NCBI RefSeq assembly: GCF_018449545.1
Contig: NZ_JAAVUR010000014.1
Coordinates: 62,001 to 126,000, forward strand
Source: Granulicella sp. dw_53
GTDB lineage: Bacteria; Acidobacteriota; Terriglobia; Terriglobales; Acidobacteriaceae
DNA: 64,000 nucleotides
Direction: 5' to 3'
This document shows positions 1-64,000 of this stretch, piece by piece. The translations under genes and the position numbers were made by a program. The notes beneath the pieces are model-generated. The model did not search any database, was not told the DNA's origin, and was given only the letters and a program-made list of their open reading frames with translations. The stretch's first letter is position 1, and each line of letters begins with the position of its first letter.

Positions 1-1
1 G

Positions 2-2911
2 GTCTTCGAGAGCCGGACGGGGGATACGTTTATCCTCGGCGCTTCGACGTGGCGGATCGATGAGATTACGCATGACCGGGTGCTGGTGACGCCCGCGCCG
101 GGCGAGGCGGGCAAGATGCCGTTCTGGCATGGAGACCAGGCGGGGCGGCCACTGGAGTTCGGACGAAGGATCGGAGCGCTGGTGCGAGAGCTGCGCGATA
201 TGCCACGCAGTGTGGCGATAGCTCGATTGACGACGGAGCACGATCTGGAGCCGGGTGCCGCTGAGAATGCTTTGCGGTATCTGGCGGATCAGGAGCTGGC
301 TACGGTAGTGGTTCCGGACGATCGCAACATCGTGATTGAACGGGTGCGGGACGAGTTGGGGGATTGGCGGGTGTGTGTGCTGACGCCGTTCGGAAGCAGG
401 ATTCATGCTCCCTGGGCGATGGCGATTACGGCGAAGCTGCGGGCGAGTGGCGGGAGCAGCGACGTCGAAACGATGTGGAGCGAGGATGGGTTTGTGCTGC
501 GGTTTCCGGAGAGCGATACGCCGCCGGATGTCGAGGCGGTGATGCTGGAGCCGAATGAGGCGGCGGAGCTGGTGCTGCGGCAGTTGGGATCGACGGCGCT
601 GTTTGCGGCGAAGTTCCGGGAGAGTGCTTCGCGGGCGCTGTTACTGCCGAGGCGCCGGGCGGACGGGCGAACTCCGTTGTGGCAGCAGAGAAAGAGGGCG
701 TATGACCTGCTGAGTGTCGCGAGCCGGTATGCGAGTTTTCCGATTTTGCTGGAGGCTTACCGGGAGTGTCTGCGGGATGTCTTCGATATGCCGGCGCTGA
801 TGGAGACACTGCGGGCGATTGGGAGCCGCAGCCTGCGGGTGCATACGGTGGACTCGCGGACGCCGAGTCCGTTTGCTTCGGCGTTGTTGTTCAGTTATGT
901 CGCGAACTACATCTATGACGGAGATGCTCCGCTGGCGGAGAGGCGAGCGCAGGCACTGTCGATCGATCAGGACCAGTTGCGGGAGTTGATGGGTGATGCG
1001 GATCTGCGGGAGCTGCTGGATCTGGCGGCGATCGAGGAGACGGAGGAGCAGTTGCAGTGCCTGGTGGAGAGTTACAAGGCGCGGAACATGGATGGTGTGC
1101 ACGATCTGTTGTTACGGCTGGGGGATCTGACGCGGGTGGAGCTGTTGCGTCGATGTGTAACGGAAGAGGTTGCAGATGCTGTCGCCAAACTGATGCGTGC
1201 GCGGCGGGTGCTGGAGGTTCAGGTTGCGGGAGAGAGACGATTGATCGCGGTGGAGGATGCGGCGCGATATCGGGATGCCGTGGGGATTCCGTTGCCGCCG
1301 GGGTTGCCGGGAGCGTTTCTGGAGGAGTCGCCGGAGGCGATGGTGGATCTGGTGCGGCGTTTCGCGCGGACGCATGGGCCTTTTACGACGCATGAGGCCG
1401 CTGCGCGATTTGGTTTGCCAGCGGCGAGTGTGGAGGCGGTGTTGCAGCGGCTGGTGCAGGCGGGTCGGGTGGTGGAGGGTGGGTTTAGGCCGGGCGGGGT
1501 GCATCGGGAGTGGTGTGATGTGGAGGTACTGCGGGCGGTTCGGCGCAAGTCGCTGGCGAGGTTGCGGAAGGAGGTCGAACCGGTGGAGCAGCGGGTGTTG
1601 GCTCGGCTGCTGACGCGCTGGCAGGGGGTGGTGCAGCCAAGGCGGGGGCTGGATGCGCTGCTGGATGTGATCGAGAATTTGCAAGGCGCTCCGCTGCCGG
1701 CTTCGGTGTTGGAGACGGAGATTCTGCCGGCTCGGGTGGTGGGATATAAGAGCGCCGATCTGGACATGCTGGTGGCGGCGGGCGAGGTGGTTTGGGTGGG
1801 GTTCGATGCGATTGGGGAGAGGGATGGGAGGGTCGGGCTTTATCTTGCGGAGAGGTTGCCTGTGCTTTGGCGGGGTTCGGAGGGTGGAGCGGTTGCGGGG
1901 GCTTCGAAGGAGGAGGCGATTGTTGCGTTCTTGAAGGGGCGAGGCGCTTCGTTCTTTCAGGATTTACATGATGGGATTGGTGGCGGCTATCCGGGGGAGA
2001 CACTGGAGGCTTTGTGGGGGCTGGTGTGGAAGGGGATGGTGACGAACGATGGCATGGCTGCGCTGCGGGCTTATTGCGAGCGGCCTGCGACGGCTTCGCG
2101 AGGGCGAAGGGTGCATCAGCAGGGGGCTGGATTCCGGTCGCGGCGGACCACTCCACCTACGGGACAGGGGCGTTGGGGTCTGAATGCTGCGGCGTTTGCG
2201 GAGGGGGCTGCGGGAACGGCTTGGAGTCTGGCGATGGCGACGCAGTTGTTGACGCGTTATGGGGTGGTGTTTCGGGAGACTGCGCATGCGGAGGGATTGG
2301 TGGGAGGCTTCAGTGCGGTGTATGACGTGCTGAAGGCGATGGAGGAGAGTGGCAAGGTGCGGCGAGGATACTTTGCCGCGGACCTGGGAGCTACGCAGTT
2401 TGCCATGCCTGCTGCGGTGGATCTGCTGCGGAGTCTGCGGATGCAGCGGGAGGGTGAGAGCGCCGAGATGCTGATGTTGGCTGCTACCGATCCGGCGAAT
2501 CCTTATGGGGCTTTGTTGCGGTGGCCTGCGGGCGGCGATGAGGGGAGTTCGTTGACGCGGAGCGTGGGGGCGAGGGTGATCTTGTGCGATGGTGCGTTGG
2601 TGGCGTATCTGCGGAGAGGGAATCCGAATGTGCAGGTGTTTCTGCCGGAGGAGGAGCCTGGACTCTCGCAGGTGGCTCGGGCGTTGGCGGAGTTCTTCGT
2701 GAAGAGGGTGCAGGGGGAGAGGGACGAGGATGACGCTACGGGGCGGGCTGGGATGTTGATCTCTTCTGTGAATGGCGTTGCTGTGGCGGAGAGTGTGATG
2801 GCGCAGCCTTTGCTAGATGCGGGGTTTGTGGCGGGAGCGATGGGTTTCAATGTCAGGCGGGGTTTGCCGCAGTTACCGGGAGTTGCGAGGGTTGGGGTGC
2901 GGACTGCTTAG
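2..2911 (+). CDS. lhr: Lhr-family DEAD/DEAH helicase, C-terminal part
   Basis: This is a large ATP-dependent helicase of the Lhr family, associated with DNA repair. The reading frame is open from base 2, and the first codons read GDTFILGASTWRIDEITHDR, the conserved block late in the helicase core. The start and the Walker A/B motifs therefore lie upstream of the window. About 969 residues are present: the end of the second RecA-like domain, the winged-helix and Lhr-core regions, and the long Lhr C-terminal extension. A GTG at 80 is an internal valine, not a start. The Fpg/Nei glycosylase gene follows after 20 bp on the same strand, which suggests a repair-related transcription unit. The family call is firm; the exact substrate is not visible. 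Confidence 0.93.
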   Translation, partial: VFESRTGDTFILGASTWRIDEITHDRVLVTPAPGEAGKMPFWHGDQAGRPLEFGRRIGALVRELRDMPRSVAIARLTTEHDLEPGAAENALRYLADQELATVVVPDDRNIVIERVRDELGDWRVCVLTPFGSRIHAPWAMAITAKLRASGGSSDVETMWSEDGFVLRFPESDTPPDVEAVMLEPNEAAELVLRQLGSTALFAAKFRESASRALLLPRRRADGRTPLWQQRKRAYDLLSVASRYASFPILLEAYRECLRDVFDMPALMETLRAIGSRSLRVHTVDSRTPSPFASALLFSYVANYIYDGDAPLAERRAQALSIDQDQLRELMGDADLRELLDLAAIEETEEQLQCLVESYKARNMDGVHDLLLRLGDLTRVELLRRCVTEEVADAVAKLMRARRVLEVQVAGERRLIAVEDAARYRDAVGIPLPPGLPGAFLEESPEAMVDLVRRFARTHGPFTTHEAAARFGLPAASVEAVLQRLVQAGRVVEGGFRPGGVHREWCDVEVLRAVRRKSLARLRKEVEPVEQRVLARLLTRWQGVVQPRRGLDALLDVIENLQGAPLPASVLETEILPARVVGYKSADLDMLVAAGEVVWVGFDAIGERDGRVGLYLAERLPVLWRGSEGGAVAGASKEEAIVAFLKGRGASFFQDLHDGIGGGYPGETLEALWGLVWKGMVTNDGMAALRAYCERPATASRGRRVHQQGAGFRSRRTTPPTGQGRWGLNAAAFAEGAAGTAWSLAMATQLLTRYGVVFRETAHAEGLVGGFSAVYDVLKAMEESGKVRRGYFAADLGATQFAMPAAVDLLRSLRMQREGESAEMLMLAATDPANPYGALLRWPAGGDEGSSLTRSVGARVILCDGALVAYLRRGNPNVQVFLPEEEPGLSQVARALAEFFVKRVQGERDEDDATGRAGMLISSVNGVAVAESVMAQPLLDAGFVAGAMGFNVRRGLPQLPGVARVGVRTA

Positions 2912-2931
2912 TGTGATTTGGGAGGTGGGAA

Positions 2932-3786
2932 TTGCCTGAAGGGGATACTATTTATCGGGCTGCGAGGGCTTTGCAGAGGGCGCTGGGTGGGAAGGTTGTG
3001 ACTGGGTTTGAGACTGGGTTGGCTAAGCTGGCTCGGGTGAATGATGATGCTTCGCTGGTGGGGCGAGTGGTGGAGAGGGTGGAGTCGCGGGGGAAGTGGT
3101 GTCTGATCTTTTTCTCGGGCGATTTGGTTTTGGTGACGCATATGTTGATGAGTGGGAGCTGGCATCTTTACCGGACGGGGGAGCGGTGGCAGATGGGGCG
3201 AGCGCGGATGCGGGTGGTGATTCGTACGGCGGATTGGGAGGCTGTGGCTTTCAATGTTCCGATCGCGGAGTTTCATACGGCCAAGTCGCTGGAGCGGAGT
3301 GCGCAGGTACCGAAGCTGGGGCCGGATATTCTGGCGGAGGGATTTTCGGTGGAGGGTGGGGTGGCTCGGCTGGCGGAGTATGGAGCGGCGCATCCGGAGG
3401 CGGAGGTTGGGGTGGTGCTGCTGAATCAGCGGGTGCTGGCTGGGTTGGGGAATGTTTATAAGAGCGAGGTGGCGTTTGCGGCTGGGGTGAATCCGTTTCG
3501 GACGATGCGGACGGTGACTGCGCGGGAGATGGAGGCGATGGTGGAGGTGGCTCATCGGTACATGAAGGCCAATGTTGTCGATGGGAAGGGCGAGGGGATT
3601 GTGACCTACTCGGGGAATCGCAGGACGACGCGGGCGATGGACCGGGAGGAGCGGCTGTGGGTGTATCGGCGGGAGGGGCAGGAGTGCCGCCGGTGTGGGG
3701 CGACGGTGGTAATGCGGAAGCAGGGGGTGCAGGTGCGGTCTAGTTATTGGTGTCCGGAGTGTCAGCCCTGGGTGGGGGCAGCTTAG
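2932..3786 (+). CDS. nei: Fpg/Nei family DNA glycosylase (endonuclease VIII-like)
   Basis: This is a base-excision repair enzyme that removes oxidised bases and cleaves the abasic site. The 284-residue protein starts at TTG 2932, which gives MPEGDTIYRAA; after methionine removal Pro is the Schiff-base nucleophile, followed by the catalytic Glu. The C-terminus has a four-cysteine zinc finger (CRRCG ... CPEC) with an intervening RSSYWC loop, as in Fpg and Nei. The MPEGDT start and the HMLMSGSWHLY segment look more like actinobacterial Nei2 than classical MutM. It lies 20 bp after lhr. Substrate preference (8-oxoguanine or oxidised pyrimidines) cannot be read from sequence. Confidence 0.9.
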   Translation: MPEGDTIYRAARALQRALGGKVVTGFETGLAKLARVNDDASLVGRVVERVESRGKWCLIFFSGDLVLVTHMLMSGSWHLYRTGERWQMGRARMRVVIRTADWEAVAFNVPIAEFHTAKSLERSAQVPKLGPDILAEGFSVEGGVARLAEYGAAHPEAEVGVVLLNQRVLAGLGNVYKSEVAFAAGVNPFRTMRTVTAREMEAMVEVAHRYMKANVVDGKGEGIVTYSGNRRTTRAMDREERLWVYRREGQECRRCGATVVMRKQGVQVRSSYWCPECQPWVGAA

Positions 3787-4072
3787 GGACCCCCTCCCCC
3801 CCTTGCCTGCGTGTAACCGTATTTGTTTCAGTGAGATATTCGGCGGAAGGTGCGCTAAGTGCTTCTCAGGAAAGGGCTTGCGTCCAAATACGTGCAGTGG
3901 CTGGAGTTACGGGATTTCGATTGTTAAAGAGCAAAGCCCCCGAGTTTGGGGGCTGTTTTCTATTTCTATTTTATCAAGCTGGTTATAACTAACGTGCCAC
4001 TTTTGTTTTCATTTTATCTTGTTTGTTTTTATTGGTTTGTGGGGTTTTAGTGGGTTTGGGGGGCTTGACAGG
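3786..4072 (+). repeat. Dispersed ~285-bp intergenic repeat, copy A
   Basis: A noncoding stretch immediately after the glycosylase gene resembles 50055-50340 along its whole length. Shared landmarks in the same order are a GGG..ACCCCC start, a CGTCCAAAT.CGT block (3891-3905), an internal GC hairpin with T-rich tail (3935-3954), the block ACTAA.GTGCCACTTTT (near 3987-4003), a T-rich stretch and a final TTGACAGG. Both copies follow the 3' end of a plus-strand gene. No open frame is conserved. The homology is visible by eye; the function is unknown. Confidence 0.7.
3935..3965 (+). terminator. Rho-independent terminator after nei
   Basis: A 7-bp perfect stem (AGCCCCC / GGGGGCT) with a 6-nt loop is followed by GTTTTCTATTTCT. 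It lies inside repeat copy A, so the repeat may supply termination to the lhr-nei unit. Confidence 0.8.
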
Positions 4073-4124
4073 TTTGATTGCTTGGTGTGGGTTTGAGATT
4101 GGTTTCGGGGTAAGGGAGGGTTGT

Positions 4125-4168
4125 GATTCCCACCCTTCGCAAAAGCTCGAAGGATGGGGCACCCGGGC
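4125..4168. repeat. Short palindromic repeat (REP-like), CCCACCCTTCG...CGAAGGATGGGGC
   Basis: An imperfect inverted repeat, with arms CCCACCCTTCG (4129-4139) and CGAAGGATGGGGC (4148-4160), sits in the intergenic region downstream of both flanking genes. From memory, sequences of this type recur between genes in acidobacterial genomes. Only one copy is present in this window, so the repeat status rests on that recollection. Confidence 0.5.
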
Positions 4169-4216
4169 GGTTTTGGTTGGGGTTAGTGAGTAAAACGGGC
4201 AACGGCAAGTGTAACC

Positions 4217-4276
4217 GCAGGTCCTTCGACTGCGTAACTCGCGGTGAGACTGCGAGTTACTTCGCTCAGGATGACA
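4217..4276. repeat. Second palindromic repeat element, GTCCTTCGACT...CTCAGGATGAC
   Basis: The outer arms GTCCTTCGACTGC and TTCGCTCAGGATGAC are partly complementary. They enclose a perfect inner palindrome, GTAACTCGC / GCGAGTTAC (4234-4242 and 4252-4260). The arrangement is typical of bacterial dispersed intergenic palindromes. Only one copy is seen in this window. Confidence 0.5.
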
Positions 4277-4302
4277 AATTTGTGGGGGCTTGGTGGCTGT
4301 GG

Positions 4303-6903
4303 TTATTGTGGGGGTGGTTGGGTGGGTTGGGGTTCGGGTTGTTGTTTGTTTTTGTCGCCGCCGCCGAAGATTTTCTGGAAGATGTTTTTCTTCTTCTGGG
4401 GTTCGGCTGGCGTTGCGGGGCTGGGGGCGTTGCCGTCTGGTGGCGTGTTGGGGTTTTGGCGCTGGATGGGTGCGGTGGGGGGTGGGGTGTTGCCGGGGAG
4501 TGGCGTGGCTTCCGGGTGGCCGCCGATGCCGAAGAGCTTCTGGACGAAGTTCTGGGGGGACTCGGTCATCTGGCTGCAGGTGTTCTGGGGGGCGGTGCCG
4601 TCGAGGAAGGCGGCGGAGAAGGTGCTGGTGGCGCAGGAGGAGTCGGCGAGGAGGTTGGTGGCCTTGTCGATGCGGTAGGTGCTGACGCCCTCGGGGGCGG
4701 AGAAGGGTTTGACGTCGGAGTACTGGGGGAGCTTGACGGCGCGGTTCATGAACTCGGCCCAGATGGGGGCGGCGGCGATGGCTCCGGAGAGTTTTACGTC
4801 GGTGTAGTCGTCGTTGCCGACCCAGACGATGCAGATGAGGTTGGAGGTGTAGGCGGCGAACCAGGCGTCGTGGGAGGTTCCGGTCTTTCCGGCGGCGGGG
4901 GCGGTGAAGCCGCGCTGACGGACGGCGTATCCGTAGCCGAAGTTCATGACGCCTTCCATGAGGGACTGGGTGAGGAAGGCGGCGCGGGGGTCCATGACCT
5001 GTTTGGCGTCGGGGGTGAAGTCGGAGACGATGTCGCCGTGGGTGTTGCGGACGGAGGCGAGGAGCCAGGGGTTGATGTGGACGCCGTTGTTGGCGAAGAC
5101 GGTGTAGGCTCCGGCCATGTCGAGCGGGGTTGCGTCGTAGGCTCCGAGCGAGACGGAGGGGGTGCCGCGGGCGGCGGTGATGCCGGAGGAGCGGGCGAGG
5201 GCGGCGACGTTCTCGAAGCCGATCTGCTGGCCGAGCGAGATGGTAGCGTTGTTGAGCGAGTGGGCGAGGGCGTAGATGGAGGTGACGTTGCCGTGGAACT
5301 CGTCGTGGTAGTTGCGCGGAGAGTAGGTCTGGCGGCCGTTGTCGAAGGTGAAGGTGGTGGCTTCGTCGTTGAGCTGGGTGAGGGCGGTGAAGACTCCTCC
5401 GTCGCCGAGGGTGGTTCCGTTGAGCGAGGAGTTGTAGGCGGCGGCGTAGACGAAGGGCTTGAAGATGGATCCGGTGGGACGTTTGGCGACGGCGTGGTCG
5501 TACTGGGAGATGCCGTAGTTGCGGCCGCCGACGAGGGCGAGGACCTGTCCGGTATGGGGGTTGAGGGCTACCAGGGTGACCTGGGGGTAGGTGATGGGGG
5601 TGGGAGCCTGGCCCTTGGGGGTGCGGTGCTGTTTGCGGACGAGCTCGTCGACCTCGCGCATGCCGACCTCGACGGCCTCGGAGGCGGCGCGCTGGAGTTC
5701 AGGATCGAGCGAGGTGTAGATGCGGAGGCTCTGGTGGCTGGTGTCGGAGTCGCCGATGCGCTGGACGATCTGGTCGTGGACGAGGTCGACGAAGTAGGGG
5801 GCTTCACTGGCCTCGACGTTGGGGGTGGTGAGGTGGAGGGGCTCAGCTTTGGAGCGAGAGGCTTCGGCGGCGGTGATGGCACCGGTCTCGACCATGGAGG
5901 AGAGGACGAGGTTGCGGCGCTCCATGGCGCGCTCGGGGTGGCGGTAGGGGTTGAGGCGGTTGGGGCTTTGGACGGTTCCGGCGAGGAGGGCGCACTCGGC
6001 GGTGTCGAGTTGGCTGAGGGGTTTGCCGAAGAAGGCCTGGGCGGCCTCGCCGAAGCCGTTGATGGCGTAGCTGCCGCGCTGGCCGAGGTTGATCTGGTTG
6101 GCGTACATCTCGAAGATCTGCTGTTTGTTGAAGCGGGCTTCGAGCTGGAAGGTAATCATGATCTCGATGAACTTGCGGGTGAACTTCTTTTCGGGAGAGA
6201 GGAAGAAGCCGCGAGCGAGCTGCTGAGTGAGGGTGGAACCGCCGCAGTTGAGACGGTGGGACAGGATGTCCTGAACGGCGCACTTGACGATGCGGAGGTA
6301 GTTGATGCCACCATGCTCGAAGAAGTTACGGTCTTCGATGGCGGTTAAGGCCTGCACCATACGCGGGGGAATCTCGCTGTAGGTGACGAGGCGGCGCTTG
6401 GTGCGGTTCTTGTCTTCGGAGAGGGAGGTGATGAGCTGGGGCTCAAGGGAGTAGCCGCGGAGGGCGGCGCCGTTCTCCGCGGTGATGGACTGAACCTCGC
6501 CGCCTGTGGTGTTGATGGTGGCTCCGTCGGTGGCGTGATAGCTCTGCGGACCAGGCTTGATGACGATGGTGTCGCCGGAGAGCTGGAAGGTGCCGAGTTC
6601 GGAGTTGGCGTTGTAGCCGGCCTGGCGGAGATCGCGGGCGATGAAGGCGGCGGTGAGCTTCTGGCCGGTGCGTACCTCGCGGGGCGCGGCGTAGATCTGC
6701 GAGACGCTGGCGAAGATGGGGCCGGAGGCGAGGCGGTCGTCTACGACCCGTTGATATTTGAAGTAGAAGTAGCCGAAGACGGCAGCGCCGACGAGCAGGA
6801 TGGCGAGAGCGGCGATGAGGAGAGCGCGGATGAGCCGCGTGCGCATACCCTGCTGTGAGTTGGCGGTTCGGGCGGTGTTGCCGTATTTGACTTTGACAGG
6901 CAT
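4303..6903 (-). CDS. Bifunctional penicillin-binding protein (class A, PBP1B-like)
   Basis: A peptidoglycan glycosyltransferase/transpeptidase that polymerises and cross-links the cell wall at the inner membrane. The 866-residue protein has one membrane segment near residues 25-50 and then a UB2H-like region ([14 protein letters not shown]). The glycosyltransferase domain carries [10 protein letters not shown] near residue 189 and [12 protein letters not shown]. The transpeptidase domain has TGSIFKP (active serine near 478), SLNNAT and KTGTS (near 674). The UB2H-like segment favours PBP1B over PBP1A. The last ~90 residues are proline- and glutamine-rich, with a short KKKN patch. It starts 24 bp after the proS stop, so the two probably form one operon. 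Confidence 0.93.
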
Positions 6904-6931
6904 AGGGTAGGGTTTAGGGCCTAGGGGTTAG
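6904..6931. repeat. Degenerate TTAGGG-like tract
   Basis: A short run built from GTAGGG, TTTAGGG, CTAGGGG and TTAG units lies between proS and the penicillin-binding protein gene and covers the proS stop codon. A closely similar tract occurs at 50348-50376. Function unknown; it may be a simple-sequence spacer. Confidence 0.45.
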
Positions 6932-8700
6932 CGTACGGAGGAGATCAATTCGCTCAGATGTTGGACGGCTTCTGTGAGAGGGACGTCTTGATTTTTATTT
7001 TCGAGACGGTTGACCAGTTCGACTTTGCCTTCGGCTACTCCTCTGCCTATGTTGATACGGAAAGGGATGCCAGTTAGATCCGCGTCTTTGAATTTCACTC
7101 CGGCGCGTTCGTCGCGTTCGTCGAGGAGGACGTCGAGACCGGCAGCGGTGAGGTCCGCGGCGATCTTTTCGCCGGCTTCGAGGAGGGCGGGGTCACCGAT
7201 GTTGGTGATGGTGACTACGACCTGGAAAGGAGCGATGGACGGGTGGAGGGCGTAGGCGTCGCCACCGTTGGCGGCAGCGGAGGACTCGATGGCAGCGGTG
7301 AGGATGCGCTCGATGCCGATGCCGTAGCAGCCCATGATGGGCGTGACTTCCTTGCCGTCGCGATTGAGGACGGATGCTCCCATAGCCTTGGAGTACCGGT
7401 AGCCGAGTTTGAAGATGTGTCCTATCTCGACGGCTTTGCCGAGGCGCAGGGGTTCGCCCCCGATGGGGTCGAGCTCTCCTTCGACGATATTGCGAACGTC
7501 GGCGGTGAGGGTGGGCTTGAAGTCGCGCATGGGGGTGACGTTGCGGAGGTGGTACTCCTCTTTGTTGGCTCCGGCGATCAGGTTGGTGCGGCCTTCGAGG
7601 GCCTTGTCGAGGATGACGAGGGTGCCGGGCTTCTTCGGATGGGGTGCGGCTTCGAGGCCGAGGGGGCCGAGGTATCCGGCGGGGGCTTTGAAGGTGGTGG
7701 CGAGCTCTTCTGGCGTCATGGGGCGGAGTTCGCCGCCGGAGATGGCCGCGAGCTTGGCCTCGTTGAGAGAGTGGTCGCCGCGCAGGAAGACGACGACGGG
7801 GCGGGACTTGCCCAGCTTGGCGTGGTCTGCCGGGGGAAGCTCGGCGATGTAGGCCATGGTCTTGATCTGGTGGTGGGAGATGACGTTGAGGAAGCCGCCG
7901 ACTTCGTCGATGGTGCGGAAGCCGGGGGTGTGGATGAGCTCCGGGGCGCCGTCGCCGGTGGGGGCTAGGTCTTCGACGGGTGCGAGGCGGCTGGTGGCCT
8001 TCTCCAGATTGGCGGCGTAGCCGGAGGCGGAGGAGGCGATGAGATCTTCGCCAGCGTCAGTGTAGACCATGAACTCCTGCGATCCGGAGCCGCCCATGGC
8101 ACCGGAGTCGGCTTCTACGGAGACGAAGTCCAGCCCGCAGCGGTTGAAGATGCGGACGTAGGCGTCGTAGTGCCGGTTGTAGCTGGTGTCCAGGCCGGCT
8201 TCATCGATGTCGAAGGAGTAGGAGTCCTTCATGATGAACTGACGGACGCGGAGGAGGCCGGCCTTGGGGCGGGGCTCGTCGCGGAACTTGGTCTGGATCT
8301 GATACCAGATCTGGGGTAGCTGCTTGTAGCTGCGGATCTCTTTGCGGGCGATATCGGTCATGACCTCTTCGTGGGTCATGGCGAGGCAGAGCTCCGCGCC
8401 TTTGCGGTCCTTGAGGTGGAACATGTTGTCGCCCATAACCGACCAGCGACCACTGGCCTCCCAGAGCTCTTTGGGATTGAGGGCGGGGAGGAGGAACTCC
8501 TGGCCGATCTTGTCCATCTCTTCGCGGACGATGGCGACGATCTTGTTGACGGAGCGGTTTCCGAGGAAGAGGTAGCTGTAGATTCCGGCGCCCAGTTGGC
8601 GGATATATCCAGCACGGAGCAGGAGTTTGTGGCTGGCGACCTCGGCGTCGGTTGGGGCTTCGCGGAGGGTGGGGATGAAGAGAGTAGACCAGCGATGCAT
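6928..8700 (-). CDS. proS: Prolyl-tRNA synthetase (bacterial type)
   Basis: A class II aminoacyl-tRNA synthetase that charges tRNA-Pro. Motif 1 and the surrounding region ([19 protein letters not shown]), the [20 protein letters not shown] block and [17 protein letters not shown] are typical. A YbaK-like editing insertion lies in the middle and an anticodon-binding domain at the end ([13 protein letters not shown]...[14 protein letters not shown]). I chose ATG 8700 because the family begins [16 protein letters not shown] at that point. An in-frame extension to 8823 is possible but would add 41 unconserved residues. At 590 residues the length fits. It is probably cotranscribed with the downstream penicillin-binding protein gene. 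Confidence 0.95.
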
Positions 8701-8979
8701 GGACAAGGAAGGCACTTTCCGGCCGGCTACGATGATCCGCGCGGGCATTCGAGATGAAGAGTCCATTCTAAACCGTGAGCTTGGGACGCTGCGGAAGGGT
8801 GAAAGGCTGGCTATGGGGAACACAAATGAGCAAGGGAGAAATGCTCGTATGTTGTATATAAGACAGACTTTTTCGGCAAAAAGCGTAGAGTCGACCTAAT
8901 CGCACATGCTCGACTCGCGCTTAGTGGGTTCGTTGTCTTGGCGGCCAGAGAGAAGATCTCTCGCTTAAAAGGACAATCA

Positions 8980-9735
8980 GTGGCAACTGGACAATCTGGG
9001 CCCGGTCAAACGTTAAGGCCACGAAATCTAATTCTGTCGCAGCTGCCTGACGCTGAGTATGCAGCCTTGGCTAAATTTCTGGTGCCCGTGGACCTTCCAT
9101 TGGGGAAGCGTTTGTCGGAGCCAAATCTTCCCATTGAGTATGTCTACTTTTTGAATACGGGTCTCATTTCGACCGACGCCTTAACGGAGAAGGGCGAGTC
9201 GGTGGAGGTCGGGGTGATCGGGCGGGAAGGGTTCTCGGGGCTTCCGGCGTTGCTGGACCAGCCGCAGATGTCGCACTCGGTGATCATGCAGGGACTGGGC
9301 GAGGGGTTGCGCATCCGCGCCTCGATTATGAGGGATGAGTTCCTCAAGGGCGGGGTGCTGCGAGCGTTGGTCCACTCGTTTTCTTATTTGCAGATGGTGC
9401 AGGTCTCGCAGTCTGTTCTATGTAACCGGATGCATGCTGTAGATGCGAGGCTGGCGCGCTGGCTGCTGACTTCGGCGGACAGGACGGAGTTGGATACTTT
9501 GCACCTGACCCAGGAGTTCCTGGCGCAGATGCTGGGGACGCAGCGGTCGACGGTGACGGTGGCGGCGGGTGTGATGCAGCGGGATGGCCTGATCAGCTAC
9601 AGCCGTGGGAAGATTCAACTGCTGGACCGTCCCAAGCTGGAGGCAACTGCCTGCGAGTGCTATGGGATTGTGCGGAGTTCATACCATAGGATTCTGGGCA
9701 CGGGTGAAGGGCAGAAGCCTGCGTACATTCTTTAA
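8980..9735 (+). CDS. Crp/Fnr family transcriptional regulator
   Basis: The 251-residue protein has an N-terminal cyclic-nucleotide-binding-like beta-roll (residues ~20-145) and a C-terminal helix-turn-helix (LTQEFLAQMLGTQRSTVTVA, near 185-205). It lacks the cysteine pattern of FNR iron-sulfur proteins and the clear arginine/serine cAMP pocket, so the ligand is unknown. GTG 8980 has a good ribosome site (AAAAGGAC, 6 bp away). The upstream TTG 8938 would give 14 extra residues without one. The gene is divergent from proS and precedes a degenerate receiver protein. A 9-base direct repeat, AGACAGACT, flanks it. Confidence 0.88.
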   Translation: MATGQSGPGQTLRPRNLILSQLPDAEYAALAKFLVPVDLPLGKRLSEPNLPIEYVYFLNTGLISTDALTEKGESVEVGVIGREGFSGLPALLDQPQMSHSVIMQGLGEGLRIRASIMRDEFLKGGVLRALVHSFSYLQMVQVSQSVLCNRMHAVDARLARWLLTSADRTELDTLHLTQEFLAQMLGTQRSTVTVAAGVMQRDGLISYSRGKIQLLDRPKLEATACECYGIVRSSYHRILGTGEGQKPAYIL

Positions 9736-9836
9736 TGCGAGCTTTGTTTTCCAGAAGACAGACTGTTTTTAGATGACCCGCTAGGCTAGGCGCAAGGGCT
9801 AGTTTAAGCGCCGTCGATGGCTCCCGAGGAGAAGTA

Positions 9837-10247
9837 ATGCTATCGATATTGGCAATAGGCCGCGATGAGCGGCTTCTCGACACTCGATCCGCAGTGCTTC
9901 GCCGGACCAAGGCTGAGGTGACGCAAGCCAAACCTGAGGCGGGCGTGAGGCTGCTGCAGACGACGAGGTTCGACCTGGTGATCCTGTGCCACAGTTTGAG
10001 TTTGGAGGAGTCTATTGAGATTGCCGAAGCGGCACATCGCAGGCCGGAGGGCGTGCATGTACTGCAGGTGATTACGGGGGCTTTGTGGGGGCAGAACTAT
10101 GAGGGCGTCCCTGTCGATGGCTTGATCGAGTCCGATCCGGAACGGCTGGTGGAGAAGGTGGTCGTGCTCTCCAAGAGGATGGATTGTCTCCCTTTGAAGG
10201 ATGGAAATGTTCTGAACTTCAGAACCGGCTCCGAGAGAGCGAACTGA
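9837..10247 (+). CDS. Degenerate response-regulator receiver-like protein
   Basis: A small 136-residue protein with a strong ribosome site (GAGGAGAAGTA). Its pattern matches a CheY-like fold: a first strand MLSILAIGRDERL, a third strand FDLVILCHSL where the phospho-accepting aspartate would normally fall, and a later LIESDPERLVEKV helix. The aspartate position holds Cys or His, so phosphorylation is unlikely. This is a fold guess from pattern, not a firm family hit. It follows the Crp/Fnr gene by 101 bp and converges with the isomerase gene, the two stops being one base apart. Confidence 0.6.
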   Translation: MLSILAIGRDERLLDTRSAVLRRTKAEVTQAKPEAGVRLLQTTRFDLVILCHSLSLEESIEIAEAAHRRPEGVHVLQVITGALWGQNYEGVPVDGLIESDPERLVEKVVVLSKRMDCLPLKDGNVLNFRTGSERAN

Positions 10248-10248
10248 G

Positions 10249-11250
10249 TCAGGTTGTGGGTGGGATCCAAAGATCGTGGAGGTGAAGGACTCCCTGTGCG
10301 TGGGTGTTGGTGTCTACCACGATCAGGGAGGTGATCTTTCTTTCTTCCATGATTGCCAGGGCTGTCGAGGCGAAGGCGCTGCCGTCGATGGTGATGGGAG
10401 CAGAGTTCATGATCTCGCGGGCGGTGTGATCCAGGGCTCGGTTGCCGTCGCGTTCGAGCAGGCGGCGGAGGTCGCCGTCGGAGATCATGCCCAGGAGCTT
10501 GCCTGGGTCGCCGGTTGAGTCGAGGACGGTGGTCATGCCGAGTTTTTTGCGCGACATCTCGTAGATGACCTGGGACATGGGGGTATCGGGTGCGACCTGG
10601 GGAAGGGCGTCTCCGGCGTGCATGAGATCGCGGACGCGAGAGAGGCGGATTCCGAGGCGGCCGCCGGGGTGGAGATCGGCGAAGTTCGCTGCGTGGAAGC
10701 CGCGGCGGCGGCTGAGTTCGAGGGCGAGGGTATCGCCGAGGGCGAGCATGACGGTGGTCGAGGCGGTGGGGGCTAGGTTCAGAGGGCAGGCCTCGATGGA
10801 GACGCTGACGTCGAGGAAGACGTCAGCGGCTTGCGCGAGGGTGGAGTGAGGTGAGCTGCACAGGGCGATGAGGGTGGTGGGGAGGCGCTTCAGAGTGGGG
10901 AGCAGGTTGAGGATCTCTTCGGTCTCGCCGCTGTAGGAGAGCGCGATGAGGGTGTCGTGCGGGGAGACCATGCCGAGGTCTCCGTGGACTGCTTCGGCGG
11001 GATGAAGGAAGTGGGCGGGGGTGCCGGTGGAGCGGAGGGTGGCGGCGATCTTGCGGGCGATGATTCCGGATTTGCCGATGCCGGTGAGGAGGACACGATG
11101 GGTTGGGGGGGCACCGATCAGGAGATCGACGGCGGCGGTGAAGGGGGCGAGCATGACGGTGTCCAGGCGAAGGGCGAGGTCCAGGAGGGCCGCTGCTTCG
11201 ATGCGGATAAAGTCAGAGGGCGGGATGGGGATTTGGCTTTCGTTCGGCAT
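10249..11250 (-). CDS. kdsD: KpsF/GutQ-type D-arabinose-5-phosphate isomerase
   Basis: Interconverts ribulose-5-phosphate and arabinose-5-phosphate, the first step towards Kdo for lipopolysaccharide. The 333-residue protein has an SIS domain (GIGKSGIIARKIAATLRSTG, then HGDLGM and ALSYSGETEEI) and two CBS domains (RDLMHAGDALP... and AREIMNSAPITID...). I start at ATG 11250 (MPNESQIP), because the frame continuing upstream to 11610 is low-complexity proline/serine sequence unlike the family. The length matches KdsD/GutQ. This supports a Gram-negative outer membrane. Its upstream region is shared with the divergent thioredoxin gene. Confidence 0.9.
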   Translation of the reverse strand: MPNESQIPIPPSDFIRIEAAALLDLALRLDTVMLAPFTAAVDLLIGAPPTHRVLLTGIGKSGIIARKIAATLRSTGTPAHFLHPAEAVHGDLGMVSPHDTLIALSYSGETEEILNLLPTLKRLPTTLIALCSSPHSTLAQAADVFLDVSVSIEACPLNLAPTASTTVMLALGDTLALELSRRRGFHAANFADLHPGGRLGIRLSRVRDLMHAGDALPQVAPDTPMSQVIYEMSRKKLGMTTVLDSTGDPGKLLGMISDGDLRRLLERDGNRALDHTAREIMNSAPITIDGSAFASTALAIMEERKITSLIVVDTNTHAQGVLHLHDLWIPPTT

Positions 11251-11429
11251 GATGGTCCGGCATGACGATGCTAGCAGAGGGGCAAACGATGCGGGATTGA
11301 GTTGTGGATACAGGAGGTGTTGATCGCGGAGGAGCGAAGTGAGTTTGCGGCGGCGTTGTTGCGAGGTTGGCGTTAGACTTAAAGAGAACGGGCATGCAAG
11401 CGGACTGCGGTGCCAGAAGGACGGACGAC

Positions 11430-12140
11430 GTGAAGCGAATGGCGCTGGTAATTGTGCTAATGGTGGTGGGGATCTCACTGATGCTATGGGCGGGTTGGCA
11501 TAATCTGCGGGAGCGGAAGCTGGCGATGCAGAGGGCGCAGGAGAACAAGATGGTGCTGGTCCCGGAGCAGGGTGGAGCGACGGTGAGTCCAGGTGAGGGT
11601 GACGGACCAAAGATGACGGGCAAGGCGGCGCCGGGATTTACCCTGGTGAGTCTGGATGGGAAGAAGGTGTCGCTGAGCGACTATAAAGGCCGGCCTGTGC
11701 TGGTGAACTTCTGGGCGACGTGGTGTGGGCCGTGCAAGGTGGAGATGCCGTGGTTCGAGGAGCTGCGGAAGCAGTATGCAGGGCAGGGGCTTGAGATACT
11801 CGGTTTGGCAGATGATGTGGACGCCGGCAAAGAGGCGATCACCAAGGTAGCGACGAGGGCCGGGGTGACGTATCCGATCCTCCTGACGGACGGCAAGGTA
11901 CAGACGGCATACGGCGGCCTGGATGTGCTGCCTATGTCGTTCTACGTGGATAAGAACGGTGTGGTGGTGGTGCAGACGGCCGGGCTTGGGACGAAGGACG
12001 ATATCGAAGCGAATATCAAAAAGACGATCGCATCTGGCGGAGCTCCGAGCGAACCGAAGAAGATGCAGATGAGTTCCGTTCCATCTTTGTCCGGTGAAGG
12101 CAAGACCGCGATGAAGACGGTTGGGACGGGTGCTCTGTGA
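11430..12140 (+). CDS. TlpA-like membrane-anchored thioredoxin
   Basis: A periplasm-facing thiol-disulfide oxidoreductase. The 236-residue protein has an N-terminal membrane anchor (MALVIVLMVVGISLMLWAG) and an AhpC/TlpA fold with FWATWCGPCK (redox cysteines near residues 99 and 102) and the cis-proline in DVLPMSF. GTG 11430 has AGAAGGA eight bases upstream; TTG 11367 and ATG 11394 are weaker alternatives. Its stop overlaps the next gene's GTG start (GTGA), so the two are translationally coupled. A role in keeping periplasmic cysteines reduced, for example during cytochrome c or CuA assembly, is inference. Confidence 0.88.
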   Translation: MKRMALVIVLMVVGISLMLWAGWHNLRERKLAMQRAQENKMVLVPEQGGATVSPGEGDGPKMTGKAAPGFTLVSLDGKKVSLSDYKGRPVLVNFWATWCGPCKVEMPWFEELRKQYAGQGLEILGLADDVDAGKEAITKVATRAGVTYPILLTDGKVQTAYGGLDVLPMSFYVDKNGVVVVQTAGLGTKDDIEANIKKTIASGGAPSEPKKMQMSSVPSLSGEGKTAMKTVGTGAL

Positions 12141-12634
12141 GGCTGGCTGGGGGTTTTCTGGCGGGCGTCGCTTTGAGTTCGACGTTCCTTGGATCTGGAA
12201 TTGGGTCTGCGCAGCAGTTGGACGGAGTGCCTGCGAAGCCGAAGGGCTACGTGATCTACGCGGCTGAACCCCAGGTGATCAAGGCGGGGAGGCCCAGTGT
12301 GTTGGAGCTGCGCTTCCAGGTGCGGGAGGGATTTCATGTGAACTCACATACTCCGAAGTCTGAGCTGCTGATTCCTACGGCCTTGAAGCTACAGCCGGTG
12401 GATGGAATCAAAGCCGCGGAGATTGCGTATCCGGCGGGCACGCCGTATAGCTTCAGTTTTGAGCCGAACGAGAAGCTCGATGTGTATACGGGGAACTTTA
12501 TTGTGAAGGTACCGGTTGTAGCTGTAGCCGGCGAACATACATTGGATGGATCGTTGCGATATCAGGCTTGTGATAATGCGGCTTGCTATCCGCCGAAGAC
12601 GCTGCCGGTTCAGGTGGTCTTTACGGCGAAGTAG
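12137..12634 (+). CDS. DsbD-alpha-like periplasmic thiol protein
   Basis: A 165-residue exported protein with a signal peptide ending near SAQQ. Its body resembles the N-terminal (alpha) domain of the thiol:disulfide interchange protein DsbD, including the paired cysteines in QACDNAACYPPK. The central eight-helix membrane domain and C-terminal thioredoxin of DsbD are absent. The adjacent TlpA gene, joined by a GTGA overlap, may be its redox partner, although an electron-passing membrane protein is not encoded nearby. Start GTG 12137. The domain call is good; the partner assignment is inference. Confidence 0.8.
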   Translation: MRLAGGFLAGVALSSTFLGSGIGSAQQLDGVPAKPKGYVIYAAEPQVIKAGRPSVLELRFQVREGFHVNSHTPKSELLIPTALKLQPVDGIKAAEIAYPAGTPYSFSFEPNEKLDVYTGNFIVKVPVVAVAGEHTLDGSLRYQACDNAACYPPKTLPVQVVFTAK

Positions 12635-12715
12635 ATTGCCCGATGGGCGGGTGTGGTTCATGGTTGCGAACTGAGTTTGAAGTAGATGGAACGATGGGGG
12701 CGATGAGTAGGGGTT

Positions 12716-13897
12716 ATGGAAGAGTTTAGAAGGCTGACACGGCTGCCAGCGTATGTGTTCAACATAACGAGTGAGTTGAAGGCTGCGGCACGTAAGCGGG
12801 GCGAGGACATCATCGACTTTGGGATGGGGAATCCCGATGGGGCGACTCCAAAGCACATTGTGGATAAGTTGATTGAAGCGGCGCAGCGGACCGCGACCCA
12901 TCGCTACTCGTTGTCGCGTGGTATTCCACGGCTGCGGAAGGCTATTTGTAACTGGTACGGGTCACGTTACGGGGTGGAGCTGGATCCGGAGTCCGAGGCG
13001 ATCGTCACGATAGGATCCAAGGAAGGAATCGCTCATCTCTGTCTGGCTATGCTGGACGATGACGATACGGTGGCGGTACCGAATCCAAGCTATCCGATCC
13101 ATATCTTTGGGCCGGTGATTGCGGGGTCGAAGGTGCAGAGCATCGCGCTCGATGGCACGGATGAGGCTTCGCTTCTGGCAAAGCTGGAAGATGAGCTGCC
13201 GCGCATGCAGCCACGACCGAAGATCTTGATTTTGAATTTTCCGGCTAACCCTACGGCCCAGTGTGTGGAGCTTTCGTTCTTCGAGCGACTGGTGCCCCTC
13301 TGCAAGGAGTTAGGGATTTTTCTGGTGCATGACCTGGCCTATGCCGATCTTACGTTTGACGGCTATCGCGCTCCGAGTGTGATGGAGGTTCCGGGGGCCA
13401 AGGACATCGCTGTGGAGTTCTTCACTCTATCGAAGAGTTACAACATGCCGGGCTGGCGCGTAGGGTTTATGGTCGGCAATAAGAAGATGGTGGCGGCCCT
13501 GGCGCGGATTAAGAGTTACTTCGACTATGGGACGTTTACGCCGATCCAGGTAGCTTCGATTGCCGCGCTTGAAGGTCCGCAACAGTGCGTGGAAGATATC
13601 TGCAACATCTACAAGTGCAGAAGGGATGTGCTCGTCCCGGGACTGAATAAATTGGGTTGGCCGGTCGAACTGCCGAAGGCGACGATGTTTGCATGGGCGC
13701 GCATTCCGGAACAGTACCGGGCGCTCGGATCCGTGGAGTTCTCGAAGAAGCTATTGTTGGAGGCGAAGGTGGCTGTGAGCCCTGGGATAGGGTTTGGCGA
13801 CCATGGGGATGGTCATGTGCGTTTTTCCCTGATCGAAAACGAGGAACGGACACGGCAGGCGTTGCGGGGCATCAAACAAATGTTCAAGAACGGTTGA
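12716..13897 (+). CDS. alaC: PLP-dependent alanine aminotransferase (AlaC type)
   Basis: A class I/II aminotransferase of 393 residues that closely follows the AlaC/YfdZ pattern: LPAYVFNITSELKAAARKRG at the N-terminus, GMGNPDGATP, HRYSLSRGIPRLR, VTIGSKEGIAHL, NFPANPTAQCVE, HDLAYADLTFDGY, and the PLP lysine in FFTLSKSYNMPGWR. The likely reaction is alanine + 2-oxoglutarate to pyruvate + glutamate. AGGGG lies just before the ATG. It stands alone, 81 bp after the thioredoxin pair. Confidence 0.92.
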   Translation: MEEFRRLTRLPAYVFNITSELKAAARKRGEDIIDFGMGNPDGATPKHIVDKLIEAAQRTATHRYSLSRGIPRLRKAICNWYGSRYGVELDPESEAIVTIGSKEGIAHLCLAMLDDDDTVAVPNPSYPIHIFGPVIAGSKVQSIALDGTDEASLLAKLEDELPRMQPRPKILILNFPANPTAQCVELSFFERLVPLCKELGIFLVHDLAYADLTFDGYRAPSVMEVPGAKDIAVEFFTLSKSYNMPGWRVGFMVGNKKMVAALARIKSYFDYGTFTPIQVASIAALEGPQQCVEDICNIYKCRRDVLVPGLNKLGWPVELPKATMFAWARIPEQYRALGSVEFSKKLLLEAKVAVSPGIGFGDHGDGHVRFSLIENEERTRQALRGIKQMFKNG

Positions 13898-14445
13898 ACT
13901 TGATGCGAGCAGGCAGGATGGAACAGTATCCGAGGCCGATGGGTAGTAACATTTATTAAAACGTTCCTTCGGAGGCAGCTTCGACTTACTCTGCGGGTGA
14001 CTTAGTTTTTGGAATAGTGTTCTTTTTTTATCATCGTTTTTCGGGACGATCGAAGAGAATAACTTCACAAATTTTTATCTGAGAAGATTTGCCAGCGGTC
14101 ACGTATGTTAGGCTCAGCGTCAGTCGGATCGTCCTTGGTTGCTTCTTCTATTTACGGTAACTTGATTTCCCGGGTCGGCTATTATTTCTTCGCCTAGATC
14201 GTTCTGCATACCATTTGCTTTTATAGCTTTTGCATTGTCTCGTTCTTGTTATCGGCTTAAGCCTATAACTTCGCTTCGATCTATTCGGATTTGTTTTCGT
14301 AAGGTGCAGTCTATTGGCGACGCCTCATGTTTTTTGCTCTTATCAAAAGACGGCAACTTCGCACATACTACAATCAAGTTACGTCGCTGTCGTTTTCGCG
14401 CACTGTTGAGAGCTCTGGGCCCGCCAGATAAACTCCGGGAGTCAT
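13898..14445. other. 548-bp AT-richer leader before the respiratory operon
   Basis: No convincing gene is seen; a 74-codon frame at 14235-14459 lacks a ribosome site and family features. The base composition is clearly lower in GC than in the flanking genes. The stretch probably carries the promoter and control sites of the oxidase operon, but I cannot point to a specific operator. Confidence 0.5.
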
Positions 14446-15450
14446 ATGTCTACGCATAGGATAGGGAGTTGCCTCGCCGCAAGCATTCCATTCGACTCAG
14501 CTCATGGGTCGACTAGTGTCTTTTCGCCGGCTGCAACACCTGCGCACGCCATCTATAGCTTGTCGATGTTAGTGCTCAGCATCACGGCCGCTATCTTTCT
14601 AGTGGTAGCTGGGTTACTGGTCTATGTTCTTATTCGCTACCGGAGCCGGGCTTCGGATACAGAAGAGCCGACGCAGATCTACGGGAGTAATCAGATTGAG
14701 CTCTCCTGGACTGTCATTCCAATTTTGATTGTGGTGATGCTCTTTCTCGCCACGGCTCGTGTCATATTCGCCACGGAGAGCGCCCCGAAGCCGGTCTCAG
14801 CGATGGATGTTACAGTGATCGGCCATCAGTTCTGGTGGGAGTATCGTTATCCTGGGTTTGGTGTTGTCACTGCAAATGAACTGCATATTCCAGTGAGCGA
14901 TCCGCAACATCCGACTCCGACTTACTTGACGATGTCGTCTGCCGATACCGATCACAGCTTCTGGATCCCTCGTCTCGCAGGCAAGATGGATTTGATCCCA
15001 AATAAGATCAATACGATGTGGATCGATCCGCCGGCAACTGGCCTTTACCTCGGGCAGTGCGCACAGTATTGCGGTACGCAGCATGCCAAGATGTTGCTGC
15101 GCGTCTACGCCGATAGTCCCACGGATTTCGCGGCATGGATCAAGCATCAACAGCAGCCGGCTGAAGAGAACGCCGCGGTCGCGGAGGGGCGGACCGTCTT
15201 TCAGCACAACGCTTGTATCAGTTGCCATTCCGTGGCGGGCACTGTCGCGACTGGCCGGTTCGGGCCTGATCTGACGCACGTCGCAAGTCGAGACACAATC
15301 GCCTCTGGAGCAATCGTCAATACACCCGCGAACGTTCGCGACTTTGTGAGCGATCCATCGCACCTCAAACCCGGGGCGCTGATGCCCCCGATGCATTTGA
15401 ACGATCACGATCTTGATGCTGTCACTGCTTATCTGATGACTCTCAAGTAG
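14446..15450 (+). CDS. coxB: Cytochrome c oxidase subunit II with fused cytochrome c (caa3 type)
   Basis: It accepts electrons from a c-type cytochrome and passes them to subunit I. The 334-residue protein has two membrane helices (residues ~38-60 and ~83-105) and a cupredoxin domain with CuA ligands at His170, Cys205, Cys209, His213 and Met216 (CAQYCGTQHAKM). A C-terminal cytochrome c domain has CISCH at residue 257 and a distal methionine in GALMPPM. The fused heme domain defines a caa3-type oxidase. It is the first gene of the operon, with coxA 19 bp downstream. Confidence 0.95.
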   Translation: MSTHRIGSCLAASIPFDSAHGSTSVFSPAATPAHAIYSLSMLVLSITAAIFLVVAGLLVYVLIRYRSRASDTEEPTQIYGSNQIELSWTVIPILIVVMLFLATARVIFATESAPKPVSAMDVTVIGHQFWWEYRYPGFGVVTANELHIPVSDPQHPTPTYLTMSSADTDHSFWIPRLAGKMDLIPNKINTMWIDPPATGLYLGQCAQYCGTQHAKMLLRVYADSPTDFAAWIKHQQQPAEENAAVAEGRTVFQHNACISCHSVAGTVATGRFGPDLTHVASRDTIASGAIVNTPANVRDFVSDPSHLKPGALMPPMHLNDHDLDAVTAYLMTLK

Positions 15451-15469
15451 AGATTGGAAACGGAACCTT

Positions 15470-17158
15470 ATGGCAACTCAAACTCCGGTGACCGCAATCC
15501 TTGATAAGACGCCAGCGTCCCCGCCGCGACGTCTACTGTTTCAAGTTCTGCATGATTGGCTGACAACGCTCGATCATAAGAAGATCGGCCTGATGTACAT
15601 CGTCTATGCGCTGATCTTCCTGGTGATCGGTGGCCTTGAGGCCGTGCTGATGCGCATCCAGCTCGCGATTCCGAACAACCACTTCGTTTCGCCAGAGACC
15701 TTCAACCGGTTGTTCACCATGCATGGCACGACGATGGTCTTCTTCGTCGGTATGCCGATCCTATTCGGCTTCGGCAACTATCTCATCCCACTTATGATTG
15801 GCGCGCGCGATATGGCGTTCCCGCGCCTGAACGCTTTCAGCTTCTGGATATCGGCGTTTGGTGGCACTCTTCTTTATTTCAGCTATGTCGGCGGCAGTGG
15901 ATTGTATGGAGCGGGCAGCGCGCCTGACGTTGGCTGGTTTGCCTATGCTCCACTTACCGCTCACGTCTTCTCACCTGGCCATAGTACGGATTACTGGACG
16001 CTCGCAGTGCTGCTTAGCGGCGTTGGGACTGTAGGAACGGCTGTAAACATTGTCGCAACGACTCTCTGCATGCGCTGCCCCGGAATGAAGTTGAGCCGCA
16101 TGCCGTTGCTGGTCTGGCTCTACCTAATTACTTCGTTCATGGTCTTTGTGACCATCAGCCCATTGACCGCTGCACAGATCATGCTCATGCTGGACCGCTA
16201 CGTCGGATCGCACTTCTTCGACACGCAGGCCGGCGGGTCCGCTGTGCTCTGGATGCATTTCTTCTGGATCTTCGGGCATCCCGAAGTTTATATTCTCGTT
16301 CTTCCGGCGTTCGCATTCGCCAACGAGATCATCCCGGTATTTTCCCGCAAGGCGATCTTCGGCTATCCGGCGATGGCCGCGGCTTCGGTCTGCATCGGCT
16401 TTATCAGCCTGAGCGTCTGGGCGCATCACATGTTTACGGTAGGGATGGGGCCGGGAGCGAACACCTTTTTCACGCTGTCTACGATGATCATCTCGGTACC
16501 CACGGGTATTAAGATTTTTAACTGGTTAGCCACGTTGTGGGGAGGCAAGATTCAGTTCACCACTGCGATGCTGTTTGCGATCGGCTTTCTCTTTCAGTTT
16601 CTGATTGCGGGCCTCACCGGCATCATGCTCTCCGTATCGCCTTTCAACTGGCAGTTGAGCGCCTCTTACTTTGTGATCGCGCACTTCCACTATGTGCTGG
16701 TGGGCGCGATTCTCTTCATGATCTTTTCGGCCTTTTACTACTGGTATCCAAAGATAACGGGCCGCATGCTGAATGAGAGGCTTGGCAAGTGGCACTTCTG
16801 GCTCTTCCTCATTGGCTTCCATCTTACGTTCGACTTCATGCATATTCCTGGCCTGCTGGGGATGCCGCGGCGCGTCTACACCTATGAGGCGGATCGCGGT
16901 TGGATGATGTGGAACATGATCGTGTCGAGTGGAGCGATCGTCCAGACGGCAGGGACTCTTCTCTTCGTCTTCAATATGGTCCGATCCTATTTCAAGGGAG
17001 CTATCGCAGGAGCCGATCCGTGGGATGCGTGGACGCTGGAGTGGTCGACGACCTCGCCACCGCCGGAGTATAACTTCGCGGTTACTCCGAGTGTCGCTAG
17101 CCGACGTCCACTGTGGGACCTGAAGCATCCGGAAGATCCGGACGGTAACTATGAGTAA
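15470..17158 (+). CDS. coxA: Cytochrome c oxidase subunit I (A1-type heme-copper oxidase)
   Basis: The catalytic subunit reduces oxygen to water and pumps protons. The 562-residue protein has twelve expected helices. MHGTTMVF holds a heme a ligand (His85). GHPEVY near residue 268 holds a CuB histidine, the cross-linked tyrosine and the A1-type D-channel glutamate. HHMFTVG holds the other CuB histidines. PTGIKIFNW carries the K-channel lysine, and HFHYVL holds the high-spin and low-spin heme histidines. NYLIPLMIGARDMAFPRLN carries the D-channel entry aspartate. The C-terminus ends without the fused subunit III seen in some caa3 oxidases. Confidence 0.97.
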   Translation: MATQTPVTAILDKTPASPPRRLLFQVLHDWLTTLDHKKIGLMYIVYALIFLVIGGLEAVLMRIQLAIPNNHFVSPETFNRLFTMHGTTMVFFVGMPILFGFGNYLIPLMIGARDMAFPRLNAFSFWISAFGGTLLYFSYVGGSGLYGAGSAPDVGWFAYAPLTAHVFSPGHSTDYWTLAVLLSGVGTVGTAVNIVATTLCMRCPGMKLSRMPLLVWLYLITSFMVFVTISPLTAAQIMLMLDRYVGSHFFDTQAGGSAVLWMHFFWIFGHPEVYILVLPAFAFANEIIPVFSRKAIFGYPAMAAASVCIGFISLSVWAHHMFTVGMGPGANTFFTLSTMIISVPTGIKIFNWLATLWGGKIQFTTAMLFAIGFLFQFLIAGLTGIMLSVSPFNWQLSASYFVIAHFHYVLVGAILFMIFSAFYYWYPKITGRMLNERLGKWHFWLFLIGFHLTFDFMHIPGLLGMPRRVYTYEADRGWMMWNMIVSSGAIVQTAGTLLFVFNMVRSYFKGAIAGADPWDAWTLEWSTTSPPPEYNFAVTPSVASRRPLWDLKHPEDPDGNYE

Positions 17159-17173
17159 AGAGGGTAAGTCTTC

Positions 17174-17770
17174 ATGAGCGAAACAGCCGTCATTCCTCAT
17201 AGTCCGACCGAAGTCTGGAAGTTGCCATCGCGCGGCATCGTGGCGATGGCTTGTCTCATCCTGGCCGAGTCTGCGATTTTTATTATCTTTGTTGTGGCTT
17301 ACGTCTTCTATATCGGCAAGAGCGTAAGCGGACCGACGCCGCGTGAGGTTCTTGAGCTTCCTATCTTCAGCTCTATCTGTCTGCTGTCGAGCAGCCTGAC
17401 TGTGCACTTTGCGGTCTCTGCGTTGCACGATAGCAAGCGGGGGATGTGTTCGCTCTGGCTCGGACTCACTGTTCTGCTTGGCGGCATCTTTCTGGCTGCT
17501 ACGGCGCGTGAGTGGTATCAGCTTATCTATCATGATGGACTCACGATCAAGACCAATCTCTTTGGGACGACGTATTACTCGCTGGTAGGTCTGCATGCGA
17601 CTCACGTCGTGGTTGGTCTCTTCATGCTTTCGCTTGCTCTCCTCTTCTCGTTGCGAGGGGGGCTGACAAGCAATCACACGGAACGGTTGGAAGTGCTGTC
17701 ACTCTATTGGCACTTCGTCGATGCAGTGTGGATCGTCGTCTTTCTTGTTGTCTATGTGTTGGGAAGATAG
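17174..17770 (+). CDS. coxC: Cytochrome c oxidase subunit III
   Basis: An integral membrane subunit of 198 residues with about five helices, including the conserved core SLVGLHATHVVVGLFML and the terminal LSLYWHFVDAVWIVVF. The short length matches bacterial caa3/SoxM subunit III rather than the seven-helix mitochondrial form. It lies 15 bp after coxA and 24 bp before the next gene. It probably stabilises subunit I. Confidence 0.93.
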   Translation: MSETAVIPHSPTEVWKLPSRGIVAMACLILAESAIFIIFVVAYVFYIGKSVSGPTPREVLELPIFSSICLLSSSLTVHFAVSALHDSKRGMCSLWLGLTVLLGGIFLAATAREWYQLIYHDGLTIKTNLFGTTYYSLVGLHATHVVVGLFMLSLALLFSLRGGLTSNHTERLEVLSLYWHFVDAVWIVVFLVVYVLGR

Positions 17771-17794
17771 ATCCTGGATATTAAAGGAGGCATC

Positions 17795-18667
17795 ATGCAA
17801 AACGATCACCGGAGCGACGAAGCGCATGTGATACAGCTTCCTGCGCCGACTGCGTGGCCTATGATTCTGGCCCTCGGCGTCTCGCTCATCCTGGCGGGCA
17901 TGGTGACGCATCTTGTGGTCGGATTGCTGGGACTGGTGCTTACAGTTGCCGGCGGCCTCGGTTGGTTCTTTCAAGTGCTCCCACATGAGGCGCACGAGTC
18001 TGTTGCTGTTCGTACGGAAGAGGTCCAAATCGTCAGCAGGCGCACTTTGAGTGAGCGAGAGGCTCTCGCTGTGACACACCGGAAGATCCTGCCAGTCGAG
18101 ACCTTTCACATCACTACGGGGATCAAGGGAGGCATCGCGGGTGGCATTGCGATGACGATTCCTGCGGCGCTCTTCAGCATTTTGCGATATCACAGCATCT
18201 GGTACGCGATGAACCTGCTTGCTGCAGGAGGCTTTATCAGTTGGGCGGGAGCGAGCGATGCATTTCTGAGTGAGTTTCACTTGCAGGGCTTTCTGGCGGC
18301 GCTCGCCATCCACGGACTCACCTCGCTTCTGGTTGGGCTCTTGTATGGCGCGATGCTGCCTATGTTTCCGAGATATCCGATCCTTACGGCGGGCTTTATA
18401 TCGCCTTTGCTGTTTACCGGGATTCTCCACTCAGCACTCAACATTCTTAGTCCGATTCTGAATCAACGCATCGACTGGTTCTGGTTTGTTCTCTCGCAGA
18501 TTGCGTTTGGTCTGGTCTGCGGCTTCGTGGTGAATCTGCAGGTCAAGGTTCGAACCCCACAGTTCCAGGCGCTGCCGTTCGCTATACGAGCGGGAATTCA
18601 TAGCGATCTGACTGAGAGGACCTACGACGAGGCGAGACATTCGGACGAGAGGGACAGTCCCAAATGA
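17795..18667 (+). CDS. Membrane protein: subunit IV-like N-terminus plus unknown multi-helix domain
   Basis: A 290-residue membrane protein with a strong ribosome site (AAAGGAGG). Residues 1-55 (PTAWPMILALGVSLILAG followed by a second helix and GWFFQVLPHE) resemble the two-helix oxidase subunit IV found in actinobacterial and caa3-type enzymes. The rest, from about residue 105, has roughly four or five further helices (ITTGIKGGIAGGIAM, LLAAGGFISWAGA, IHGLTSLLVGLLYGAML, WFWFVLSQIAFGLVCG) that I do not recognise. The coupling to coxC and to the diheme cytochrome gene (ATGA overlap) suggests a structural or assembly role. Confidence 0.7.
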   Translation: MQNDHRSDEAHVIQLPAPTAWPMILALGVSLILAGMVTHLVVGLLGLVLTVAGGLGWFFQVLPHEAHESVAVRTEEVQIVSRRTLSEREALAVTHRKILPVETFHITTGIKGGIAGGIAMTIPAALFSILRYHSIWYAMNLLAAGGFISWAGASDAFLSEFHLQGFLAALAIHGLTSLLVGLLYGAMLPMFPRYPILTAGFISPLLFTGILHSALNILSPILNQRIDWFWFVLSQIAFGLVCGFVVNLQVKVRTPQFQALPFAIRAGIHSDLTERTYDEARHSDERDSPK

Positions 18668-19407
18668 ATATTCGCTCCCTCATGTATTCGCTTTTGGCTT
18701 GCTCCCTGTTACTTGCTAACGTGGGTTGCCTCAGCGCGCCTGGAAAGCCAAAGGCAGAGTCGGAAGGTGGGCGTCCGGACGACGTCCACGACTTTGCAAC
18801 TCTCTATGGTCAAAATTGTGCCGCTTGCCATGGGGACAAGGGCAAGAATGGGGCCGCTATCTCGCTGGCTAATCCTGTTTATCTCGCGATCGCGGACGTT
18901 TCTAATCTTCGACGCGTTATCAGCAGCGGCGTTCCAGGAACGATGATGCCTCCTTTTGGCAAGAGCGTTGGTGGGATGTTGACCGATCAGCAGATTGGCG
19001 ATCTGGCTCAGGGAATGATGAAGGCTTGGGGAAGTCCGGCGGCTCTCTCTGGCCAGACGGCGCCGGCGTATGCGGGTCATGCTCCGGGCGATCCGGTGCA
19101 GGGACAGAAGAGCTTTGCGGTCTTCTGTGCGCGATGCCATGGCGAGAGTGGCGAAGGAGTTAGCAAGGACAAGCTTCGTACGGGGTCGCTGGTCGATCCT
19201 GCGTATCTCGCGCTGGTCAGCGAGCAGGGATTGCGCAGTATCGTCATCGCCGGCGAACCGGATCAGGGAATGCCGGATTGGCGCTCTGACCTAACGGGCT
19301 CTGGCGCTCGAGCGATGACGGACCAAGAGGTAACCGATACTGTTGCATGGCTTGTCTCGCATCGGGTTGCGAACCCAGGCCAGCCTTATCAGCAACGGCA
19401 TCCTTAG
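18664..19407 (+). CDS. Diheme cytochrome c lipoprotein
   Basis: A periplasmic electron carrier of 247 residues. The signal peptide ends in a lipobox, LANVGC, so the protein is probably anchored by lipid. Two class I cytochrome c domains carry CAACH (Cys52) and CARCH (Cys155), each with a later methionine ligand (GTMMPPF and QGMPDW). It overlaps the preceding gene by ATGA and lies directly before the Rieske gene. It is well placed to carry electrons from the Rieske/cytochrome b unit to the CuA/heme c domain of CoxB. Confidence 0.92.
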   Translation: MNIRSLMYSLLACSLLLANVGCLSAPGKPKAESEGGRPDDVHDFATLYGQNCAACHGDKGKNGAAISLANPVYLAIADVSNLRRVISSGVPGTMMPPFGKSVGGMLTDQQIGDLAQGMMKAWGSPAALSGQTAPAYAGHAPGDPVQGQKSFAVFCARCHGESGEGVSKDKLRTGSLVDPAYLALVSEQGLRSIVIAGEPDQGMPDWRSDLTGSGARAMTDQEVTDTVAWLVSHRVANPGQPYQQRHP

Positions 19408-19433
19408 ATTGGACCAAAGATGTGGAGAGACGG

Positions 19434-20072
19434 ATGAGTGAACTTCTCAAGTACCCTGGCGAGTCCAGCAACGACGATCTACCACCAGAGGGTAAGGCGG
19501 CTGCGCACTCGCGCCGAACTTTTCTCTTCAAGCTTTCGGTCATGCTGAATGTCGTGGTCGGGAGTGTGCTGGGCGTTCCTTTAGTGGGTTACTTGTTAGG
19601 ACCGGCGAGGAAGAAGAGCTCAGATGTCGGCTCGTGGGTCAGCCTCGGATCGACCAGCGGTTTTCCGGTTGGAGAGACGCGTCTCGTAGACTTTCAAAGT
19701 CCGGTTTCGAGTCTTGGCGATGGCGAAACCGCCAAGGTCGCGGCCTGGGTTCGGCGGATCTCCGCGCAGCAGTTTCAGGTCTTTGCGGTCAACTGCGCGC
19801 ATCTGGGTTGCCCAGTGCGATGGTTCGCACAGTCAAAGCTGTTTATGTGCCCTTGCCACGGCGGCGCTTACTATGAGGATGGGGCGAGGGCTTCAGGGCC
19901 TCCGGAGCGGGGGCTCTTTGAGTATCGCTATAAGGTCGATGGCGATTCTCTGGTCATCCACGCGGGCGATATGCCGACGCTTGCAACGCAGGCCTCATGT
20001 GGCAAGAAGCCTTTGATCCAGATCGAGCCTGCTGCAGCCGACGAGACGAGGACTACTCCATGGCAAGCCTAA
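19434..20072 (+). CDS. Rieske iron-sulfur protein of the quinol:cytochrome c reductase
   Basis: It takes electrons from quinol at the Qo site. The 212-residue protein has a Tat-like N-terminal anchor (SRRTFLFKLSVMLNVVVGSV) and a Rieske fold with the cluster ligands in CAHLGC (Cys121, His123) and CPCHGG (Cys139, His142). ATG 19434 has GGAGAG nearby. A longer frame from 19347 would overlap the cytochrome c gene by 61 bp and add unconserved residues. The cytochrome b gene starts 13 bp before this gene ends, so the two are tightly coupled. Confidence 0.93.
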   Translation: MSELLKYPGESSNDDLPPEGKAAAHSRRTFLFKLSVMLNVVVGSVLGVPLVGYLLGPARKKSSDVGSWVSLGSTSGFPVGETRLVDFQSPVSSLGDGETAKVAAWVRRISAQQFQVFAVNCAHLGCPVRWFAQSKLFMCPCHGGAYYEDGARASGPPERGLFEYRYKVDGDSLVIHAGDMPTLATQASCGKKPLIQIEPAAADETRTTPWQA

Positions 20073-21604
20073 AGCAGCGCGGTGTTTCGGTTGTGCTGAA
20101 GGGCTATGAATGGCTCGAGCACCGGCTCGGCCTGATCAAGCCGATAGCGACGGCAGCGGGGCATCCGACGCCTTCCAACAATGCCAGTTGGTGGTATGTC
20201 TTTGGAAGCGCCGCGAGTGTGTTGCTTGTGCTGCAGGTTGTGACCGGCATCCTGTTGGCTCTTGTTTATAGCCCATCTGCGAACGAGGCCTGGGGAAGTT
20301 TGCAGTTGCTGAACCACAACGTGGCGTTGGGCTGGTATCTGCGTGCGCTGCATGGCTGGGGCTCGGACTTCATGATTGCCATCGTGCTGATCCACATGGT
20401 GCAGGTCTTCCTCTTTGGCTCCTTCAAGTTTCCCCGCGAGCTGACCTGGATCATCGGCGTTGTGCTGCTTCTTCTGACGCTCGGCATGGCCTTCACTGGG
20501 CAGGTGATGCGATTTGACCAGGATGCTTACTGGGGCCTTGGCATCGGGGCTTCGATTATGAGCCGCATCCCGTTCATTGGGGCTCCGCTGGTTCACCTTA
20601 TGTTGGGAAGTCCCATCATTGGCGGCGCTACGTTGTCGCGGTTCTTTACGCTGCATGTCTTCGTCATTCCAGGCATGCTGTTGGCTGGAGTCGGCTTGCA
20701 CATCTGGATGACTCTTCTGCATGGCGTCAGCGAGTGGCCGATGCCGGGACGGATTGTCAGCAAGGCGACCTACGAGCGCGAGTATCACGAGATGACGGAG
20801 AAGACGGGCATTCCTTTCGTTCCGGACGCGGCGTGGAAGGATGCGGTCTTTGCTGCCTCGATTCTCTTCGCGGTCATGGCCTGCGCGTTCTTCTTTGGAC
20901 CCTTTGGACCGGGGGGACCGCCCGATCCGACGATCATTCAGACGGCTCCCAAGCCGGACTTTGCCTTCCTCTGGATCTATGCGGTGCTTGCCTTTCTTCC
21001 GCCGTCGATCGAGACGCCGGTCATGCTGGTGGTTCCTGTGCTCGCCATTGCGGGCATGTTGCTTCTGCCTCTGATTATGGGGGAGGGAGAACGTCACTGG
21101 GCGCGGCGTCCGGTGGCGGTGCTGATGGTCTCGGTCATCGCGGTATCGCTTGGCATCTTTACGCATCTCGGGACGTATACGCCGTGGAGTCCGATCATGA
21201 ACGCCTGGACGAGCGATGCGATTCCGGCGAAGTATCTGCAGGGCCGTAGTCCGCTGGAGCGGCAAGGCGCGCTGGTGCTGCAGAACAAGCAGTGCCGCAA
21301 CTGTCACGTTCTCGATGGAGCGGGCGGCCAGCGCGGTCCGTCGCTGGATGCGGTTGCTTCGCTCCTGACGGAGGATCAGATCATCCGGCAGCTGCTGCAG
21401 GGCGGCGGCAATATGCCTGCTTACGGCAATGCGCTTAATCCTTCCGAGACGAAGGCTCTCATGCAATTTCTTATGACGCTGCGTGGCAATGACCTTGCTC
21501 CGGCGGTGGATGCGTCGCGCAGCCTGGTGCATGCGGATCAGCAGTCTGCTCCTGTTGCTCCCGCGCCTCCTGCTGCTTCTGCGCCGGATGGGAAGACTCC
21601 CTAA
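20060..21604 (+). CDS. Cytochrome b of the bc complex with C-terminal fused cytochrome c
   Basis: The quinol-oxidising membrane subunit. The 514-residue protein has the b6-like helices with heme histidines (LRALHGWGSDFMIAIVLIHM and FTLHVFVIPGMLLAGVGLHI). Subunit IV-like helices follow, and a cytochrome c domain carries CRNCH at Cys412 with a methionine in GGGNMPAYG. The Qo-site ef-loop, usually PEWY, reads PDFA near residue 299. The N-terminus HPTPSNNASWWYVFG is typical of menaquinol-type enzymes. With the Rieske gene and the oxidase in one operon it can form a bcc-caa3-like chain. Confidence 0.93.
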   Translation: MASLKQRGVSVVLKGYEWLEHRLGLIKPIATAAGHPTPSNNASWWYVFGSAASVLLVLQVVTGILLALVYSPSANEAWGSLQLLNHNVALGWYLRALHGWGSDFMIAIVLIHMVQVFLFGSFKFPRELTWIIGVVLLLLTLGMAFTGQVMRFDQDAYWGLGIGASIMSRIPFIGAPLVHLMLGSPIIGGATLSRFFTLHVFVIPGMLLAGVGLHIWMTLLHGVSEWPMPGRIVSKATYEREYHEMTEKTGIPFVPDAAWKDAVFAASILFAVMACAFFFGPFGPGGPPDPTIIQTAPKPDFAFLWIYAVLAFLPPSIETPVMLVVPVLAIAGMLLLPLIMGEGERHWARRPVAVLMVSVIAVSLGIFTHLGTYTPWSPIMNAWTSDAIPAKYLQGRSPLERQGALVLQNKQCRNCHVLDGAGGQRGPSLDAVASLLTEDQIIRQLLQGGGNMPAYGNALNPSETKALMQFLMTLRGNDLAPAVDASRSLVHADQQSAPVAPAPPAASAPDGKTP

Positions 21605-21607
21605 AGC

Positions 21608-22456
21608 ATGGCCGATCCTGTAAACGAGATGCTTGCAGACTGGTCTCTTCCGGTCTGGCTCACGCTATCGATTGCAATTACTGCGATCGTCTATGTGCGC
21701 GGCTGGATGGCTCTGCGACGGACTCGCGCTGCGCAGTTCGACGAGGTTCGACTTGCATCCTTTCTTTCAGGCCTCGGAGTTCTGTGGCTGGCGATCGGTT
21801 CGCCGATGGATGAGTTTGCCGATGCGCTGTTGAGTGCGCATATGGTCGAACATCTGCTGATCATGTCGGCTGTCCCGCCGCTTTTGCTCTATGGCTTGCC
21901 GGTGGTTCCACTGTTGCGAGGAGTTCCGCTGGGGTTGCGGCGTTCCGTGCTCGGTCCGCTGCTTCGACTGACGTTCTTGCGCAGGCTGGGACATTGGCTG
22001 GTTACGCCGGTCGTCGCGTGGCTTGCCATGAATCTTATGTACCTTGGGTGGCATGTTCCGGCGGCCTATGACTTCGCTCTGGAGCATGAGGGGTGGCATG
22101 CGGTGGAGCATCTGTGTTTTCTCAGCACTTCTCTTCTGTTCTGGTGGTGCATTCTGCGGCCTTGGCCTGCTCCGGCTCACCCCCAGAGCTGGGGTATTCT
22201 GATCTACCTGGTTGCGGCGGATATTGTGAACACCTTGCTCTCGGCCTTTTTGGCGTTTTGCGGGAGACCGGTGTATGGGTTTTATCTGGACCATCCCAAT
22301 CCGTTTCAGATCGCGCCTCTCGATGACCAGGTGTTTGGGGCTTCGATCATGTGGGTTTTTGGGTCGATGGTGTTTCTGGTGCCTGCCGTTGTGGTCACTT
22401 TGCGGTTGATGGGGCCTAGTGGACGGCGGCCGGTTTATGGGAAGGTTCCTTTGTAG
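21608..22456 (+). CDS. ctaG: CtaG-family oxidase assembly protein (caa3_CtaG)
   Basis: A membrane protein of 282 residues, about seven helices, of the caa3-type CtaG family needed for making active caa3 oxidase in Bacillus. Conserved features include HMVEHLLIMSAVPPLLLYG, NLMYLGWHVPAAYDFAL and WHAVEHLCFLSTSLLFWW, whose histidines suggest copper or heme handling. It follows cytochrome b by 3 bp and ends the operon, with a terminator-like hairpin just after. This is not the Cox11-type CtaG. Confidence 0.9.
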   Translation: MADPVNEMLADWSLPVWLTLSIAITAIVYVRGWMALRRTRAAQFDEVRLASFLSGLGVLWLAIGSPMDEFADALLSAHMVEHLLIMSAVPPLLLYGLPVVPLLRGVPLGLRRSVLGPLLRLTFLRRLGHWLVTPVVAWLAMNLMYLGWHVPAAYDFALEHEGWHAVEHLCFLSTSLLFWWCILRPWPAPAHPQSWGILIYLVAADIVNTLLSAFLAFCGRPVYGFYLDHPNPFQIAPLDDQVFGASIMWVFGSMVFLVPAVVVTLRLMGPSGRRPVYGKVPL

Positions 22457-22472
22457 GCTTGGGTGGGAGACT

Positions 22473-22505
22473 GGGGCTAATGCCCCTTTGGGGTGGTTTT
22501 TTTCG
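22473..22505 (+). terminator. Terminator-like hairpin after ctaG
   Basis: GGGGC-TAAT-GCCCC, with an alternative CCCC-TTT-GGGG pairing, is followed by a run of seven T (22497-22503). Competing stems make the fold uncertain, but its position at the operon end fits termination. Confidence 0.5.
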
Positions 22506-22692
22506 TAGGGCTAAAGGCAGCGGCGTGCGGCTTTTCGAGTCAGACGCACATGATCGACCTCTTTCGGTCTCACATTGGCAAAACACCACTGCACTATCGC
22601 CGAAATTCGTAGTAATAACCCAGAATCGTAGGCTTTTCTAGAAGACCACGCCGCCATGAAGCCGCTATCGTCTTTATAGGAGTAAATGACCC

Positions 22693-23172
22693 ATGGGAAA
22701 CGATCTTCCTATCAATGCAGCTTATCCTGATCGCGTAGAAATCATCGATGCTCTATATCGACTTGTGACAGGAATCGACGATAATGATCCAGCCCTGCTC
22801 ATGAGCAGTCTAACTAGTGATTGTCATGTGGATTATCAAAAAGCGGGTCAAATCATGGGGCTGAGTTTCCCGGTTTTCAACGACCGCGACGCAGCCGTAG
22901 AGACGGTCCTTGCCATAGTGGGCCCTCTGGATACCCTTCATAAGGTATCCACTTCTCGCGTCTGGGTAAATGGCGATACAGGCCATATGACTGCGGCGGT
23001 AGAGGCTCAGCATTTCCCGCACAATAACCGCTCACGACATCTGATGATGAATAGCCGTTACGAAGTGGAAGTCAGGAAAGAGGATGGTGCATGGAAGATA
23101 TCAAGCCTTGTTTGTAATTTGGTTTGGTTCGATGGCGACCCTCAGGTGCTCGTGGACCATTTGCCAAAGTAA
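22693..23172 (+). CDS. SnoaL-like (NTF2-fold) protein
   Basis: A 159-residue protein with the nuclear transport factor 2/SnoaL pattern: an N-terminal helix (ALYRLVTGIDDNDPALLMSSLTSD), strands around TSRVWVNGDTGHMTAAVEAQH, and a final strand EDGAWKISSLVCNLVWFDG. Members include small hydrolases, isomerases and proteins without catalysis; no active-site assignment is possible here. An AGGAG lies 10 bp before the ATG. The gene stands alone and is lower in GC than its neighbours, so lateral acquisition is possible. Confidence 0.75.
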   Translation: MGNDLPINAAYPDRVEIIDALYRLVTGIDDNDPALLMSSLTSDCHVDYQKAGQIMGLSFPVFNDRDAAVETVLAIVGPLDTLHKVSTSRVWVNGDTGHMTAAVEAQHFPHNNRSRHLMMNSRYEVEVRKEDGAWKISSLVCNLVWFDGDPQVLVDHLPK

Positions 23173-23319
23173 GAACCAGCCGGGATCGATTTCTGGAAGT
23201 ATGTTGGAACCGTCGATCAAACAGAGTCCGACTCTACTGGAATTGACACAGGTTCCTGCACAGTTCCTGTACAACAGAAATATATACGTGATTATGTTCA
23301 AGTAAATCATTGCCGCGGA

Positions 23320-23354
23320 AAATTCTTATCATCGGCCAATAATGATAAGAATTT
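23320..23354. terminator. 13-bp perfect inverted repeat between convergent genes
   Basis: AAATTCTTATCAT (23320-23332) and ATGATAAGAATTT (23342-23354) form a perfect stem with a 9-nt loop. It lies between the SnoaL-like gene (plus) and the AAA ATPase gene (minus), 21 bp beyond the latter's stop. The stem is AT-rich and has no clear T-run, so it could be a bidirectional terminator or a protein-binding site. Confidence 0.5.
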
Positions 23355-23375
23355 GTGTGAAGCCGGGAGGTGGGT

Positions 23376-24935
23376 TTAGTTGAAGCCTCGGCGGGTGCGG
23401 TTTTTGGCGTATTCGTCGCGTTCGGAGTCGCGGTCGCGGATCTTTTCGGCGTAGTTGGCGGCGTCGTTGTTGCGTTGTTTCTTTTCGGCGGCGGTGAAGC
23501 TGCGCTCTTCGCTACGGCTGATGCGTTTGTGGGCGTACATGCCTTCGAGGAGGAACTCGGCTGCGCTGACGGCTACTTCGGCGGAGGACTTGGAGTTGAT
23601 CTTGAGGGGGGAGAGTTTCTCGAAGAGGCCCTGGATCTGCTGGAGCTCTTTTTGGCTGTCGGCGGCAGCCTGGGCGTCGTTGAGTTGGACGGTGCCGCCG
23701 AGATTGAACCACTGCTCGATCTGCTGGGTGTTGGTGGCGGCGAAGTACTGGTCGAAGACGCTGGCTACGCTGGTGCGGATGATCTCGCGGATGACGGTGT
23801 CGGCTCCGCGCATCTCGCCTTCGTATTCGAGCTCGATCTTGCCGGTGATGCCGGGGAGTGCTGCGTAGATGTCGCCGACGCGGGGGACGGCCAGGGTCTC
23901 TCCGTGGAGGAAGGCGCGGCGCTCGGCGTTGGAGATGACCAACTCCATGGTGGAGATGGGGAGGCGCTGGGAGACGCCGCTGCGCTTGTCGACTTTTTTG
24001 TCTTCGCGGGCGGAGAAGGCGATCTGTTCGACGATCTGACGAATGTAGTGGGGGATCTCGATGCCGTCGGTGGAGGGCTTTCCGGCCTTGTCCTTGTTGC
24101 GTCCGCTCCAGGCTTCCTGGGTGGTGATGGAGATGGCTTCGTCGATGGATTCTGGGTAGTGGGTGCGGATCTCGCTGCCGATGCGGTCTTTGAGGGGGGT
24201 GACGATCTTGCCGCGAGCGGTGTAGTCCTCGGGGTTGGCGGAGAAGACGATGGCGACGTCGAGGGGGAGGCGGACGGGGTAGCCCTTAATCTGGACGTCT
24301 CCTTCCTGCATGATGTTGAAGAGGGCGACCTGGATCTTGCCGGCGAGGTCGGGGACTTCGTTGATGGCGAAGATGCCGCGGTTGGCGCGGGGCAGGAGCC
24401 CGTAGTGCATGGTGAGCTCGGAGCCGAGGTCCTGGTTGGAGCGGGCGGCCTTGATGGGGTCGATGTCGCCGACGAGGTCGGCTACGGTGACGTCGGGGGT
24501 GGCGAGTTTTTCGACGTAACGCTCGTCGGGGGTGAGCCAGGCGATGGGGGTGTCGTCGCCGTGCTTGGCGATGAGGTTGCGGCTGAACTGGGAGATGGGG
24601 GCGTATGGGTTGTCGCGGAGCTCGGAGCCGGCGATGTAAGGGCAGGCGGGGTCGAGCAGGGTGGTGAGGGCGCGGAGGATGCGCGACTTGGCCTGGCCGC
24701 GGAGGCCGAGGAGGATGAAGTTGTGCTTGGAGAGGACGGCGTTGACGATCTGGGGGACGACGGTGTCTTCGTAACCGACGATGCCGGGGAAGAGAGGGGC
24801 TCCAGATTTGCCGTTGGTGCGCAGGCGGGCGATGAGGTTCTCGCGGAGCTCGTCTTTGACGGAGCGGGCGAGGCGGGCGGGAGTGAATTCAGAGCTGCGG
24901 AGTGCGCCTAAGGTCGTTGGGAGGGAGTTCGCCAT
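23376..24935 (-). CDS. ChlI/MoxR-like AAA+ ATPase
   Basis: A 519-residue ATPase related to magnesium-chelatase subunit I. The P-loop reads ILLGLRGQAKSRI and the Walker B-like strand GIFAINEVPDL, with Asn-Glu where Asp-Glu is usual. Sensor 1 is FSANPEDY, followed by TPLKDRIGSEIRTHYP. The C-terminal ~100 residues are charged and helical. ChlI/MoxR proteins normally act with a von Willebrand partner, but none lies beside this gene; the VWFA gene at 55.6 kb is a different, exported type. The name magnesium chelatase would be misleading in a non-phototroph. A chaperone-like remodelling role is inference. Confidence 0.82.
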   Translation of the reverse strand: MANSLPTTLGALRSSEFTPARLARSVKDELRENLIARLRTNGKSGAPLFPGIVGYEDTVVPQIVNAVLSKHNFILLGLRGQAKSRILRALTTLLDPACPYIAGSELRDNPYAPISQFSRNLIAKHGDDTPIAWLTPDERYVEKLATPDVTVADLVGDIDPIKAARSNQDLGSELTMHYGLLPRANRGIFAINEVPDLAGKIQVALFNIMQEGDVQIKGYPVRLPLDVAIVFSANPEDYTARGKIVTPLKDRIGSEIRTHYPESIDEAISITTQEAWSGRNKDKAGKPSTDGIEIPHYIRQIVEQIAFSAREDKKVDKRSGVSQRLPISTMELVISNAERRAFLHGETLAVPRVGDIYAALPGITGKIELEYEGEMRGADTVIREIIRTSVASVFDQYFAATNTQQIEQWFNLGGTVQLNDAQAAADSQKELQQIQGLFEKLSPLKINSKSSAEVAVSAAEFLLEGMYAHKRISRSEERSFTAAEKKQRNNDAANYAEKIRDRDSERDEYAKNRTRRGFN

Positions 24936-25001
24936 GGAGGAAGTATAGATGTTTGGCGAGGAGGGATGGATTCGGGGTGTTGATCTGGCTAAAGTTATGG
25001 G

Positions 25002-25700
25002 TCAGGTTTTCCAGGTGAGTTTCGTTATCGGGACAGAACTGGCGAGTTTCCGGATGGCCTCCGGGGTGTCGGGTTCGGCGCCGGACTGGGTGGGCCAGTG
25101 GAGCTCGCAGTCTAAGGTACGCAGGGCGGGGCCGGTGTAGGAGGTGCTCCAGGTGGAGATGGAGAAGCCGGCCCGGTGCAGGGTGGTGCGGATCTCGTCT
25201 TCGGTGAGGTTGGGATTTTCTACCAGCTCGATGCAGAGGGTGGCGGTGCGGCGGGTGGGAAGACGCTTCTCGAAGTGTTTGAGCGCGGAGAGGATGAGGC
25301 ACACGAGGATGGTTCCGGTGATCCCGAGGGCGATTTGGCCTCCGCCGAAGAGGAGTCCGAGGATGGTGACGAACCAGAGGGTGGCGGCGGTGGTGAGGCC
25401 GTGGACGAGGCCGTCGCGGCGAAGGATCGCTCCGGCACCGATGAATCCGATGCCGGAGAGAATGCCTAGGGGGAGGCGCATCAGGTCCAACTCGACGAAG
25501 GAGGTGGGCGGCTTGCCGGCTGTCGCAAGCAGGGCATTGGCCTGGATCATGGCGAGGGTTGCGGCCAGGCAGACGAGCATGCAGGTGCGGATACCGAAGG
25601 ATTTGCCGTGTTCGTCGCGGTCGTATCCGATGAGGAAGCTGGCGGCGAGGGCCAGGAGGATGCGAAGGGCGATGTGCTGCCAGGTGAGGTTGACGGGCAT
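25002..25700 (-). CDS. MgtC/SapB family membrane protein
   Basis: A 232-residue inner-membrane protein with about four or five N-terminal helices carrying the MgtC signature: LLALAASFLIGYDRDEHGKS, GIRTCMLVCLAATLAM, PLGILSGIGFIGAGAI and VHGLTTAATLWFV. A soluble C-terminal ACT-like domain follows (TATLCIELVENPNLTEDEIR). ATG 25700 has GGGAG five bases upstream and is preferred to 25712. MgtC proteins are linked to growth in low magnesium and to F-ATPase control in pathogens; the role here is not known. It follows the TPR gene by 21 bp. Confidence 0.9.
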   Translation of the reverse strand: MPVNLTWQHIALRILLALAASFLIGYDRDEHGKSFGIRTCMLVCLAATLAMIQANALLATAGKPPTSFVELDLMRLPLGILSGIGFIGAGAILRRDGLVHGLTTAATLWFVTILGLLFGGGQIALGITGTILVCLILSALKHFEKRLPTRRTATLCIELVENPNLTEDEIRTTLHRAGFSISTWSTSYTGPALRTLDCELHWPTQSGAEPDTPEAIRKLASSVPITKLTWKT

Positions 25701-25721
25701 CGTGGCTCCCAAGAGATTGGG

Positions 25722-26033
25722 TTAGATGCTGAGATCCTCGCGCATGGCGTCCATTTCGGCCAGGGCGTGCTGGTTATTGGTGCGGTTGGCGGCTGCGATT
25801 CCTTCGTGGAGGCGGGCGAGGGCTTCTTCGGTGCGGCCCAGCTTGGCGAGGGTCTGGGCGGACATCTGGAAGGCGGGTACGTAGTCGGGGTTATGGCCGA
25901 TGAGGGTGGTGAATTCGGTGAGGGCGAGGTCGGGGTGGCCCTGGCTGATGTGCTCCATGGCGAGGCCGTAGCGGGCGAAGGCGTTGGTGGGGTCGAGCTG
26001 GAGGATTTCGTTGAGGGCTGCGATCTTGTCCAT
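25722..26033 (-). CDS. Small tetratricopeptide-repeat protein
   Basis: A 103-residue cytoplasmic protein made of about two and a half TPR units (ALNEILQLDPTNAFARYGLA, then a unit around HNPDYVPAFQMSAQTLAKLG). Start at ATG 26033; a longer frame to 26087 adds only a proline-rich stretch. The ribosome site is weak. It is probably cotranscribed with the MgtC-like gene. TPR units mediate protein-protein contact; the partner is unknown. Confidence 0.78.
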   Translation of the reverse strand: MDKIAALNEILQLDPTNAFARYGLAMEHISQGHPDLALTEFTTLIGHNPDYVPAFQMSAQTLAKLGRTEEALARLHEGIAAANRTNNQHALAEMDAMREDLSI

Positions 26034-26073
26034 AGGGTTATGGTGCGACGTGGGTGGGGGATTGGCAAGTTCT

Positions 26074-26113
26074 GGAAGGCTTAACACCGATTTGCACGGA
26101 TGATACCGATTTT
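26074..26113. repeat. 39-bp dispersed repeat (ACCGATTT-CACGGAT type), copy 1
   Basis: This sequence matches 53671-53709 at about 36 of 39 positions and begins GGAAGGCTTAACACCGATTT in both. It lies in the intergenic region between the divergent TPR and thioesterase genes. Confidence 0.75.
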
Positions 26114-26193
26114 AAGACAGGCAACGGCTTTCTTTGAGGATGGCTATGGTGCTCATGGTCGGGAGGAGGTGTGGGTGGCTGTAACAATTTAGA

Positions 26194-26724
26194 ATGGTAG
26201 GAATGAGTGATGAGGGAGTTCAGCGGACGGTAGCGGAGTCGCAGTCGGAGCGGAGTGAGATTATCTTTCCGGCGGATGCGAATGCTTTGGGGAATCTGTT
26301 TGGTGGACGGCTAATGCAGTACATCGACCTGGTTGGAGCCATGGCTGCGAGCCGTCATGCGCGGGCTATCACGATCACGGCGAGTATGGACCATCTGGAC
26401 TTTGTGGCGCCGGTGCATGTTGGGGATCTACTGATTCTGAAGGCGAGCGTGAATCGGGCGTTCCGGACTTCGATGGAGGTCGGCGTCAAGGCGATGGTGG
26501 AGGATGTGCGGGAGCAGCGGCTGAAGCATGTGTCTTCGGCGTACCTGACGTATGTGGCTGTGGATCCATCAGGGAAGGGTTTGGTGGTGCCGCAGTTGGT
26601 TACGGAGACCGAGCAACAGAGGCGCCGGTATGAGGATGCAGGGCGGCGGCGGGAGATGCGGGCGGGTGAGACGCAAAGGCGCAAGGAGATGCGCGCCGCT
26701 CTGCCGGCGGGTTGGTATGTGTAG
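26194..26724 (+). CDS. Acyl-CoA thioesterase, hotdog fold (YciA/ACOT type)
   Basis: Hydrolyses acyl-CoA to free acid and CoA. The 176-residue protein has the conserved ANALGNLFGGRLMQYIDLVG segment with the central hotdog helix, then TASMDHLDFVAPVHVGDLL. The last 45 residues are Arg/Glu-rich, a tail longer than in YciA. Starts at ATG 26194 or 26203 are both possible and neither has a well-spaced ribosome site. The Mrp gene follows 54 bp later. Confidence 0.85.
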   Translation: MVGMSDEGVQRTVAESQSERSEIIFPADANALGNLFGGRLMQYIDLVGAMAASRHARAITITASMDHLDFVAPVHVGDLLILKASVNRAFRTSMEVGVKAMVEDVREQRLKHVSSAYLTYVAVDPSGKGLVVPQLVTETEQQRRRYEDAGRRREMRAGETQRRKEMRAALPAGWYV

Positions 26725-26778
26725 AGGATTTAGGCGTTTATCCACAGATTGAGTTAACGGGCAGTAAGGGAGATCGAT

Positions 26779-27612
26779 ATGGGACATATGGGAGCAGGAG
26801 CACCGCAGGGGCCGCAGCCTTTGCCGGGAGTTGCGCATGTTGTGGCAGTGGGTAGCGGCAAGGGTGGGGTGGGTAAGACGACCGTTGCTGTGAATCTGGC
26901 TGTGGCCTTGGGGAAGCTGGGCTATCGGGTTGGGCTGATCGATGCGGATATCTATGGGCCGAATGTGCCGATGATGCTGGGCGTGACGCGTCAACCCAAT
27001 GTGGTGGGGGAGAACCGAATTGAGCCGATTCTTTCGCATGGGGTGAAGTTTATTTCGGTGGGGCTGATCTCGCCGGGGGATAAGCCGATGGTCATGCGGG
27101 GTCCGATGCTGCACCAGATCATCCGGCAGTTTCTGCAGCAGGTGGAGTGGGGGGAGCTGGATTTTCTGATTGTGGATCTGCCTCCGGGTACGGGCGATGT
27201 GGTGATCTCGCTGGTGCAGACGGTGCCGTTGACGGGTGCGGTGGTAGTGTCGACGGGGTCGAGCGTGGCGCTGCAGGATGCACGGAAGGCTTTGGAGATG
27301 TTTCACCAGGTGAAGGTGGATGTGATTGGTTTGGTGGAGAATATGTCGCAGATGACGCTGCCGAGCGGAGAGGTGATCGACGTGTTTGGCGCGGGTGGGA
27401 CGGAGCGGACAGCGGCCCAGTTTGGACTGGAGTTTTTGGGGGCGGTTGAGCTCGATCCGGCGATTCGGGAGGGCGGAGACAAGGGCCTGCCAGTGACGCT
27501 GGCGGGGCCGGAGTCGAAGCTGGGCAAGGACTTCTTCCAGGTGGCGGCTAGAGTTGCGGCGAGGGCGAAGGAGTTGGCTGCCAACAGCGAGAGTGTGTTG
27601 GAGATTACATAA
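26779..27612 (+). CDS. Mrp/ApbC-type P-loop ATPase without cysteines
   Basis: A 277-residue member of the Mrp/NBP35 family of iron-sulfur cluster carriers. It has the deviant Walker A GSGKGGVGKTT, LIDADIYGPNVPMMLG, VDLPPGTGD and LVENMSQM. The family normally has a CxxC just after ENMS that holds the bridging cluster; here the stretch is MTLPSGEVIDVFGAGG, and the entire protein contains no cysteine. The N-terminal DUF59 domain of longer Mrp proteins is also missing. It may therefore be an ATPase with another cargo, or depend on a partner for cluster ligands. Confidence 0.85.
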   Translation: MGHMGAGAPQGPQPLPGVAHVVAVGSGKGGVGKTTVAVNLAVALGKLGYRVGLIDADIYGPNVPMMLGVTRQPNVVGENRIEPILSHGVKFISVGLISPGDKPMVMRGPMLHQIIRQFLQQVEWGELDFLIVDLPPGTGDVVISLVQTVPLTGAVVVSTGSSVALQDARKALEMFHQVKVDVIGLVENMSQMTLPSGEVIDVFGAGGTERTAAQFGLEFLGAVELDPAIREGGDKGLPVTLAGPESKLGKDFFQVAARVAARAKELAANSESVLEIT

Positions 27613-27717
27613 GGATTTAACGTGGGGTTCGGGGTGAGATTCGCCGTTTGGCTTGACGGACGGCGTAAGCTTGTGTTGAGGGCTGAATATGGACCGATGC
27701 CCAGATGGAGGTAAGAG

Positions 27718-28833
27718 ATGGCGAATGCAGACCGTATGACGACGCGGCAGCGGGCCATTCTGACCTCTATTATCGAGAGCTATATCGATACCGGAGAGCC
27801 GGTGGGGTCGGCGAAGGTGGCGGAGTCGATGGGCCGCGTTCAGAAGGGCGACGGCGCGGGGATGAGTTCGGCTACGGTTCGGAATGAGATGGTGGAGCTG
27901 GCGGAGGCGGGGCTGTTGGAGCAGCCGCATACGTCGGCGGGACGGATTCCGACGGCGCGGGCGTTCCGGATGTATGTCGAGGGCTTGAGCGGGGGGGCGA
28001 ATCCTCGGGTGGATGCTACGCGGCTTTCGGTGCAGTCGCGGCAGCAGATCGATTTGAGCTTTGTTGGTGTAGCGGGGACGCAGGCTTTGTTGCAGCGGAC
28101 TTCGCATGTGCTGGCCACATTGTCGAGTGGCGTGGGGGTAGCGATCGCCGCGGTGGCGGATGGGGATCTGTTGGAGCATGTGCATTTTTCGAGGCTGGCG
28201 ACCAGGCGGGTATTGGCGGTTGTGGTGACGAAGAGTGGGTTGGTGCGGGACCGGGTGCTGGCGTTGGATGGGATTGGAGATAAGGACCTGTCGACGCTGG
28301 AGCTGGAGACCGCAGCTAACTTTTTGAATGAGAACTTCCGCGGGTGGAGCGTGGAGCGGGTGCGGGCCGAGGTGGCCCGGATGATCGACCGGGAGCGGAG
28401 CGAGTACCAGGTGCTTTTGGGGTCGGTGCAGCAGCTTTGGGTGAAGGCGGTTCCGGATAGCGACTCTGCGAATCGAACAGTTTATGTGGAGGGTGTGGCG
28501 AACCTGGTGGGAAGCCAGGGGGTGGGAAGCGTCGAGGACCGGGAGCGGCTGCGGGATGTGCTGGCTGCGCTGGAGGCGAAGCAGCGGCTGGTCGAGCTGC
28601 TGAATGCCTATATCGATGCCCGGCAGGAGAGTGTGAGGGTGGTATTCGATCTGGAGGAGCAGGTTCCGGAGATGGCGGGACTGGTACTGATTGCGGCTCC
28701 GGCGCGGATGGCGGGTGAGAGCCGCGGGACGGTGGGGGTGATTGGACCGAAGCGGATGCACTACGAAAACACGATGAATGCTGTGGGTTACATTGCGAAT
28801 GTCTTCGATAGGATGCTGCATCCAGTGGAATGA
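27718..28833 (+). CDS. hrcA: Heat-inducible transcription repressor HrcA
   Basis: Represses heat-shock operons by binding CIRCE sites. The 371-residue protein has an N-terminal winged helix (LTSIIESYIDTGEPVGSAKV, SSATVRNEMVELAEAGLLEQPHTSAGR, here split for length) and a C-terminal inhibitory domain ending IGPKRMHYENTMNAVGYIA. Ribosome site GGAGG lies upstream. It heads hrcA-grpE-dnaJ. I see no CIRCE inverted repeat in the 105 bp upstream. dnaK is not in the cluster. Confidence 0.95.
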   Translation: MANADRMTTRQRAILTSIIESYIDTGEPVGSAKVAESMGRVQKGDGAGMSSATVRNEMVELAEAGLLEQPHTSAGRIPTARAFRMYVEGLSGGANPRVDATRLSVQSRQQIDLSFVGVAGTQALLQRTSHVLATLSSGVGVAIAAVADGDLLEHVHFSRLATRRVLAVVVTKSGLVRDRVLALDGIGDKDLSTLELETAANFLNENFRGWSVERVRAEVARMIDRERSEYQVLLGSVQQLWVKAVPDSDSANRTVYVEGVANLVGSQGVGSVEDRERLRDVLAALEAKQRLVELLNAYIDARQESVRVVFDLEEQVPEMAGLVLIAAPARMAGESRGTVGVIGPKRMHYENTMNAVGYIANVFDRMLHPVE

Positions 28834-28898
28834 GGGCAGCGATGGCGGATGAGATGGGGATTTGAGCGACAGGCTAAAGTTGGGACTGAGTGGGGTCT

Positions 28899-29591
28899 AT
28901 GAAAATTGAAGAAGAGTTGGGCCGACTCGCGCGATGGGCGCGAATGGGCAACAATAGAGAAGGAAATAATAAAGATGCGCCAGCAGACTCACAAGGCGCG
29001 GAAGATTTGAGGAGCGAAGAACAGATGCAGGATGAGAAGACCGGACGGGACATTCAAGAGCCGGAGATGGTGACGGGAGACGAGTTTCCGCAGGACCGTG
29101 TGGCAGAGGCGCAGGAAGATGGCGTGGGCCAGGCGGAGCTCGAACAGGTGAAGGCGGAGCGGGACCAGTTGCTGGACCGGCTGGCCCGGCTGCAGGCCGA
29201 GTTCGACAATGCGCGGAAGCGTGAGATGCGGGAGCGCGCCGATTCGCGGGACTATACGATCTCCAGCACGGTGGAGCCGTTTCTGGGCGTGATGGACAAC
29301 TTCCAGTTGGCCTTGCGGGCGGATGGTACCGTAGAGCAGCTTCGCAGCGGTGTGGAGCTGATTCTAAAGCAGATGGAGGAGGCACTTCGAGGGTTGAATG
29401 TGCAGCCGGTGGAGACGGTGGGAGCGCAGTTCGACCCACGAATCCATGAGGCGCTGGGTAGCATCGAAACCAAGGAGTTCCCCGACCATCAGGTTTTGGA
29501 GGAGATTCGGCGCGGTTACAAGATACGGGAGAAGCTACTGCGCCCGGCGCTAGTTCGGATCGCAGAGAATCCGGACCAGGTTTCAGACTAA
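28899..29591 (+). CDS. grpE: Co-chaperone GrpE
   Basis: The nucleotide-exchange factor for DnaK. The 230-residue protein has an acidic disordered N-terminus, a long coiled coil (residues ~75-130, AELEQVKAERDQLLDRLARL), the conserved RLQAEFDNARKR, and the beta domain with GAQFDPRIHEAL and RRGYKIREKLLRPALV. ATG 28899 is preferred; GTG 28890 is an in-frame alternative. dnaJ follows after 111 bp. Confidence 0.94.
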   Translation: MKIEEELGRLARWARMGNNREGNNKDAPADSQGAEDLRSEEQMQDEKTGRDIQEPEMVTGDEFPQDRVAEAQEDGVGQAELEQVKAERDQLLDRLARLQAEFDNARKREMRERADSRDYTISSTVEPFLGVMDNFQLALRADGTVEQLRSGVELILKQMEEALRGLNVQPVETVGAQFDPRIHEALGSIETKEFPDHQVLEEIRRGYKIREKLLRPALVRIAENPDQVSD

Positions 29592-29702
29592 ACACCTCAC
29601 CAGTGGGTAAAATGCTGTGGGCTGGTTGTGGCGAAGACACATATTAGAGGTTTCTTGATCTGTATGAGTTCGGTGCCAGTTTTTGGAAGAGAGATCTGAG
29701 AG

Positions 29703-30860
29703 ATGAGTGCGACGGCAGACGTGACGAAGATTGATTACTACGAGTTGTTGACGGTTTCGCGGGATGCTTCCGACCAGGAGTTGAAGACCGCGTATCGCAA
29801 GCTGGCGATGCAGTACCATCCCGACCGCAATCCGGACAATCCGGAGGCGGAGGAGAAGTTCAAGGCCTGCAGCGAGGCTTACCAGGTGCTAAGCGACCCG
29901 GAGAAACGGGCCGCGTACGACCGGTACGGCCATGCGGCGTTCAATGGCGGTGGAGGCGGCGGAAATCCATTTGCGGGCGGCGGGTTTGCCGGCGGCAATG
30001 CGCAGGACCTGGGGGATATCTTCGGCGACCTGTTCGGCGAGATGTTCAACATGGGCGGCAGCGGCGGACGCAAGGCTTCGCGGGTACAGCGGGGACGCGA
30101 TCTGCGCTACGACATGACGCTGGAGTTCGAGGAGGCGGTCTTCGGGAAGGAAAAGGAGATCACCATCCGGCGGATGGAGACCTGCGTCGATTGCAAGGGC
30201 ACGGGAGCGGCCAAGGGTAAGTCTCCTGTGACTTGTACACAGTGTGGCGGACGTGGCCAGCAGAGGTTCCAGCAAGGGTTCTTCTCGGTTGCGCGGACGT
30301 GTTCGGTGTGCGGCGGTACGGGCACTCTGATCGTCGATCCGTGCATGACCTGCAAGGGCGAGACACGGGTCCAGAAGGAGCACAGCATCCTGGTGAAGGT
30401 TCCGGCGGGCGTGGAGCAGGATACTCGCATCCGGTATCAAGGCGAGGGTGAGGCTGGGAAGTTTGCGGGCCCCGCAGGGGATCTTTACGTTGTGCTGAAT
30501 GTGAAGGCGCACAAGTTCTTCGAGCGGGATGGCGATGACCTGCACTGCGTGATGCCGATCTCTTTCCCTCAGGCGGCGTTGGGTACGGAGCTGGAGATCC
30601 AGACGCTGGAGGGTCCGGCGACGATCAAGGTTCCGGAAGGAACGCAGAGCGGCAAGACGTTCAAGCTGCGTGGCAAGGGTGTTCCGCACCTGAATGAGCA
30701 CGGCAAGGGCGATATGATCGTCGAGCTCCGGGTTCAGACGCCGGCCAAGCTGAACAAGCAGCAGAGGGATTTGCTGCGTCAGTTGAGCGAGACGATGGTG
30801 GTCGAGAATACCCCGCACTCGCGGGGACTGTTTGAGAAGGTCAAGGACATCTTCAGCTAA
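29703..30860 (+). CDS. dnaJ: Chaperone DnaJ
   Basis: Stimulates DnaK ATPase and delivers substrates. The 385-residue protein has a J domain with the HPD motif (MQYHPDRN), a Gly-rich region (residues ~80-115) and four zinc-binding repeats: [24 protein letters not shown] and CMTCKGET, the last lacking the usual final glycine. The C-terminal substrate-binding domain follows. This is the full-length type I form. A strong terminator follows, closing the hrcA-grpE-dnaJ unit. Confidence 0.96.
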
Positions 30861-30895
30861 AAGGTCAGTTAGATCGATCTAATTGGATCAAAGAG

Positions 30896-30948
30896 GCTCT
30901 CCTTCCGTGTCACGGTGACTCCGTGAGATGGGGAGAGCTTTTTCTTTT
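30896..30948 (+). terminator. Rho-independent terminator after dnaJ
   Basis: GCTCTCC (30896-30902) pairs with GGAGAGC (30932-30938). An inner CACGG/CCGTG stem adds to it, and TTTTTCTTTT follows directly. Confidence 0.85.
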
Positions 30949-31287
30949 AGTGGGTTTCCGTTGCTCCGGAGGCATGTCACGAGAGCCGGATCTTATATCG
31001 CTCCGGGGGATGCAAAGAGGGCAGGAACCGGGGGTTACACAATTGGTTCGGGGCGCGAAACGACGCTCTCCGGCGATGGGAGCCAACTCTCTGTTTTATG
31101 AGGACATATACCGGTTTACGGTGTGCCGGTATCTTTTTACCGAATATCCATGGTCCAGTAATGATCCTGAAAAAAGCAACGGATGCCCGGGGTGGGGCAT
31201 CCATCCTAGCATGCACGAAGATTCGTTAAGTCAATTTCCTTCAACGTTTACCGGGAATTGACGAGGGTCAGAAGTGTTGGAGAAAAC
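30949..31287. other. Intergenic region with no supported gene
   Basis: A 112-codon frame spans 30923-31261, but it starts inside the dnaJ terminator, lacks a ribosome site and has no family features. The stretch probably holds the promoter of the following beta-barrel gene. An ATACCGGTTTACGGTGTGCC segment (31108-31127) is partly self-complementary but not convincing as a structured RNA. Confidence 0.4.
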
Positions 31288-31977
31288 ATGCATAAATTTT
31301 TATTGAGCTTAGTGATTGCATCGTCTACGGCGATGTATGCGCAGGGTCCTGCAGATACAAATGCCACAACGCCAGATACAACGCCAGAGTTGTCCTCGAC
31401 TTCTGCTCCGGCCGTGGCGACCGCGACTGTGGCGGAGGCACCACAACCTGCTGGCCAAGGCTCCGGGGAGTCCAGGAGAAAGTATTTTAGTGTCTTCGAT
31501 CTTCGCCGCGAGAGGGCTCCGATCGGTTCGTTTGCCGCTACCTTTACCTACGCTGACACCTTTGGTCTCGCGGGTCAGAATCGCAGCCTGATGGGCTGGA
31601 CGGCGACTCCGGAGATTAATTTCACGAAGTACCTGGGATTGCAGGCGGATTTTACGAGCCTTTATGCACGGGGAATCTATCCCGGACAGAATCGCTTCTT
31701 GATCGCTGCTGGCCCCCGCGTCACGTTCGCACCCCACTCGAAGATCACTCCGTTCGTCTTCGGCGAAGGCGGAGAGATTCGTCTGACGACCAAGGCGAAC
31801 AACTCGCGCGATTGGAACCCAGTCGCCAAGGCTGGAATCGGATTGGATTACAAGCTTGCTCACGGGTTTGGATTTGAATTGATCCCGGGTGAGTACATCG
31901 GACAGCGACAGGACGACGATACTTGGCTGAATAGCTACAGTGCGCGTGCCGGTATCGTGTTCAACTTCTATCGCTAG
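31288..31977 (+). CDS. Outer-membrane beta-barrel protein
   Basis: A 229-residue exported protein. The signal peptide is MHKFLLSLVIASSTAMYAQG, then comes a Thr/Pro/Ala-rich linker (residues ~22-65). About eight amphipathic strands follow, with repeats of the type TATPEINFTKYLGLQADFTS and AKAGIGLDYKLAHGFGFELI, ending in an aromatic FNFYR. This is the pattern of OmpA-like or outer-membrane beta-barrel domain proteins; the cargo or role is unknown. ATG 31288 has GGAGA six bases upstream. It stands alone. Confidence 0.75.
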   Translation: MHKFLLSLVIASSTAMYAQGPADTNATTPDTTPELSSTSAPAVATATVAEAPQPAGQGSGESRRKYFSVFDLRRERAPIGSFAATFTYADTFGLAGQNRSLMGWTATPEINFTKYLGLQADFTSLYARGIYPGQNRFLIAAGPRVTFAPHSKITPFVFGEGGEIRLTTKANNSRDWNPVAKAGIGLDYKLAHGFGFELIPGEYIGQRQDDDTWLNSYSARAGIVFNFYR

Positions 31978-32017
31978 AAGTGATCTAAATATCTAAATCT
32001 GAATAAATAAATATGGG

Positions 32018-32749
32018 TTAGCCCAATTGGGTGGCGGCGATTGCTATAGCAGCAATCGCCGCTGTTTCTGCGCGGAGGATGCGAGGGCCCAAGGTAACGG
32101 GTAACCATTGGCGATCTACGAAGAGGAACATCTCTTCGGGCGCCCAGCCTCCCTCCGGGCCGATGGCCAGGGCTGTCTGTGAGGTGGAAGATGAAGTTTG
32201 CAGGGCAGCCAGGAGGGTGGTGGCTTGCTCGGTCTCGGAGAGAAGGATGCGGGTGGGGCTGGTCTCTCGTTCGAGGGCAAGTTTGAGGGTGACGGGTTCG
32301 GCGATCTCGGGGATGTCGGTGCGGCGGGATTGTTTTGAGGACTCGAGGGCGATGCGGCGCCAGCGTTCGACACGCTTGGGTGCGGCTAGGCTCAGGTGTT
32401 TTTCGGTGCGGCGGGCCAGGATCGGGGTGATCTTGGCGATCCCTAACTCCGTGGCCTTTTCTATGGCCCATTCCAGGTGATCGAATTTGAAGATGGCGAT
32501 GAGGAGATGGAGCGGGAGGGCGGAGCCGGACTCCAACTCTTCATGGAGGGTGAAGACGACCTGCTGCTCGGATGCGCTGACGATTTCGGCGCGGTGGAGG
32601 AAGCCGTTGGCTACGACGTCGTAGATCTGGCCAGGTTCGGCGCGGAGGACGCGGGCGAGATGGACCGCCTGATCGCCGATGAGGGTGGCGGAGGTGGCGG
32701 TTCCGGTTGCGGGGGACCAGGTGTCGGCGATGAAGCGGCGGCGAGTCAT
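32018..32749 (-). CDS. rsmE: 16S rRNA (uracil-1498-N3)-methyltransferase RsmE
   Basis: A SPOUT-fold methyltransferase that modifies U1498 of 16S rRNA. The 243-residue protein has the N-terminal PUA-like domain (HLARVLRAEPGQ), then KATELGIAKITPILARRT and the knotted SAM site with AIGPEGGWAPEE and LGPRILRAETAA. Its start overlaps the stop of the upstream membrane-protein gene by ATGA, so it is the last gene of a minus-strand unit. Confidence 0.94.
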   Translation of the reverse strand: MTRRRFIADTWSPATGTATSATLIGDQAVHLARVLRAEPGQIYDVVANGFLHRAEIVSASEQQVVFTLHEELESGSALPLHLLIAIFKFDHLEWAIEKATELGIAKITPILARRTEKHLSLAAPKRVERWRRIALESSKQSRRTDIPEIAEPVTLKLALERETSPTRILLSETEQATTLLAALQTSSSTSQTALAIGPEGGWAPEEMFLFVDRQWLPVTLGPRILRAETAAIAAIAIAATQLG

Positions 32750-33333
32750 GACTTGGGGATGGGTACGATGAGGGGCTGCTGGTGGTAGAGGGCGATGCTG
32801 AGGGAGGCGGACTTGCGCTGCTCCCAGGCGTGCTGGCTGGCGGGGAAGTGGAGCAGGATGATGCCTTCGGCGGATTGACCGGGGTCGATGCGGGTCTCGC
32901 GCAGGAGGAGAGGGACGCCTTGCTGGCCGACGAGGGATTTCAGCGCGGGGAAGCTGGCGTAGAGGTTGGGGATGTCGAGCTTTTCTATTCCGTTGGCGGT
33001 GACGTCTTCGGCGGGGGTTCCGTCGGGGTTGGAGGGGGTGAGGGTCGCAGTGAAGTCTTTGAGGAAGAGAGGAAGCCTGAGGCGGTTGTCGATGTGCAGG
33101 GTGACGAGGACGTAGAGGTCGTCCTGAGCGGTGTCGCGGCCGACGATGGTGGACTCGGACTTGAAGACGGTGTGTGCGGAGTAGACGGCTGTCTTTTTGA
33201 CCGCAACGTCAGCGGTGGTATGGGGGGTGAAGAGGAGCATGAGGCCGCCCGCTATGACCAGAACTACAACGGCGAGAAGGATCGGGGTCGCCAGGTTGCG
33301 GCGAACGGGTTGGGAGAAGGTAAGGTCGGCCAC
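32746..33333 (-). CDS. Membrane-anchored protein of unknown function
   Basis: A 195-residue protein with one N-terminal membrane helix (LATPILLAVVVLVIAGGLML) and a periplasmic beta-rich domain resembling immunoglobulin-like DUF4352-type folds (AQDDLYVLVTLHIDNRLRLP, LRETRIDPGQSAEGIILLHF). The family assignment is tentative. It overlaps rsmE by four bases and lies 63 bp after the AI-2E-type transporter gene. No catalytic motif is seen. Confidence 0.6.
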   Translation of the reverse strand: MADLTFSQPVRRNLATPILLAVVVLVIAGGLMLLFTPHTTADVAVKKTAVYSAHTVFKSESTIVGRDTAQDDLYVLVTLHIDNRLRLPLFLKDFTATLTPSNPDGTPAEDVTANGIEKLDIPNLYASFPALKSLVGQQGVPLLLRETRIDPGQSAEGIILLHFPASQHAWEQRKSASLSIALYHQQPLIVPIPKS

Positions 33334-33396
33334 TTGATTCAGGGTAACGGGTAAAGGGGCAGAGGGTAAAGGTGAGGGCGGAGGTTTATAGGCGGA

Positions 33397-34485
33397 TCAG
33401 GCTTTCTGGACGACGTACTCCTCCAGCAATACCGTGATGAGCGCGGCGGTGGGGACGGCTACGAGAGCGCCGACGATGCCGGCGAGGGCGGTTCCGATGA
33501 GCAGGGATACGAGGATGGTGAGACCCATGAGATTCACGCTGGATCGCATGATGCGGGGGATGAGGAAGCCGTTCTCGATGTTGAGGTAGATGGCGTAGAA
33601 GATGAGGACGCCTGCCATCTTGGTCCAGGAGTCCAAGGCGGCGACGAGGGCGGCGAGCAGGATGGTGAAGATGCCGCCGGCCACGGGAATGATGTTGAAG
33701 AGCCCCATGAGGACTCCGAGGAGCAGAAAGTAGCGGACGTGCAGGATGCCAAAGACGACGATGCTGGCGACGCCGAGGATGAGCATCAGAAGGCCCTGAC
33801 CGAGGAGCCATTTGCTCATTTTGACATCGGCCTTAAGGAGGGTCTGATTGAGGCGAGGGCGATGTTCGCGGCTGAAGAGGGAGAGAAAGAAGTGGTACGC
33901 GTACTCGCCTTCTAGCATGAAGTAGACGCAGAGGAAGAGGGCGGTGAGGATGTCGAACATGTGGCTCAGCCAGGCGGGGAGTGAGGTGAAGAGGTATCCG
34001 GCTGTTGCGGAGAGGGCGCCTTCGGTGCGCTGAGCTACGGACTCGATGCCGATGTGGTCGGCCATGGGGATTCGTTTGAGCTTGGCTACGACGGCGGGGA
34101 TGCGTTGAGGTAGTTCGGTGGTGAACTCGCGGAGGTCGCGCAGCACTGGCGGCAGGCCGAAGGTGAAGAACAAGGTGAAGGCGAGGATGACGCCTACGAG
34201 GAGGATCAGGATCGAGACCGGCCGGGAGGGGTGACGGCCGCGGATCTGCAGCTTGGAGATGCTGTTGACGATGGGCATGAGTACGACGGCGAACAAGGCG
34301 CTGACGTACAGGATCTCCAGTTCCTTGGTGAGCTTCCATGCGAGAGCGAGAAGCAGCAGGATGACGAAGGTAAAGAGAATGTGTCCACGGACAGCGATGC
34401 GTGTTGCCTCCGGCTGCTTTGCGGGAGCGGCGGGCTCAAGGTCGTAGGAGTCGGACTGGGGAGGATCTGAGATGAGTTTGGACAG
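33397..34485 (-). CDS. AI-2E family transporter (apparent CTG start)
   Basis: A polytopic membrane protein of the AI-2 exporter (TqsA/PerM) family, about 362 residues and eight helices. Conserved features include LFNIIPVAGGIFTILLAALV, LNIENGFLIPRIMRSSVNL and VSLLIGTALAGIVGALVAVP. The first obvious start, TTG 34296, would remove the first helix. Translation in frame further upstream gives the missing helix (HILFTFVILLLLALAWKL) and then the acidic N-terminus. No ATG, GTG or TTG exists there, but a CTG at 34485 has CAGGAG six bases upstream. I therefore place the start at that CTG. Substrate unknown. Confidence 0.8.
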   Translation of the reverse strand: MSKLISDPPQSDSYDLEPAAPAKQPEATRIAVRGHILFTFVILLLLALAWKLTKELEILYVSALFAVVLMPIVNSISKLQIRGRHPSRPVSILILLVGVILAFTLFFTFGLPPVLRDLREFTTELPQRIPAVVAKLKRIPMADHIGIESVAQRTEGALSATAGYLFTSLPAWLSHMFDILTALFLCVYFMLEGEYAYHFFLSLFSREHRPRLNQTLLKADVKMSKWLLGQGLLMLILGVASIVVFGILHVRYFLLLGVLMGLFNIIPVAGGIFTILLAALVAALDSWTKMAGVLIFYAIYLNIENGFLIPRIMRSSVNLMGLTILVSLLIGTALAGIVGALVAVPTAALITVLLEEYVVQKA

Positions 34486-34559
34486 CGCGTGCTCCTGTCT
34501 GATGACGCGGGATCTCGCAGCTTTGCGAGGGACTAGTGGCTATGATGCCGTCCGTTGCG

Positions 34560-35174
34560 TTAGCGTCTGCGCGGAGCCGGGTTTTTCAAGGCTTTCAGTA
34601 ACGCTTCGACGGTCTCCTGGGGGGTGAGGTTGGAGGTCTCGAGGGATAGGCCGGCGAGACGGACGTAGAGCGGATGACGGGCGGCGAAGCGGGCGTGGGC
34701 GGCGTCAGGGTCGGCGAGGACGGGACGGACGATGTCCTGGAGGACGCAGCGGTCGAAGAGGGTGGGAAATGGTGCGTCGAGGAAGATGGTGAAGGTGCCG
34801 GGGGTCTGCTCGAGGAGGAGGCGGTTGGTGAGGCCTTCGGGGGTGCCTCCGCCGAGAGCGATGACGGTGGAGCGATGGGTAAGGGCTGAGGCCAGGGCCG
34901 AGGATTCGAGCCGGCGGAAGCGGGTCTCGCCATGGACGGCGAAGATGTCGGGGATGGTGGAGCCGGTGCGCTGTTCGAGGTGCGCGTCGAGGTCGAGAAA
35001 GGTCCATCCGAGGCGGGCAGCGAGGAGGCGGCCTACGGTGGATTTTCCTGCTCCCATGAAGCCGGTGAGGACGATGCGCTCCAGAGATGGCGGGAGGGAG
35101 GGGGTTTCAGCGGCGATGGTCTCGGTTTGGGTGGCTGGCTCGGGCGACGGGGGCTGAGATTCGGTCGAAATCAT
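34560..35174 (-). CDS. aroK: Shikimate kinase
   Basis: Phosphorylates shikimate in aromatic amino acid synthesis. The 204-residue protein has a P-loop in IVLTGFMGAGKSTVGRLLA, DLDAHLEQRTGSTIPDIF for substrate binding, the RxxE in GETRFRRLES and VIALGGGTP. The first 30 residues are Pro/Ser/Thr-rich and not part of the fold. Start ATG 35174 (GGAG upstream); 35234 is an unlikely longer form. It lies 74 bp upstream of the transporter gene on the same strand. Confidence 0.93.
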   Translation of the reverse strand: MISTESQPPSPEPATQTETIAAETPSLPPSLERIVLTGFMGAGKSTVGRLLAARLGWTFLDLDAHLEQRTGSTIPDIFAVHGETRFRRLESSALASALTHRSTVIALGGGTPEGLTNRLLLEQTPGTFTIFLDAPFPTLFDRCVLQDIVRPVLADPDAAHARFAARHPLYVRLAGLSLETSNLTPQETVEALLKALKNPAPRRR

Positions 35175-35230
35175 GGTCGTTCTCCGTAGTTTAGTAGTTT
35201 CTGCTGCTTTCAAACCAGTTCTTTGCAACT

Positions 35231-35266
35231 GCAAACAAAAGCCGCGACCTTTTGGGGGTCGCGGCT
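35231..35266 (-). terminator. Terminator downstream of the sigma/anti-sigma unit
   Basis: AGCCGCGACC / GGTCGCGGCT forms a perfect 10-bp stem (35240-35249 with 35257-35266). Read on the minus strand it is followed by TTTGTTTGC. It ends the sigma-factor operon before aroK. Confidence 0.82.
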
Positions 35267-35458
35267 CGGGAAGATCGAAGACTCTGAAGTGCGTTTAGCT
35301 TTTTCTCAGAGATTCATGCGAAAACTCCGCCCGGCCGCAGATACGGGCCAATAGCAGAGGGTAAAAAACACGGACTGGAAGCTCTTCGACATGCTTGAGG
35401 TAGCGTACACGCGGTAGAAGTGAGTTGCAAGCGAATCTTTAAGTCAAAACGCTCGCTT

Positions 35459-35764
35459 TTAGCTAGGCAGGGGAGGCGAAGAGGGAAAACCGCCTTCGGC
35501 CTGTTCGGATTTGAGTTTGTTCTGGATGTTGCTCCAGACATCGTCGCTGGGTTCGTCCTGGGCGGGTTCGAGCAGCATGCGGGCTTGATCGGCGATGTAC
35601 TGCAGATCGCGAACCAGGGCGGAGCAGTTTTCGCAAGTGTCCAGGTGGGCTTGCAGATTTGGATCGGAGGGGACCCCGCCGTTTCCGGATGCGAAGAGCT
35701 CAGGAAGCTGCTCCTGAAACTCAGCGCAAGACATCGTTGACTCGAGTTGCTGGGAGTTCTTCAT
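35459..35764 (-). CDS. Zinc-finger anti-sigma factor (soluble)
   Basis: A 101-residue protein with the HxxxCxxC zinc motif of the ZAS/zf-HC2 group (HLDTCENCSALV, near residue 40) and an earlier cysteine in TMSCAEFQEQL. It lacks a membrane segment, so it is a cytoplasmic type. Its start overlaps the sigma factor stop by ATGA, the usual arrangement for a sigma/anti-sigma pair. The signal it senses cannot be told from sequence. Confidence 0.85.
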   Translation of the reverse strand: MKNSQQLESTMSCAEFQEQLPELFASGNGGVPSDPNLQAHLDTCENCSALVRDLQYIADQARMLLEPAQDEPSDDVWSNIQNKLKSEQAEGGFPSSPPLPS

Positions 35765-36468
35765 CGCACAGCCTCCTTCAGAACGGCCGGCTGGAGCGAC
35801 TGGCCGGATTCACGGAGCAGTTCGCGAAGCTTGAGTCGGGCCTTATGCAGTTGAGATTTGCTATTACCAGTGGAGCATTCGAGCATAGTTGCGATCTCAT
35901 TGTGTTCGTAGCCCTCGACATCATGCAGGACGAAGACCATGCGGTAGCCGGGGGGAAGGGAGGCAACGGCACGCTCCAAGGTGACACGGTCGACGGAGCC
36001 GGTGAGATGGGGATCGCGACTACCGAAGTCGCGCTTGGGGGCGTCGTCTTCTGAGGGATTGATGGTCTCTTCCAGAGAGACAAGTTGCAGGCCCTTTTTG
36101 CGGAGCTGCATGAGAACCAAATTGACAGTGAGGCGATGGAGCCAGGTAGAGAAGGCCGATTCGCCGCGGAAGCTGCCGATCTTGCGAAAGAGATGGAGGA
36201 AGGCCTCCTGGGTCATGTCTTCGGCTTCCGAGACGTTTCCCAGCATGCGCAGGCAGAGGGTGTAGACCCGGCGCTTGTGGAGGGCGTAGAGCTTGGAGAA
36301 TGCCTCCGGATCGCCGGCCTTTGCTGCTTCTATAGCTTCGGCTTCTCCGGCGATGGGGGGATTACGTTTAAAGAGACCTTGCGCGGCTCTCGGCTCGGTG
36401 GCCGGGGGAGTCGCGGGAGGCGTTTGTAAATTGACTGGGCTGGATTCTGAGCTCATCGTTACGGTCAT
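35761..36468 (-). CDS. ECF RNA polymerase sigma factor (RpoE-like)
   Basis: The 235-residue protein has sigma region 2 (DPEAFSKLYALHKRRVYTLC, SEAEDMTQEAFLHLFRKI, FSTWLHRLTVNLVL) and region 4 (LPPGYRMVFVLHDVEGYEHN, CSTGNSKSQLHKARLKLREL). A Pro/Ala-rich N-terminal extension of ~35 residues precedes region 2. ATG 36468 has GAAGAGG nearby. It is coupled to the zinc-finger anti-sigma gene. The binding sites it uses are not visible upstream. Confidence 0.92.
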   Translation of the reverse strand: MTVTMSSESSPVNLQTPPATPPATEPRAAQGLFKRNPPIAGEAEAIEAAKAGDPEAFSKLYALHKRRVYTLCLRMLGNVSEAEDMTQEAFLHLFRKIGSFRGESAFSTWLHRLTVNLVLMQLRKKGLQLVSLEETINPSEDDAPKRDFGSRDPHLTGSVDRVTLERAVASLPPGYRMVFVLHDVEGYEHNEIATMLECSTGNSKSQLHKARLKLRELLRESGQSLQPAVLKEAVR

Positions 36469-36594
36469 CGCCTCTTCTCGTTCTCAGACTATCGCAAAGC
36501 GAAGGCCGAGGTGTTATTTACCTGAGTCTGTTAAGAAGCTTCGACGGGTGCAAAGGTTGTATTTCCACGATGATGCGAGGAAAGCGGAGCAATA

Positions 36595-37749
36595 TCAGGA
36601 ACCTATGAAACGGGCGTAGAGGGTTCGGGCGAGGGTGATGTCGGTCGTGCCCTGGATTACGGCCCGTCCGTCGGCGAAGAGGGTGAGGGTGTGGTCTCCG
36701 CGGCGGGTCCGGAAGCGGAGGAGGAGATCGTTGGAGCGGACGTCCGTGAGGTCGGAGTTCTGCGTCAGGCGCTCGCGCATGGCGGGCAGATCGACGGGGC
36801 GGTGGCGCTCGTGGATCTGAACGGAGTTGCGGCCGCATAGGGTGATGTGGGGGCGGCCTTCGCCGGCGAGATGCGAGAAGATGCGTTCGCCGCAGACGGT
36901 GCAACCAGGGCGAGGAGTCGAGGTGGCGATCTCGGAACGATCCAGATTGCCCTGACCTGCGAGGTTCCAGAGATCGAAGGAGAGCAGAGTGCGGCGCATG
37001 AGGTGGGGCTGGCCGGTGAGGAGTTTGAGGGCTTCCGTGGCCTGGAGCGAGGCGGCTAGATTTACGGCGGTGGAGAGGATGCCCGAGGTGTCGCAGGTTT
37101 CGACGGGGCCGGAGGGTGGCTTGGGGAAGATGCAGGCGAGGCAGGCGGTGCGATGTTCCGAGGGGGCGGGGAGGATGTTCATGGTCGCCGCATAGCCGCC
37201 GATCGCGGCGGCGTAGATCCAGGGGATGGATTCGCGGATGGCGTAGTCGTTGATGAGATAGCGGGTCTCGAAGTTATCGGTGGCGTCGAGGATGAGTTGG
37301 ACGGGACGGCCGCCGCTGGGGGCCAGGAGCTCGTCGATATTGGCGGGGATGAGGTCGGCGATGCGGGGGTGAACGGTGATGGTGGAGTTGAAGAGGGCTA
37401 TCTTGCGGCGGGCGGCCTCGGCTTTAGGGAGGGAGTCCCGGGCGTCGGCCTCGTCGAAGAGGACCTGGCGTTGGAGGTTGGAGGGTTCGACGAAGTCGCG
37501 GTCGATGAGGGTCAAAGTTCCTACGCCAGCGCGGGCCAGCAGCGAGGCGGTGGCCGCCCCTGTGGCTCCGCAGCCGACGATGGCGACGTGGGAGGTGGAG
37601 AGGAGTTGCTGGCCTGCGGCGCCGATGCCCGGGAAGAGGATCTGACGGGAATAACGGTCGGAGTCGACGATGTAAGATGGCCGATCGGATGCCGAGGGTT
37701 CGGCGGTGGATTGGGAGGAGTCAACGGTGAGTTGCGAGATAGGAGACAT
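36595..37749 (-). CDS. ThiF/MoeB-family adenylyltransferase
   Basis: An E1-like enzyme that adenylates the C-terminal Gly-Gly of small sulfur carriers. The 384-residue protein has YSRQILFPGIGAAGQ, the nucleotide-binding GCGATG, LIDRDFVEPSNLQRQVLF, DATDNFETRYLIND, the catalytic cysteine in VETCDTSGIL, and two zinc CxxC pairs (CLAC and CTVC). No rhodanese domain follows; instead there is a ~100-residue C-terminal domain ending RTLYARFIG. Start at ATG 37749, since the frame running up to 38262 is low-complexity and lies antisense to the next operon. MoaD, a possible partner, is at 54.9 kb. Confidence 0.88.
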   Translation of the reverse strand: MSPISQLTVDSSQSTAEPSASDRPSYIVDSDRYSRQILFPGIGAAGQQLLSTSHVAIVGCGATGAATASLLARAGVGTLTLIDRDFVEPSNLQRQVLFDEADARDSLPKAEAARRKIALFNSTITVHPRIADLIPANIDELLAPSGGRPVQLILDATDNFETRYLINDYAIRESIPWIYAAAIGGYAATMNILPAPSEHRTACLACIFPKPPSGPVETCDTSGILSTAVNLAASLQATEALKLLTGQPHLMRRTLLSFDLWNLAGQGNLDRSEIATSTPRPGCTVCGERIFSHLAGEGRPHITLCGRNSVQIHERHRPVDLPAMRERLTQNSDLTDVRSNDLLLRFRTRRGDHTLTLFADGRAVIQGTTDITLARTLYARFIGS

Positions 37750-37928
37750 GGGCAGAGAGGGCGCGAGTTTGACAATCCCAAAGACGCCGCTTCTTCGTAG
37801 TATAGGGAAGAAGAGTTGGTTCGGCATCCGGGGGCCTGGGAGGGGATCGGTTTTCTGCATCCAACGTAAGAGCCTTCCTATACATCGGAGAGGATTGGAG
37901 CTTATTCCCAACTCACTCAATATTTTTT

Positions 37929-40900
37929 TTGCGACGTTTTGGGGAACGGTTGACGAATCTGGATGCGAGATGGGCAGTTGAGCTGAAGCAAGCAAGGAAG
38001 ACGAGGTCGGATTTGCCGGGCTGGGTTCCAGGATTTCGAACGATATCGCGGTGGATCGCTTCCATATGCGGGGGGACAGCTGGCCTGGCGGCTGGCGCCT
38101 TCGTGTTGGTGCCGTGTATCGCTGCGACAGCACAAGGCGTTCCTGCGGGGACTCCGGCCGCTGTTCCTGCGCCCTCGAGCCAGACGCTTCCGTCGTTGAG
38201 CCCGTCTTCGAATCCGGCGCCTGGCGTTCCCGTGGCTCCGGGGCAGCAGATGGTGGCGCCAAGGTTCGCTGGGGCTCCTCCCGCGTCTACGCCGGAACAG
38301 AGTCAAGCGGTACCTCCCCGGACGACCGATGTGTCGATTTGGTCGTGGCGCGGGCTGCGCGTCAGCAAGATCGATTTTGAAGGCGTGACGTTTGAGGAAG
38401 CCGACACGCTGCCGGCGGAGCTGGCACAGAAGACTGGCGAGGCGCTCGATCCTGAGAAGGTGCGCGAGAGCATGCGGCGACTGTTTGCGAGCGGGCGGTA
38501 TCGAGATATCTCTGTGCGGGGCGTTCGTGAAGGAGATACGGTTCGGCTGATCTATACGGGTACGGTGCGTTACTACGTGGGGCGAGTGACGATCCTTGGG
38601 GTGAAGAGCGAGCGGCTGACATCGCTGTTGGAGTTTGCGACCAAGCTGGAGCCGGGAACGGCGTTCAACGAGTCGGCGCTGCAAGCCGGTGTGGAGGGGA
38701 TTCAGCAGTCTCTGCAACAGAATGGGTACTTCGAGTCGAAGGTGACCGTGACCTCCGTGGTGGACGTGGAGGGAGCTCAGGTGGACGCTGCCTACACGGT
38801 GACGATTGGGGCGCAGGCGCGTGTAGGACAGGTGGTGGTTGAAGGAGCCGATGCGGGCCTGACCACCGAGGAGTTTCGCAAGAAGGGAAAGCTGAAGGCG
38901 CGAAGCAAGGTGACGCGAGAGACGGTCGGCAACGCCCTGACGCGGCTGCGGGCACAGTACCAGAAGAAAGACCGCCTCGAGGCGACGATTGCGTTGCAGA
39001 AGCAGACGTATGACTCAGGGCGAAAAGAACTGGACTACGACTTTCTAGCGAAGCAGGGGCCAGAGGTAAAGGTAGTAGTGGAGGGCGTGAAGCTCTCGAA
39101 GAGCAGGATGCATCTGCTGGTGCCGATCTTTGAAGAGGGCACGATCGATAATGACCTGCTAAACGAAGGGCTGCACAATATTCGCGAGTACCTGGAGCAG
39201 CAGGGCTACTTCGACGCGTCGGTCGATGTGAAGGTGCTGGGTGCAGATACGCCGACCGAACGGGTGGTATACACGGTGGACCGCGGGGTGAAGCATAAGG
39301 TCATCAGCGTGGTGATCGAAGGCAACAAATACTTCAAGGAAGACCTGCTACGGGAACGGCTCCGGGTACAGAAGGCGGACAACTACCAACGCAGTGGACG
39401 GTATAGCCAATCGCTGGTGAATTCCGATGTGAGTTCGATTCGTGCGCTTTACCGGGCCAATGGATTCGACCAGGCCAAGGTAGCGACCGATGTCGATGAC
39501 ACGGATGAAGGGCAGAACGGAAAAGCGCTGAAGTCCGCGCAGATCCATGTGAAGTACACCATTGAAGAAGGACCGCAGCAGAAGTTCGGTACGGTCGATC
39601 TGGCGGGCGTGGATGCGAGCCGGACGAAGGACTTGAAGGGGCTCTTGAACGCGCAGTCCGGGCAACCGTTTTCTCTGATTACCTTGTCGGGCGATCGCGA
39701 TGCGGTGCTGGCCTATTACGTCAGCCATGGCTTCGATCAAGCCCGCGTGGAGATCAAGCAGGCGAAGGAAGACGATAATGCAGGCGTGACGGATGTGGTT
39801 CTGAATGTCACAGAGGGGCAGCAGGTCTTTGTCAACCATGTCTTGACGTCTGGCATAAGCCATACGCGTCCACGGGTGGTGGCAAGCCAGGTGCTGGTGC
39901 ATCCGAATGATCCGCTCGACCAGAGCGCGTTGTTGGAGACGCAACGTAATCTTTACAACCTTGCGCTTTTCAATGAGGTGATTGCCGCGGTGCAGAACCC
40001 TATGGGAAATGCTCCGCGCAAGAATGTCCTGATTCAGCTCACAGAGGCGCGGCGCTGGGACGTGACGTACGGCTTCGGTTTTGAGGCGCAGACGGGCCAG
40101 CCTGGTACCGGTACTATCTCGGAGGCTTCGCGCATTCAGCTGGGGCTGCCGCCCAATGCACAGTTTTCGCAGGAGGGGAACGCGGGAGTCAGCCCTCGGG
40201 TCACCCTGGATGTAACAAGGATCAACCTGCGTGGCTCGCAGAATTCTTTGACCCTGCATACGACGTATGGACTGTTGGAGAAGATTGCGACCTTGAGCTT
40301 CCAGAACCCACACCTGCTCGGAAAGAAGAACTTCGCGGCGACGGTCTCGGGTGGATACTCCAATGTGCAGAACATCACTACCTTCAAGGCGTCGACGCTG
40401 CAGTTCGATTTCAGAGTGACGCATAAGGTGAAGCGGGCGGATACTTTTCTTTACGATTTCCAATACCGGCGTGTTAAAGTCGACCCGAATAGCCTGCAGG
40501 TATCTGCGAATCTGATTCCTCTGCTCTCGCAGCCTGTGCGTGTCGGTGGGCCGGGGATCACCTGGTTCCACGATACGAGGCAGCCCGGACCCCTGGATGC
40601 AACCAAGGGCATGTATACGTCGGTGCAGGAGTTTCTGGCTTCGTCCAAGTTTGGATCGCAGACGGACTTCAACAGAATCGATGCATCGAACTCGACGTAC
40701 TACGAGTTTGGCAAACGAAAATATGTGCTGGCTCGCAATACGCGCGTGGGATTCGAACAGACGTTTGGTGTCAATCCCAACGCCTCTACCGATCCGACCT
40801 CGACTTGCTTTGTGGCGCTGTTGAAGACTAATCCGAGCTGTGTCGCAGTGCCCTTGCCAGAGCGGCTGTATGCGGGCGGCGCTTCCTCGCATCGCGGCTT

Positions 40901-41351
40901 TGGAATCAATGGCGCTGGGCCGCGCGATCTGCAGACGGGCTTTCCTGTGGGCGGAACTGCAGCCTTCGTGAACACGCTTGAGTTGCGGCTTCCAGCTCCG
41001 ACACTTCCTTACGTCGGTGATAGCGTCAACTTCGTCATCTTCCACGACATGGGCAATGTGTTTCAAAGTGCCGGCCAGGTGCTGCCGAGTTTCTTAAGAT
41101 TCAAACAGCCGGATCGCGATACTTGTAAGAATGTCTCCGGCTCTATTGGGACCTGCAACTTCAATTATTTTTCGCATGCGATTGGGCTTGGAGCGCGATA
41201 CAGGACGCCGGTGGGTCCAATACGGGTCGATTTTAGTTACAATCTCAATCCGCCGATTTATCCGGTGATCTACGACTTCAACAATAGTCTGCCGCATGTG
41301 GGCCAGGCGAATCACTTCGGCTTCTTCTTCAGCATCGGGGAGAGTTTCTGA
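37929..41351 (+). CDS. BamA/TamA-like outer-membrane assembly protein with seven POTRA repeats
   Basis: An Omp85 protein of 1140 residues that inserts or exports outer-membrane proteins. A signal-like helix (GGTAGLAAGAFVLVP) and Pro/Ala/Ser-rich linker occupy residues ~1-135. About seven POTRA repeats then begin near residues 138, 215, 296, 378, 454, 549 and 633. The 16-stranded barrel follows, with the conserved loop motif in ASSHRGFGING and a C-terminal phenylalanine (GESF). TTG 37929 is used for want of a better start; TTG 38013 is an alternative. It overlaps the SurA-N gene by one base and is in an operon with tamB. Confidence 0.9.
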   Translation: MRRFGERLTNLDARWAVELKQARKTRSDLPGWVPGFRTISRWIASICGGTAGLAAGAFVLVPCIAATAQGVPAGTPAAVPAPSSQTLPSLSPSSNPAPGVPVAPGQQMVAPRFAGAPPASTPEQSQAVPPRTTDVSIWSWRGLRVSKIDFEGVTFEEADTLPAELAQKTGEALDPEKVRESMRRLFASGRYRDISVRGVREGDTVRLIYTGTVRYYVGRVTILGVKSERLTSLLEFATKLEPGTAFNESALQAGVEGIQQSLQQNGYFESKVTVTSVVDVEGAQVDAAYTVTIGAQARVGQVVVEGADAGLTTEEFRKKGKLKARSKVTRETVGNALTRLRAQYQKKDRLEATIALQKQTYDSGRKELDYDFLAKQGPEVKVVVEGVKLSKSRMHLLVPIFEEGTIDNDLLNEGLHNIREYLEQQGYFDASVDVKVLGADTPTERVVYTVDRGVKHKVISVVIEGNKYFKEDLLRERLRVQKADNYQRSGRYSQSLVNSDVSSIRALYRANGFDQAKVATDVDDTDEGQNGKALKSAQIHVKYTIEEGPQQKFGTVDLAGVDASRTKDLKGLLNAQSGQPFSLITLSGDRDAVLAYYVSHGFDQARVEIKQAKEDDNAGVTDVVLNVTEGQQVFVNHVLTSGISHTRPRVVASQVLVHPNDPLDQSALLETQRNLYNLALFNEVIAAVQNPMGNAPRKNVLIQLTEARRWDVTYGFGFEAQTGQPGTGTISEASRIQLGLPPNAQFSQEGNAGVSPRVTLDVTRINLRGSQNSLTLHTTYGLLEKIATLSFQNPHLLGKKNFAATVSGGYSNVQNITTFKASTLQFDFRVTHKVKRADTFLYDFQYRRVKVDPNSLQVSANLIPLLSQPVRVGGPGITWFHDTRQPGPLDATKGMYTSVQEFLASSKFGSQTDFNRIDASNSTYYEFGKRKYVLARNTRVGFEQTFGVNPNASTDPTSTCFVALLKTNPSCVAVPLPERLYAGGASSHRGFGINGAGPRDLQTGFPVGGTAAFVNTLELRLPAPTLPYVGDSVNFVIFHDMGNVFQSAGQVLPSFLRFKQPDRDTCKNVSGSIGTCNFNYFSHAIGLGARYRTPVGPIRVDFSYNLNPPIYPVIYDFNNSLPHVGQANHFGFFFSIGESF

Positions 41352-42142
41352 TGCGACAACTGCGATGGAGCGCGAGGATCGAGCAAAGGCATTGCCGCCG
41401 GTGGGCGATGGTGCTGGCGCTTCTCTGCGTGGGAATGGCGAGTTGGGCTCAGACCTCGAATCCTGTTGTTGCAGATCCGGCTACTCAGGGGAGTAAGGCT
41501 CCGGCGCCCCAAGAGGCGGTTTCCGGAGTTGAACTGGATCGTGTCATCGCGGTCGTAAATGACGATGTCATTTTAGAGAGCGACGTCGACCAGGAACGGA
41601 GGCTGATCGCGTTCCAGCCCTTTCGTGATGCCAGTAGAGGGTTTGGGCGGGAGCAGATTATTGAACGCCTCATCAACCGCGCTCTGATTTTGCGGCAGGC
41701 GCAACTTCAGCCTGAGGGTGAGGTGACGGACAAGCAGGTCGAAGAGCAATTGACCGCGCTGCGAAAGGCGATTCCGGCTTGCAAAGAGTATCACTGCGAG
41801 ACGGATGCCGGTTGGAGTCGGTTTGTAACTGACCAGGGCTTCACGATGCCAGAGCTGAAGAAGCTGTGGAGGGAGCGCATGGAGGTGCTGCGATTTATCG
41901 AGCTGCGCTTTCGGTCGGGCATCCAGATAACCAATGATGAGATTCGGGAGTATTACGAGAAGACGCTGCTGCCGCAGTATGCGAAGCAAGGATCTGTCGC
42001 ACCGAAGATGGAGACGATCGCGGACAGAATCCAAGAGATACTGTTGCAGCAGAGGGTGAGTAACCTGCTGGGAGATTGGCTGAAATCGTTGCGGGCCCAA
42101 GGCACTGTGCGGACGATTCAGCAGGATGGGGCGCCACAGTGA
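41351..42142 (+). CDS. SurA N-terminal domain protein lacking a PPIase domain
   Basis: A periplasmic chaperone-like protein of 263 residues. A signal peptide (MVLALLCVGMASWAQ) precedes the SurA N-domain pattern: LDRVIAVVNDDVILESDVDQ, then ERLINRALILRQAQ and the helices around NDEIREYYEKTLLPQYA. The parvulin prolyl-isomerase domains of SurA are absent, so it is probably a chaperone only. The gene overlaps its upstream neighbour by one base and the next by GTGA, which argues for a role in outer-membrane protein delivery. Confidence 0.85.
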   Translation: MRQLRWSARIEQRHCRRWAMVLALLCVGMASWAQTSNPVVADPATQGSKAPAPQEAVSGVELDRVIAVVNDDVILESDVDQERRLIAFQPFRDASRGFGREQIIERLINRALILRQAQLQPEGEVTDKQVEEQLTALRKAIPACKEYHCETDAGWSRFVTDQGFTMPELKKLWRERMEVLRFIELRFRSGIQITNDEIREYYEKTLLPQYAKQGSVAPKMETIADRIQEILLQQRVSNLLGDWLKSLRAQGTVRTIQQDGAPQ

Positions 42143-45100
42143 ACGAACACGATCAGGAGCCGAAGCGCGAAGATTCGAAGCAGAAGGTCGGTCATACGAT
42201 CGAAAAGATCGAGGCTGGTCTGCATCGCATCGAGGCCAAGGTAAAGCGATCCCTGGCTACGAGGATTGGCCGTGCTGTCGCCTGGACCATAGGCGGATTG
42301 CTGCTGCTTCTGGTGATCGTGTTTGGCACCTTTGCCTGGTATACGACGACCAAGGACTTTCAAGACCGGGTCGGCAAAGAAGTCGTAACGGTGCTCCAGG
42401 ATGCAACGGGTGGCCGGGTAGAGCTGGGCTCTATCCGATTCAACCTGCGCCATCTTGCGGTGGAGGCGAATGGGCTTGTGATTCATGGTTTGGAGGGTCC
42501 GGGAGAGGCGCCTTATTTAGCTGCTCAGAAGATTCAACTGCGGATCAAGCTGTTCAACTTTTTCCAACACAGCTCTGGGTCAGGAATGGCTTCGCATGTT
42601 TCGTTGAACTACCTGCGGGTTGACCGCCCGCAGTTCCATCTGATCATCGATAAGGATGGTAAGACGAATCAGCCAGTACCGAAACATCCGACGATCAGTA
42701 AAACTCCATTGACGGATACTCTGCTGGATCTTAAGGCAGAGCGGGTGGAGATCGCGAATGGAGTGGCTCTGCTGAACAACCGGGCGATTCCGTTCGACCT
42801 GGCAGCGAATGATCTCAACGCTGTAGTCAACTACATCTCATCGGACGATCGATATAGGGCTACGATTGACCTGAACGATCTACGGACGAAGATGGCCAAG
42901 GAGCCTGAGGCGCAGTCGAAGCTGCACATAGAAGCGGAGCTGGGCCGAGATGTGGCGGAGCTGAAGAAGCTTGAGTTTCACACCGGCAAGGCTTCGGTTC
43001 TGACTGCAACAGGAAGCATCTCCCATTTTGTTCAGCCGGAGTGGCAGACGAGAGTGGATGGCACGTTGGAGCTTCCGCAGATCTCTATCCTGACCGGGGT
43101 GGATGGATTGAATGCCGGCACGGTGGACCTTGAGCTGAACGGACGCAATTGCACGACTTCCCCTGCGGTCGCTCAGCAACGTCCGAAGTTTTGGCAACGT
43201 ACTCCGAAGAATGAGAAGCCAAGCATGAAGGTTCTGACGCCCGATCCGGATTGCAAGTCGGGCTATCTCCTGGTGGGTAAGGCGAAGGTGCACAATGCAG
43301 CGTATCGCGACGAGTATGTCCGGCTGCATGATGTGAATGGCGGCGGCCAACTGCATATCACTCCGAGCGAGCTTCTGTTGACGACGTTGACGGGAACGCT
43401 CCCAGGAGGAGGGAAGGCAGAGGGTAGCCTGCGGATTATGAACTGGCTGGGCGAGGTGCCGAGCGGTGCTCCGGCGGCTTCTGCCACTACTAAGGCCGCG
43501 GTTACGACGGCGAACAAGACAGCTAGCGCAGTCGGTGTGAAGGCTCCTGTGACGGGGACGGTTGAGCTTCCGAAGGTGCAGCCCGCCCATGCGTATCTGG
43601 ATGCGATTCTGACGAAGATTCCCTTGCGAACGGTGATGGATGTAACGGCGCCGGAGCACTATGGTGATCTGGGCTTCGATACGGCTGTCAGCGGTCCGGT
43701 AAAGGTCGAGTGGGGCGGCTCTACTGCCGATATCGCCGACACCGTTGAGGTTGACGGCACTCTAACGCTCTCGCCTACTGGCGTGAGCCGCAAGGGCGCA
43801 CTCTCTAACATCCCGGTGACGGGACAGGTGCAGGCGCACTATACGGGTAAGACTGAGGTCGTCAATATTCAGCGTGTAGCGTTTCAGACGCCGCAGTCCT
43901 CGTTGGAGGGAAGCGGTGTTTTGGGCGTGAACAGAGGCGATCCGTTGACGTCACTTCGAGTCGATCTCATCGTGCATGATCTGGGGGAGTACAACCAACT
44001 TCTTCAGACGCTTGGCTTCGAAGCGAATGGTAAGAAGGGAACGGCCGCGATTCCCGTGGTGCTTCATGGCGCGATGCAGTTCAATGGGACGGCTAAGGGG
44101 GAGATCCAGGATCTGGATGTGAAGGGGCACCTCGAAGCCAATCGGGTGGAGGCAAAGTTAGGAACTGCCGCCGATGTGCTGATCGATTCAGTAGTGGCGG
44201 ACGCGGAGTATTCACCCTTTGCCGGTTTGGCGGTCGCCAGTTCGACCATCAAGCGCGGTACTGCGGTGCTGAATCTATCTGGGACGGCGAGACCGCGGAA
44301 GGTGGTCTCTCGCCGTGGCGCGGTGACGTATGTGTGGGATGACAACTCGGCGGTCGATACGAATGTTCAGTTGGAGAATGCGCAGCTAACGGACGTGCTG
44401 CAGATCGCTGGACAGCAACTGAATATTCCGGTCACCGGGATGATCGAAGTTCATGCACATGCGTCCGGCCCAATTCAGGCCCCTACGGGCAGTGGACGAG
44501 TGGTCCTGAGCAATGGCGTAGCGTACGGTGAGTCTTTTGAATCCGCCGCAGCTGACCTTAGTGTGCAGGGCCGTGCAATTGAGGCGAGCCGGGTCGTCGT
44601 GAAGTTGCATGGAATGCAGATCGCAGGAAACGGTGGGTATGACCTGAACTCTGAGCGCCTGCATGGACATCTTGAAGGGAATGGCCTACAGCTTTCGAAG
44701 TTTCAGGCTGTGCAGCGGACGAATATAAACGCTGATGGAACGTTGAGTATTATCGCCGATGCCAACGGGACTCTGACGGAGCCGGGATTGAAGGCTGGGA
44801 TCAAGCTTACCGGTATTAAGGCGAATGGCCAGGCGGTCGGAGAGGTAGCTGCGGATATCCATAGCGAGGGCAAGAATCTTTTCTATACCACTACCTCTAG
44901 TTTGGTTGGAGCTAAATTAGAGGGCTCTGGACAGACGCAGCTCACCGGGAACTTCGATACCCAGGCGAAGTTGAGCTTTGCCGGTCTCGATGTGAATAAG
45001 CCTTTGGCGATCTTTGCGCCGGGAAGCATCGCAGTGCAGTCTTCACTGGGAGGTGTAGTGACGGTGAGCGGCCCGCTGAAGACTCCGAAGGACTTGACTG

Positions 45101-46560
45101 GACGAGCAGAGTTCAACGACTTCGACGTGAAGCTGCAAGGTGTGGAGTTGAAGACCGCGGAGCCCCTGAAGCTCAGCCTGCAAGGAGGAGCAGTAAGGCT
45201 GGAGCAGGTTCACATCACAGGTCTGGATACGGATCTGCGAGCGAGCGGCACCGCTCAGATCCTTGGTATTACCGATCCCAAGGGAGGGAAGTTGGATGTT
45301 AAAGCGACGGGCACGTTGAGTATGGCGTTGCTGCACAACTTCGATCCGGACATCCTTACGAGCGGCAAGTTGGAGTTCTCAGTCGTTGCGGGCGGCCAGG
45401 TGATGAATCCGGCGTTGACTGGAAAGGTACAGTTCGATCAGGTCAGTGCCTCCATCGATGGCGTGCCGAATGGTCTGAGCAATATGAACGGGACGCTCAT
45501 CTTCAATCAGGACCGGTTGCAAGTAGAAAACCTGACGGCGACGACAGGGGGCGGCCAGTTGAAGATCGGCGGCTCCATTCGTTATCGAAACGGCGTTTAC
45601 GCAGATTTGACCGCGACGGGCAATGTGGTTCGGGTGCGTTACAACGGTCTAAGTGCAACTGCGAATGCAAATTTCAAGCTGCAAGGGACTCAGCAGAATG
45701 CACTGCTGAGCGGCAATGTGTTGCTTACACGATTCGGGATAGGACCGGACGTTGATTTCGCCGCTTTTTCGGGGATGGGTGGAGTCTCTGCGCCACCTGA
45801 TCCCAATGCGGCGGCGAATAAGATTCGGCTGGATGTTCGCGTTACGAGTTCTCCGCAGCTCGATTTTCAAAACTCCTATGCCAAGCTCTCCGGGACCGTG
45901 GATCTGACGGTCCGTGGCACGATCTCTGTCCCCTCGGTTTTGGGACGCATCCAGATTACGGATGGAAGTGCGACCTTTGCAGGAACTAAATACCAGCTCC
46001 AGCGTGGAGATATCTACTTCACCAATCCAGTGCGAATCGATCCGATCATCGATCTGGACGCTACCGCCAGGGTGGAGAGTTATGACATCACGGTCGGCTT
46101 GCATGGCACCTCAACGAGCCTCAAGCCGACCTACCGATCCGAACCTCCTCTCAGTGAGGCCGATGTCTTTGCGCTATTGGCGTTGGGCCGGACGCAGGAA
46201 GAAGCGCAGATCTACCAAGAGCGTCAGGTGCAGGCGGGAACGGATCCTACGACCAGTTCTCTCCTAGGCGGCGCGTTGAACGCGACGGTGAGCAGTAGGG
46301 TAGAGAAGTTGTTTGGAGTAGGGAGCGTCAAGATCGATCCGGCATTTATCGGGACGCTGGGTACCTCGTCCGCCAGGATTACAGTGCAACAGCAGCTTTC
46401 AAGGCAGCTCACGGCGACATTTGCGACGAATGTTAATGTTTCTGCACAGCAGTTGATCCAACTGCAGTACGATGTGAACCGCAATGTGTCGATTGTGGCG
46501 ACACGGGACGAAACGGGAGTCTTCAGTGTTGTTTACAAGCTGAGGAAACGATATCGATAG
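42139..46560 (+). CDS. tamB: TamB-like translocation and assembly module protein
   Basis: A 1473-residue AsmA/TamB-type protein that bridges inner and outer membranes and is linked to outer-membrane protein or lipid transport. It has a charged N-terminus with KVKRSLATRIGRAVA, one membrane helix (WTIGGLLLLLVIVFGTFAWY), and then a very long beta-rich region with repeated Gly/Asp-rich strands. The conserved C-terminal DUF490 domain follows (GRIQITDGSATFAGTKYQLQ, RGDIYFTNPVRIDPIIDLDA, SEPPLSEADVFALLALGR). GTG 42139 overlaps the preceding stop (GTGA). It ends the operon. Confidence 0.9.
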   Translation: MNEHDQEPKREDSKQKVGHTIEKIEAGLHRIEAKVKRSLATRIGRAVAWTIGGLLLLLVIVFGTFAWYTTTKDFQDRVGKEVVTVLQDATGGRVELGSIRFNLRHLAVEANGLVIHGLEGPGEAPYLAAQKIQLRIKLFNFFQHSSGSGMASHVSLNYLRVDRPQFHLIIDKDGKTNQPVPKHPTISKTPLTDTLLDLKAERVEIANGVALLNNRAIPFDLAANDLNAVVNYISSDDRYRATIDLNDLRTKMAKEPEAQSKLHIEAELGRDVAELKKLEFHTGKASVLTATGSISHFVQPEWQTRVDGTLELPQISILTGVDGLNAGTVDLELNGRNCTTSPAVAQQRPKFWQRTPKNEKPSMKVLTPDPDCKSGYLLVGKAKVHNAAYRDEYVRLHDVNGGGQLHITPSELLLTTLTGTLPGGGKAEGSLRIMNWLGEVPSGAPAASATTKAAVTTANKTASAVGVKAPVTGTVELPKVQPAHAYLDAILTKIPLRTVMDVTAPEHYGDLGFDTAVSGPVKVEWGGSTADIADTVEVDGTLTLSPTGVSRKGALSNIPVTGQVQAHYTGKTEVVNIQRVAFQTPQSSLEGSGVLGVNRGDPLTSLRVDLIVHDLGEYNQLLQTLGFEANGKKGTAAIPVVLHGAMQFNGTAKGEIQDLDVKGHLEANRVEAKLGTAADVLIDSVVADAEYSPFAGLAVASSTIKRGTAVLNLSGTARPRKVVSRRGAVTYVWDDNSAVDTNVQLENAQLTDVLQIAGQQLNIPVTGMIEVHAHASGPIQAPTGSGRVVLSNGVAYGESFESAAADLSVQGRAIEASRVVVKLHGMQIAGNGGYDLNSERLHGHLEGNGLQLSKFQAVQRTNINADGTLSIIADANGTLTEPGLKAGIKLTGIKANGQAVGEVAADIHSEGKNLFYTTTSSLVGAKLEGSGQTQLTGNFDTQAKLSFAGLDVNKPLAIFAPGSIAVQSSLGGVVTVSGPLKTPKDLTGRAEFNDFDVKLQGVELKTAEPLKLSLQGGAVRLEQVHITGLDTDLRASGTAQILGITDPKGGKLDVKATGTLSMALLHNFDPDILTSGKLEFSVVAGGQVMNPALTGKVQFDQVSASIDGVPNGLSNMNGTLIFNQDRLQVENLTATTGGGQLKIGGSIRYRNGVYADLTATGNVVRVRYNGLSATANANFKLQGTQQNALLSGNVLLTRFGIGPDVDFAAFSGMGGVSAPPDPNAAANKIRLDVRVTSSPQLDFQNSYAKLSGTVDLTVRGTISVPSVLGRIQITDGSATFAGTKYQLQRGDIYFTNPVRIDPIIDLDATARVESYDITVGLHGTSTSLKPTYRSEPPLSEADVFALLALGRTQEEAQIYQERQVQAGTDPTTSSLLGGALNATVSSRVEKLFGVGSVKIDPAFIGTLGTSSARITVQQQLSRQLTATFATNVNVSAQQLIQLQYDVNRNVSIVATRDETGVFSVVYKLRKRYR

Positions 46561-46656
46561 TTGTGCTGATGAGCTACATCAAGCACGGCATTCGCGTCTA
46601 ACCCAACCGGCTGATCAGTAGAATCACATCTAAAAAGAATTAAAAGGAGAATCATC

Positions 46657-47475
46657 ATGAATGGTAAAAGGGAGACTGGGAACGCATCTTCTAAGCTCAA
46701 GAGGGCTTGGAGGAGTGCTTTTGTTCTTGGGTTTGGAATCATCCTGATGTCCGGGAGCGCCGCATCGAGTCGCGCACAGACTGCTGGTTCCAATGACGCC
46801 CAGATTCAGGCCGATGTCATTAAGGCTCTGGATAACAAGAAATTCAAGGATGTAAAAGCTACGGTACAGAACGGTGTTGTGACTCTGACTGGAACCGTCG
46901 ATCTCTACAGCGATAAAGAACAGGCCGATCAAAAGGCTCACCATCGTAAGAATGTCAAAGCTGTGCAGAACATGATCGAGGTGGGAGGTCCCGGAACCGC
47001 AATCGATGATGTTCAGTTGCGAAACAAGCTTGCCGAAAAGCTAGCCTACGATCGCGTTGGCTATGGGACGACTGCCTTTAATGCCTTGACCATTGGTGTA
47101 CAGAACGGCGTGGTGACTTTGGGTGGAGTGGCATATGGTCCTACGGATAAGGACTCTGCTGTCAGCTTGGTGGCGAATTATCCGGGGGTGAAGGACCTGG
47201 TGGATAACATCGAGGTTGCTCCGCTGTCTCCGATGGATGATCGCATTCGGCTGGCAGAAGCTCGGGCTATTTACGGTGCTCCTCAGTTGAACAAATATGC
47301 ACTGGATCCTGCGAAGCCGATTCGGATTACGGTGGTGAATGGCAACGTTACGCTCTCTGGTGTTGTCGATAACCAGGCAGATAAGGACGTTGCGAATATC
47401 CGTGCGAATGGAGTTCCGGGAGTCTTCAAGGTGATCAACAATCTGCAGGTAGCAGGCGGTTCGCCCGAAAAGTAG
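46657..47475 (+). CDS. Secreted protein with three BON domains
   Basis: A 272-residue exported protein with a signal peptide (FVLGFGIILMSGSAASSRAQ) and three BON domains. They contain IQADVIKALDNKKFKDVKAT...VVTLTGTVDL, then QNGVVTLGGVAYG, and finally RITVVNGNVTLSGVVDNQAD. BON domains bind phospholipid and occur in OsmY-like periplasmic stress proteins. The ribosome site is AAAGGAGA. A strong terminator follows. Stress induction is likely by analogy only. Confidence 0.88.
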   Translation: MNGKRETGNASSKLKRAWRSAFVLGFGIILMSGSAASSRAQTAGSNDAQIQADVIKALDNKKFKDVKATVQNGVVTLTGTVDLYSDKEQADQKAHHRKNVKAVQNMIEVGGPGTAIDDVQLRNKLAEKLAYDRVGYGTTAFNALTIGVQNGVVTLGGVAYGPTDKDSAVSLVANYPGVKDLVDNIEVAPLSPMDDRIRLAEARAIYGAPQLNKYALDPAKPIRITVVNGNVTLSGVVDNQADKDVANIRANGVPGVFKVINNLQVAGGSPEK

Positions 47476-47491
47476 CGATCTGCAAGGAGAG

Positions 47492-47531
47492 ATTGGCTCG
47501 TACCGAATAGCGGTGCGGGCCAATTCTTATT
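47492..47531 (+). terminator. Terminator after the BON protein gene
   Basis: A 13-bp stem with G-U pairs, ATTGGCTCGTACC (47492-47504) with GGTGCGGGCCAAT (47512-47524), is followed by TCTTATTT. Confidence 0.75.
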
Positions 47532-47542
47532 TACGATAGAGT

Positions 47543-48409
47543 ATGAGCACTTTTTGGAAGGATACTGCGTCTACGCTGGAGATGATCAAGTGGGAACACT
47601 CGGTGTTCGCACTCCCGTTTGCACTGACTGGGGCTGTGTTGGCTGCTGGTGGTTGGCCTCCGCTGCGGGTGTTGGGTTGGATTGTGGTTTGTATGGTTGC
47701 GGCTCGGAGTGCGGCGATGGCGTTCAATCGGCTGGTGGATCGGGATCTGGATGCGGCGAATCCGCGGACTGCTATGCGGGCTTTGCCGGCTGGGACGTTG
47801 ACCTCGGGTTTCGTGGGTGGGTTCGTTCTGGTTGGTTCGTTGGTGTTTGTGCTGGCTGCTGCGATGCTGAATCGTCTGTCGCTGGAGCTTGCTCCTTTGG
47901 CTCTGTTGGTGTTGCTGGCTTATAGCTATATGAAGCGGTTGACGCGTTGGTCGCATCTGGTGCTTGGACTTGCGCTGGGGATTGCGCCTTCCGCGGCCTG
48001 GATCGCAGTGCGTGGATCGCTCGATGTACGGATCGTGGCCTTGACTGGAGCAGTGTTGCTTTGGGTTGGAGGCTTCGATGTTCTCTATGCTTGTCAGGAC
48101 TTCGAGCATGATCGAAGAGTTGGGTTGAACAGCGTTCCGCAGGCGTTTGGGGTGGAGGCTTCGTTCTGGATTGCGCGAGCGATGCATGTTGGTATGCTGC
48201 TGATGCTGGTCTGGTTGATTGCACTCTTCGGTTTAGGGAAGGTTGCAGTTGTAGGTGTTGCTTTAGTAGCTGTGTTGCTGTGTTACGAGCATTCGATTGT
48301 GTCTCCTAAAGATATGCGGCGGATGAATGCTGCTTTCTTTACGTTGAATGGAATCATCTCTGTGCTCTTCTTTGGCTTTGTTGCGGCTGATGTTTTGAGT
48401 AAGCGCTAA
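47543..48409 (+). CDS. UbiA-family polyprenyltransferase (probably MqnP)
   Basis: Attaches a polyprenyl chain to an aromatic quinone precursor in the inner membrane. The 288-residue protein has the first Asp-rich motif NRLVDRDLDAANPRTAMRAL (NxxxDxxxD) and the second in DVLYACQDFEHDRRVG, with about eight helices. The UbiA-like form in menaquinone-only bacteria is usually the MqnP prenyltransferase of the futalosine route; that assignment is inference. Menaquinol supply fits the bc-caa3 operon at 14-22 kb. Confidence 0.88.
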   Translation: MSTFWKDTASTLEMIKWEHSVFALPFALTGAVLAAGGWPPLRVLGWIVVCMVAARSAAMAFNRLVDRDLDAANPRTAMRALPAGTLTSGFVGGFVLVGSLVFVLAAAMLNRLSLELAPLALLVLLAYSYMKRLTRWSHLVLGLALGIAPSAAWIAVRGSLDVRIVALTGAVLLWVGGFDVLYACQDFEHDRRVGLNSVPQAFGVEASFWIARAMHVGMLLMLVWLIALFGLGKVAVVGVALVAVLLCYEHSIVSPKDMRRMNAAFFTLNGIISVLFFGFVAADVLSKR

Positions 48410-48424
48410 GACGATTGCATGTAG

Positions 48425-48456
48425 AAAAGGCCCGCTTTTAGCGGGCCTTTTCGTTT
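48425..48456. terminator. Bidirectional terminator between ubiA-like and csbD-like genes
   Basis: AAAAGGCCCGC (48425-48435), loop TTTTA, GCGGGCCTTTT (48441-48451) form a perfect hairpin with A and T runs on the two sides. It sits between convergent genes, so it can work in both directions. Confidence 0.85.
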
Positions 48457-48472
48457 AAAACTTATGTTGAGT

Positions 48473-48808
48473 TTAGTGGGTGTGGCGTTCTTTGAAGTCG
48501 TCTATTTTGTCGGAGATTTTGTCTTTGACGTTTTGAGCGGTGGAGGTAACCTTTGAGCGAACGTCGTGTGCGGTGTGATCGCTCTCTGCTTTTGCGTGAG
48601 ATGCTTCGACTTTGGCGTCGGCGCGTTTGGAGTCCGAGACGTCGCTTGCGGTGTCCTTGGCTTTGCCCCAGGTTTCGCGTGCCGCGCCTTTGATCTCGTC
48701 TACCGCGCCTGAGTTGGCAATCTTCTGGTTTCCAGTGGCTTCACCGAAGGCCTGTTTTACCTTGCCTGTTACCTGTTCGACTTTTCCTTCAACTGTGTCT
48801 TTGTTCAT
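48473..48808 (-). CDS. CsbD-family stress protein
   Basis: A small hydrophilic 111-residue protein with the CsbD pattern at its N-terminus (MNKDTVEGKVEQVTGKVKQA, FGEATGNQKIANSGAVDEIK). A Lys/Ala/Asp-rich helical tail follows and ends His-Thr-His. CsbD is induced by general stress in Bacillus; molecular function is unknown. It neighbours an lmo0937-like membrane peptide on the same strand. Confidence 0.88.
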   Translation of the reverse strand: MNKDTVEGKVEQVTGKVKQAFGEATGNQKIANSGAVDEIKGAARETWGKAKDTASDVSDSKRADAKVEASHAKAESDHTAHDVRSKVTSTAQNVKDKISDKIDDFKERHTH

Positions 48809-48898
48809 GTTCTTACTCCTTGTGAAAGCAGGGACGTCGATGATTTGATGCGCCGAATGTTGAGATCTTATTCGGCACCTCGAAGGATCGAAGTTAAG

Positions 48899-49048
48899 CT
48901 AGAGTGCGCGTCGGCCAGAGAGTAGATTAAAGATGAGAACGATGATGGCGAGTACCAGCAGTATGTGGATCCATCCACCGAGGGTGTAACTGCTAACGAG
49001 ACCGAGAACCCACAGAATGAATAGAATGATTGTGATTGTCCAAAGCAT
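48899..49048 (-). CDS. Short membrane protein, lmo0937 family
   Basis: A 49-residue membrane peptide: two helices, MLWTITIILFILWVLGLVSS and IHILLVLAIIVLIFNLLSG, joined by YTLGGW, ending in basic residues. This matches the lmo0937-family pattern. ATG 49048 has AGGAGAAAG upstream; the frame continuing up to 49249 is not conserved. Like the CsbD gene next to it, this family is common near envelope-stress genes. Confidence 0.8.
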   Translation of the reverse strand: MLWTITIILFILWVLGLVSSYTLGGWIHILLVLAIIVLIFNLLSGRRAL

Positions 49049-49205
49049 GCGGTTCTTTCTCCTAATGCAGGCCCGGCAATAATTTCTACCATGGGCTATA
49101 AATCCAGGACCTTGCGGCCTTCGTAAGTTAAGTTGCCCTGGAAACCCCATAGGTTGCCACTCTGGTGAAAATAGGAGGTTCTTCTGGCCTCTTTGAGGGA
49201 ATAAC

Positions 49206-50033
49206 TTGAAGGTTGCGATACAAGGTGAGTTCGGTTCGAACAGCCACATGGCTGCCCGGGAGATGCTCGGCGAAGTGGAGATCGTTCCTTGCGCTGTCTC
49301 GGCCGAGGTGCTGGCGAAGGTTGTTTCGGGCGATGCGGATGGGGCGGTATTGCCGATCGAGAATAGTTTGCATGGCTCGGTTGCGGAGCACTATGATCTT
49401 CTTCTCGAGCTCCCGGTACGAATCGTGCGAGAGAGTTTGTTGCGGATCCGACATAACCTGATTGCGATGCCGGGCGTGAAGATCGCGGCGATCCGACAGG
49501 TGATCTCACATCCGGTGGCCTTGTCGCAGTGCAGGCGGTTTCTGACGGCTCACCCGGAGTTCAAGGTGGTTTCGTTTTACGATACCGCCGGCAGCGTGAA
49601 GCATCTCATGTCTGAGGGGCTACGCGATGTCGCCGGTGTGGCTCCGGAGCTAGCTGCGACGGAGTATGGTGCGGAGGTGCTGGTGGCCGGGATCGAAGAC
49701 CACGCCGAGAATTACACACGCTTTCATCTGGTGACGCGCGAGGGAGCCCAGAGGCGGAATGCTCCGGATATGGGCGGAAGCCCTGACAAGATGAGCCTTG
49801 CGTTTGCTATTGAGCATCGTCCTGGGACCTTAGTGGCTGCGTTGCAGCGTTTGGCGGATACGGGAATCGATCTGACCAAGATCGAGTCGCGTCCGGTGAT
49901 CGGAAGTCCCTGGGAGTACGTCTTTTATGTGGACGTACGCTTTGGGCGGCCTGAGATGGCAGATGAGGCCCTGCTGGCGCTGCGAGGACACTGCCGCATG
50001 GTCAAGGAGTTGGGGCGGTATCGGGCTGCCTAG
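49206..50033 (+). CDS. pheA: Prephenate dehydratase
   Basis: Converts prephenate to phenylpyruvate in phenylalanine synthesis. The 275-residue protein starts at TTG 49206 (GAGGGAA upstream) with VAIQGEFGSNSHMAA. It continues with DGAVLPIENSLHGSVAEHYD, YDTAGSVKHLM and the catalytic-site ENYTRFHLV. A C-terminal ACT domain (SLAFAIEHRPGTLVAAL, ESRPVIGSPWEYVFYVD) gives feedback control. There is no chorismate mutase domain. The second copy of the 285-bp repeat begins about 20 bp after the stop. Confidence 0.93.
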   Translation: MKVAIQGEFGSNSHMAAREMLGEVEIVPCAVSAEVLAKVVSGDADGAVLPIENSLHGSVAEHYDLLLELPVRIVRESLLRIRHNLIAMPGVKIAAIRQVISHPVALSQCRRFLTAHPEFKVVSFYDTAGSVKHLMSEGLRDVAGVAPELAATEYGAEVLVAGIEDHAENYTRFHLVTREGAQRRNAPDMGGSPDKMSLAFAIEHRPGTLVAALQRLADTGIDLTKIESRPVIGSPWEYVFYVDVRFGRPEMADEALLALRGHCRMVKELGRYRAA

Positions 50034-50054
50034 CCTTTCCGGCCAAGGTTTCGA

Positions 50055-50340
50055 GGGGGTACCCCCCATTGACCGGGCGCAAGTGGTTTCTTTGCATACA
50101 GTTACGGCTGGACTTGGGTTGTAAGCGATTGCTGCTAAAAGGGTTACGTCCAAATTCGTCTCCGGTAAAGGGTTAGGGGTTTAAAGGTAGAAGCCCCGGC
50201 GCTGGCCGGGGCTTCTGGTTTCAGTCTTTTCTTAATCTCTGTCTCTATTCTAAAAGAACGACCAAAACTAAAGTGCCACTTTTAATTGTTTTTATTTGGT
50301 TTGTTTTGATGGAGTTAGGTTGTTTGAGGGGGTTGACAGG
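50055..50340 (+). repeat. Dispersed ~285-bp intergenic repeat, copy B
   Basis: Counterpart of 3786-4072. It starts with a perfect palindrome, GGGGGTACCCCC (50055-50066). It carries TTACGTCCAAATTCGT, an internal terminator hairpin (50190-50215) and ACTAAAGTGCCACTTTT, and ends in TTGACAGG at a similar overall length. It fills the space between pheA and lon. The closing TTGACA could act as a -35 element for transcription towards lon, but no good -10 is placed behind it. Confidence 0.7.
50190..50232 (+). terminator. Rho-independent terminator after pheA
   Basis: GAAGCCCCGGC (50190-50200), loop GCTG, GCCGGGGCTTC (50205-50215), an 11-bp perfect stem followed by TGGTTTCAGTCTTTTC. It lies inside repeat copy B, as in copy A. 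Confidence 0.8.
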
Positions 50341-50347
50341 AAAGGCA

Positions 50348-50376
50348 GGGGTTAGGGGCTAGGGATTAGGGGTTAG
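50348..50376. repeat. Degenerate TTAGGG-like tract, second occurrence
   Basis: GGGGTTAGGGGCTAGGGATT and the following TAGGGGTTAG resemble the tract at 6904-6931. It lies just after repeat copy B, about 210 bp before lon. Confidence 0.45.
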
Positions 50377-50582
50377 AAGGCTAGTTGTTTGGATGATGTG
50401 GTGAGGTTTTTATTAATTGTTGGTGAAGGGTCGTTAAATTCGTGGATGGGTGTGTTAATCATGCGAGCTCTTGTGATGCCGATGACGGGGAGGTTGGCTG
50501 TGGTTTGGCCTCTGGAGTAGAATTGCGACCATCGGCAGACTTGAGCATCGAATAGTAAGAAATCTGATAGGGGGGCACTCAA

Positions 50583-53030
50583 ATGCCAAACGACTTTGTA
50601 AGTGTAATCAAGCCGAGCGCGACCAAATCTGAGAACACTGGGGAGAGCTCTGGGGCTTCGAGGGCGATTCCGGTGCTTCCAGTTCGCGATACGGTGCTCT
50701 TCCCGCACGCGGTGTTACCGCTGACGGTGGGAAGGGAGAGCTCGATTCAGTTGATTCAGTCCCTGGGCGAGGAGAAGTCGATCCTGGTGGTCGCGCAGCG
50801 AGATGCGCGCCAGGACTCGCCGCTGGCGGCGGATCTGTACTCGGTTGGAACGCGCGCCACGGTCCACAAGGTCGTGAAGATGCCGAACCAGAGTCTCTTT
50901 GTCTTTACGGAGGGCAACGAGCGGGTGAAGATGGGCGAGTTCACGCAGTTGACGCCGTTTATGACCGCGGAGTACGAGGTCATCGACGAGGCCGAGCCGG
51001 GCGTTTCGCCCGAGGCTGAGGCTTTGCAGCGCAATGTGGTGAGCCAGTTCCAGAATATTGTGACCTCTTCGCCTACGCTCTCGGACGATCTGCAGACGAT
51101 AGCGATCAATATCGATGAGCCAGGCCGGTTGTCGGACTTTATCGCGTCTTCCCTGCCATTCCTGACGACGACCGACAAGCAAGAGCTGTTGGAGATGCCA
51201 AATGTGACGGCGCGATTGGAGCGCATCAATAAGCATCTGGCGAAGGAGCTTGAGGTGCAGCAGTTGCGCAACAAGATCCAGAGCGAGGTGCAGGACTCCG
51301 TACAGCAGTCGCAGCGGGACTACTACCTGCGCGAGCAGTTGAAGGCGATCCAGAAGGAGCTTGGCGATCTCGACGATACGCAGAAGGATATTGCGGATCT
51401 GAAGGAGAAGATCGAGAACGCCGGCATGCCGGACGAGGTAAAGAAGGACGCGCTGAAGGAGCTGGGACGGCTGAGCCGGATGAACCCGGCGGCGGCGGAC
51501 TACAGCCTGACGCGGAACTACGTGGAGTGGCTGGCGGTGCTGCCGTGGGCGAAGACCTCTTCGAGCGAGGTTGACATCCTGAAGGCGAAGGAGATTCTCG
51601 ATGAGGATCACTATGGCTTGAAGAAGGTCAAGGACCGCATTCTGGACTACCTCTCGGTGCGGCGTTTGAAGCCGGACATGAAGGGGCCGATCCTGTGCTT
51701 CGTCGGGCCTCCGGGTGTCGGTAAGACCTCGCTGGGACGTTCGATCGCACGGGCTTTGGATCGCAAGTTCTCGCGTATCTCATTAGGCGGCATGCATGAC
51801 GAGGCGGAGATTCGCGGACATCGCCGGACCTACATCGGCGCGTTGCCGGGACAGATTATCCAACACCTGAAGAGGGTGGAGGTGAAGGACCCGGTGTTCA
51901 TGCTGGATGAGATCGACAAGCTGGGCCGCGACTTCCGTGGCGATCCTGCGAGCGCATTGTTGGAGACGTTGGACCCGGAGCAGAACAACACGTTCCGCGA
52001 CAACTATCTCGATCAACCGTTCGATTTGAGCAAGGTTCTGTTTATCTGCACAGCCAACCAGCTAGACACGATTCCTGGACCTTTGCTGGACCGCATGGAG
52101 ATCATCGAGCTGACCGGCTATACGGAAGAGGAGAAGGTGAACATCGCCATCAAGTACCTCATCCCGCGGCAGACGAAGGAGAACGGCATCAATCCTGACT
52201 TGATCGAGTTCCCGCAGGAGAGCGTCCACCTGATCGCACGGCACTATACGCGTGAGGCTGGCGTTCGAAAGCTGGAGCAGCAGATCGGTACGGTGTGCCG
52301 GAAGCTGGCACGGCGTATCGCCGAGGGCAAGGACACGAAGCTGGTGATTACACCGGAGATCGTGCACGAGTTCCTGGGCGGCATCAAGGTTCGCGTGGAT
52401 ACGGAGATCGCGGAGCGGACGAAGCGTTCGGGCGTGGCGGTTGGCCTGGCGTGGACTCCAGCAGGAGGCGACGTGCTCTTTATCGAAGCGAACAAGATGA
52501 AGGGCAAGGGCGGCTTCACGATTACCGGGCAGATCGGCGATGTGATGAAGGAGAGCATGCAGGCGGCGCTGACGTGGGTTCGATCGAACGCGGCTGCGCT
52601 GGGTCTGGATGAGGACTTCACCAAGGACACGGATCTGCACATCCACGTCCCTGCGGGAGCGATTCCGAAGGACGGACCTTCGGCTGGTGTGACTATGGCT
52701 ACGGCTCTGGTCAGCCTGCTGACGGATACTCCGGTGCATCCGTTGACGGCTATGACGGGTGAGATCACGCTGAGCGGCAATGTACTGCCGGTGGGCGGGA
52801 TCAAGGAGAAGTTCCTGGCGGCGAAGCGGGCTGGCGTGCGGGATGTGATCCTGCCGAAGGACTGCAAGCAGCAGGTGGATGAGGACCTGACGCCGGATCA
52901 GATCGAAGGCGTTACGATCCACTACGCGACGCGGATTGAAGATGTGCTGGCGGTTGCTCTGCCGAAGACGACGAGCGAGCTGGTGCAGGATGAAGAGGTC
53001 CGCGAAGAGGTACTGCACGCTACGGTGTAA
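50583..53030 (+). CDS. lon: ATP-dependent protease Lon
   Basis: A cytoplasmic quality-control protease. The 815-residue protein has the N-terminal LAN domain (IPVLPVRDTVLFPHAVLPL), a coiled-coil linker and the AAA+ domain with Walker A GPPGVGKTS (near residue 376) and Walker B VFMLDEIDK. The protease domain carries the Ser-Lys dyad Ser700 (PKDGPSAGVT) and Lys741 (VGGIKEKFLAA). The length is typical of LonA. Single gene with its own terminator; heat-shock control is likely but no site is seen. Confidence 0.97.
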   Translation: MPNDFVSVIKPSATKSENTGESSGASRAIPVLPVRDTVLFPHAVLPLTVGRESSIQLIQSLGEEKSILVVAQRDARQDSPLAADLYSVGTRATVHKVVKMPNQSLFVFTEGNERVKMGEFTQLTPFMTAEYEVIDEAEPGVSPEAEALQRNVVSQFQNIVTSSPTLSDDLQTIAINIDEPGRLSDFIASSLPFLTTTDKQELLEMPNVTARLERINKHLAKELEVQQLRNKIQSEVQDSVQQSQRDYYLREQLKAIQKELGDLDDTQKDIADLKEKIENAGMPDEVKKDALKELGRLSRMNPAAADYSLTRNYVEWLAVLPWAKTSSSEVDILKAKEILDEDHYGLKKVKDRILDYLSVRRLKPDMKGPILCFVGPPGVGKTSLGRSIARALDRKFSRISLGGMHDEAEIRGHRRTYIGALPGQIIQHLKRVEVKDPVFMLDEIDKLGRDFRGDPASALLETLDPEQNNTFRDNYLDQPFDLSKVLFICTANQLDTIPGPLLDRMEIIELTGYTEEEKVNIAIKYLIPRQTKENGINPDLIEFPQESVHLIARHYTREAGVRKLEQQIGTVCRKLARRIAEGKDTKLVITPEIVHEFLGGIKVRVDTEIAERTKRSGVAVGLAWTPAGGDVLFIEANKMKGKGGFTITGQIGDVMKESMQAALTWVRSNAAALGLDEDFTKDTDLHIHVPAGAIPKDGPSAGVTMATALVSLLTDTPVHPLTAMTGEITLSGNVLPVGGIKEKFLAAKRAGVRDVILPKDCKQQVDEDLTPDQIEGVTIHYATRIEDVLAVALPKTTSELVQDEEVREEVLHATV

Positions 53031-53057
53031 TCCCGTAACGAGCAGGAAGCATCGAAG

Positions 53058-53092
53058 AGAGCGGTTCGGCGATTGCCGGGCCGCTCTTTTTG
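53058..53092 (+). terminator. Rho-independent terminator after lon
   Basis: AGAGCGG (53058-53064) pairs with CCGCTCT (53081-53087), with an inner GGC/GCC pairing and TTTTTG after it. Confidence 0.82.
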
Positions 53093-53114
53093 TTTCCCAG
53101 GAGGTGTGTGGCGA

Positions 53115-53651
53115 ATGATGACGATTGGGCACTCGACGCTGGAGATCGAGGCTTTTCTATGGGCGTTGAAGGAGAACGACTGCCGCCTGCTGGTGGATGT
53201 GCGGCGGTATCCGGGTTCGCGGCGGCATCCGCAGTTTGGGCAGGCGCGGCTGTTTGAGGTGTTGGAGGCTGCGGGGATTCGTACGGCGTGGCGGGAGGGT
53301 TTGGGTGGGCGGAGGGCGACGCGGAAGGACAGCATCAACACAGGCTGGAGGGCCGATAGCTTTCGCGGGTATGCGGACTATATGCAGACGGCGGCGTTTG
53401 GAGGGGAGATCGACTGGCTGGTAGGGCAGCCGGAGCTGGAGCGAGTGGCGGTGATGTGCGCGGAGGCGGTGCCGTGGAGGTGTCACCGGTCGTTGATTGC
53501 GGATGCGGTGATTGCGCGTGGGTTTGGAGTGGAGGATGTGTTCGTGCAGGCGGATGGGCGGAGCACGGTGAAGGCTCATGCGATGACGGACTTTGCCCGG
53601 GTGGAGGGTGGGAGGGTTTGGTATCCGGGGGAGGCTACTTTGTTTGTCTGA
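53115..53651 (+). CDS. DUF488-family protein
   Basis: A 178-residue protein of the DUF488 family. It has the characteristic MMTIGHSTLEIEAFLWALKE start, LLVDVRRYPGSRRHPQF and the C-terminal MCAEAVPWRCHRSLIADAVI (CAExxPxxCHR motif). The conserved Cys and His suggest a metal site or enzyme activity, but no reaction is established. ATG 53115 has AGGAGG about ten bases upstream. Confidence 0.88.
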   Translation: MMTIGHSTLEIEAFLWALKENDCRLLVDVRRYPGSRRHPQFGQARLFEVLEAAGIRTAWREGLGGRRATRKDSINTGWRADSFRGYADYMQTAAFGGEIDWLVGQPELERVAVMCAEAVPWRCHRSLIADAVIARGFGVEDVFVQADGRSTVKAHAMTDFARVEGGRVWYPGEATLFV

Positions 53652-53670
53652 GGTTGTGGGGCTGATTGGA

Positions 53671-53709
53671 GGAAGGCTTAACACCGATTTTCACGGATGG
53701 CACCGATTT
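53671..53709. repeat. 39-bp dispersed repeat, copy 2
   Basis: About 36 of 39 positions match 26074-26112. It follows the DUF488 gene stop and precedes the pyrimidine tract. Confidence 0.75.
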
Positions 53710-53746
53710 GGTCTTGCCTTTCCTGTTTTGTTTTTCGGGTTGCTGA

Positions 53747-53842
53747 TTTTCTTTTTCTTCTTTTCTTCTTCATCTGTCCTTCTCTTCTGCTCTTTTTTTC
53801 TTCTTTTTATTTTTTGCTTTCTCTCTTCTTTTTGTTCTGTTT
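53747..53842 (+). repeat. ~95-bp polypyrimidine tract
   Basis: Almost every base is C or T, with runs of TTTTTTT and CTTCTT units, between the 39-bp repeat and the hydrolase gene. No other stretch in the window is so biased. A frame across it would encode only Phe/Ser/Leu runs and is not a gene. Confidence 0.8.
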
Positions 53843-53928
53843 ACCGGGCTTTTTGATGGGTGGGGGTGTTGATGCGATGGAATACATGGGTGGAATGGGT
53901 GTCCTTCTTAACGGTGGAAGGAGAATTT

Positions 53929-54753
53929 ATGACAAGTAGCACTATTAGCAATGGCGTTCAGCATGTTCAGTCGGGGGGAGCGGAGGTTGCTTTTCGGGTG
54001 GATGGACAGGGGCCGGGGCTGGTTCTTTTGCATAGCGCGGGAAGCGATTCTGCAGCTTGCTGGGATCATATGATCGGTCAGTTTACGGACGATTGGACCG
54101 TGGTTCGTCCGGATCTGGCGGGCTCTGGTGGGACGGTGGATGGAGGCGGAGCGCTCTCGTTGAAGACGATGGCGGCGCAGGTTGTGGCGGCTGCGCGGGC
54201 GGCAGGGGTGGAGAAGTTCGATCTTGTCGGCCACTCGCTGGGCGCGCAGGTGGCGATTCAGGTTGCGGCGGAGTATCCAGAGGCGGTGAAGTCGATGGTT
54301 CTGGCTTCGGCCTGGCCGACGCACGACGATTGCAGGCTGAGGGTGATGAATCAGGCGACGCTGGGGCTGGTGGAGAGCGACCGGCGAGCCATGGCGACTC
54401 TGCTGCTGTTGATGTCGACGAGTCCGGCGTTTGTGGCGAAGATCGGCGATGCGGGAGTGGCGCAGTTTGTCGAGAATATCCTTAGCTCAACCAACTGGGA
54501 GGGGATGAAGCGGCAGATCGAGCTGAACTGCGTGTCCGACGTCCGGGAGCAGGCGAAGAGCATCGATAAGCCGGTGCTGGCGATTGGAGGCTCTCAGGAT
54601 ACGGTCATTCCGCCGGCGTTGACGCGCGAGGTTGCGGGGCTGATTCCGAACGCTCAGTACAAGGAGATTACGAGCGGGCATATGCTGATCTTTGAGCAGC
54701 CGGGGCCGTTTGTGGGGCTTTGTAGAGGGTTTCTGCGGGACGGGCTGGTTTAG
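53929..54753 (+). CDS. Alpha/beta-fold hydrolase
   Basis: A 274-residue hydrolase with nucleophile elbow GHSLG (serine near residue 103), acid in GGSQDTVIPP and histidine in TSGHMLIFEQ. The oxyanion segment is LVLLHSAGSDSAACWD. ATG 53929 has AAGGAG; the frame extending to 53860 is not needed. The substrate is unknown: esterases, dienelactone hydrolases and haloperoxidase-like enzymes share this pattern. A terminator follows. Confidence 0.87.
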   Translation: MTSSTISNGVQHVQSGGAEVAFRVDGQGPGLVLLHSAGSDSAACWDHMIGQFTDDWTVVRPDLAGSGGTVDGGGALSLKTMAAQVVAAARAAGVEKFDLVGHSLGAQVAIQVAAEYPEAVKSMVLASAWPTHDDCRLRVMNQATLGLVESDRRAMATLLLLMSTSPAFVAKIGDAGVAQFVENILSSTNWEGMKRQIELNCVSDVREQAKSIDKPVLAIGGSQDTVIPPALTREVAGLIPNAQYKEITSGHMLIFEQPGPFVGLCRGFLRDGLV

Positions 54754-54789
54754 CTGATCTGCTGATTTAGCGGTAGTTGAAGGCGAGGA

Positions 54790-54830
54790 AGGGTCAGGGC
54801 GGGGTTCGCTCTGGCCCTTTTTCGTTTTGG
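54790..54830 (+). terminator. Terminator after the alpha/beta hydrolase gene
   Basis: AGGGTCAGGGCG (54790-54801), loop GGGTT, CGCTCTGGCCCT (54807-54818) pair over 12 bp with two G-U pairs, followed by TTTTCGTTTT. Confidence 0.82.
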
Positions 54831-54886
54831 GAGTGATATTCGCTGGGATGGGGAGTCCAAGAGGTGTGCTCGGGTATTCTGGGTTG

Positions 54887-55156
54887 ATGCGGGTGCGGGT
54901 TCTTTATTTCGGGGTTTTGAGGGATTTGGCCGGCCATCGCGAGGTGGAGGTGGAGCTGGCGGAAGGATTGTCTGTGGCGGAGTTTTTGGCGTTTCAGCGG
55001 GCGTCATTTCAGCGGGCGTCCGTGGCAGAGGCTTCGCAGCTTTGGGATTCGATCGCGGTGGCGGTGAACAAGGAGTATGCACGGGGGGATGTGGTGTTGC
55101 GGGATGGGGATGAGGTGGCTTTGCTGCCGCCGGTGAGTGGGGGGCGCGGGCTATGA
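54887..55156 (+). CDS. moaD: MoaD-type molybdopterin synthase small subunit
   Basis: The sulfur carrier for molybdopterin. The 89-residue protein has the ubiquitin-like fold (MRVRVLYFGVLRDLAG, VAVNKEYARGDVVLRDGDEV, then ALLPPVSGG). Normally the chain ends at Gly-Gly, which becomes the thiocarboxylate; here RGL follows it. A 15-bp tandem duplication at 54992-55021 adds a second FQRAS unit. ATG 54887 is used; the frame extending to 54827 lacks conservation. Its end overlaps moaE by ATGA. Confidence 0.85.
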   Translation: MRVRVLYFGVLRDLAGHREVEVELAEGLSVAEFLAFQRASFQRASVAEASQLWDSIAVAVNKEYARGDVVLRDGDEVALLPPVSGGRGL

Positions 55157-55617
55157 GGATCGAGATTGTGGATGAGGCGATTCCTGCCGAGGCGATCGTC
55201 GCGGAGATGAAGGCTGGGGCCGATGGGGCGGTGTGCGTCTTCGACGGGATTGTGCGGGACAATACGCGGGGGCGGAGGACGCTGCATCTGGACTATGAGG
55301 CGTACCGGGAGATGGCGCTGGAGCAGATGAAGGGGTTGGCGGCGGAGGCGGTGACGCGGTTCGGGGTGCGGGATGTGGCTCTGGTGCATCGGCTGGGACG
55401 GCTGGTGGTGGGGGAGACGAGCGTGCTGGTGGTGGTGGCTTCGGCGCATCGGGGGGCGGCGTTCGATGCTTGCCGGTGGCTGATCGATACGTTGAAGACT
55501 ACGGTGCCGATCTGGAAGAAGGAACAGTTTGTGGATGGAGCGGTGTGGGCGGATGGGGAGCCGTTTCCGGCTGCGATGGCGGTGCATTCCGGGGACGATC
55601 TGGAGATGCTGGGATGA
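55153..55617 (+). CDS. moaE: MoaE-type molybdopterin synthase large subunit
   Basis: With MoaD it turns cyclic pyranopterin monophosphate into molybdopterin. The 154-residue protein has GAVCVFDGIVRDNTRGRRTL, LDYEAYREMALEQM, VALVHRLGRLVVGETSVLVV and the lysines in VPIWKKEQFVDGAVW. It overlaps moaD by four bases and its stop overlaps the next gene's start. A molybdoenzyme is not encoded in this window. Confidence 0.93.
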   Translation: MRIEIVDEAIPAEAIVAEMKAGADGAVCVFDGIVRDNTRGRRTLHLDYEAYREMALEQMKGLAAEAVTRFGVRDVALVHRLGRLVVGETSVLVVVASAHRGAAFDACRWLIDTLKTTVPIWKKEQFVDGAVWADGEPFPAAMAVHSGDDLEMLG

Positions 55618-56573
55618 AGCTGGCTGGTCTGATCGTGGTGACCGCGCTTTTGACGGAAGGCGGGATGTTTGGACAGGCTCCGATTGAGCGGCGCGCCCCG
55701 CAGGGTTTGGGGGAGGGCGATATTCCCACGCTGCGGGTGCAGACGCGGCTGGTGAATCTGCCGGTGAATGTGGTGGATGCGAAGGGAGCTCCGGTGGGTG
55801 GGCTGGGGAAGGAGGACTTCGAGATTCTGGAGGATGGGAAGGTGCAGAAGATCTCGATCTTCGAGCGGGAGTCGGTGTCGCCGCTGTCGGTGGTACTGGC
55901 GATCGATGGGAGCGAGAGTGTGCTGCGGAATGAGCGGCTGGAGAAGGATGCGGCGAAGCACTTCGTCAAGGCGCTGATACGGGAGCAGGATGAGGTGGAT
56001 CTGATGGAGTTCTCGGATACGGTAAGGGAGATTGTGCCGTTTACGAATCAGGTGAAGCAGATCGATGCGGGGTTGGGGGAGTTGCAGCATGGGGATGCGA
56101 CGGCGTTGTATGACGCGATCTATCTGGGGGCGGAGCGGTTGGCGACGACTCGGACGGATGCGGGGCGGCGCAGGGTGATGGTACTGATTACCGACGGCGA
56201 GGATACGGTGAAGGGTTCGCGGTATGGGCAGGCTCTGGAGCAGGCTCAGCGGGCGGGAGCGATGGTGTACTCGATCATCATTGTGCCGGTGGCGGCGGAT
56301 GCGGGGCGGAATACGGGTGGGGAGCATGCTCTGATCCAGATGGCGAGCGATACGGGCGGGAAGTACTACTACGTGGAAGAAGCGAAGGATCTGGAGCCGG
56401 CGTTTCGGAAGGTGTCGGAGGATCTGCGGACGCAGTATTTGCTGGGGTACTATGCGCCGCAGCGGGAGCGCGATAATTCTTACCGGGCGATACGGGTGCG
56501 GATGAAGGATACGGCGCTGCGGGGGACGTATGAGCTGCGTTACAGGACGGGATATTATGCGGATGCCCGGTGA
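55614..56573 (+). CDS. Exported von Willebrand domain protein, acidobacterial VWFA-related type
   Basis: A 319-residue exported protein with a signal-like N-terminus (MKLAGLIVVTALLTEGGMFG), then a beta-rich segment (NLPVNVVDAKGAPVGGL, LGKEDFEILEDGKVQKISIF) and a VWA fold. The metal-ion site motif is AIDGSES. This matches the VWFA-related domain expanded in Acidobacteria (TIGR03436). It overlaps moaE by four bases. Its function is unknown; the moa overlap may be incidental. A longer frame to 55470 reads antiparallel to moaE and is rejected. Confidence 0.87.
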   Translation: MKLAGLIVVTALLTEGGMFGQAPIERRAPQGLGEGDIPTLRVQTRLVNLPVNVVDAKGAPVGGLGKEDFEILEDGKVQKISIFERESVSPLSVVLAIDGSESVLRNERLEKDAAKHFVKALIREQDEVDLMEFSDTVREIVPFTNQVKQIDAGLGELQHGDATALYDAIYLGAERLATTRTDAGRRRVMVLITDGEDTVKGSRYGQALEQAQRAGAMVYSIIIVPVAADAGRNTGGEHALIQMASDTGGKYYYVEEAKDLEPAFRKVSEDLRTQYLLGYYAPQRERDNSYRAIRVRMKDTALRGTYELRYRTGYYADAR

Positions 56574-56636
56574 AGGCTTTTGACGGTATGAACGCGCCTT
56601 CGGCTGAGATGCACTAAGCTTGGCTTAGAGGCGATT

Positions 56637-57524
56637 ATGAAGAGCACCAGGAAGAAGTTTGAGTTTGCACATGTAGCTGAGGGGATTGCGCGGCAGGCGG
56701 GGACTTTGCTGCGGGGGTTCTACGAGAAGGGTGTGACGGCCGAGTACAAGGGCGATGTCGACCTGGTGACGGAGGCGGACCGGGCCAGCGAGGCGCTGAT
56801 CGTCGAGAAGCTGAAGGCGGCGTTTCCGGGGCATGGGGTGTATGGGGAAGAGGGCACTCGCGATGGGTTGGAGAGCGAGTACCGGTGGTATGTCGATCCG
56901 TTGGATGGGACGACGAACTTTGCGCATGGGTTTCCGTCGTTCTGCGTGCTGCTGGGGTTGGAGCGGCGGGCTCCGGGACTAGCTGCGGATGCGGATGGAG
57001 AACTGATTGCCGGGGTGACTTACGATCCGCTGCGGGATGAGATGTTCTCGGTGGAACGGGGTAAGGGGGCGTGGCTGAATGGACGGCAGATTCAGGTGTC
57101 TAAGACGGCGAAGCTGCAGGAGTCTTTGACGGCTACGGGTTTTCCGAGCCAGAAGCGGCATGAGAATCCGAACGTTCACTTTTATCAGCAGGTGACGCTG
57201 CGGTCGCATGGGGTTCGGCGGGTGGGTTCTGCTGGGCTGGATCTGGCGTATGTGGCGTGCGGACGGCTGGATGGGTTCTGGGAGTTCAATCTGAATCCCT
57301 GGGATACGGCGGCGGGCGTGTTGCTGGTGGAGGAGGCGGGTGGGACGGTGACGCACTTCAATGGCGGCAAGTTCACTTTGGATAGCCGCGAGGTACTGGC
57401 TACGAATGGGTTGATCCTTGGGGAGCTGCAGCACCTTTTTACCGAGATGTTCGCAGGGCGGGAGCTGGAGACGATTCCTACGCCGGCGGAGTTTGCGAGG
57501 AGAAGGGCTGAGGCAGGACGATAA
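56637..57524 (+). CDS. Inositol monophosphatase family phosphatase
   Basis: A magnesium-dependent phosphatase of 295 residues with the three metal-site blocks: VTEADRASEALI, EEG, DPLDGTTNFAHGFPSFCVLL and WDTAAGVLLVEEAGG. These are the IMPase/SuhB signatures. The substrate could be myo-inositol phosphate, histidinol phosphate or a similar sugar phosphate. The ~25-residue C-terminal tail after the fold is charged. It is followed by a perfect palindrome. Confidence 0.9.
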   Translation: MKSTRKKFEFAHVAEGIARQAGTLLRGFYEKGVTAEYKGDVDLVTEADRASEALIVEKLKAAFPGHGVYGEEGTRDGLESEYRWYVDPLDGTTNFAHGFPSFCVLLGLERRAPGLAADADGELIAGVTYDPLRDEMFSVERGKGAWLNGRQIQVSKTAKLQESLTATGFPSQKRHENPNVHFYQQVTLRSHGVRRVGSAGLDLAYVACGRLDGFWEFNLNPWDTAAGVLLVEEAGGTVTHFNGGKFTLDSREVLATNGLILGELQHLFTEMFAGRELETIPTPAEFARRRAEAGR

Positions 57525-57531
57525 ACGAGAG

Positions 57532-57559
57532 ATCGCCACTGAGAGAGCTCAGTGGCGAT
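57532..57559. terminator. 12-bp perfect palindrome between convergent genes
   Basis: ATCGCCACTGAG (57532-57543), loop AGAG, CTCAGTGGCGAT (57548-57559). It lies 8 bp after the phosphatase stop and 57 bp beyond the aldehyde dehydrogenase stop. There is no T-run, so termination would be unconventional. Confidence 0.55.
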
Positions 57560-57615
57560 GTGTTGCTGGTCTGATTGGAATGCGAGCTTGAGGTTCTGGA
57601 AGGAGACTGAGAAGG

Positions 57616-59049
57616 TCAGGACCCCAGGATTGCTTTTGGTTCGAGATAGGCTTCGAGGCCTATCTCGCCATACTCTCTTCCAATGCCGGACTGTTTGAAT
57701 CCGCCGAAGGGTGCTCCGGTATCGTGTGGCGCGCCGTTGATCGAAACTCTTCCAACCTGAAGCTGTGAAGCGATGCGGTTCGCTCTCTCCATGTCTGACG
57801 AGCTTATATAGGCGTAGAGACCATAGATTGAATCGTTGGCAATCTCGATGGCTTCTTCGTCCGTCTTGTACGTCAGGATGGAGAGGACCGGGCCGAAGAT
57901 CTCCTCTTGCGCGATGCGCATGTTGCGAGTGACGTTGGCGAAGACGGTCGGCCTTACGAAGTTTCCCTCTTCGAGGGACTTCGGACTGAGGCCCTGTGGA
58001 TGTCCGAGGCCGCCGGTTACGAGCTCCGCACCTTCTTCGACGCCGCTCTTGATGTAGCCCTGGACGCGCTCGTATTGTTTCCTGCTGACCAGAGGTCCTA
58101 TAAAGGTGTCCTCGTCCAGGCAGTTGCCGACCTTGACCTGCTCCACTGCATGCTTGATGGACTTCTTCACTTCGTCGAGGCGATCTTCGGGTACGAGGAG
58201 GCGGGTCCCGGCGTTACAAGCTTCTCCGTTGTTCAGGAAGGCATTCATGATGGCCAGGGGAATAGCCTTGGCGAAGTCTGCATCGTCCAAGATGATATTT
58301 GCGGACTTGCCGCCAAGCTCGAGGGTGACTCGTTTCATCGTATCGACGGCGCCTTTGGCGATCGTCTTTCCGGTTGCGGTAGAGCCGGTGAACGAGATCT
58401 TTGCCACGTCCGGATGTCTTGTCAGCTCTGCCCCAACGACATCGCCACGCCCGACGACGACGTTGAATACACCGGGAGGAAGACCCGCTTCGTGGAGGGC
58501 CTCTACGAGGACCTGGGTTTGGATTGCGCTCATCTCACTCGGCTTAATGACGGTCGTACAGCCCGCGGCAATGGCTGTTCCCATCTTTCTGCAGATAAAG
58601 AGGGCATTGGAGTTCCAGGGAGTGATCACGGCGGTGACGCCGAGGGGCTCAAAGATGACCTTTGCGTTGCCCATCTCTCGAACGAAGTTGAAGTTCGAGA
58701 GGGCTTTCTTTACGTGAAGAAACTCATCTGTCGAAAACGCAGCAGCTATAGGCGATTTTTTTACCGGCGCACCGAACTCTTCAACCATCGCCTCGCTGAG
58801 AGGCTGAGCCCTCGCCTTCAAGGCATCGTAGAGCCGCTGCAACCAATCCAATCGTTCTTCTCTGGTTGTGGTGGAGAAGGTTTTAAATGCCGCTTTTGCG
58901 GCTGCGATGGCGTCCTGCGTATCTTCGACGTTCCCGAGGGTTACATGTCCGAGGAGTTGATTCGATGAAGGGTTGATGAGGCCGAATTTCTCTTGGCCCT
59001 TCGACTCGACGAACTGGCCGTTAATGTAATGCGTCGTGATGTTTACCAT
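57616..59049 (-). CDS. NAD(P)-dependent aldehyde dehydrogenase
   Basis: Oxidises an aldehyde to the acid. The 477-residue protein has TPWNSNALFICRKMGTAIAA (Rossmann entry), SFTGSTATGKTIA, the general-base glutamate in TLELGGKSANI, the catalytic Cys278 in NNGEACNAGTRL, and EEIFGPVLSI. Ends GREYGEIGLEAYLEPKAIL. Substrate unknown; the pattern is near the betaine-aldehyde/succinate-semialdehyde side of the superfamily. Nested palindromes lie 75-110 bp upstream of its start. Confidence 0.93.
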   Translation of the reverse strand: MVNITTHYINGQFVESKGQEKFGLINPSSNQLLGHVTLGNVEDTQDAIAAAKAAFKTFSTTTREERLDWLQRLYDALKARAQPLSEAMVEEFGAPVKKSPIAAAFSTDEFLHVKKALSNFNFVREMGNAKVIFEPLGVTAVITPWNSNALFICRKMGTAIAAGCTTVIKPSEMSAIQTQVLVEALHEAGLPPGVFNVVVGRGDVVGAELTRHPDVAKISFTGSTATGKTIAKGAVDTMKRVTLELGGKSANIILDDADFAKAIPLAIMNAFLNNGEACNAGTRLLVPEDRLDEVKKSIKHAVEQVKVGNCLDEDTFIGPLVSRKQYERVQGYIKSGVEEGAELVTGGLGHPQGLSPKSLEEGNFVRPTVFANVTRNMRIAQEEIFGPVLSILTYKTDEEAIEIANDSIYGLYAYISSSDMERANRIASQLQVGRVSINGAPHDTGAPFGGFKQSGIGREYGEIGLEAYLEPKAILGS

Positions 59050-59122
59050 TTTGGGTTAACACATCATCTATTTGTTTATTCCTTTCTTTGCGGCTTATAG
59101 GTTTTACAAAAAACCAGCCTGT

Positions 59123-59158
59123 ACGCAACGCGTTGCCTTTTATGGGATAGCGTTGCGT
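59123..59158. promoter_or_regulatory. Nested palindromes upstream of the aldehyde dehydrogenase gene
   Basis: ACGCAACGC (59123-59131) and GCGTTGCGT (59150-59158) are perfect inverted repeats, and the first overlaps a second palindrome, CAACGCGTTG (59126-59135). The spacing and symmetry fit an operator for a dimeric regulator. No regulator gene is adjacent. Confidence 0.45.
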
Positions 59159-59247
59159 CCGAAGATCACTTCCAGCAACGGCATTTATCGTTACTAATTC
59201 CGTTGAGAACAAACGGCGTAGGCCAGCTCACGACAAGTAACACCCTC

Positions 59248-59610
59248 CTATTCGACCCGGCCAAATCGGACCTCCAGTTCTTTGAATATCGCGTAGGCTT
59301 GATCGACCGGGATAAGAGGGCCGTGCTTCTCCCGAAATTCATTGGCAAAGCAGTCTATCTCAGAAACATACTCTTCTCGATTGGGCCCATCGTACTTAGT
59401 CTTCAATTCCAGCACATGCTTCAGAGCAGCTTCGGTTGAGATCGTCTTCCCAGCGACAGCGCCCTTGCAAATTACAACCTGTCGTTGCCGCTCAACGCGA
59501 TCCAGCAAATAATCCTTGACGTCCGTAGGAGGCGTTGTGTTCCTGGCAATTCGCGAGTACCACCACGCGCGAAGCGACATTAGTGTTTGGTTAGGCCGCA
59601 TGTTGACCAC
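59248..59610 (-). CDS. Hypothetical protein
   Basis: I do not recognise this 120-residue protein. It is mostly helical, with a basic N-terminal half (SLRAWWYSRIARNTTPPTDV, KDYLLDRVERQRQVVICKGA) and an acidic C-terminal half (YDGPNREEYVSEIDCFANEF). No signal or membrane segment is seen. It follows the broken gene upstream by about 12 bp, and base composition is lower in GC than most of the window. Confidence 0.6.
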   Translation of the reverse strand: MVNMRPNQTLMSLRAWWYSRIARNTTPPTDVKDYLLDRVERQRQVVICKGAVAGKTISTEAALKHVLELKTKYDGPNREEYVSEIDCFANEFREKHGPLIPVDQAYAIFKELEVRFGRVE

Positions 59611-59622
59611 CTACATTGAGAA

Positions 59623-60362
59623 TTACCACTTACGTCGCGCTGGTGGTTGTCGATCGCCAAGCAACGTCGCCGTGTGAGTCGCCATTTGCATGTCTAAAAT
59701 AAATACCTCACGGAAAGGAATACTTGGCTTCGCAAGCTTAACCTGTTCTATTGCATCTTTCCATTCATCTTCAATCAGGAGAGAACAGGTTGGCACACAA
59801 TCTACAACCAACACGGTCGAAGGAGGATACGCTTTATTGGCTTTTAGGTTGAGGCTTGCAAGAATCAGTTCAGCCAGATCCTTGCGTTCTCACCCCCACT
59901 GAACACATACGGTTTGGAGATGATGTTTTTTCCTTCTCGATGGATTCCTCGTACCCCGAAGGAGTTCCCCCGCTGATCCAGCCGTCGACGGCTATCAGAG
60001 TCGTTTCGATGAACGGACCTGGTGATCTCTACGAATACTCTCCTCGGCGCGTCTCCGTGCTCAACGAGCGAGCCAGAAGACCAGAGAACGGCATCGTACG
60101 ATTGTGATCCGCTCAACCATCGAACCTTGATTCGTCTCCCCGCTTGATAACGCGCTTGGATGTATCGAGCCAAGGGAAGCAACTCTTCAACAAGGCGCTT
60201 ATCGGTTTTCGACTTGCGTAGTCTTAGTCGGCTTTTTCCTTCAGGTTCTCGGCGTATCTGGTCGAAAAGGTCATATACTTTGCGACAGAAATCAAGACCA
60301 TCCAATAGCTGGTCATCAATTGCCGCGAGTTCGATGCGCGAATCTTTTGGCACTCGAAGCAA
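59623..60362 (-). pseudogene. Frameshifted gene of unknown function
   Basis: Two frames read as one protein of about 245 residues. The first part (60362 down to ~59890) ends in ...SKPYVFSGG. The next frame continues sensibly as ERKDLAELILASLNLKANKA and YPPSTVLVVDC. The switch lies near 59889-59895, where an extra GA or a lost base (GAGAACGC instead of GAACGC) would explain it. Without the shift, the first frame ends after ENARIWLN. The start is TTG 60362 with AAAGG upstream. The family is not named; the FGVRGIHRE and VLVVDC segments suggest a folded domain. It could be a real pseudogene or a sequencing error. Confidence 0.6.
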
Positions 60363-60619
60363 CCTAACCTTTCTAACCCTTGATATATAAGATGCGCGCT
60401 TCTATCCTGAGCTCCCGATGAATGATACCTTCTCGTTTCGGAACTCGCGATGGTGCGAACTCTATCCTTGCTTCTGCGTATGGGACCCGGTTGACACAAG
60501 AAATCGCTAATGTCATTCACAATCTCAGATTATTCCTCAAATGTCGGCTTCTCGGAAGTAATCATGATCCCAAGGGAACGTTACTGCTCAATCAATGGGA
60601 TTTCAGCAACTGTGTCTCC

Positions 60620-61327
60620 CTACAAACGCTCTACGAGCGACCACAGGGTAAATACTGTGGCTGCGGCGGTGTTTTCGGTGAGGCTTGCGAAGATGGTTGC
60701 GCACTGGAGGGTGTCTCGATTGGCGTGATCCGCCTCTATTGAGCTGAAGGGGTCCATGTTTGACTTATAGGCTGGCGAGCATGCGACGGTGGACAACTCT
60801 CCCAAGGCCTTCGACGATATGGCTTGCACGGCGTTCCTATAGAAGAGTCCGAGCCCCCATGCTTTGACCTGCTCGAAGTGGTCTTCCAGGTTGCTTTGGC
60901 TGGGAGAGGTGTGGACGAGGATGTCCTGGGTGGTGATCTCCGCCTCCTCCGCTCCAAGGGCGATCAGTTGAGCTTGCAATGATTGCAGAAAGGATGGGGT
61001 CGGTTCGAAGTGACGGACCGTATCCTGGTGACTGAGGAGATAGGCCTCGTCCCTTACCGTGACGCCGGCCTCGTTTTGGTCTTCGAACATCGCGGCCATG
61101 AGACGGATGCTGGCTGTCGCGCTGGCGGCGTAGGCTTGGGGATCTCCATCTTTGTGTTTGTAGGAGTCCAGGACGCTGGCCTGGGTGGCAAGCTCCAGGG
61201 CCTTGCTGGATCTTCTTTTGTGGGTGTCTGGTTTAGCAGGGGAGAGTCTGCCAAGGTTGGGCAGGGTCAATAGAGCTGCTCCACTTGGAGCGGTGCTGCG
61301 ATTAAAGAATTGGCGACGAATGTTCAT
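60620..61327 (-). CDS. Tat-signal protein of unknown function
   Basis: A 235-residue protein whose N-terminus, MNIRRQFFNRSTAPSGAALL, has a twin-arginine RRxFF pattern, suggesting export of a folded protein. The body is helical with Ala-rich segments (DPQAYAASATASIRLMAAMF) and no cofactor motif I can name. ATG 61327 has GAGAGGGAAA just upstream; the frame continuing to 61552 is not conserved. The gene is divergent from the ferredoxin gene. Confidence 0.6.
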   Translation of the reverse strand: MNIRRQFFNRSTAPSGAALLTLPNLGRLSPAKPDTHKRRSSKALELATQASVLDSYKHKDGDPQAYAASATASIRLMAAMFEDQNEAGVTVRDEAYLLSHQDTVRHFEPTPSFLQSLQAQLIALGAEEAEITTQDILVHTSPSQSNLEDHFEQVKAWGLGLFYRNAVQAISSKALGELSTVACSPAYKSNMDPFSSIEADHANRDTLQCATIFASLTENTAAATVFTLWSLVERL

Positions 61328-61604
61328 TTTTTCCCTCTCATCTCTGGCGTTCGGGATTAGGGAATCAGCCTCTTGGCGCAGATTATCGTCCTCTAGAACA
61401 GGGGTCAATGAACAATTGAGACAACTTAGTCGCTTTTGCGTGGTTTTTCCCATTGATTCGGTTGATGTTTTAAGCGAGGGGTTCGGTCTGTGCGATGGCT
61501 TACGGAGGCTATTTGCAGGCAGGGAAGGGTGTGCTGTTAGAATTCTTAACAAAGCTCAACTGCAAAATTGATTTTCAGATGAGGGCAAAAGGGAGAGTTT
61601 AGAG

Positions 61605-61865
61605 ATGGCTTATGTGATTGCGGAACCATGCATCGGGACGAAGGATACGGCATGCGTGGACGCTTGCCCGGTGGATTGCATCCACCCGAAGAAGGATGAG
61701 ACGGGCTACGGCGATACCGAGCAACTGTTCATCGATCCGGTAGAGTGCATCGACTGTGGCGCGTGCGTTCCGGTTTGCCCGGTTTCGGCGATCTACGCTG
61801 GCGACGATCTGCCGGAGAAATGGGCGGCCTTCCAGGAGAAGAACGCGACTCATTTTGGCCGATAG
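61605..61865 (+). CDS. fdxA: Ferredoxin, two-cluster bacterial type
   Basis: An 86-residue electron carrier. The cysteines are arranged CIGTKDTACVDACPVDCIHP in the first half and CIDCGACVPVCPVSAI in the second. This is the FdxA pattern, in which the first half supports a [3Fe-4S] or [4Fe-4S] cluster and the second a [4Fe-4S] cluster. The ribosome site is AGGGAGAG. A terminator follows. Partner enzymes are not adjacent. Confidence 0.93.
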   Translation: MAYVIAEPCIGTKDTACVDACPVDCIHPKKDETGYGDTEQLFIDPVECIDCGACVPVCPVSAIYAGDDLPEKWAAFQEKNATHFGR

Positions 61866-61885
61866 ATTCTAAGGTTTGAGTTGAG

Positions 61886-61917
61886 GCGCGCGGCCATCTG
61901 GTCGCGCGTTTTGCTTT
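61886..61917 (+). terminator. Terminator after fdxA
   Basis: GCGCGCGGCC (61886-61895), loop ATCT, GGTCGCGCGT (61900-61909) pair over ten positions with two G-U pairs, then TTTGCTTTTT. Confidence 0.82.
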
Positions 61918-61933
61918 TTGGGGTGAGGGTGCG

Positions 61934-62383
61934 ATGAAGAGTCTGGCCTCGGCGGATGTGCTCTCGGAGACGGCGGCGCGGCTGCGAAGCGTGAGTGTCG
62001 ACGATCGAGCGTTGTGGGGACGGATGACTGCGACGAAGATGGTTCGGCATCTGGGGCACGCCTTTGAGATGGCTCTGGGGGAGCGGATGGTAGAGCCGGT
62101 GAAGGGTGTTCCACCGACGGTGATGAAATGGATGGCGCTGCGGTCGGGGTTTCGCTGGCCGAAGGACTATGCGACGCCGCCGGACCTATTGCGCGCTGTG
62201 CAGGAGAGCTGTGGCGAGGAGTTCGAGGTGCTGCGGTGTTCCGCGATGGAGAAGATGGAGCGGATGGTTCGCGCATCGGACTGGGCTGCGACGCACCCCA
62301 TCCTGGGGTCGATGACAGAGAAGGACTGGATGCGGTGGGGATATCTGCATACGGACCATCATCTGCGGCAGTTTGGGCGGTAG
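61934..62383 (+). CDS. DinB-like / DUF1569 protein
   Basis: A 149-residue protein of the DinB four-helix-bundle type, near DUF1569. It has the histidine in MTATKMVRHLGHAFEMALGE and the C-terminal HTDHHLRQFG, which together make a likely metal site. No reaction is known; DinB-fold proteins include thiol transferases. It precedes recO by 3 bp and may be cotranscribed with it. Confidence 0.82.
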   Translation: MKSLASADVLSETAARLRSVSVDDRALWGRMTATKMVRHLGHAFEMALGERMVEPVKGVPPTVMKWMALRSGFRWPKDYATPPDLLRAVQESCGEEFEVLRCSAMEKMERMVRASDWAATHPILGSMTEKDWMRWGYLHTDHHLRQFGR

Positions 62384-62386
62384 AGG

Positions 62387-63124
62387 ATGATTCAGCATGT
62401 GGGTGAGGCGATCGTGTTGCGGACGTGGCCCTTCCATGAGGCCGACCTGCTGGTGAGCCTGTTTACGCGGGAGCAGGGGCGGGTGAAGGGAGTGGCTCGG
62501 CATGCGATGCGGAGCCGACGGCGGTTCGGCGGGGCGCTGGAGCCGATGACGCATGTGCGGGCCTCGTACTCGGAGAGGCCGAAGCAGGAGCTGGTGCGGA
62601 TGGACTCGTTCGAGATTGTCTCGTCGCCGCTGAGCAGGCCGATCGACTATGAACGCACGGCGGCGCTGGAGCTGGTGGCCGAGGTGTTGGAGGAGCTGCC
62701 GGAAGGGGCGGTGGACGATGCGGTGTTTCGGCTGGCGGTGGCGGCGATGGAGGAGATGCAGGTGGGGCGGGTGTGGATGCCGGTGACGTACTTCTGCCTG
62801 TGGATGAACCGGCTGATGGGTTGGATGCCGGAGCTGGGGCATTGCAATGTGTGTGGGCTGGATCTGAGGGGTGGGACGGTGTGGTATTCGCCGACGAGCG
62901 ATGGGGTGACGTGCGAGGACGACCGGCGGGGTGGGAGTGTTGCGTTGTCGGCGGAGGCGGTGGGCGAGGCGATGCGGATGTTTCGGGGGACGGTGAAGGG
63001 GCTGGCTGTGGAGGAGTGGCCGAGGGAGCGGGTGGCGGAGCTGCGGCGGTTCGCAGTGGATATGCTGGAGCGCGGGTTGGAGCGGAGGCTGATGAGTGCG
63101 CGGGCCTTGGGGCGGATTTCGTAA
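62387..63124 (+). CDS. recO: DNA repair protein RecO
   Basis: Loads RecA onto gapped DNA with RecR. The 245-residue protein has an N-terminal OB fold ([36 protein letters not shown]) and a helical C-terminus. The zinc region has CNVCG and a later VTCEDD; three cysteines are seen where four are common. It lies 32 bp before glyQ. Confidence 0.93.
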
Positions 63125-63156
63125 ATCGCGTTCGTCCGATTCGCTACAATCAGCAG

Positions 63157-64000
63157 ATGGTCTTGGATAAAAAGAAGGCGTTGACGTTTCAAGAGTTGTT
63201 GTTTACTTTGCAGCGATTTTGGGCGGACCGGGGTTGCGTTTTGCAGCAGCCGTACGACGTAGAGGTTGGGGCGGGGACGATGTCTCCGGATACGTTTTTG
63301 CGGGTGCTTGGGCCGAAGCCGGTGAGGATCGCGTATGCGCAGCCCTCGCGGCGGCCGGCGGATGGACGGTATGGGGAGAACCCGAACCGGCTGTTTCGGC
63401 ATACGCAGTTGCAGGTGATTCTGAAGCCGCCACCGGAGCGGGTGCAGGAGATGTATCTCGAGTCGCTGGTGGCGATCGGGATCGACCTGAAGGAACACGA
63501 TATCAAGTTCGAAGAGGACAACTGGGAGTGGCCGGTGGGCGGCGCCTGGGGTGTCGGCTGGCAGGTGATGTTGGATGGGTTGGAGATTACGCAGTTTACG
63601 TACTTCCAGCAGTGCGGGGGGATGGATCTGGACCCGATCTGCGGGGAGATTACGTATGGGCTGGAGCGGATCGCGGGGTTCCTGCAGGATGTGGACTCGA
63701 TCTACGACATCGTGTGGGCGGTGGAGCCGGATACGGGCCGCAAAGTGACGTATGGAGAGATGCGGCTGGCGGAGGAGGAGCAGTTCTCGGCCTATAGCTT
63801 CGACTATGCGGATGTGGGGCGGCTTTGGGAGCACTTGAACTCGTACGAGGCGGAGTGTCTGGGGCTGTTGGAGAAGGCGAAGGGCTTTGAGGGGATGGAG
63901 ACTTTGGAGCTGAAGCGGTTTCCGGTGCTGGGGGCGTATGAGCTGGCGTTGAAGTGCTCGCATATGTTCAATCTGCTGGATGCTCGTGGGGCGATCAGCG
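63157..64000 (+). CDS. glyQ: Glycyl-tRNA synthetase alpha subunit, 5' part
   Basis: The catalytic alpha chain of the two-subunit glycyl-tRNA synthetase. The first 281 codons are present and open to the window end. [20 protein letters not shown] is followed by the typical [73 protein letters not shown] and [14 protein letters not shown]. The family is about 300 residues, so little is missing. glyS is expected next, outside the window. Confidence 0.95.

Follow-up and report, generated by a model that had tools for sequence, protein, structure and literature searches.

The closest described systems to the locus analyzed here include the actinobacterial bcc-aa3 supercomplexes (III2IV2) of M. smegmatis, C. 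glutamicum, and M. tuberculosis, which contain a split subunit III, a diheme c protein, and a Rieske protein with three transmembrane (TM) helices. In the Bacillus bcc and caa3 enzymes, heme c is fused within the bc complex and on oxidase subunit II; the c domain of the Bacillus bcc complex resides on a separate subunit IV. In the bacterial supercomplexes covered by PMC8361435 the oxidase meets complex III at subunit III, whose helices I-II vary between partners, and in M. smegmatis CtaE and CtaF mediate the III-IV contact. Mycobacterial cells are described as having no soluble cytochrome c. The cluster layout and the supercomplex idea are already published for acidobacteria as the "bc1-A1 caa3 superoperon", in which the A1 caa3 genes lie directly upstream of the bc1 genes in one operon (Trojan 2021, PMC8407424). 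That paper reports that the superoperon is expressed in strain KBS 83, that RNA-seq places transcription of ctaC (coxB) above that of the remaining genes, and that the enzyme type is expressed at nanomolar O2. Its accessible text makes no mention of a 290-aa protein, a split subunit III, a heme count, or a Qo motif. Its strains include Edaphobacter sp. TAA 166, which has one A1 oxidase, and one locus in our sample (L042) is from 'Acidobacteriaceae bacterium TAA 166'.

The window, i.e., the whole stretch of DNA that was analyzed, comprises 64,000 nt of Granulicella sp. dw_53 (NZ_JAAVUR010000014.1, positions 62,001-126,000, forward strand). Positions 14446-22456 of its plus strand hold a compact one-strand cluster of eight genes, including one that we call u290.

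14446..15450, plus strand: coxB, oxidase subunit II with a CuA domain and a C-terminal heme c domain (caa3 type)
15470..17158, plus strand: coxA, heme-copper oxidase subunit I of A1 type (GHPEVY), without a C-terminal hairpin extension
17174..17770, plus strand: coxC, a short five-helix subunit III
17795..18667, plus strand: u290, a 290-aa membrane protein with a hairpin like COX3 helices I-II followed by a four-helix domain
18664..19407, plus strand: diheme c-type cytochrome, lipoprotein-like (Cys22), two Cytochrome_CBB3 stretches
19434..20072, plus strand: Rieske iron-sulfur protein (PF00355), one TM segment; an in-frame ATG also at 19347
20060..21604, plus strand: cytochrome b with a fused C-terminal heme c domain (PF00033, PF13631, PF13442)
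21608..22456, plus strand: ctaG, caa3 oxidase assembly factor (PF09678, E=2.2e-56)
22481..22502, plus strand: terminator-like hairpin and T-run just 3' of ctaG, from a consensus scan only

The sequence-only reading that preceded this work had described seven of these genes as consecutive, with overlaps or very short gaps. All seven are on the plus strand in the order it gave, but u290 (17795-18667) interrupts them between coxC and the diheme gene. The tight packing was as described, with spacings of 3 to 26 nt (coxB-coxA, 19; coxA-coxC, 15; coxC-u290, 24; diheme-Rieske, 26 with the Rieske start at 19434; cytochrome b-ctaG, 3) or overlaps of 4 nt (u290/diheme) and 13 nt (Rieske/cytochrome b, with the cytochrome b start at 20060). 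A second in-frame ATG of the cytochrome b gene lies at 19997. Upstream of coxB is a 548-nt gap. The consensus scan returned 15 terminator-like sites where 10.6 were expected, which leaves just the position of the site at 22481 as notable. By gene order and spacing, the locus is a bc1-A1 caa3 superoperon, and from this layout the seven named genes and u290 form an operon-like cluster predicted to be transcribed as a single unit. Long minus-strand ORFs opposite the cluster were judged by-products of base composition.

A comparison of gene order in other acidobacteria, which the earlier reading had proposed as a check, was carried out by a contig scan with one query sequence that reaches close relatives only. 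Among the best 80 of 271 confirmed loci, 67 carry the complete set of eight genes with order and strand unchanged; of the other 13, 12 are cut by contig ends and one is without ctaG. The layout is thus more than chance, and chance or mis-called genes were ruled out since each of the eight genes has conserved counterparts. The upstream tlpA, DsbD-like, and aminotransferase genes and the downstream SnoaL and MoxR-like genes were rejected as parts of the module, with no match above 40 bits in the available DNA around the other clusters.

CoxB matches PF02790, PF00116, and PF00034 and scores above the cut-off of the CoxB equivalog TIGR02866. Its CuA ligands and heme c domain are those of a caa3 subunit II; the CuA ligands and the heme Met are conserved across 69 rows, with one gap at the first His. 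The CuA Glu position is Gln in 67/69 rows, a tolerated replacement. CoxA matches PF00115 (E=1.3e-155) and exceeds the TIGR02891 cut-off. GHPEV-type and YSHPAV-type motifs are markers of A1 and A2 oxidases, respectively; the conserved GHPEVY of this CoxA, with its Glu, places it in A1, and the three further CoxA encoded by the genome carry YSHPAV. In all 73 rows CoxA ends 10 to 27 residues past its last KHP, and the window protein is without the C-terminal hairpin present in its nearest acidobacterial relatives. CoxC covers only positions 121-257 of the COX3 model, has five hydrophobic segments in the window and in 64/73 rows (3, 4, or 6 in the other nine), and reaches 86 bits against the curated aa3_CtaE model (cut-off 190). 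CtaG, presumably a copper insertion factor as in its family, scores 67.6 bits against the equivalog TIGR02737, below the cut-off of 279.

The overlooked membrane protein u290 is a new part beyond the published layout; it was not found in the literature searched, nor in the accessible text of PMC8407424, whose figures or supplements may draw it. It consists of an N-terminal hairpin (residues ∼10-65) and a four-helix domain (∼100-260). A five-helix CoxC, a CoxA without the tail hairpin, and a COX3-like hairpin on u290 together make subunit III look split between CoxC and u290, by analogy with mycobacterial CtaE/CtaF. Most likely, u290 is an oxidase subunit whose hairpin replaces the helices I-II that CoxC lacks.

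The four c-type hemes that the earlier reading had counted are borne out by four motifs: CISCH in CoxB, CAACH and CARCH in the diheme protein, and CRNCH in the domain fused to cytochrome b. All c hemes of the cluster are tethered. One motif is present in 69/69 CoxB and 81/81 cytochrome b rows, and two in 74/78 diheme rows (window included in each case); three diheme rows have three motifs and one row has one. One of the three-motif rows (L032) is a spurious match to another gene. The diheme Cys22 is kept in 76/78 rows, and the window lipobox has an atypical Asn at the -3 position. In all 81 rows cytochrome b retains its four heme b His together with its heme c Met, and the Rieske protein retains CPCHGG in 79/79 and CAHxxC in 78/79 rows; these heme b His and Rieske ligands are those of canonical bc1 / b6f complexes. 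The second His pair of cytochrome b is separated by 14 residues, as in b6. In place of the canonical PEWY Qo motif, PD is found in 81/81 rows and PDFA in 37.

The order in which the c hemes act can be read in two ways. Either the diheme lipoprotein is the true c1-like (QcrC-like) partner and the cytochrome b-fused c domain is peripheral, or the reverse holds. Among NCBIfam models, the diheme protein matches actinobacterial QcrC (NF050122) best, at E 4.9e-10, though with 39.1 bits against a cut-off of 200. All 81 rows keep the fused heme c with its Met. The second ligand Met of the diheme protein is present in just 51/78 aligned rows, so that heme may vary in role. We regard a heme order different from the one proposed below as evenly balanced with it; both readings use the same parts and are compatible with our preferred explanation.

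Subunit identities, cofactor ligands, gene order with its conservation, and the co-occurrence of u290 with the oxidase in the sampled genomes are read directly from the genes. Our preferred and fairly probable explanation is that this eight-gene Acidobacteriaceae superoperon encodes a quinol-to-oxygen relay, probably assembled as a supercomplex, and that u290 is an oxidase subunit. One part would be bcc-like, a Rieske/cytochrome b complex that brings c hemes of its own; the other would be a caa3 oxidase of A1 type. Quinol, probably menaquinol, would be oxidized at the PDFA-type Qo site. The first electron would pass through the Rieske center to the tethered c hemes (the cytochrome b-fused heme and the diheme lipoprotein), to the CoxB heme c, and then via CuA and heme a to the a3-CuB center, and the second would recycle over the two b hemes. 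The u290 hairpin would stand in for helices I-II absent from CoxC, and the two enzymes would probably form a supercomplex in which u290 lies at or near the contact. The idea of a quinol-to-oxygen chain stands as first drawn, as a complete relay in one operon-like cluster that is conserved as a unit.

The parallel drawn earlier with actinobacterial bcc-aa3 holds in part. The split subunit III fits it as a likeness to the two-part CtaE-like and CtaF-like subunit, not as orthology, as does the Asp at the second position of the Qo motif (PDFA here; PDFY in M. smegmatis, PDVY in C. glutamicum). On the other hand, the QcrB model NF050120 gives cytochrome b only 108.6 bits against a cut-off of 500, the QcrC match is likewise far below its cut-off, and the Rieske protein has one hydrophobic TM segment. 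By these defining features of its predicted proteins, the cluster is not the actinobacterial system. In contrast to the actinobacterial enzymes, heme c domains are found on CoxB and cytochrome b, the diheme protein is lipoprotein-like, and the CtaF-like hairpin carries an extra four-helix domain. The fused c domains are as in the Bacillus enzymes, with the difference that here the bc-complex domain is attached to full-length cytochrome b.

A supercomplex of the bc complex and the oxidase is plausible yet unproven: outside the superoperon, the genome has genes for small c-type cytochromes, for another cytochrome b, for an alternative complex III, and for three CoxA of A2 type. By gene content, then, the superoperon is not the sole route from quinol to O2. 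In the ACIII-A2 caa3 cluster of the same genome (C53, L095) complex III genes likewise adjoin a caa3 oxidase, but that complex III is of NrfD type rather than Rieske/cytochrome b and the CoxA is A2. The genome has 28 Cyt_CBB3-type matches, four in the superoperon and 24 outside it, several in small stop-to-stop frames of 111 to 180 aa, so the mycobacterial argument from the lack of soluble cytochrome c may not carry over. These matches would suit two separate enzymes, co-transcribed for stoichiometry only and linked by a diffusible c-type cytochrome with no stable supercomplex. The sister acidobacterial caa3 operons (L197-L204) point the same way. They encode the nearest CoxA relatives (45-48% identity) in the order coxB-coxA-coxC-ctaG in 8/8, with GHPEVY (A1) in the two checked, and unlike in the window their helix I-II-like hairpin is the CoxA C-terminal tail. 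A one-heme cytochrome gene lies directly upstream of six of the eight, and in the available DNA none of them shows a match to u290, Rieske, or cytochrome b. However, with four c hemes tethered there is less need for a carrier, subunit III looks split in the manner of supercomplex-forming oxidases, and the modules travel together. Of 297 genomes of the phylum, the 16 that have CoxA orthologues (at least 68% identity) are also the 16 that have u290 (E<1e-100); there are 17 copies of each, and the next-best CoxA match is 48% identical. Cytochrome b-c orthologues (at least 62%) occur in those 16 genomes and in G188, whose 6.6 kb contig begins inside the diheme gene, so that both modules are found together in every sampled genome where sequence permits a check. 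Two genomes carry two full clusters each. There, the nearest neighbor of every subunit falls into the same divergent group as the nearest neighbors of its partner subunits (some second or third neighbors break this agreement), and pairwise distances between subunits correlate at 0.69-0.93. We consider separate enzymes rather unlikely.

The assignment of u290 to the oxidase relies on its hairpin. Alone, the window protein has no Pfam or NCBIfam match at E <= 0.001 (the hairpin reaches just E 0.03 in Pfam), and its search of PDB sequences gives nothing at E <= 1; the hairpin signal needs profiles or relatives. Alignment A1 of u290 held 60 of 75 relatives and the window, and alignment A2 held 53 of its 61 rows. 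Searched against PDB sequences, the u290 profile hits nothing but COX3 at E <= 10, in five chains with a best E of 0.0012. Against the C-terminal tails of the nearest CoxA relatives, hhalign gives prob 96, E 4.8e-9, and 31% identity; this comparison used the eight sister tails (L197-L204) and left out L206-L208, L211, and L205, a more distant CoxA that also has a hydrophobic tail. The u290 profile alone finds the hairpin in 4/8 sister loci (L197, L198, L201, and L204). Oxidase subunit IV (PF12270) is matched in 54/61 u290 members (best 6e-6), below its curated cut-off of 26.9 in the window (14.8 bits) and in the best of ten relatives scanned singly (25.9). Structure alignments place u290 residues ∼5-68 onto COX3 residues ∼2-70 and also onto the hairpin of subunit IV from C. 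glutamicum and M. tuberculosis.

Foldseek gave no match for u290 at E <= 0.001 (best COX3, E 0.62), and in a second structure comparison unrelated chains equaled COX3: a transhydrogenase reached Z 5.8 for the hairpin, and FtsX reached Z 6.0 for the other half. The hairpin also weakly draws DUF7541 (32/61 members, best 4.9e-6) and the NCBIfam morphological protein SCO2097 (23/61, best 6.2e-4). While the weak single-protein matches, these unrelated models, the lack of a significant fold match, a conservation below that of CoxA, and the presence of the assembly factor CtaG in the same operon would suit an assembly or insertion factor with a coincidental hydrophobic hairpin, we find that reading improbable, because the COX3, CoxA tail, and actinobacterial subunit IV comparisons converge on the same 50 residues (not mutually independent, as all use the same u290 family), the pattern P-T-W-P...G...G...GW is exact in 63/76 rows, and exactly those two helices are absent from CoxC and from the CoxA tail.

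The remainder of u290 is less readily placed. The reading of u290 as a degenerate COX3 over its whole length was rejected, since hhalign fails to align its profile to that of CoxC (prob 0.2). Searched by itself, the four-helix part hits no PDB sequence at E <= 10. Its own predicted model is good (pLDDT 89.7, pTM 0.84) and gives no Foldseek match at E <= 0.001 and a best Z of 4.5 in the second structure comparison; a missing fold match does not show a new fold. The complex III-associated family DUF6789 (PF20587) was not adopted for the C-terminus on account of weak matches (5/53 members, up to E 8.2e-6; the G139 u290 at 21.9 bits against a cut-off of 27.1) and of only 1 of the 7 examined DUF6789 loci (G026) lying beside a Rieske/cytochrome b pair; none was found in the genome of the window at E <= 0.001. 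A bolder possibility, which we put forward tentatively, is that u290 is a purpose-built III-IV bridge. The hairpin would have left the CoxA tail and become fused to a new four-helix membrane domain, and the resulting protein would hold the cytochrome b complex against the A1 oxidase. The product would be a bcc-caa3 supercomplex whose four c hemes form an unbroken chain and whose evolution was independent of the actinobacterial one.

Through u290, a published gene-order observation becomes a testable structural claim. Helices I-II appear to sit on a separate, lineage-specific protein, which in 297 sampled genomes is found only alongside this oxidase and cytochrome b. Should u290 be the joint, this abundant soil phylum would have found its own, independent way to couple complexes III and IV.

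The superoperon at 14446-22456 consists of eight genes, all on the + strand, seven of which have Pfam and NCBIfam assignments:

within 14446-22456, +, coxB, encoding an oxidase subunit with a CuA and a heme c domain
within 14446-22456, +, coxA
within 14446-22456, +, coxC
17795-18667, +, u290, encoding a 290-aa membrane protein, between coxC and the diheme gene
18664-19407, +, diheme cytochrome c
from 19434 if that start is right, +, Rieske protein
within 14446-22456, +, cytochrome b with a C-terminal heme c domain (cytochrome b-c)
last gene of 14446-22456, +, ctaG

The sequence-only reading had listed seven of these genes in the correct order as one quinol-to-oxygen operon; u290, the eighth, was absent from that list and has no family match in Pfam or NCBIfam at E ≤ 0.001. 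Neighboring genes overlap or lie at most 24 nt apart, with a single exception, the 26-nt gap before the Rieske gene (given the start at 19434). The cluster is preceded by a 548-nt gap; 3' of ctaG lies a hairpin plus T-run that resembles a terminator. Further upstream (11367-12634) are genes for a TlpA/ResA-like thioredoxin and, by sequence reading, a short protein resembling the DsbD N-terminal domain, which possibly have a role in cytochrome or copper maturation. No match to them was found beside other superoperons in the DNA around related clusters.

Related loci were collected by scanning with the cytochrome b-c protein, and the best 80 of 271 confirmed loci, nearly all from named Acidobacteria and many from Granulicella or Edaphobacter, were used for comparison. 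Eight genes in identical order and strand were present at 67 of these 80, and 12 of the 13 incomplete clusters run into a contig end; at the remaining locus, L061, no ctaG follows the cytochrome b-c gene (after 10452). For the other neighbor genes in the window, nothing above 40 bits turned up in the DNA around these 80 loci, and we thus define the module as coxB to ctaG. Edaphobacter modestus (L044/L091) and E. aggregans DSM 19364 (L076/L079) each carry two strongly diverged whole superoperons. In these four, each subunit has its nearest neighbor in the group that also contains the nearest neighbors of the seven other subunits; among second or third neighbors there are a few exceptions (coxC and u290 of L079, ctaG of L091). 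Pairwise distances correlate between subunits at 0.69-0.93 (68 clusters). This agreement fits inheritance as one unit, although a similar correlation is expected of any block passed on vertically.

The motifs for the four c-type hemes previously proposed were borne out and are conserved in alignments of the window with clusters from the best 80 of 271 loci. One c-heme motif is present in each CoxB (69/69 rows) and in each cytochrome b fusion (81/81), and two are present in the diheme protein (74/78). The four heme b His and the heme c Met of the fusion are invariant in the 81 rows. The CuA ligands are kept throughout 69 rows save one gap, and the CuA Glu position is Gln in 67 of them. The aligned axial Met of the second heme in the diheme protein (residue 203 in the window) is found in 51 of 78 rows, with Ala, Val, His, or others elsewhere, and no substitute ligand was obvious in 12 rows viewed; this second heme may therefore be differently ligated. 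The best NCBIfam match of the diheme protein, far below cut-off, is actinobacterial QcrC. The Qo motif, which lines up with PEWY in the bc1 cytochrome b structure 1zrt_C, begins with PD in 81/81 rows (PDFA 37, PDFF 17, PDYF 10). The corresponding motif is given as PDFY in M. smegmatis and PDVY in C. glutamicum (PMC8361435), and a correlation of its second residue with quinone species and redox potential has been reported (PMC9162462). The natural inference is that the b complex would be a menaquinol enzyme.

The remaining protein, u290, appears to supply a part of subunit III that is missing elsewhere in the cluster. CoxC aligns only to COX3 model positions 121-257, its hydrophobic segments numbering five in 64 of 73 rows, and CoxA ends 10-27 residues past its last KHP motif in 73/73 rows (both from the best 80 of 271 loci); with a short CoxC and a CoxA lacking a tail, helices I-II of subunit III are missing from both. 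The AlphaFold model of u290, of fair quality (mean pLDDT 85, pTM 0.60), shows residues 21-61 as a hairpin and, within 106-250, four long helices. Searching PDB sequences with the u290 family profile returned five chains at E ≤ 10, all of them COX3 (best E 0.0012), and in each the hairpin aligned to COX3 residues about 2-71; the window sequence searched singly gave nothing at E ≤ 1. In other acidobacteria, the three weak matches to u290 turned out to be CoxA C-terminal tails. A profile built from eight tails of this kind matched u290 residues 10-60 with a probability of 96 (E 4.8e-9), compared with at most 2.4 for six other operon families. PF12270 (oxidase subunit IV) matches 54 of 61 u290 members (best E 6e-6), scoring below its curated cut-off in members scanned singly. 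DUF7541 and the NCBIfam model SCO2097 match the hairpin in 32 and 23 of the 61, respectively, which means that more than one model picks it up. Foldseek with the u290 model gave nothing at E ≤ 0.001. On a second look, 25 of the 50 listed matches were subunit III, aligned within the first 91 residues, and two were the C-terminal hairpin of actinobacterial subunit IV (7q21_F, Z 5.5; 8hcr_H, Z 5.2), chains being assigned by our own reading of entry title and chain length; these Z scores are modest, and unrelated chains reach 5.8-6.0. The strongest point for a putative subunit III role of u290 is the complementarity of its hairpin with CoxC and CoxA.

The second half of u290 had no match among PDB sequences and no fold match in a structure search. 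DUF6789 matches it weakly in 5 of 53 members; among seven DUF6789 loci examined in the phylum, one (L149 206-2501, genome G026) has the gene for its weakly matching protein immediately 3' of a Rieske/cytochrome b-c pair. This assignment was dropped because the other six do not adjoin such a pair.

Split or shortened forms of subunit III are known. In M. smegmatis its equivalent is CtaE plus CtaF, which mediate the contact with complex III, and F. johnsoniae has a subunit III without helices 1-2 (PMC8361435). CtaE/CtaF would correspond to CoxC plus the u290 hairpin, by likeness rather than orthology. Trojan et al. 2021 (PMC8407424) described acidobacterial strains in which A1 caa3 genes precede the bc1 genes in one operon, named the arrangement a superoperon, and suggested supercomplexes for it; in strain KBS 83 they showed one such superoperon to be expressed at O2 concentrations as low as nanomolar. 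The layout and supercomplex proposal of the sequence-only reading were thus already published. Their strains include Edaphobacter sp. TAA 166, and our locus L042 derives from a strain TAA 166. What goes beyond that superoperon is u290 with its apparently relocated subunit III hairpin, of which the literature searched, including the abstract and text passages of that paper, contained no mention.

In the proposed path, quinol would be oxidized at the Qo site of a b complex running a Q cycle, and electrons would pass from the Rieske protein through tethered c hemes to the CoxB heme c, then to CuA, heme a, and a3-CuB of a presumably proton-pumping A1 oxidase. Either the heme fused to cytochrome b or the diheme protein may take the part of c1. 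What the sequences themselves show are the parts, ligands, gene order, and co-occurrence. A stable III-IV supercomplex is the likeliest reading, somewhat more probable than not, and both the split of subunit III and the co-occurrence of the genes favor it. The genome encodes small c-type cytochromes, so the strongest argument used for the actinobacterial supercomplex is lost here.

Across 297 acidobacterial genomes, orthologous CoxA (at least 68% identity; next-best match 48%) was found in 17 copies in 16 genomes, all in the family of the window. The same 16 genomes hold 17 copies of u290 (E < 1e-100), and at E ≤ 0.001 only the three weak hairpin-region matches are added. Cytochrome b-c orthologues (at least 62%; next-best scoring match 35%) occur in those 16 and in G188, a genome from a different family whose 6.6-kb contig begins inside the diheme gene. 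Neither u290 nor this CoxA was found in five genomes sampled from the window's genus. In two genomes of the same family, a Rieske gene adjoins a cytochrome b frame that is 907-918 aa long and contains four CxxCH motifs (L150 7985-10705, L159 6573-9326).

The window's own genome has further respiratory genes. At C4, a second Rieske/cytochrome b-c pair (L093 3389-9098) comes after genes for a 748-aa protein and for a product bearing ten CxxCH motifs, and a small cytochrome c is encoded close by; this set is possibly a different electron route. At C53 (L095 5257-18883), an A2 caa3 oxidase comes after NrfD-type alternative complex III genes. This arrangement represents the other superoperon type of acidobacteria. 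Two more A2 CoxA genes are present in the genome. Given the second b-c pair, the alternative complex III, and the A2 oxidases, the superoperon is only one of several routes to oxygen in this organism.
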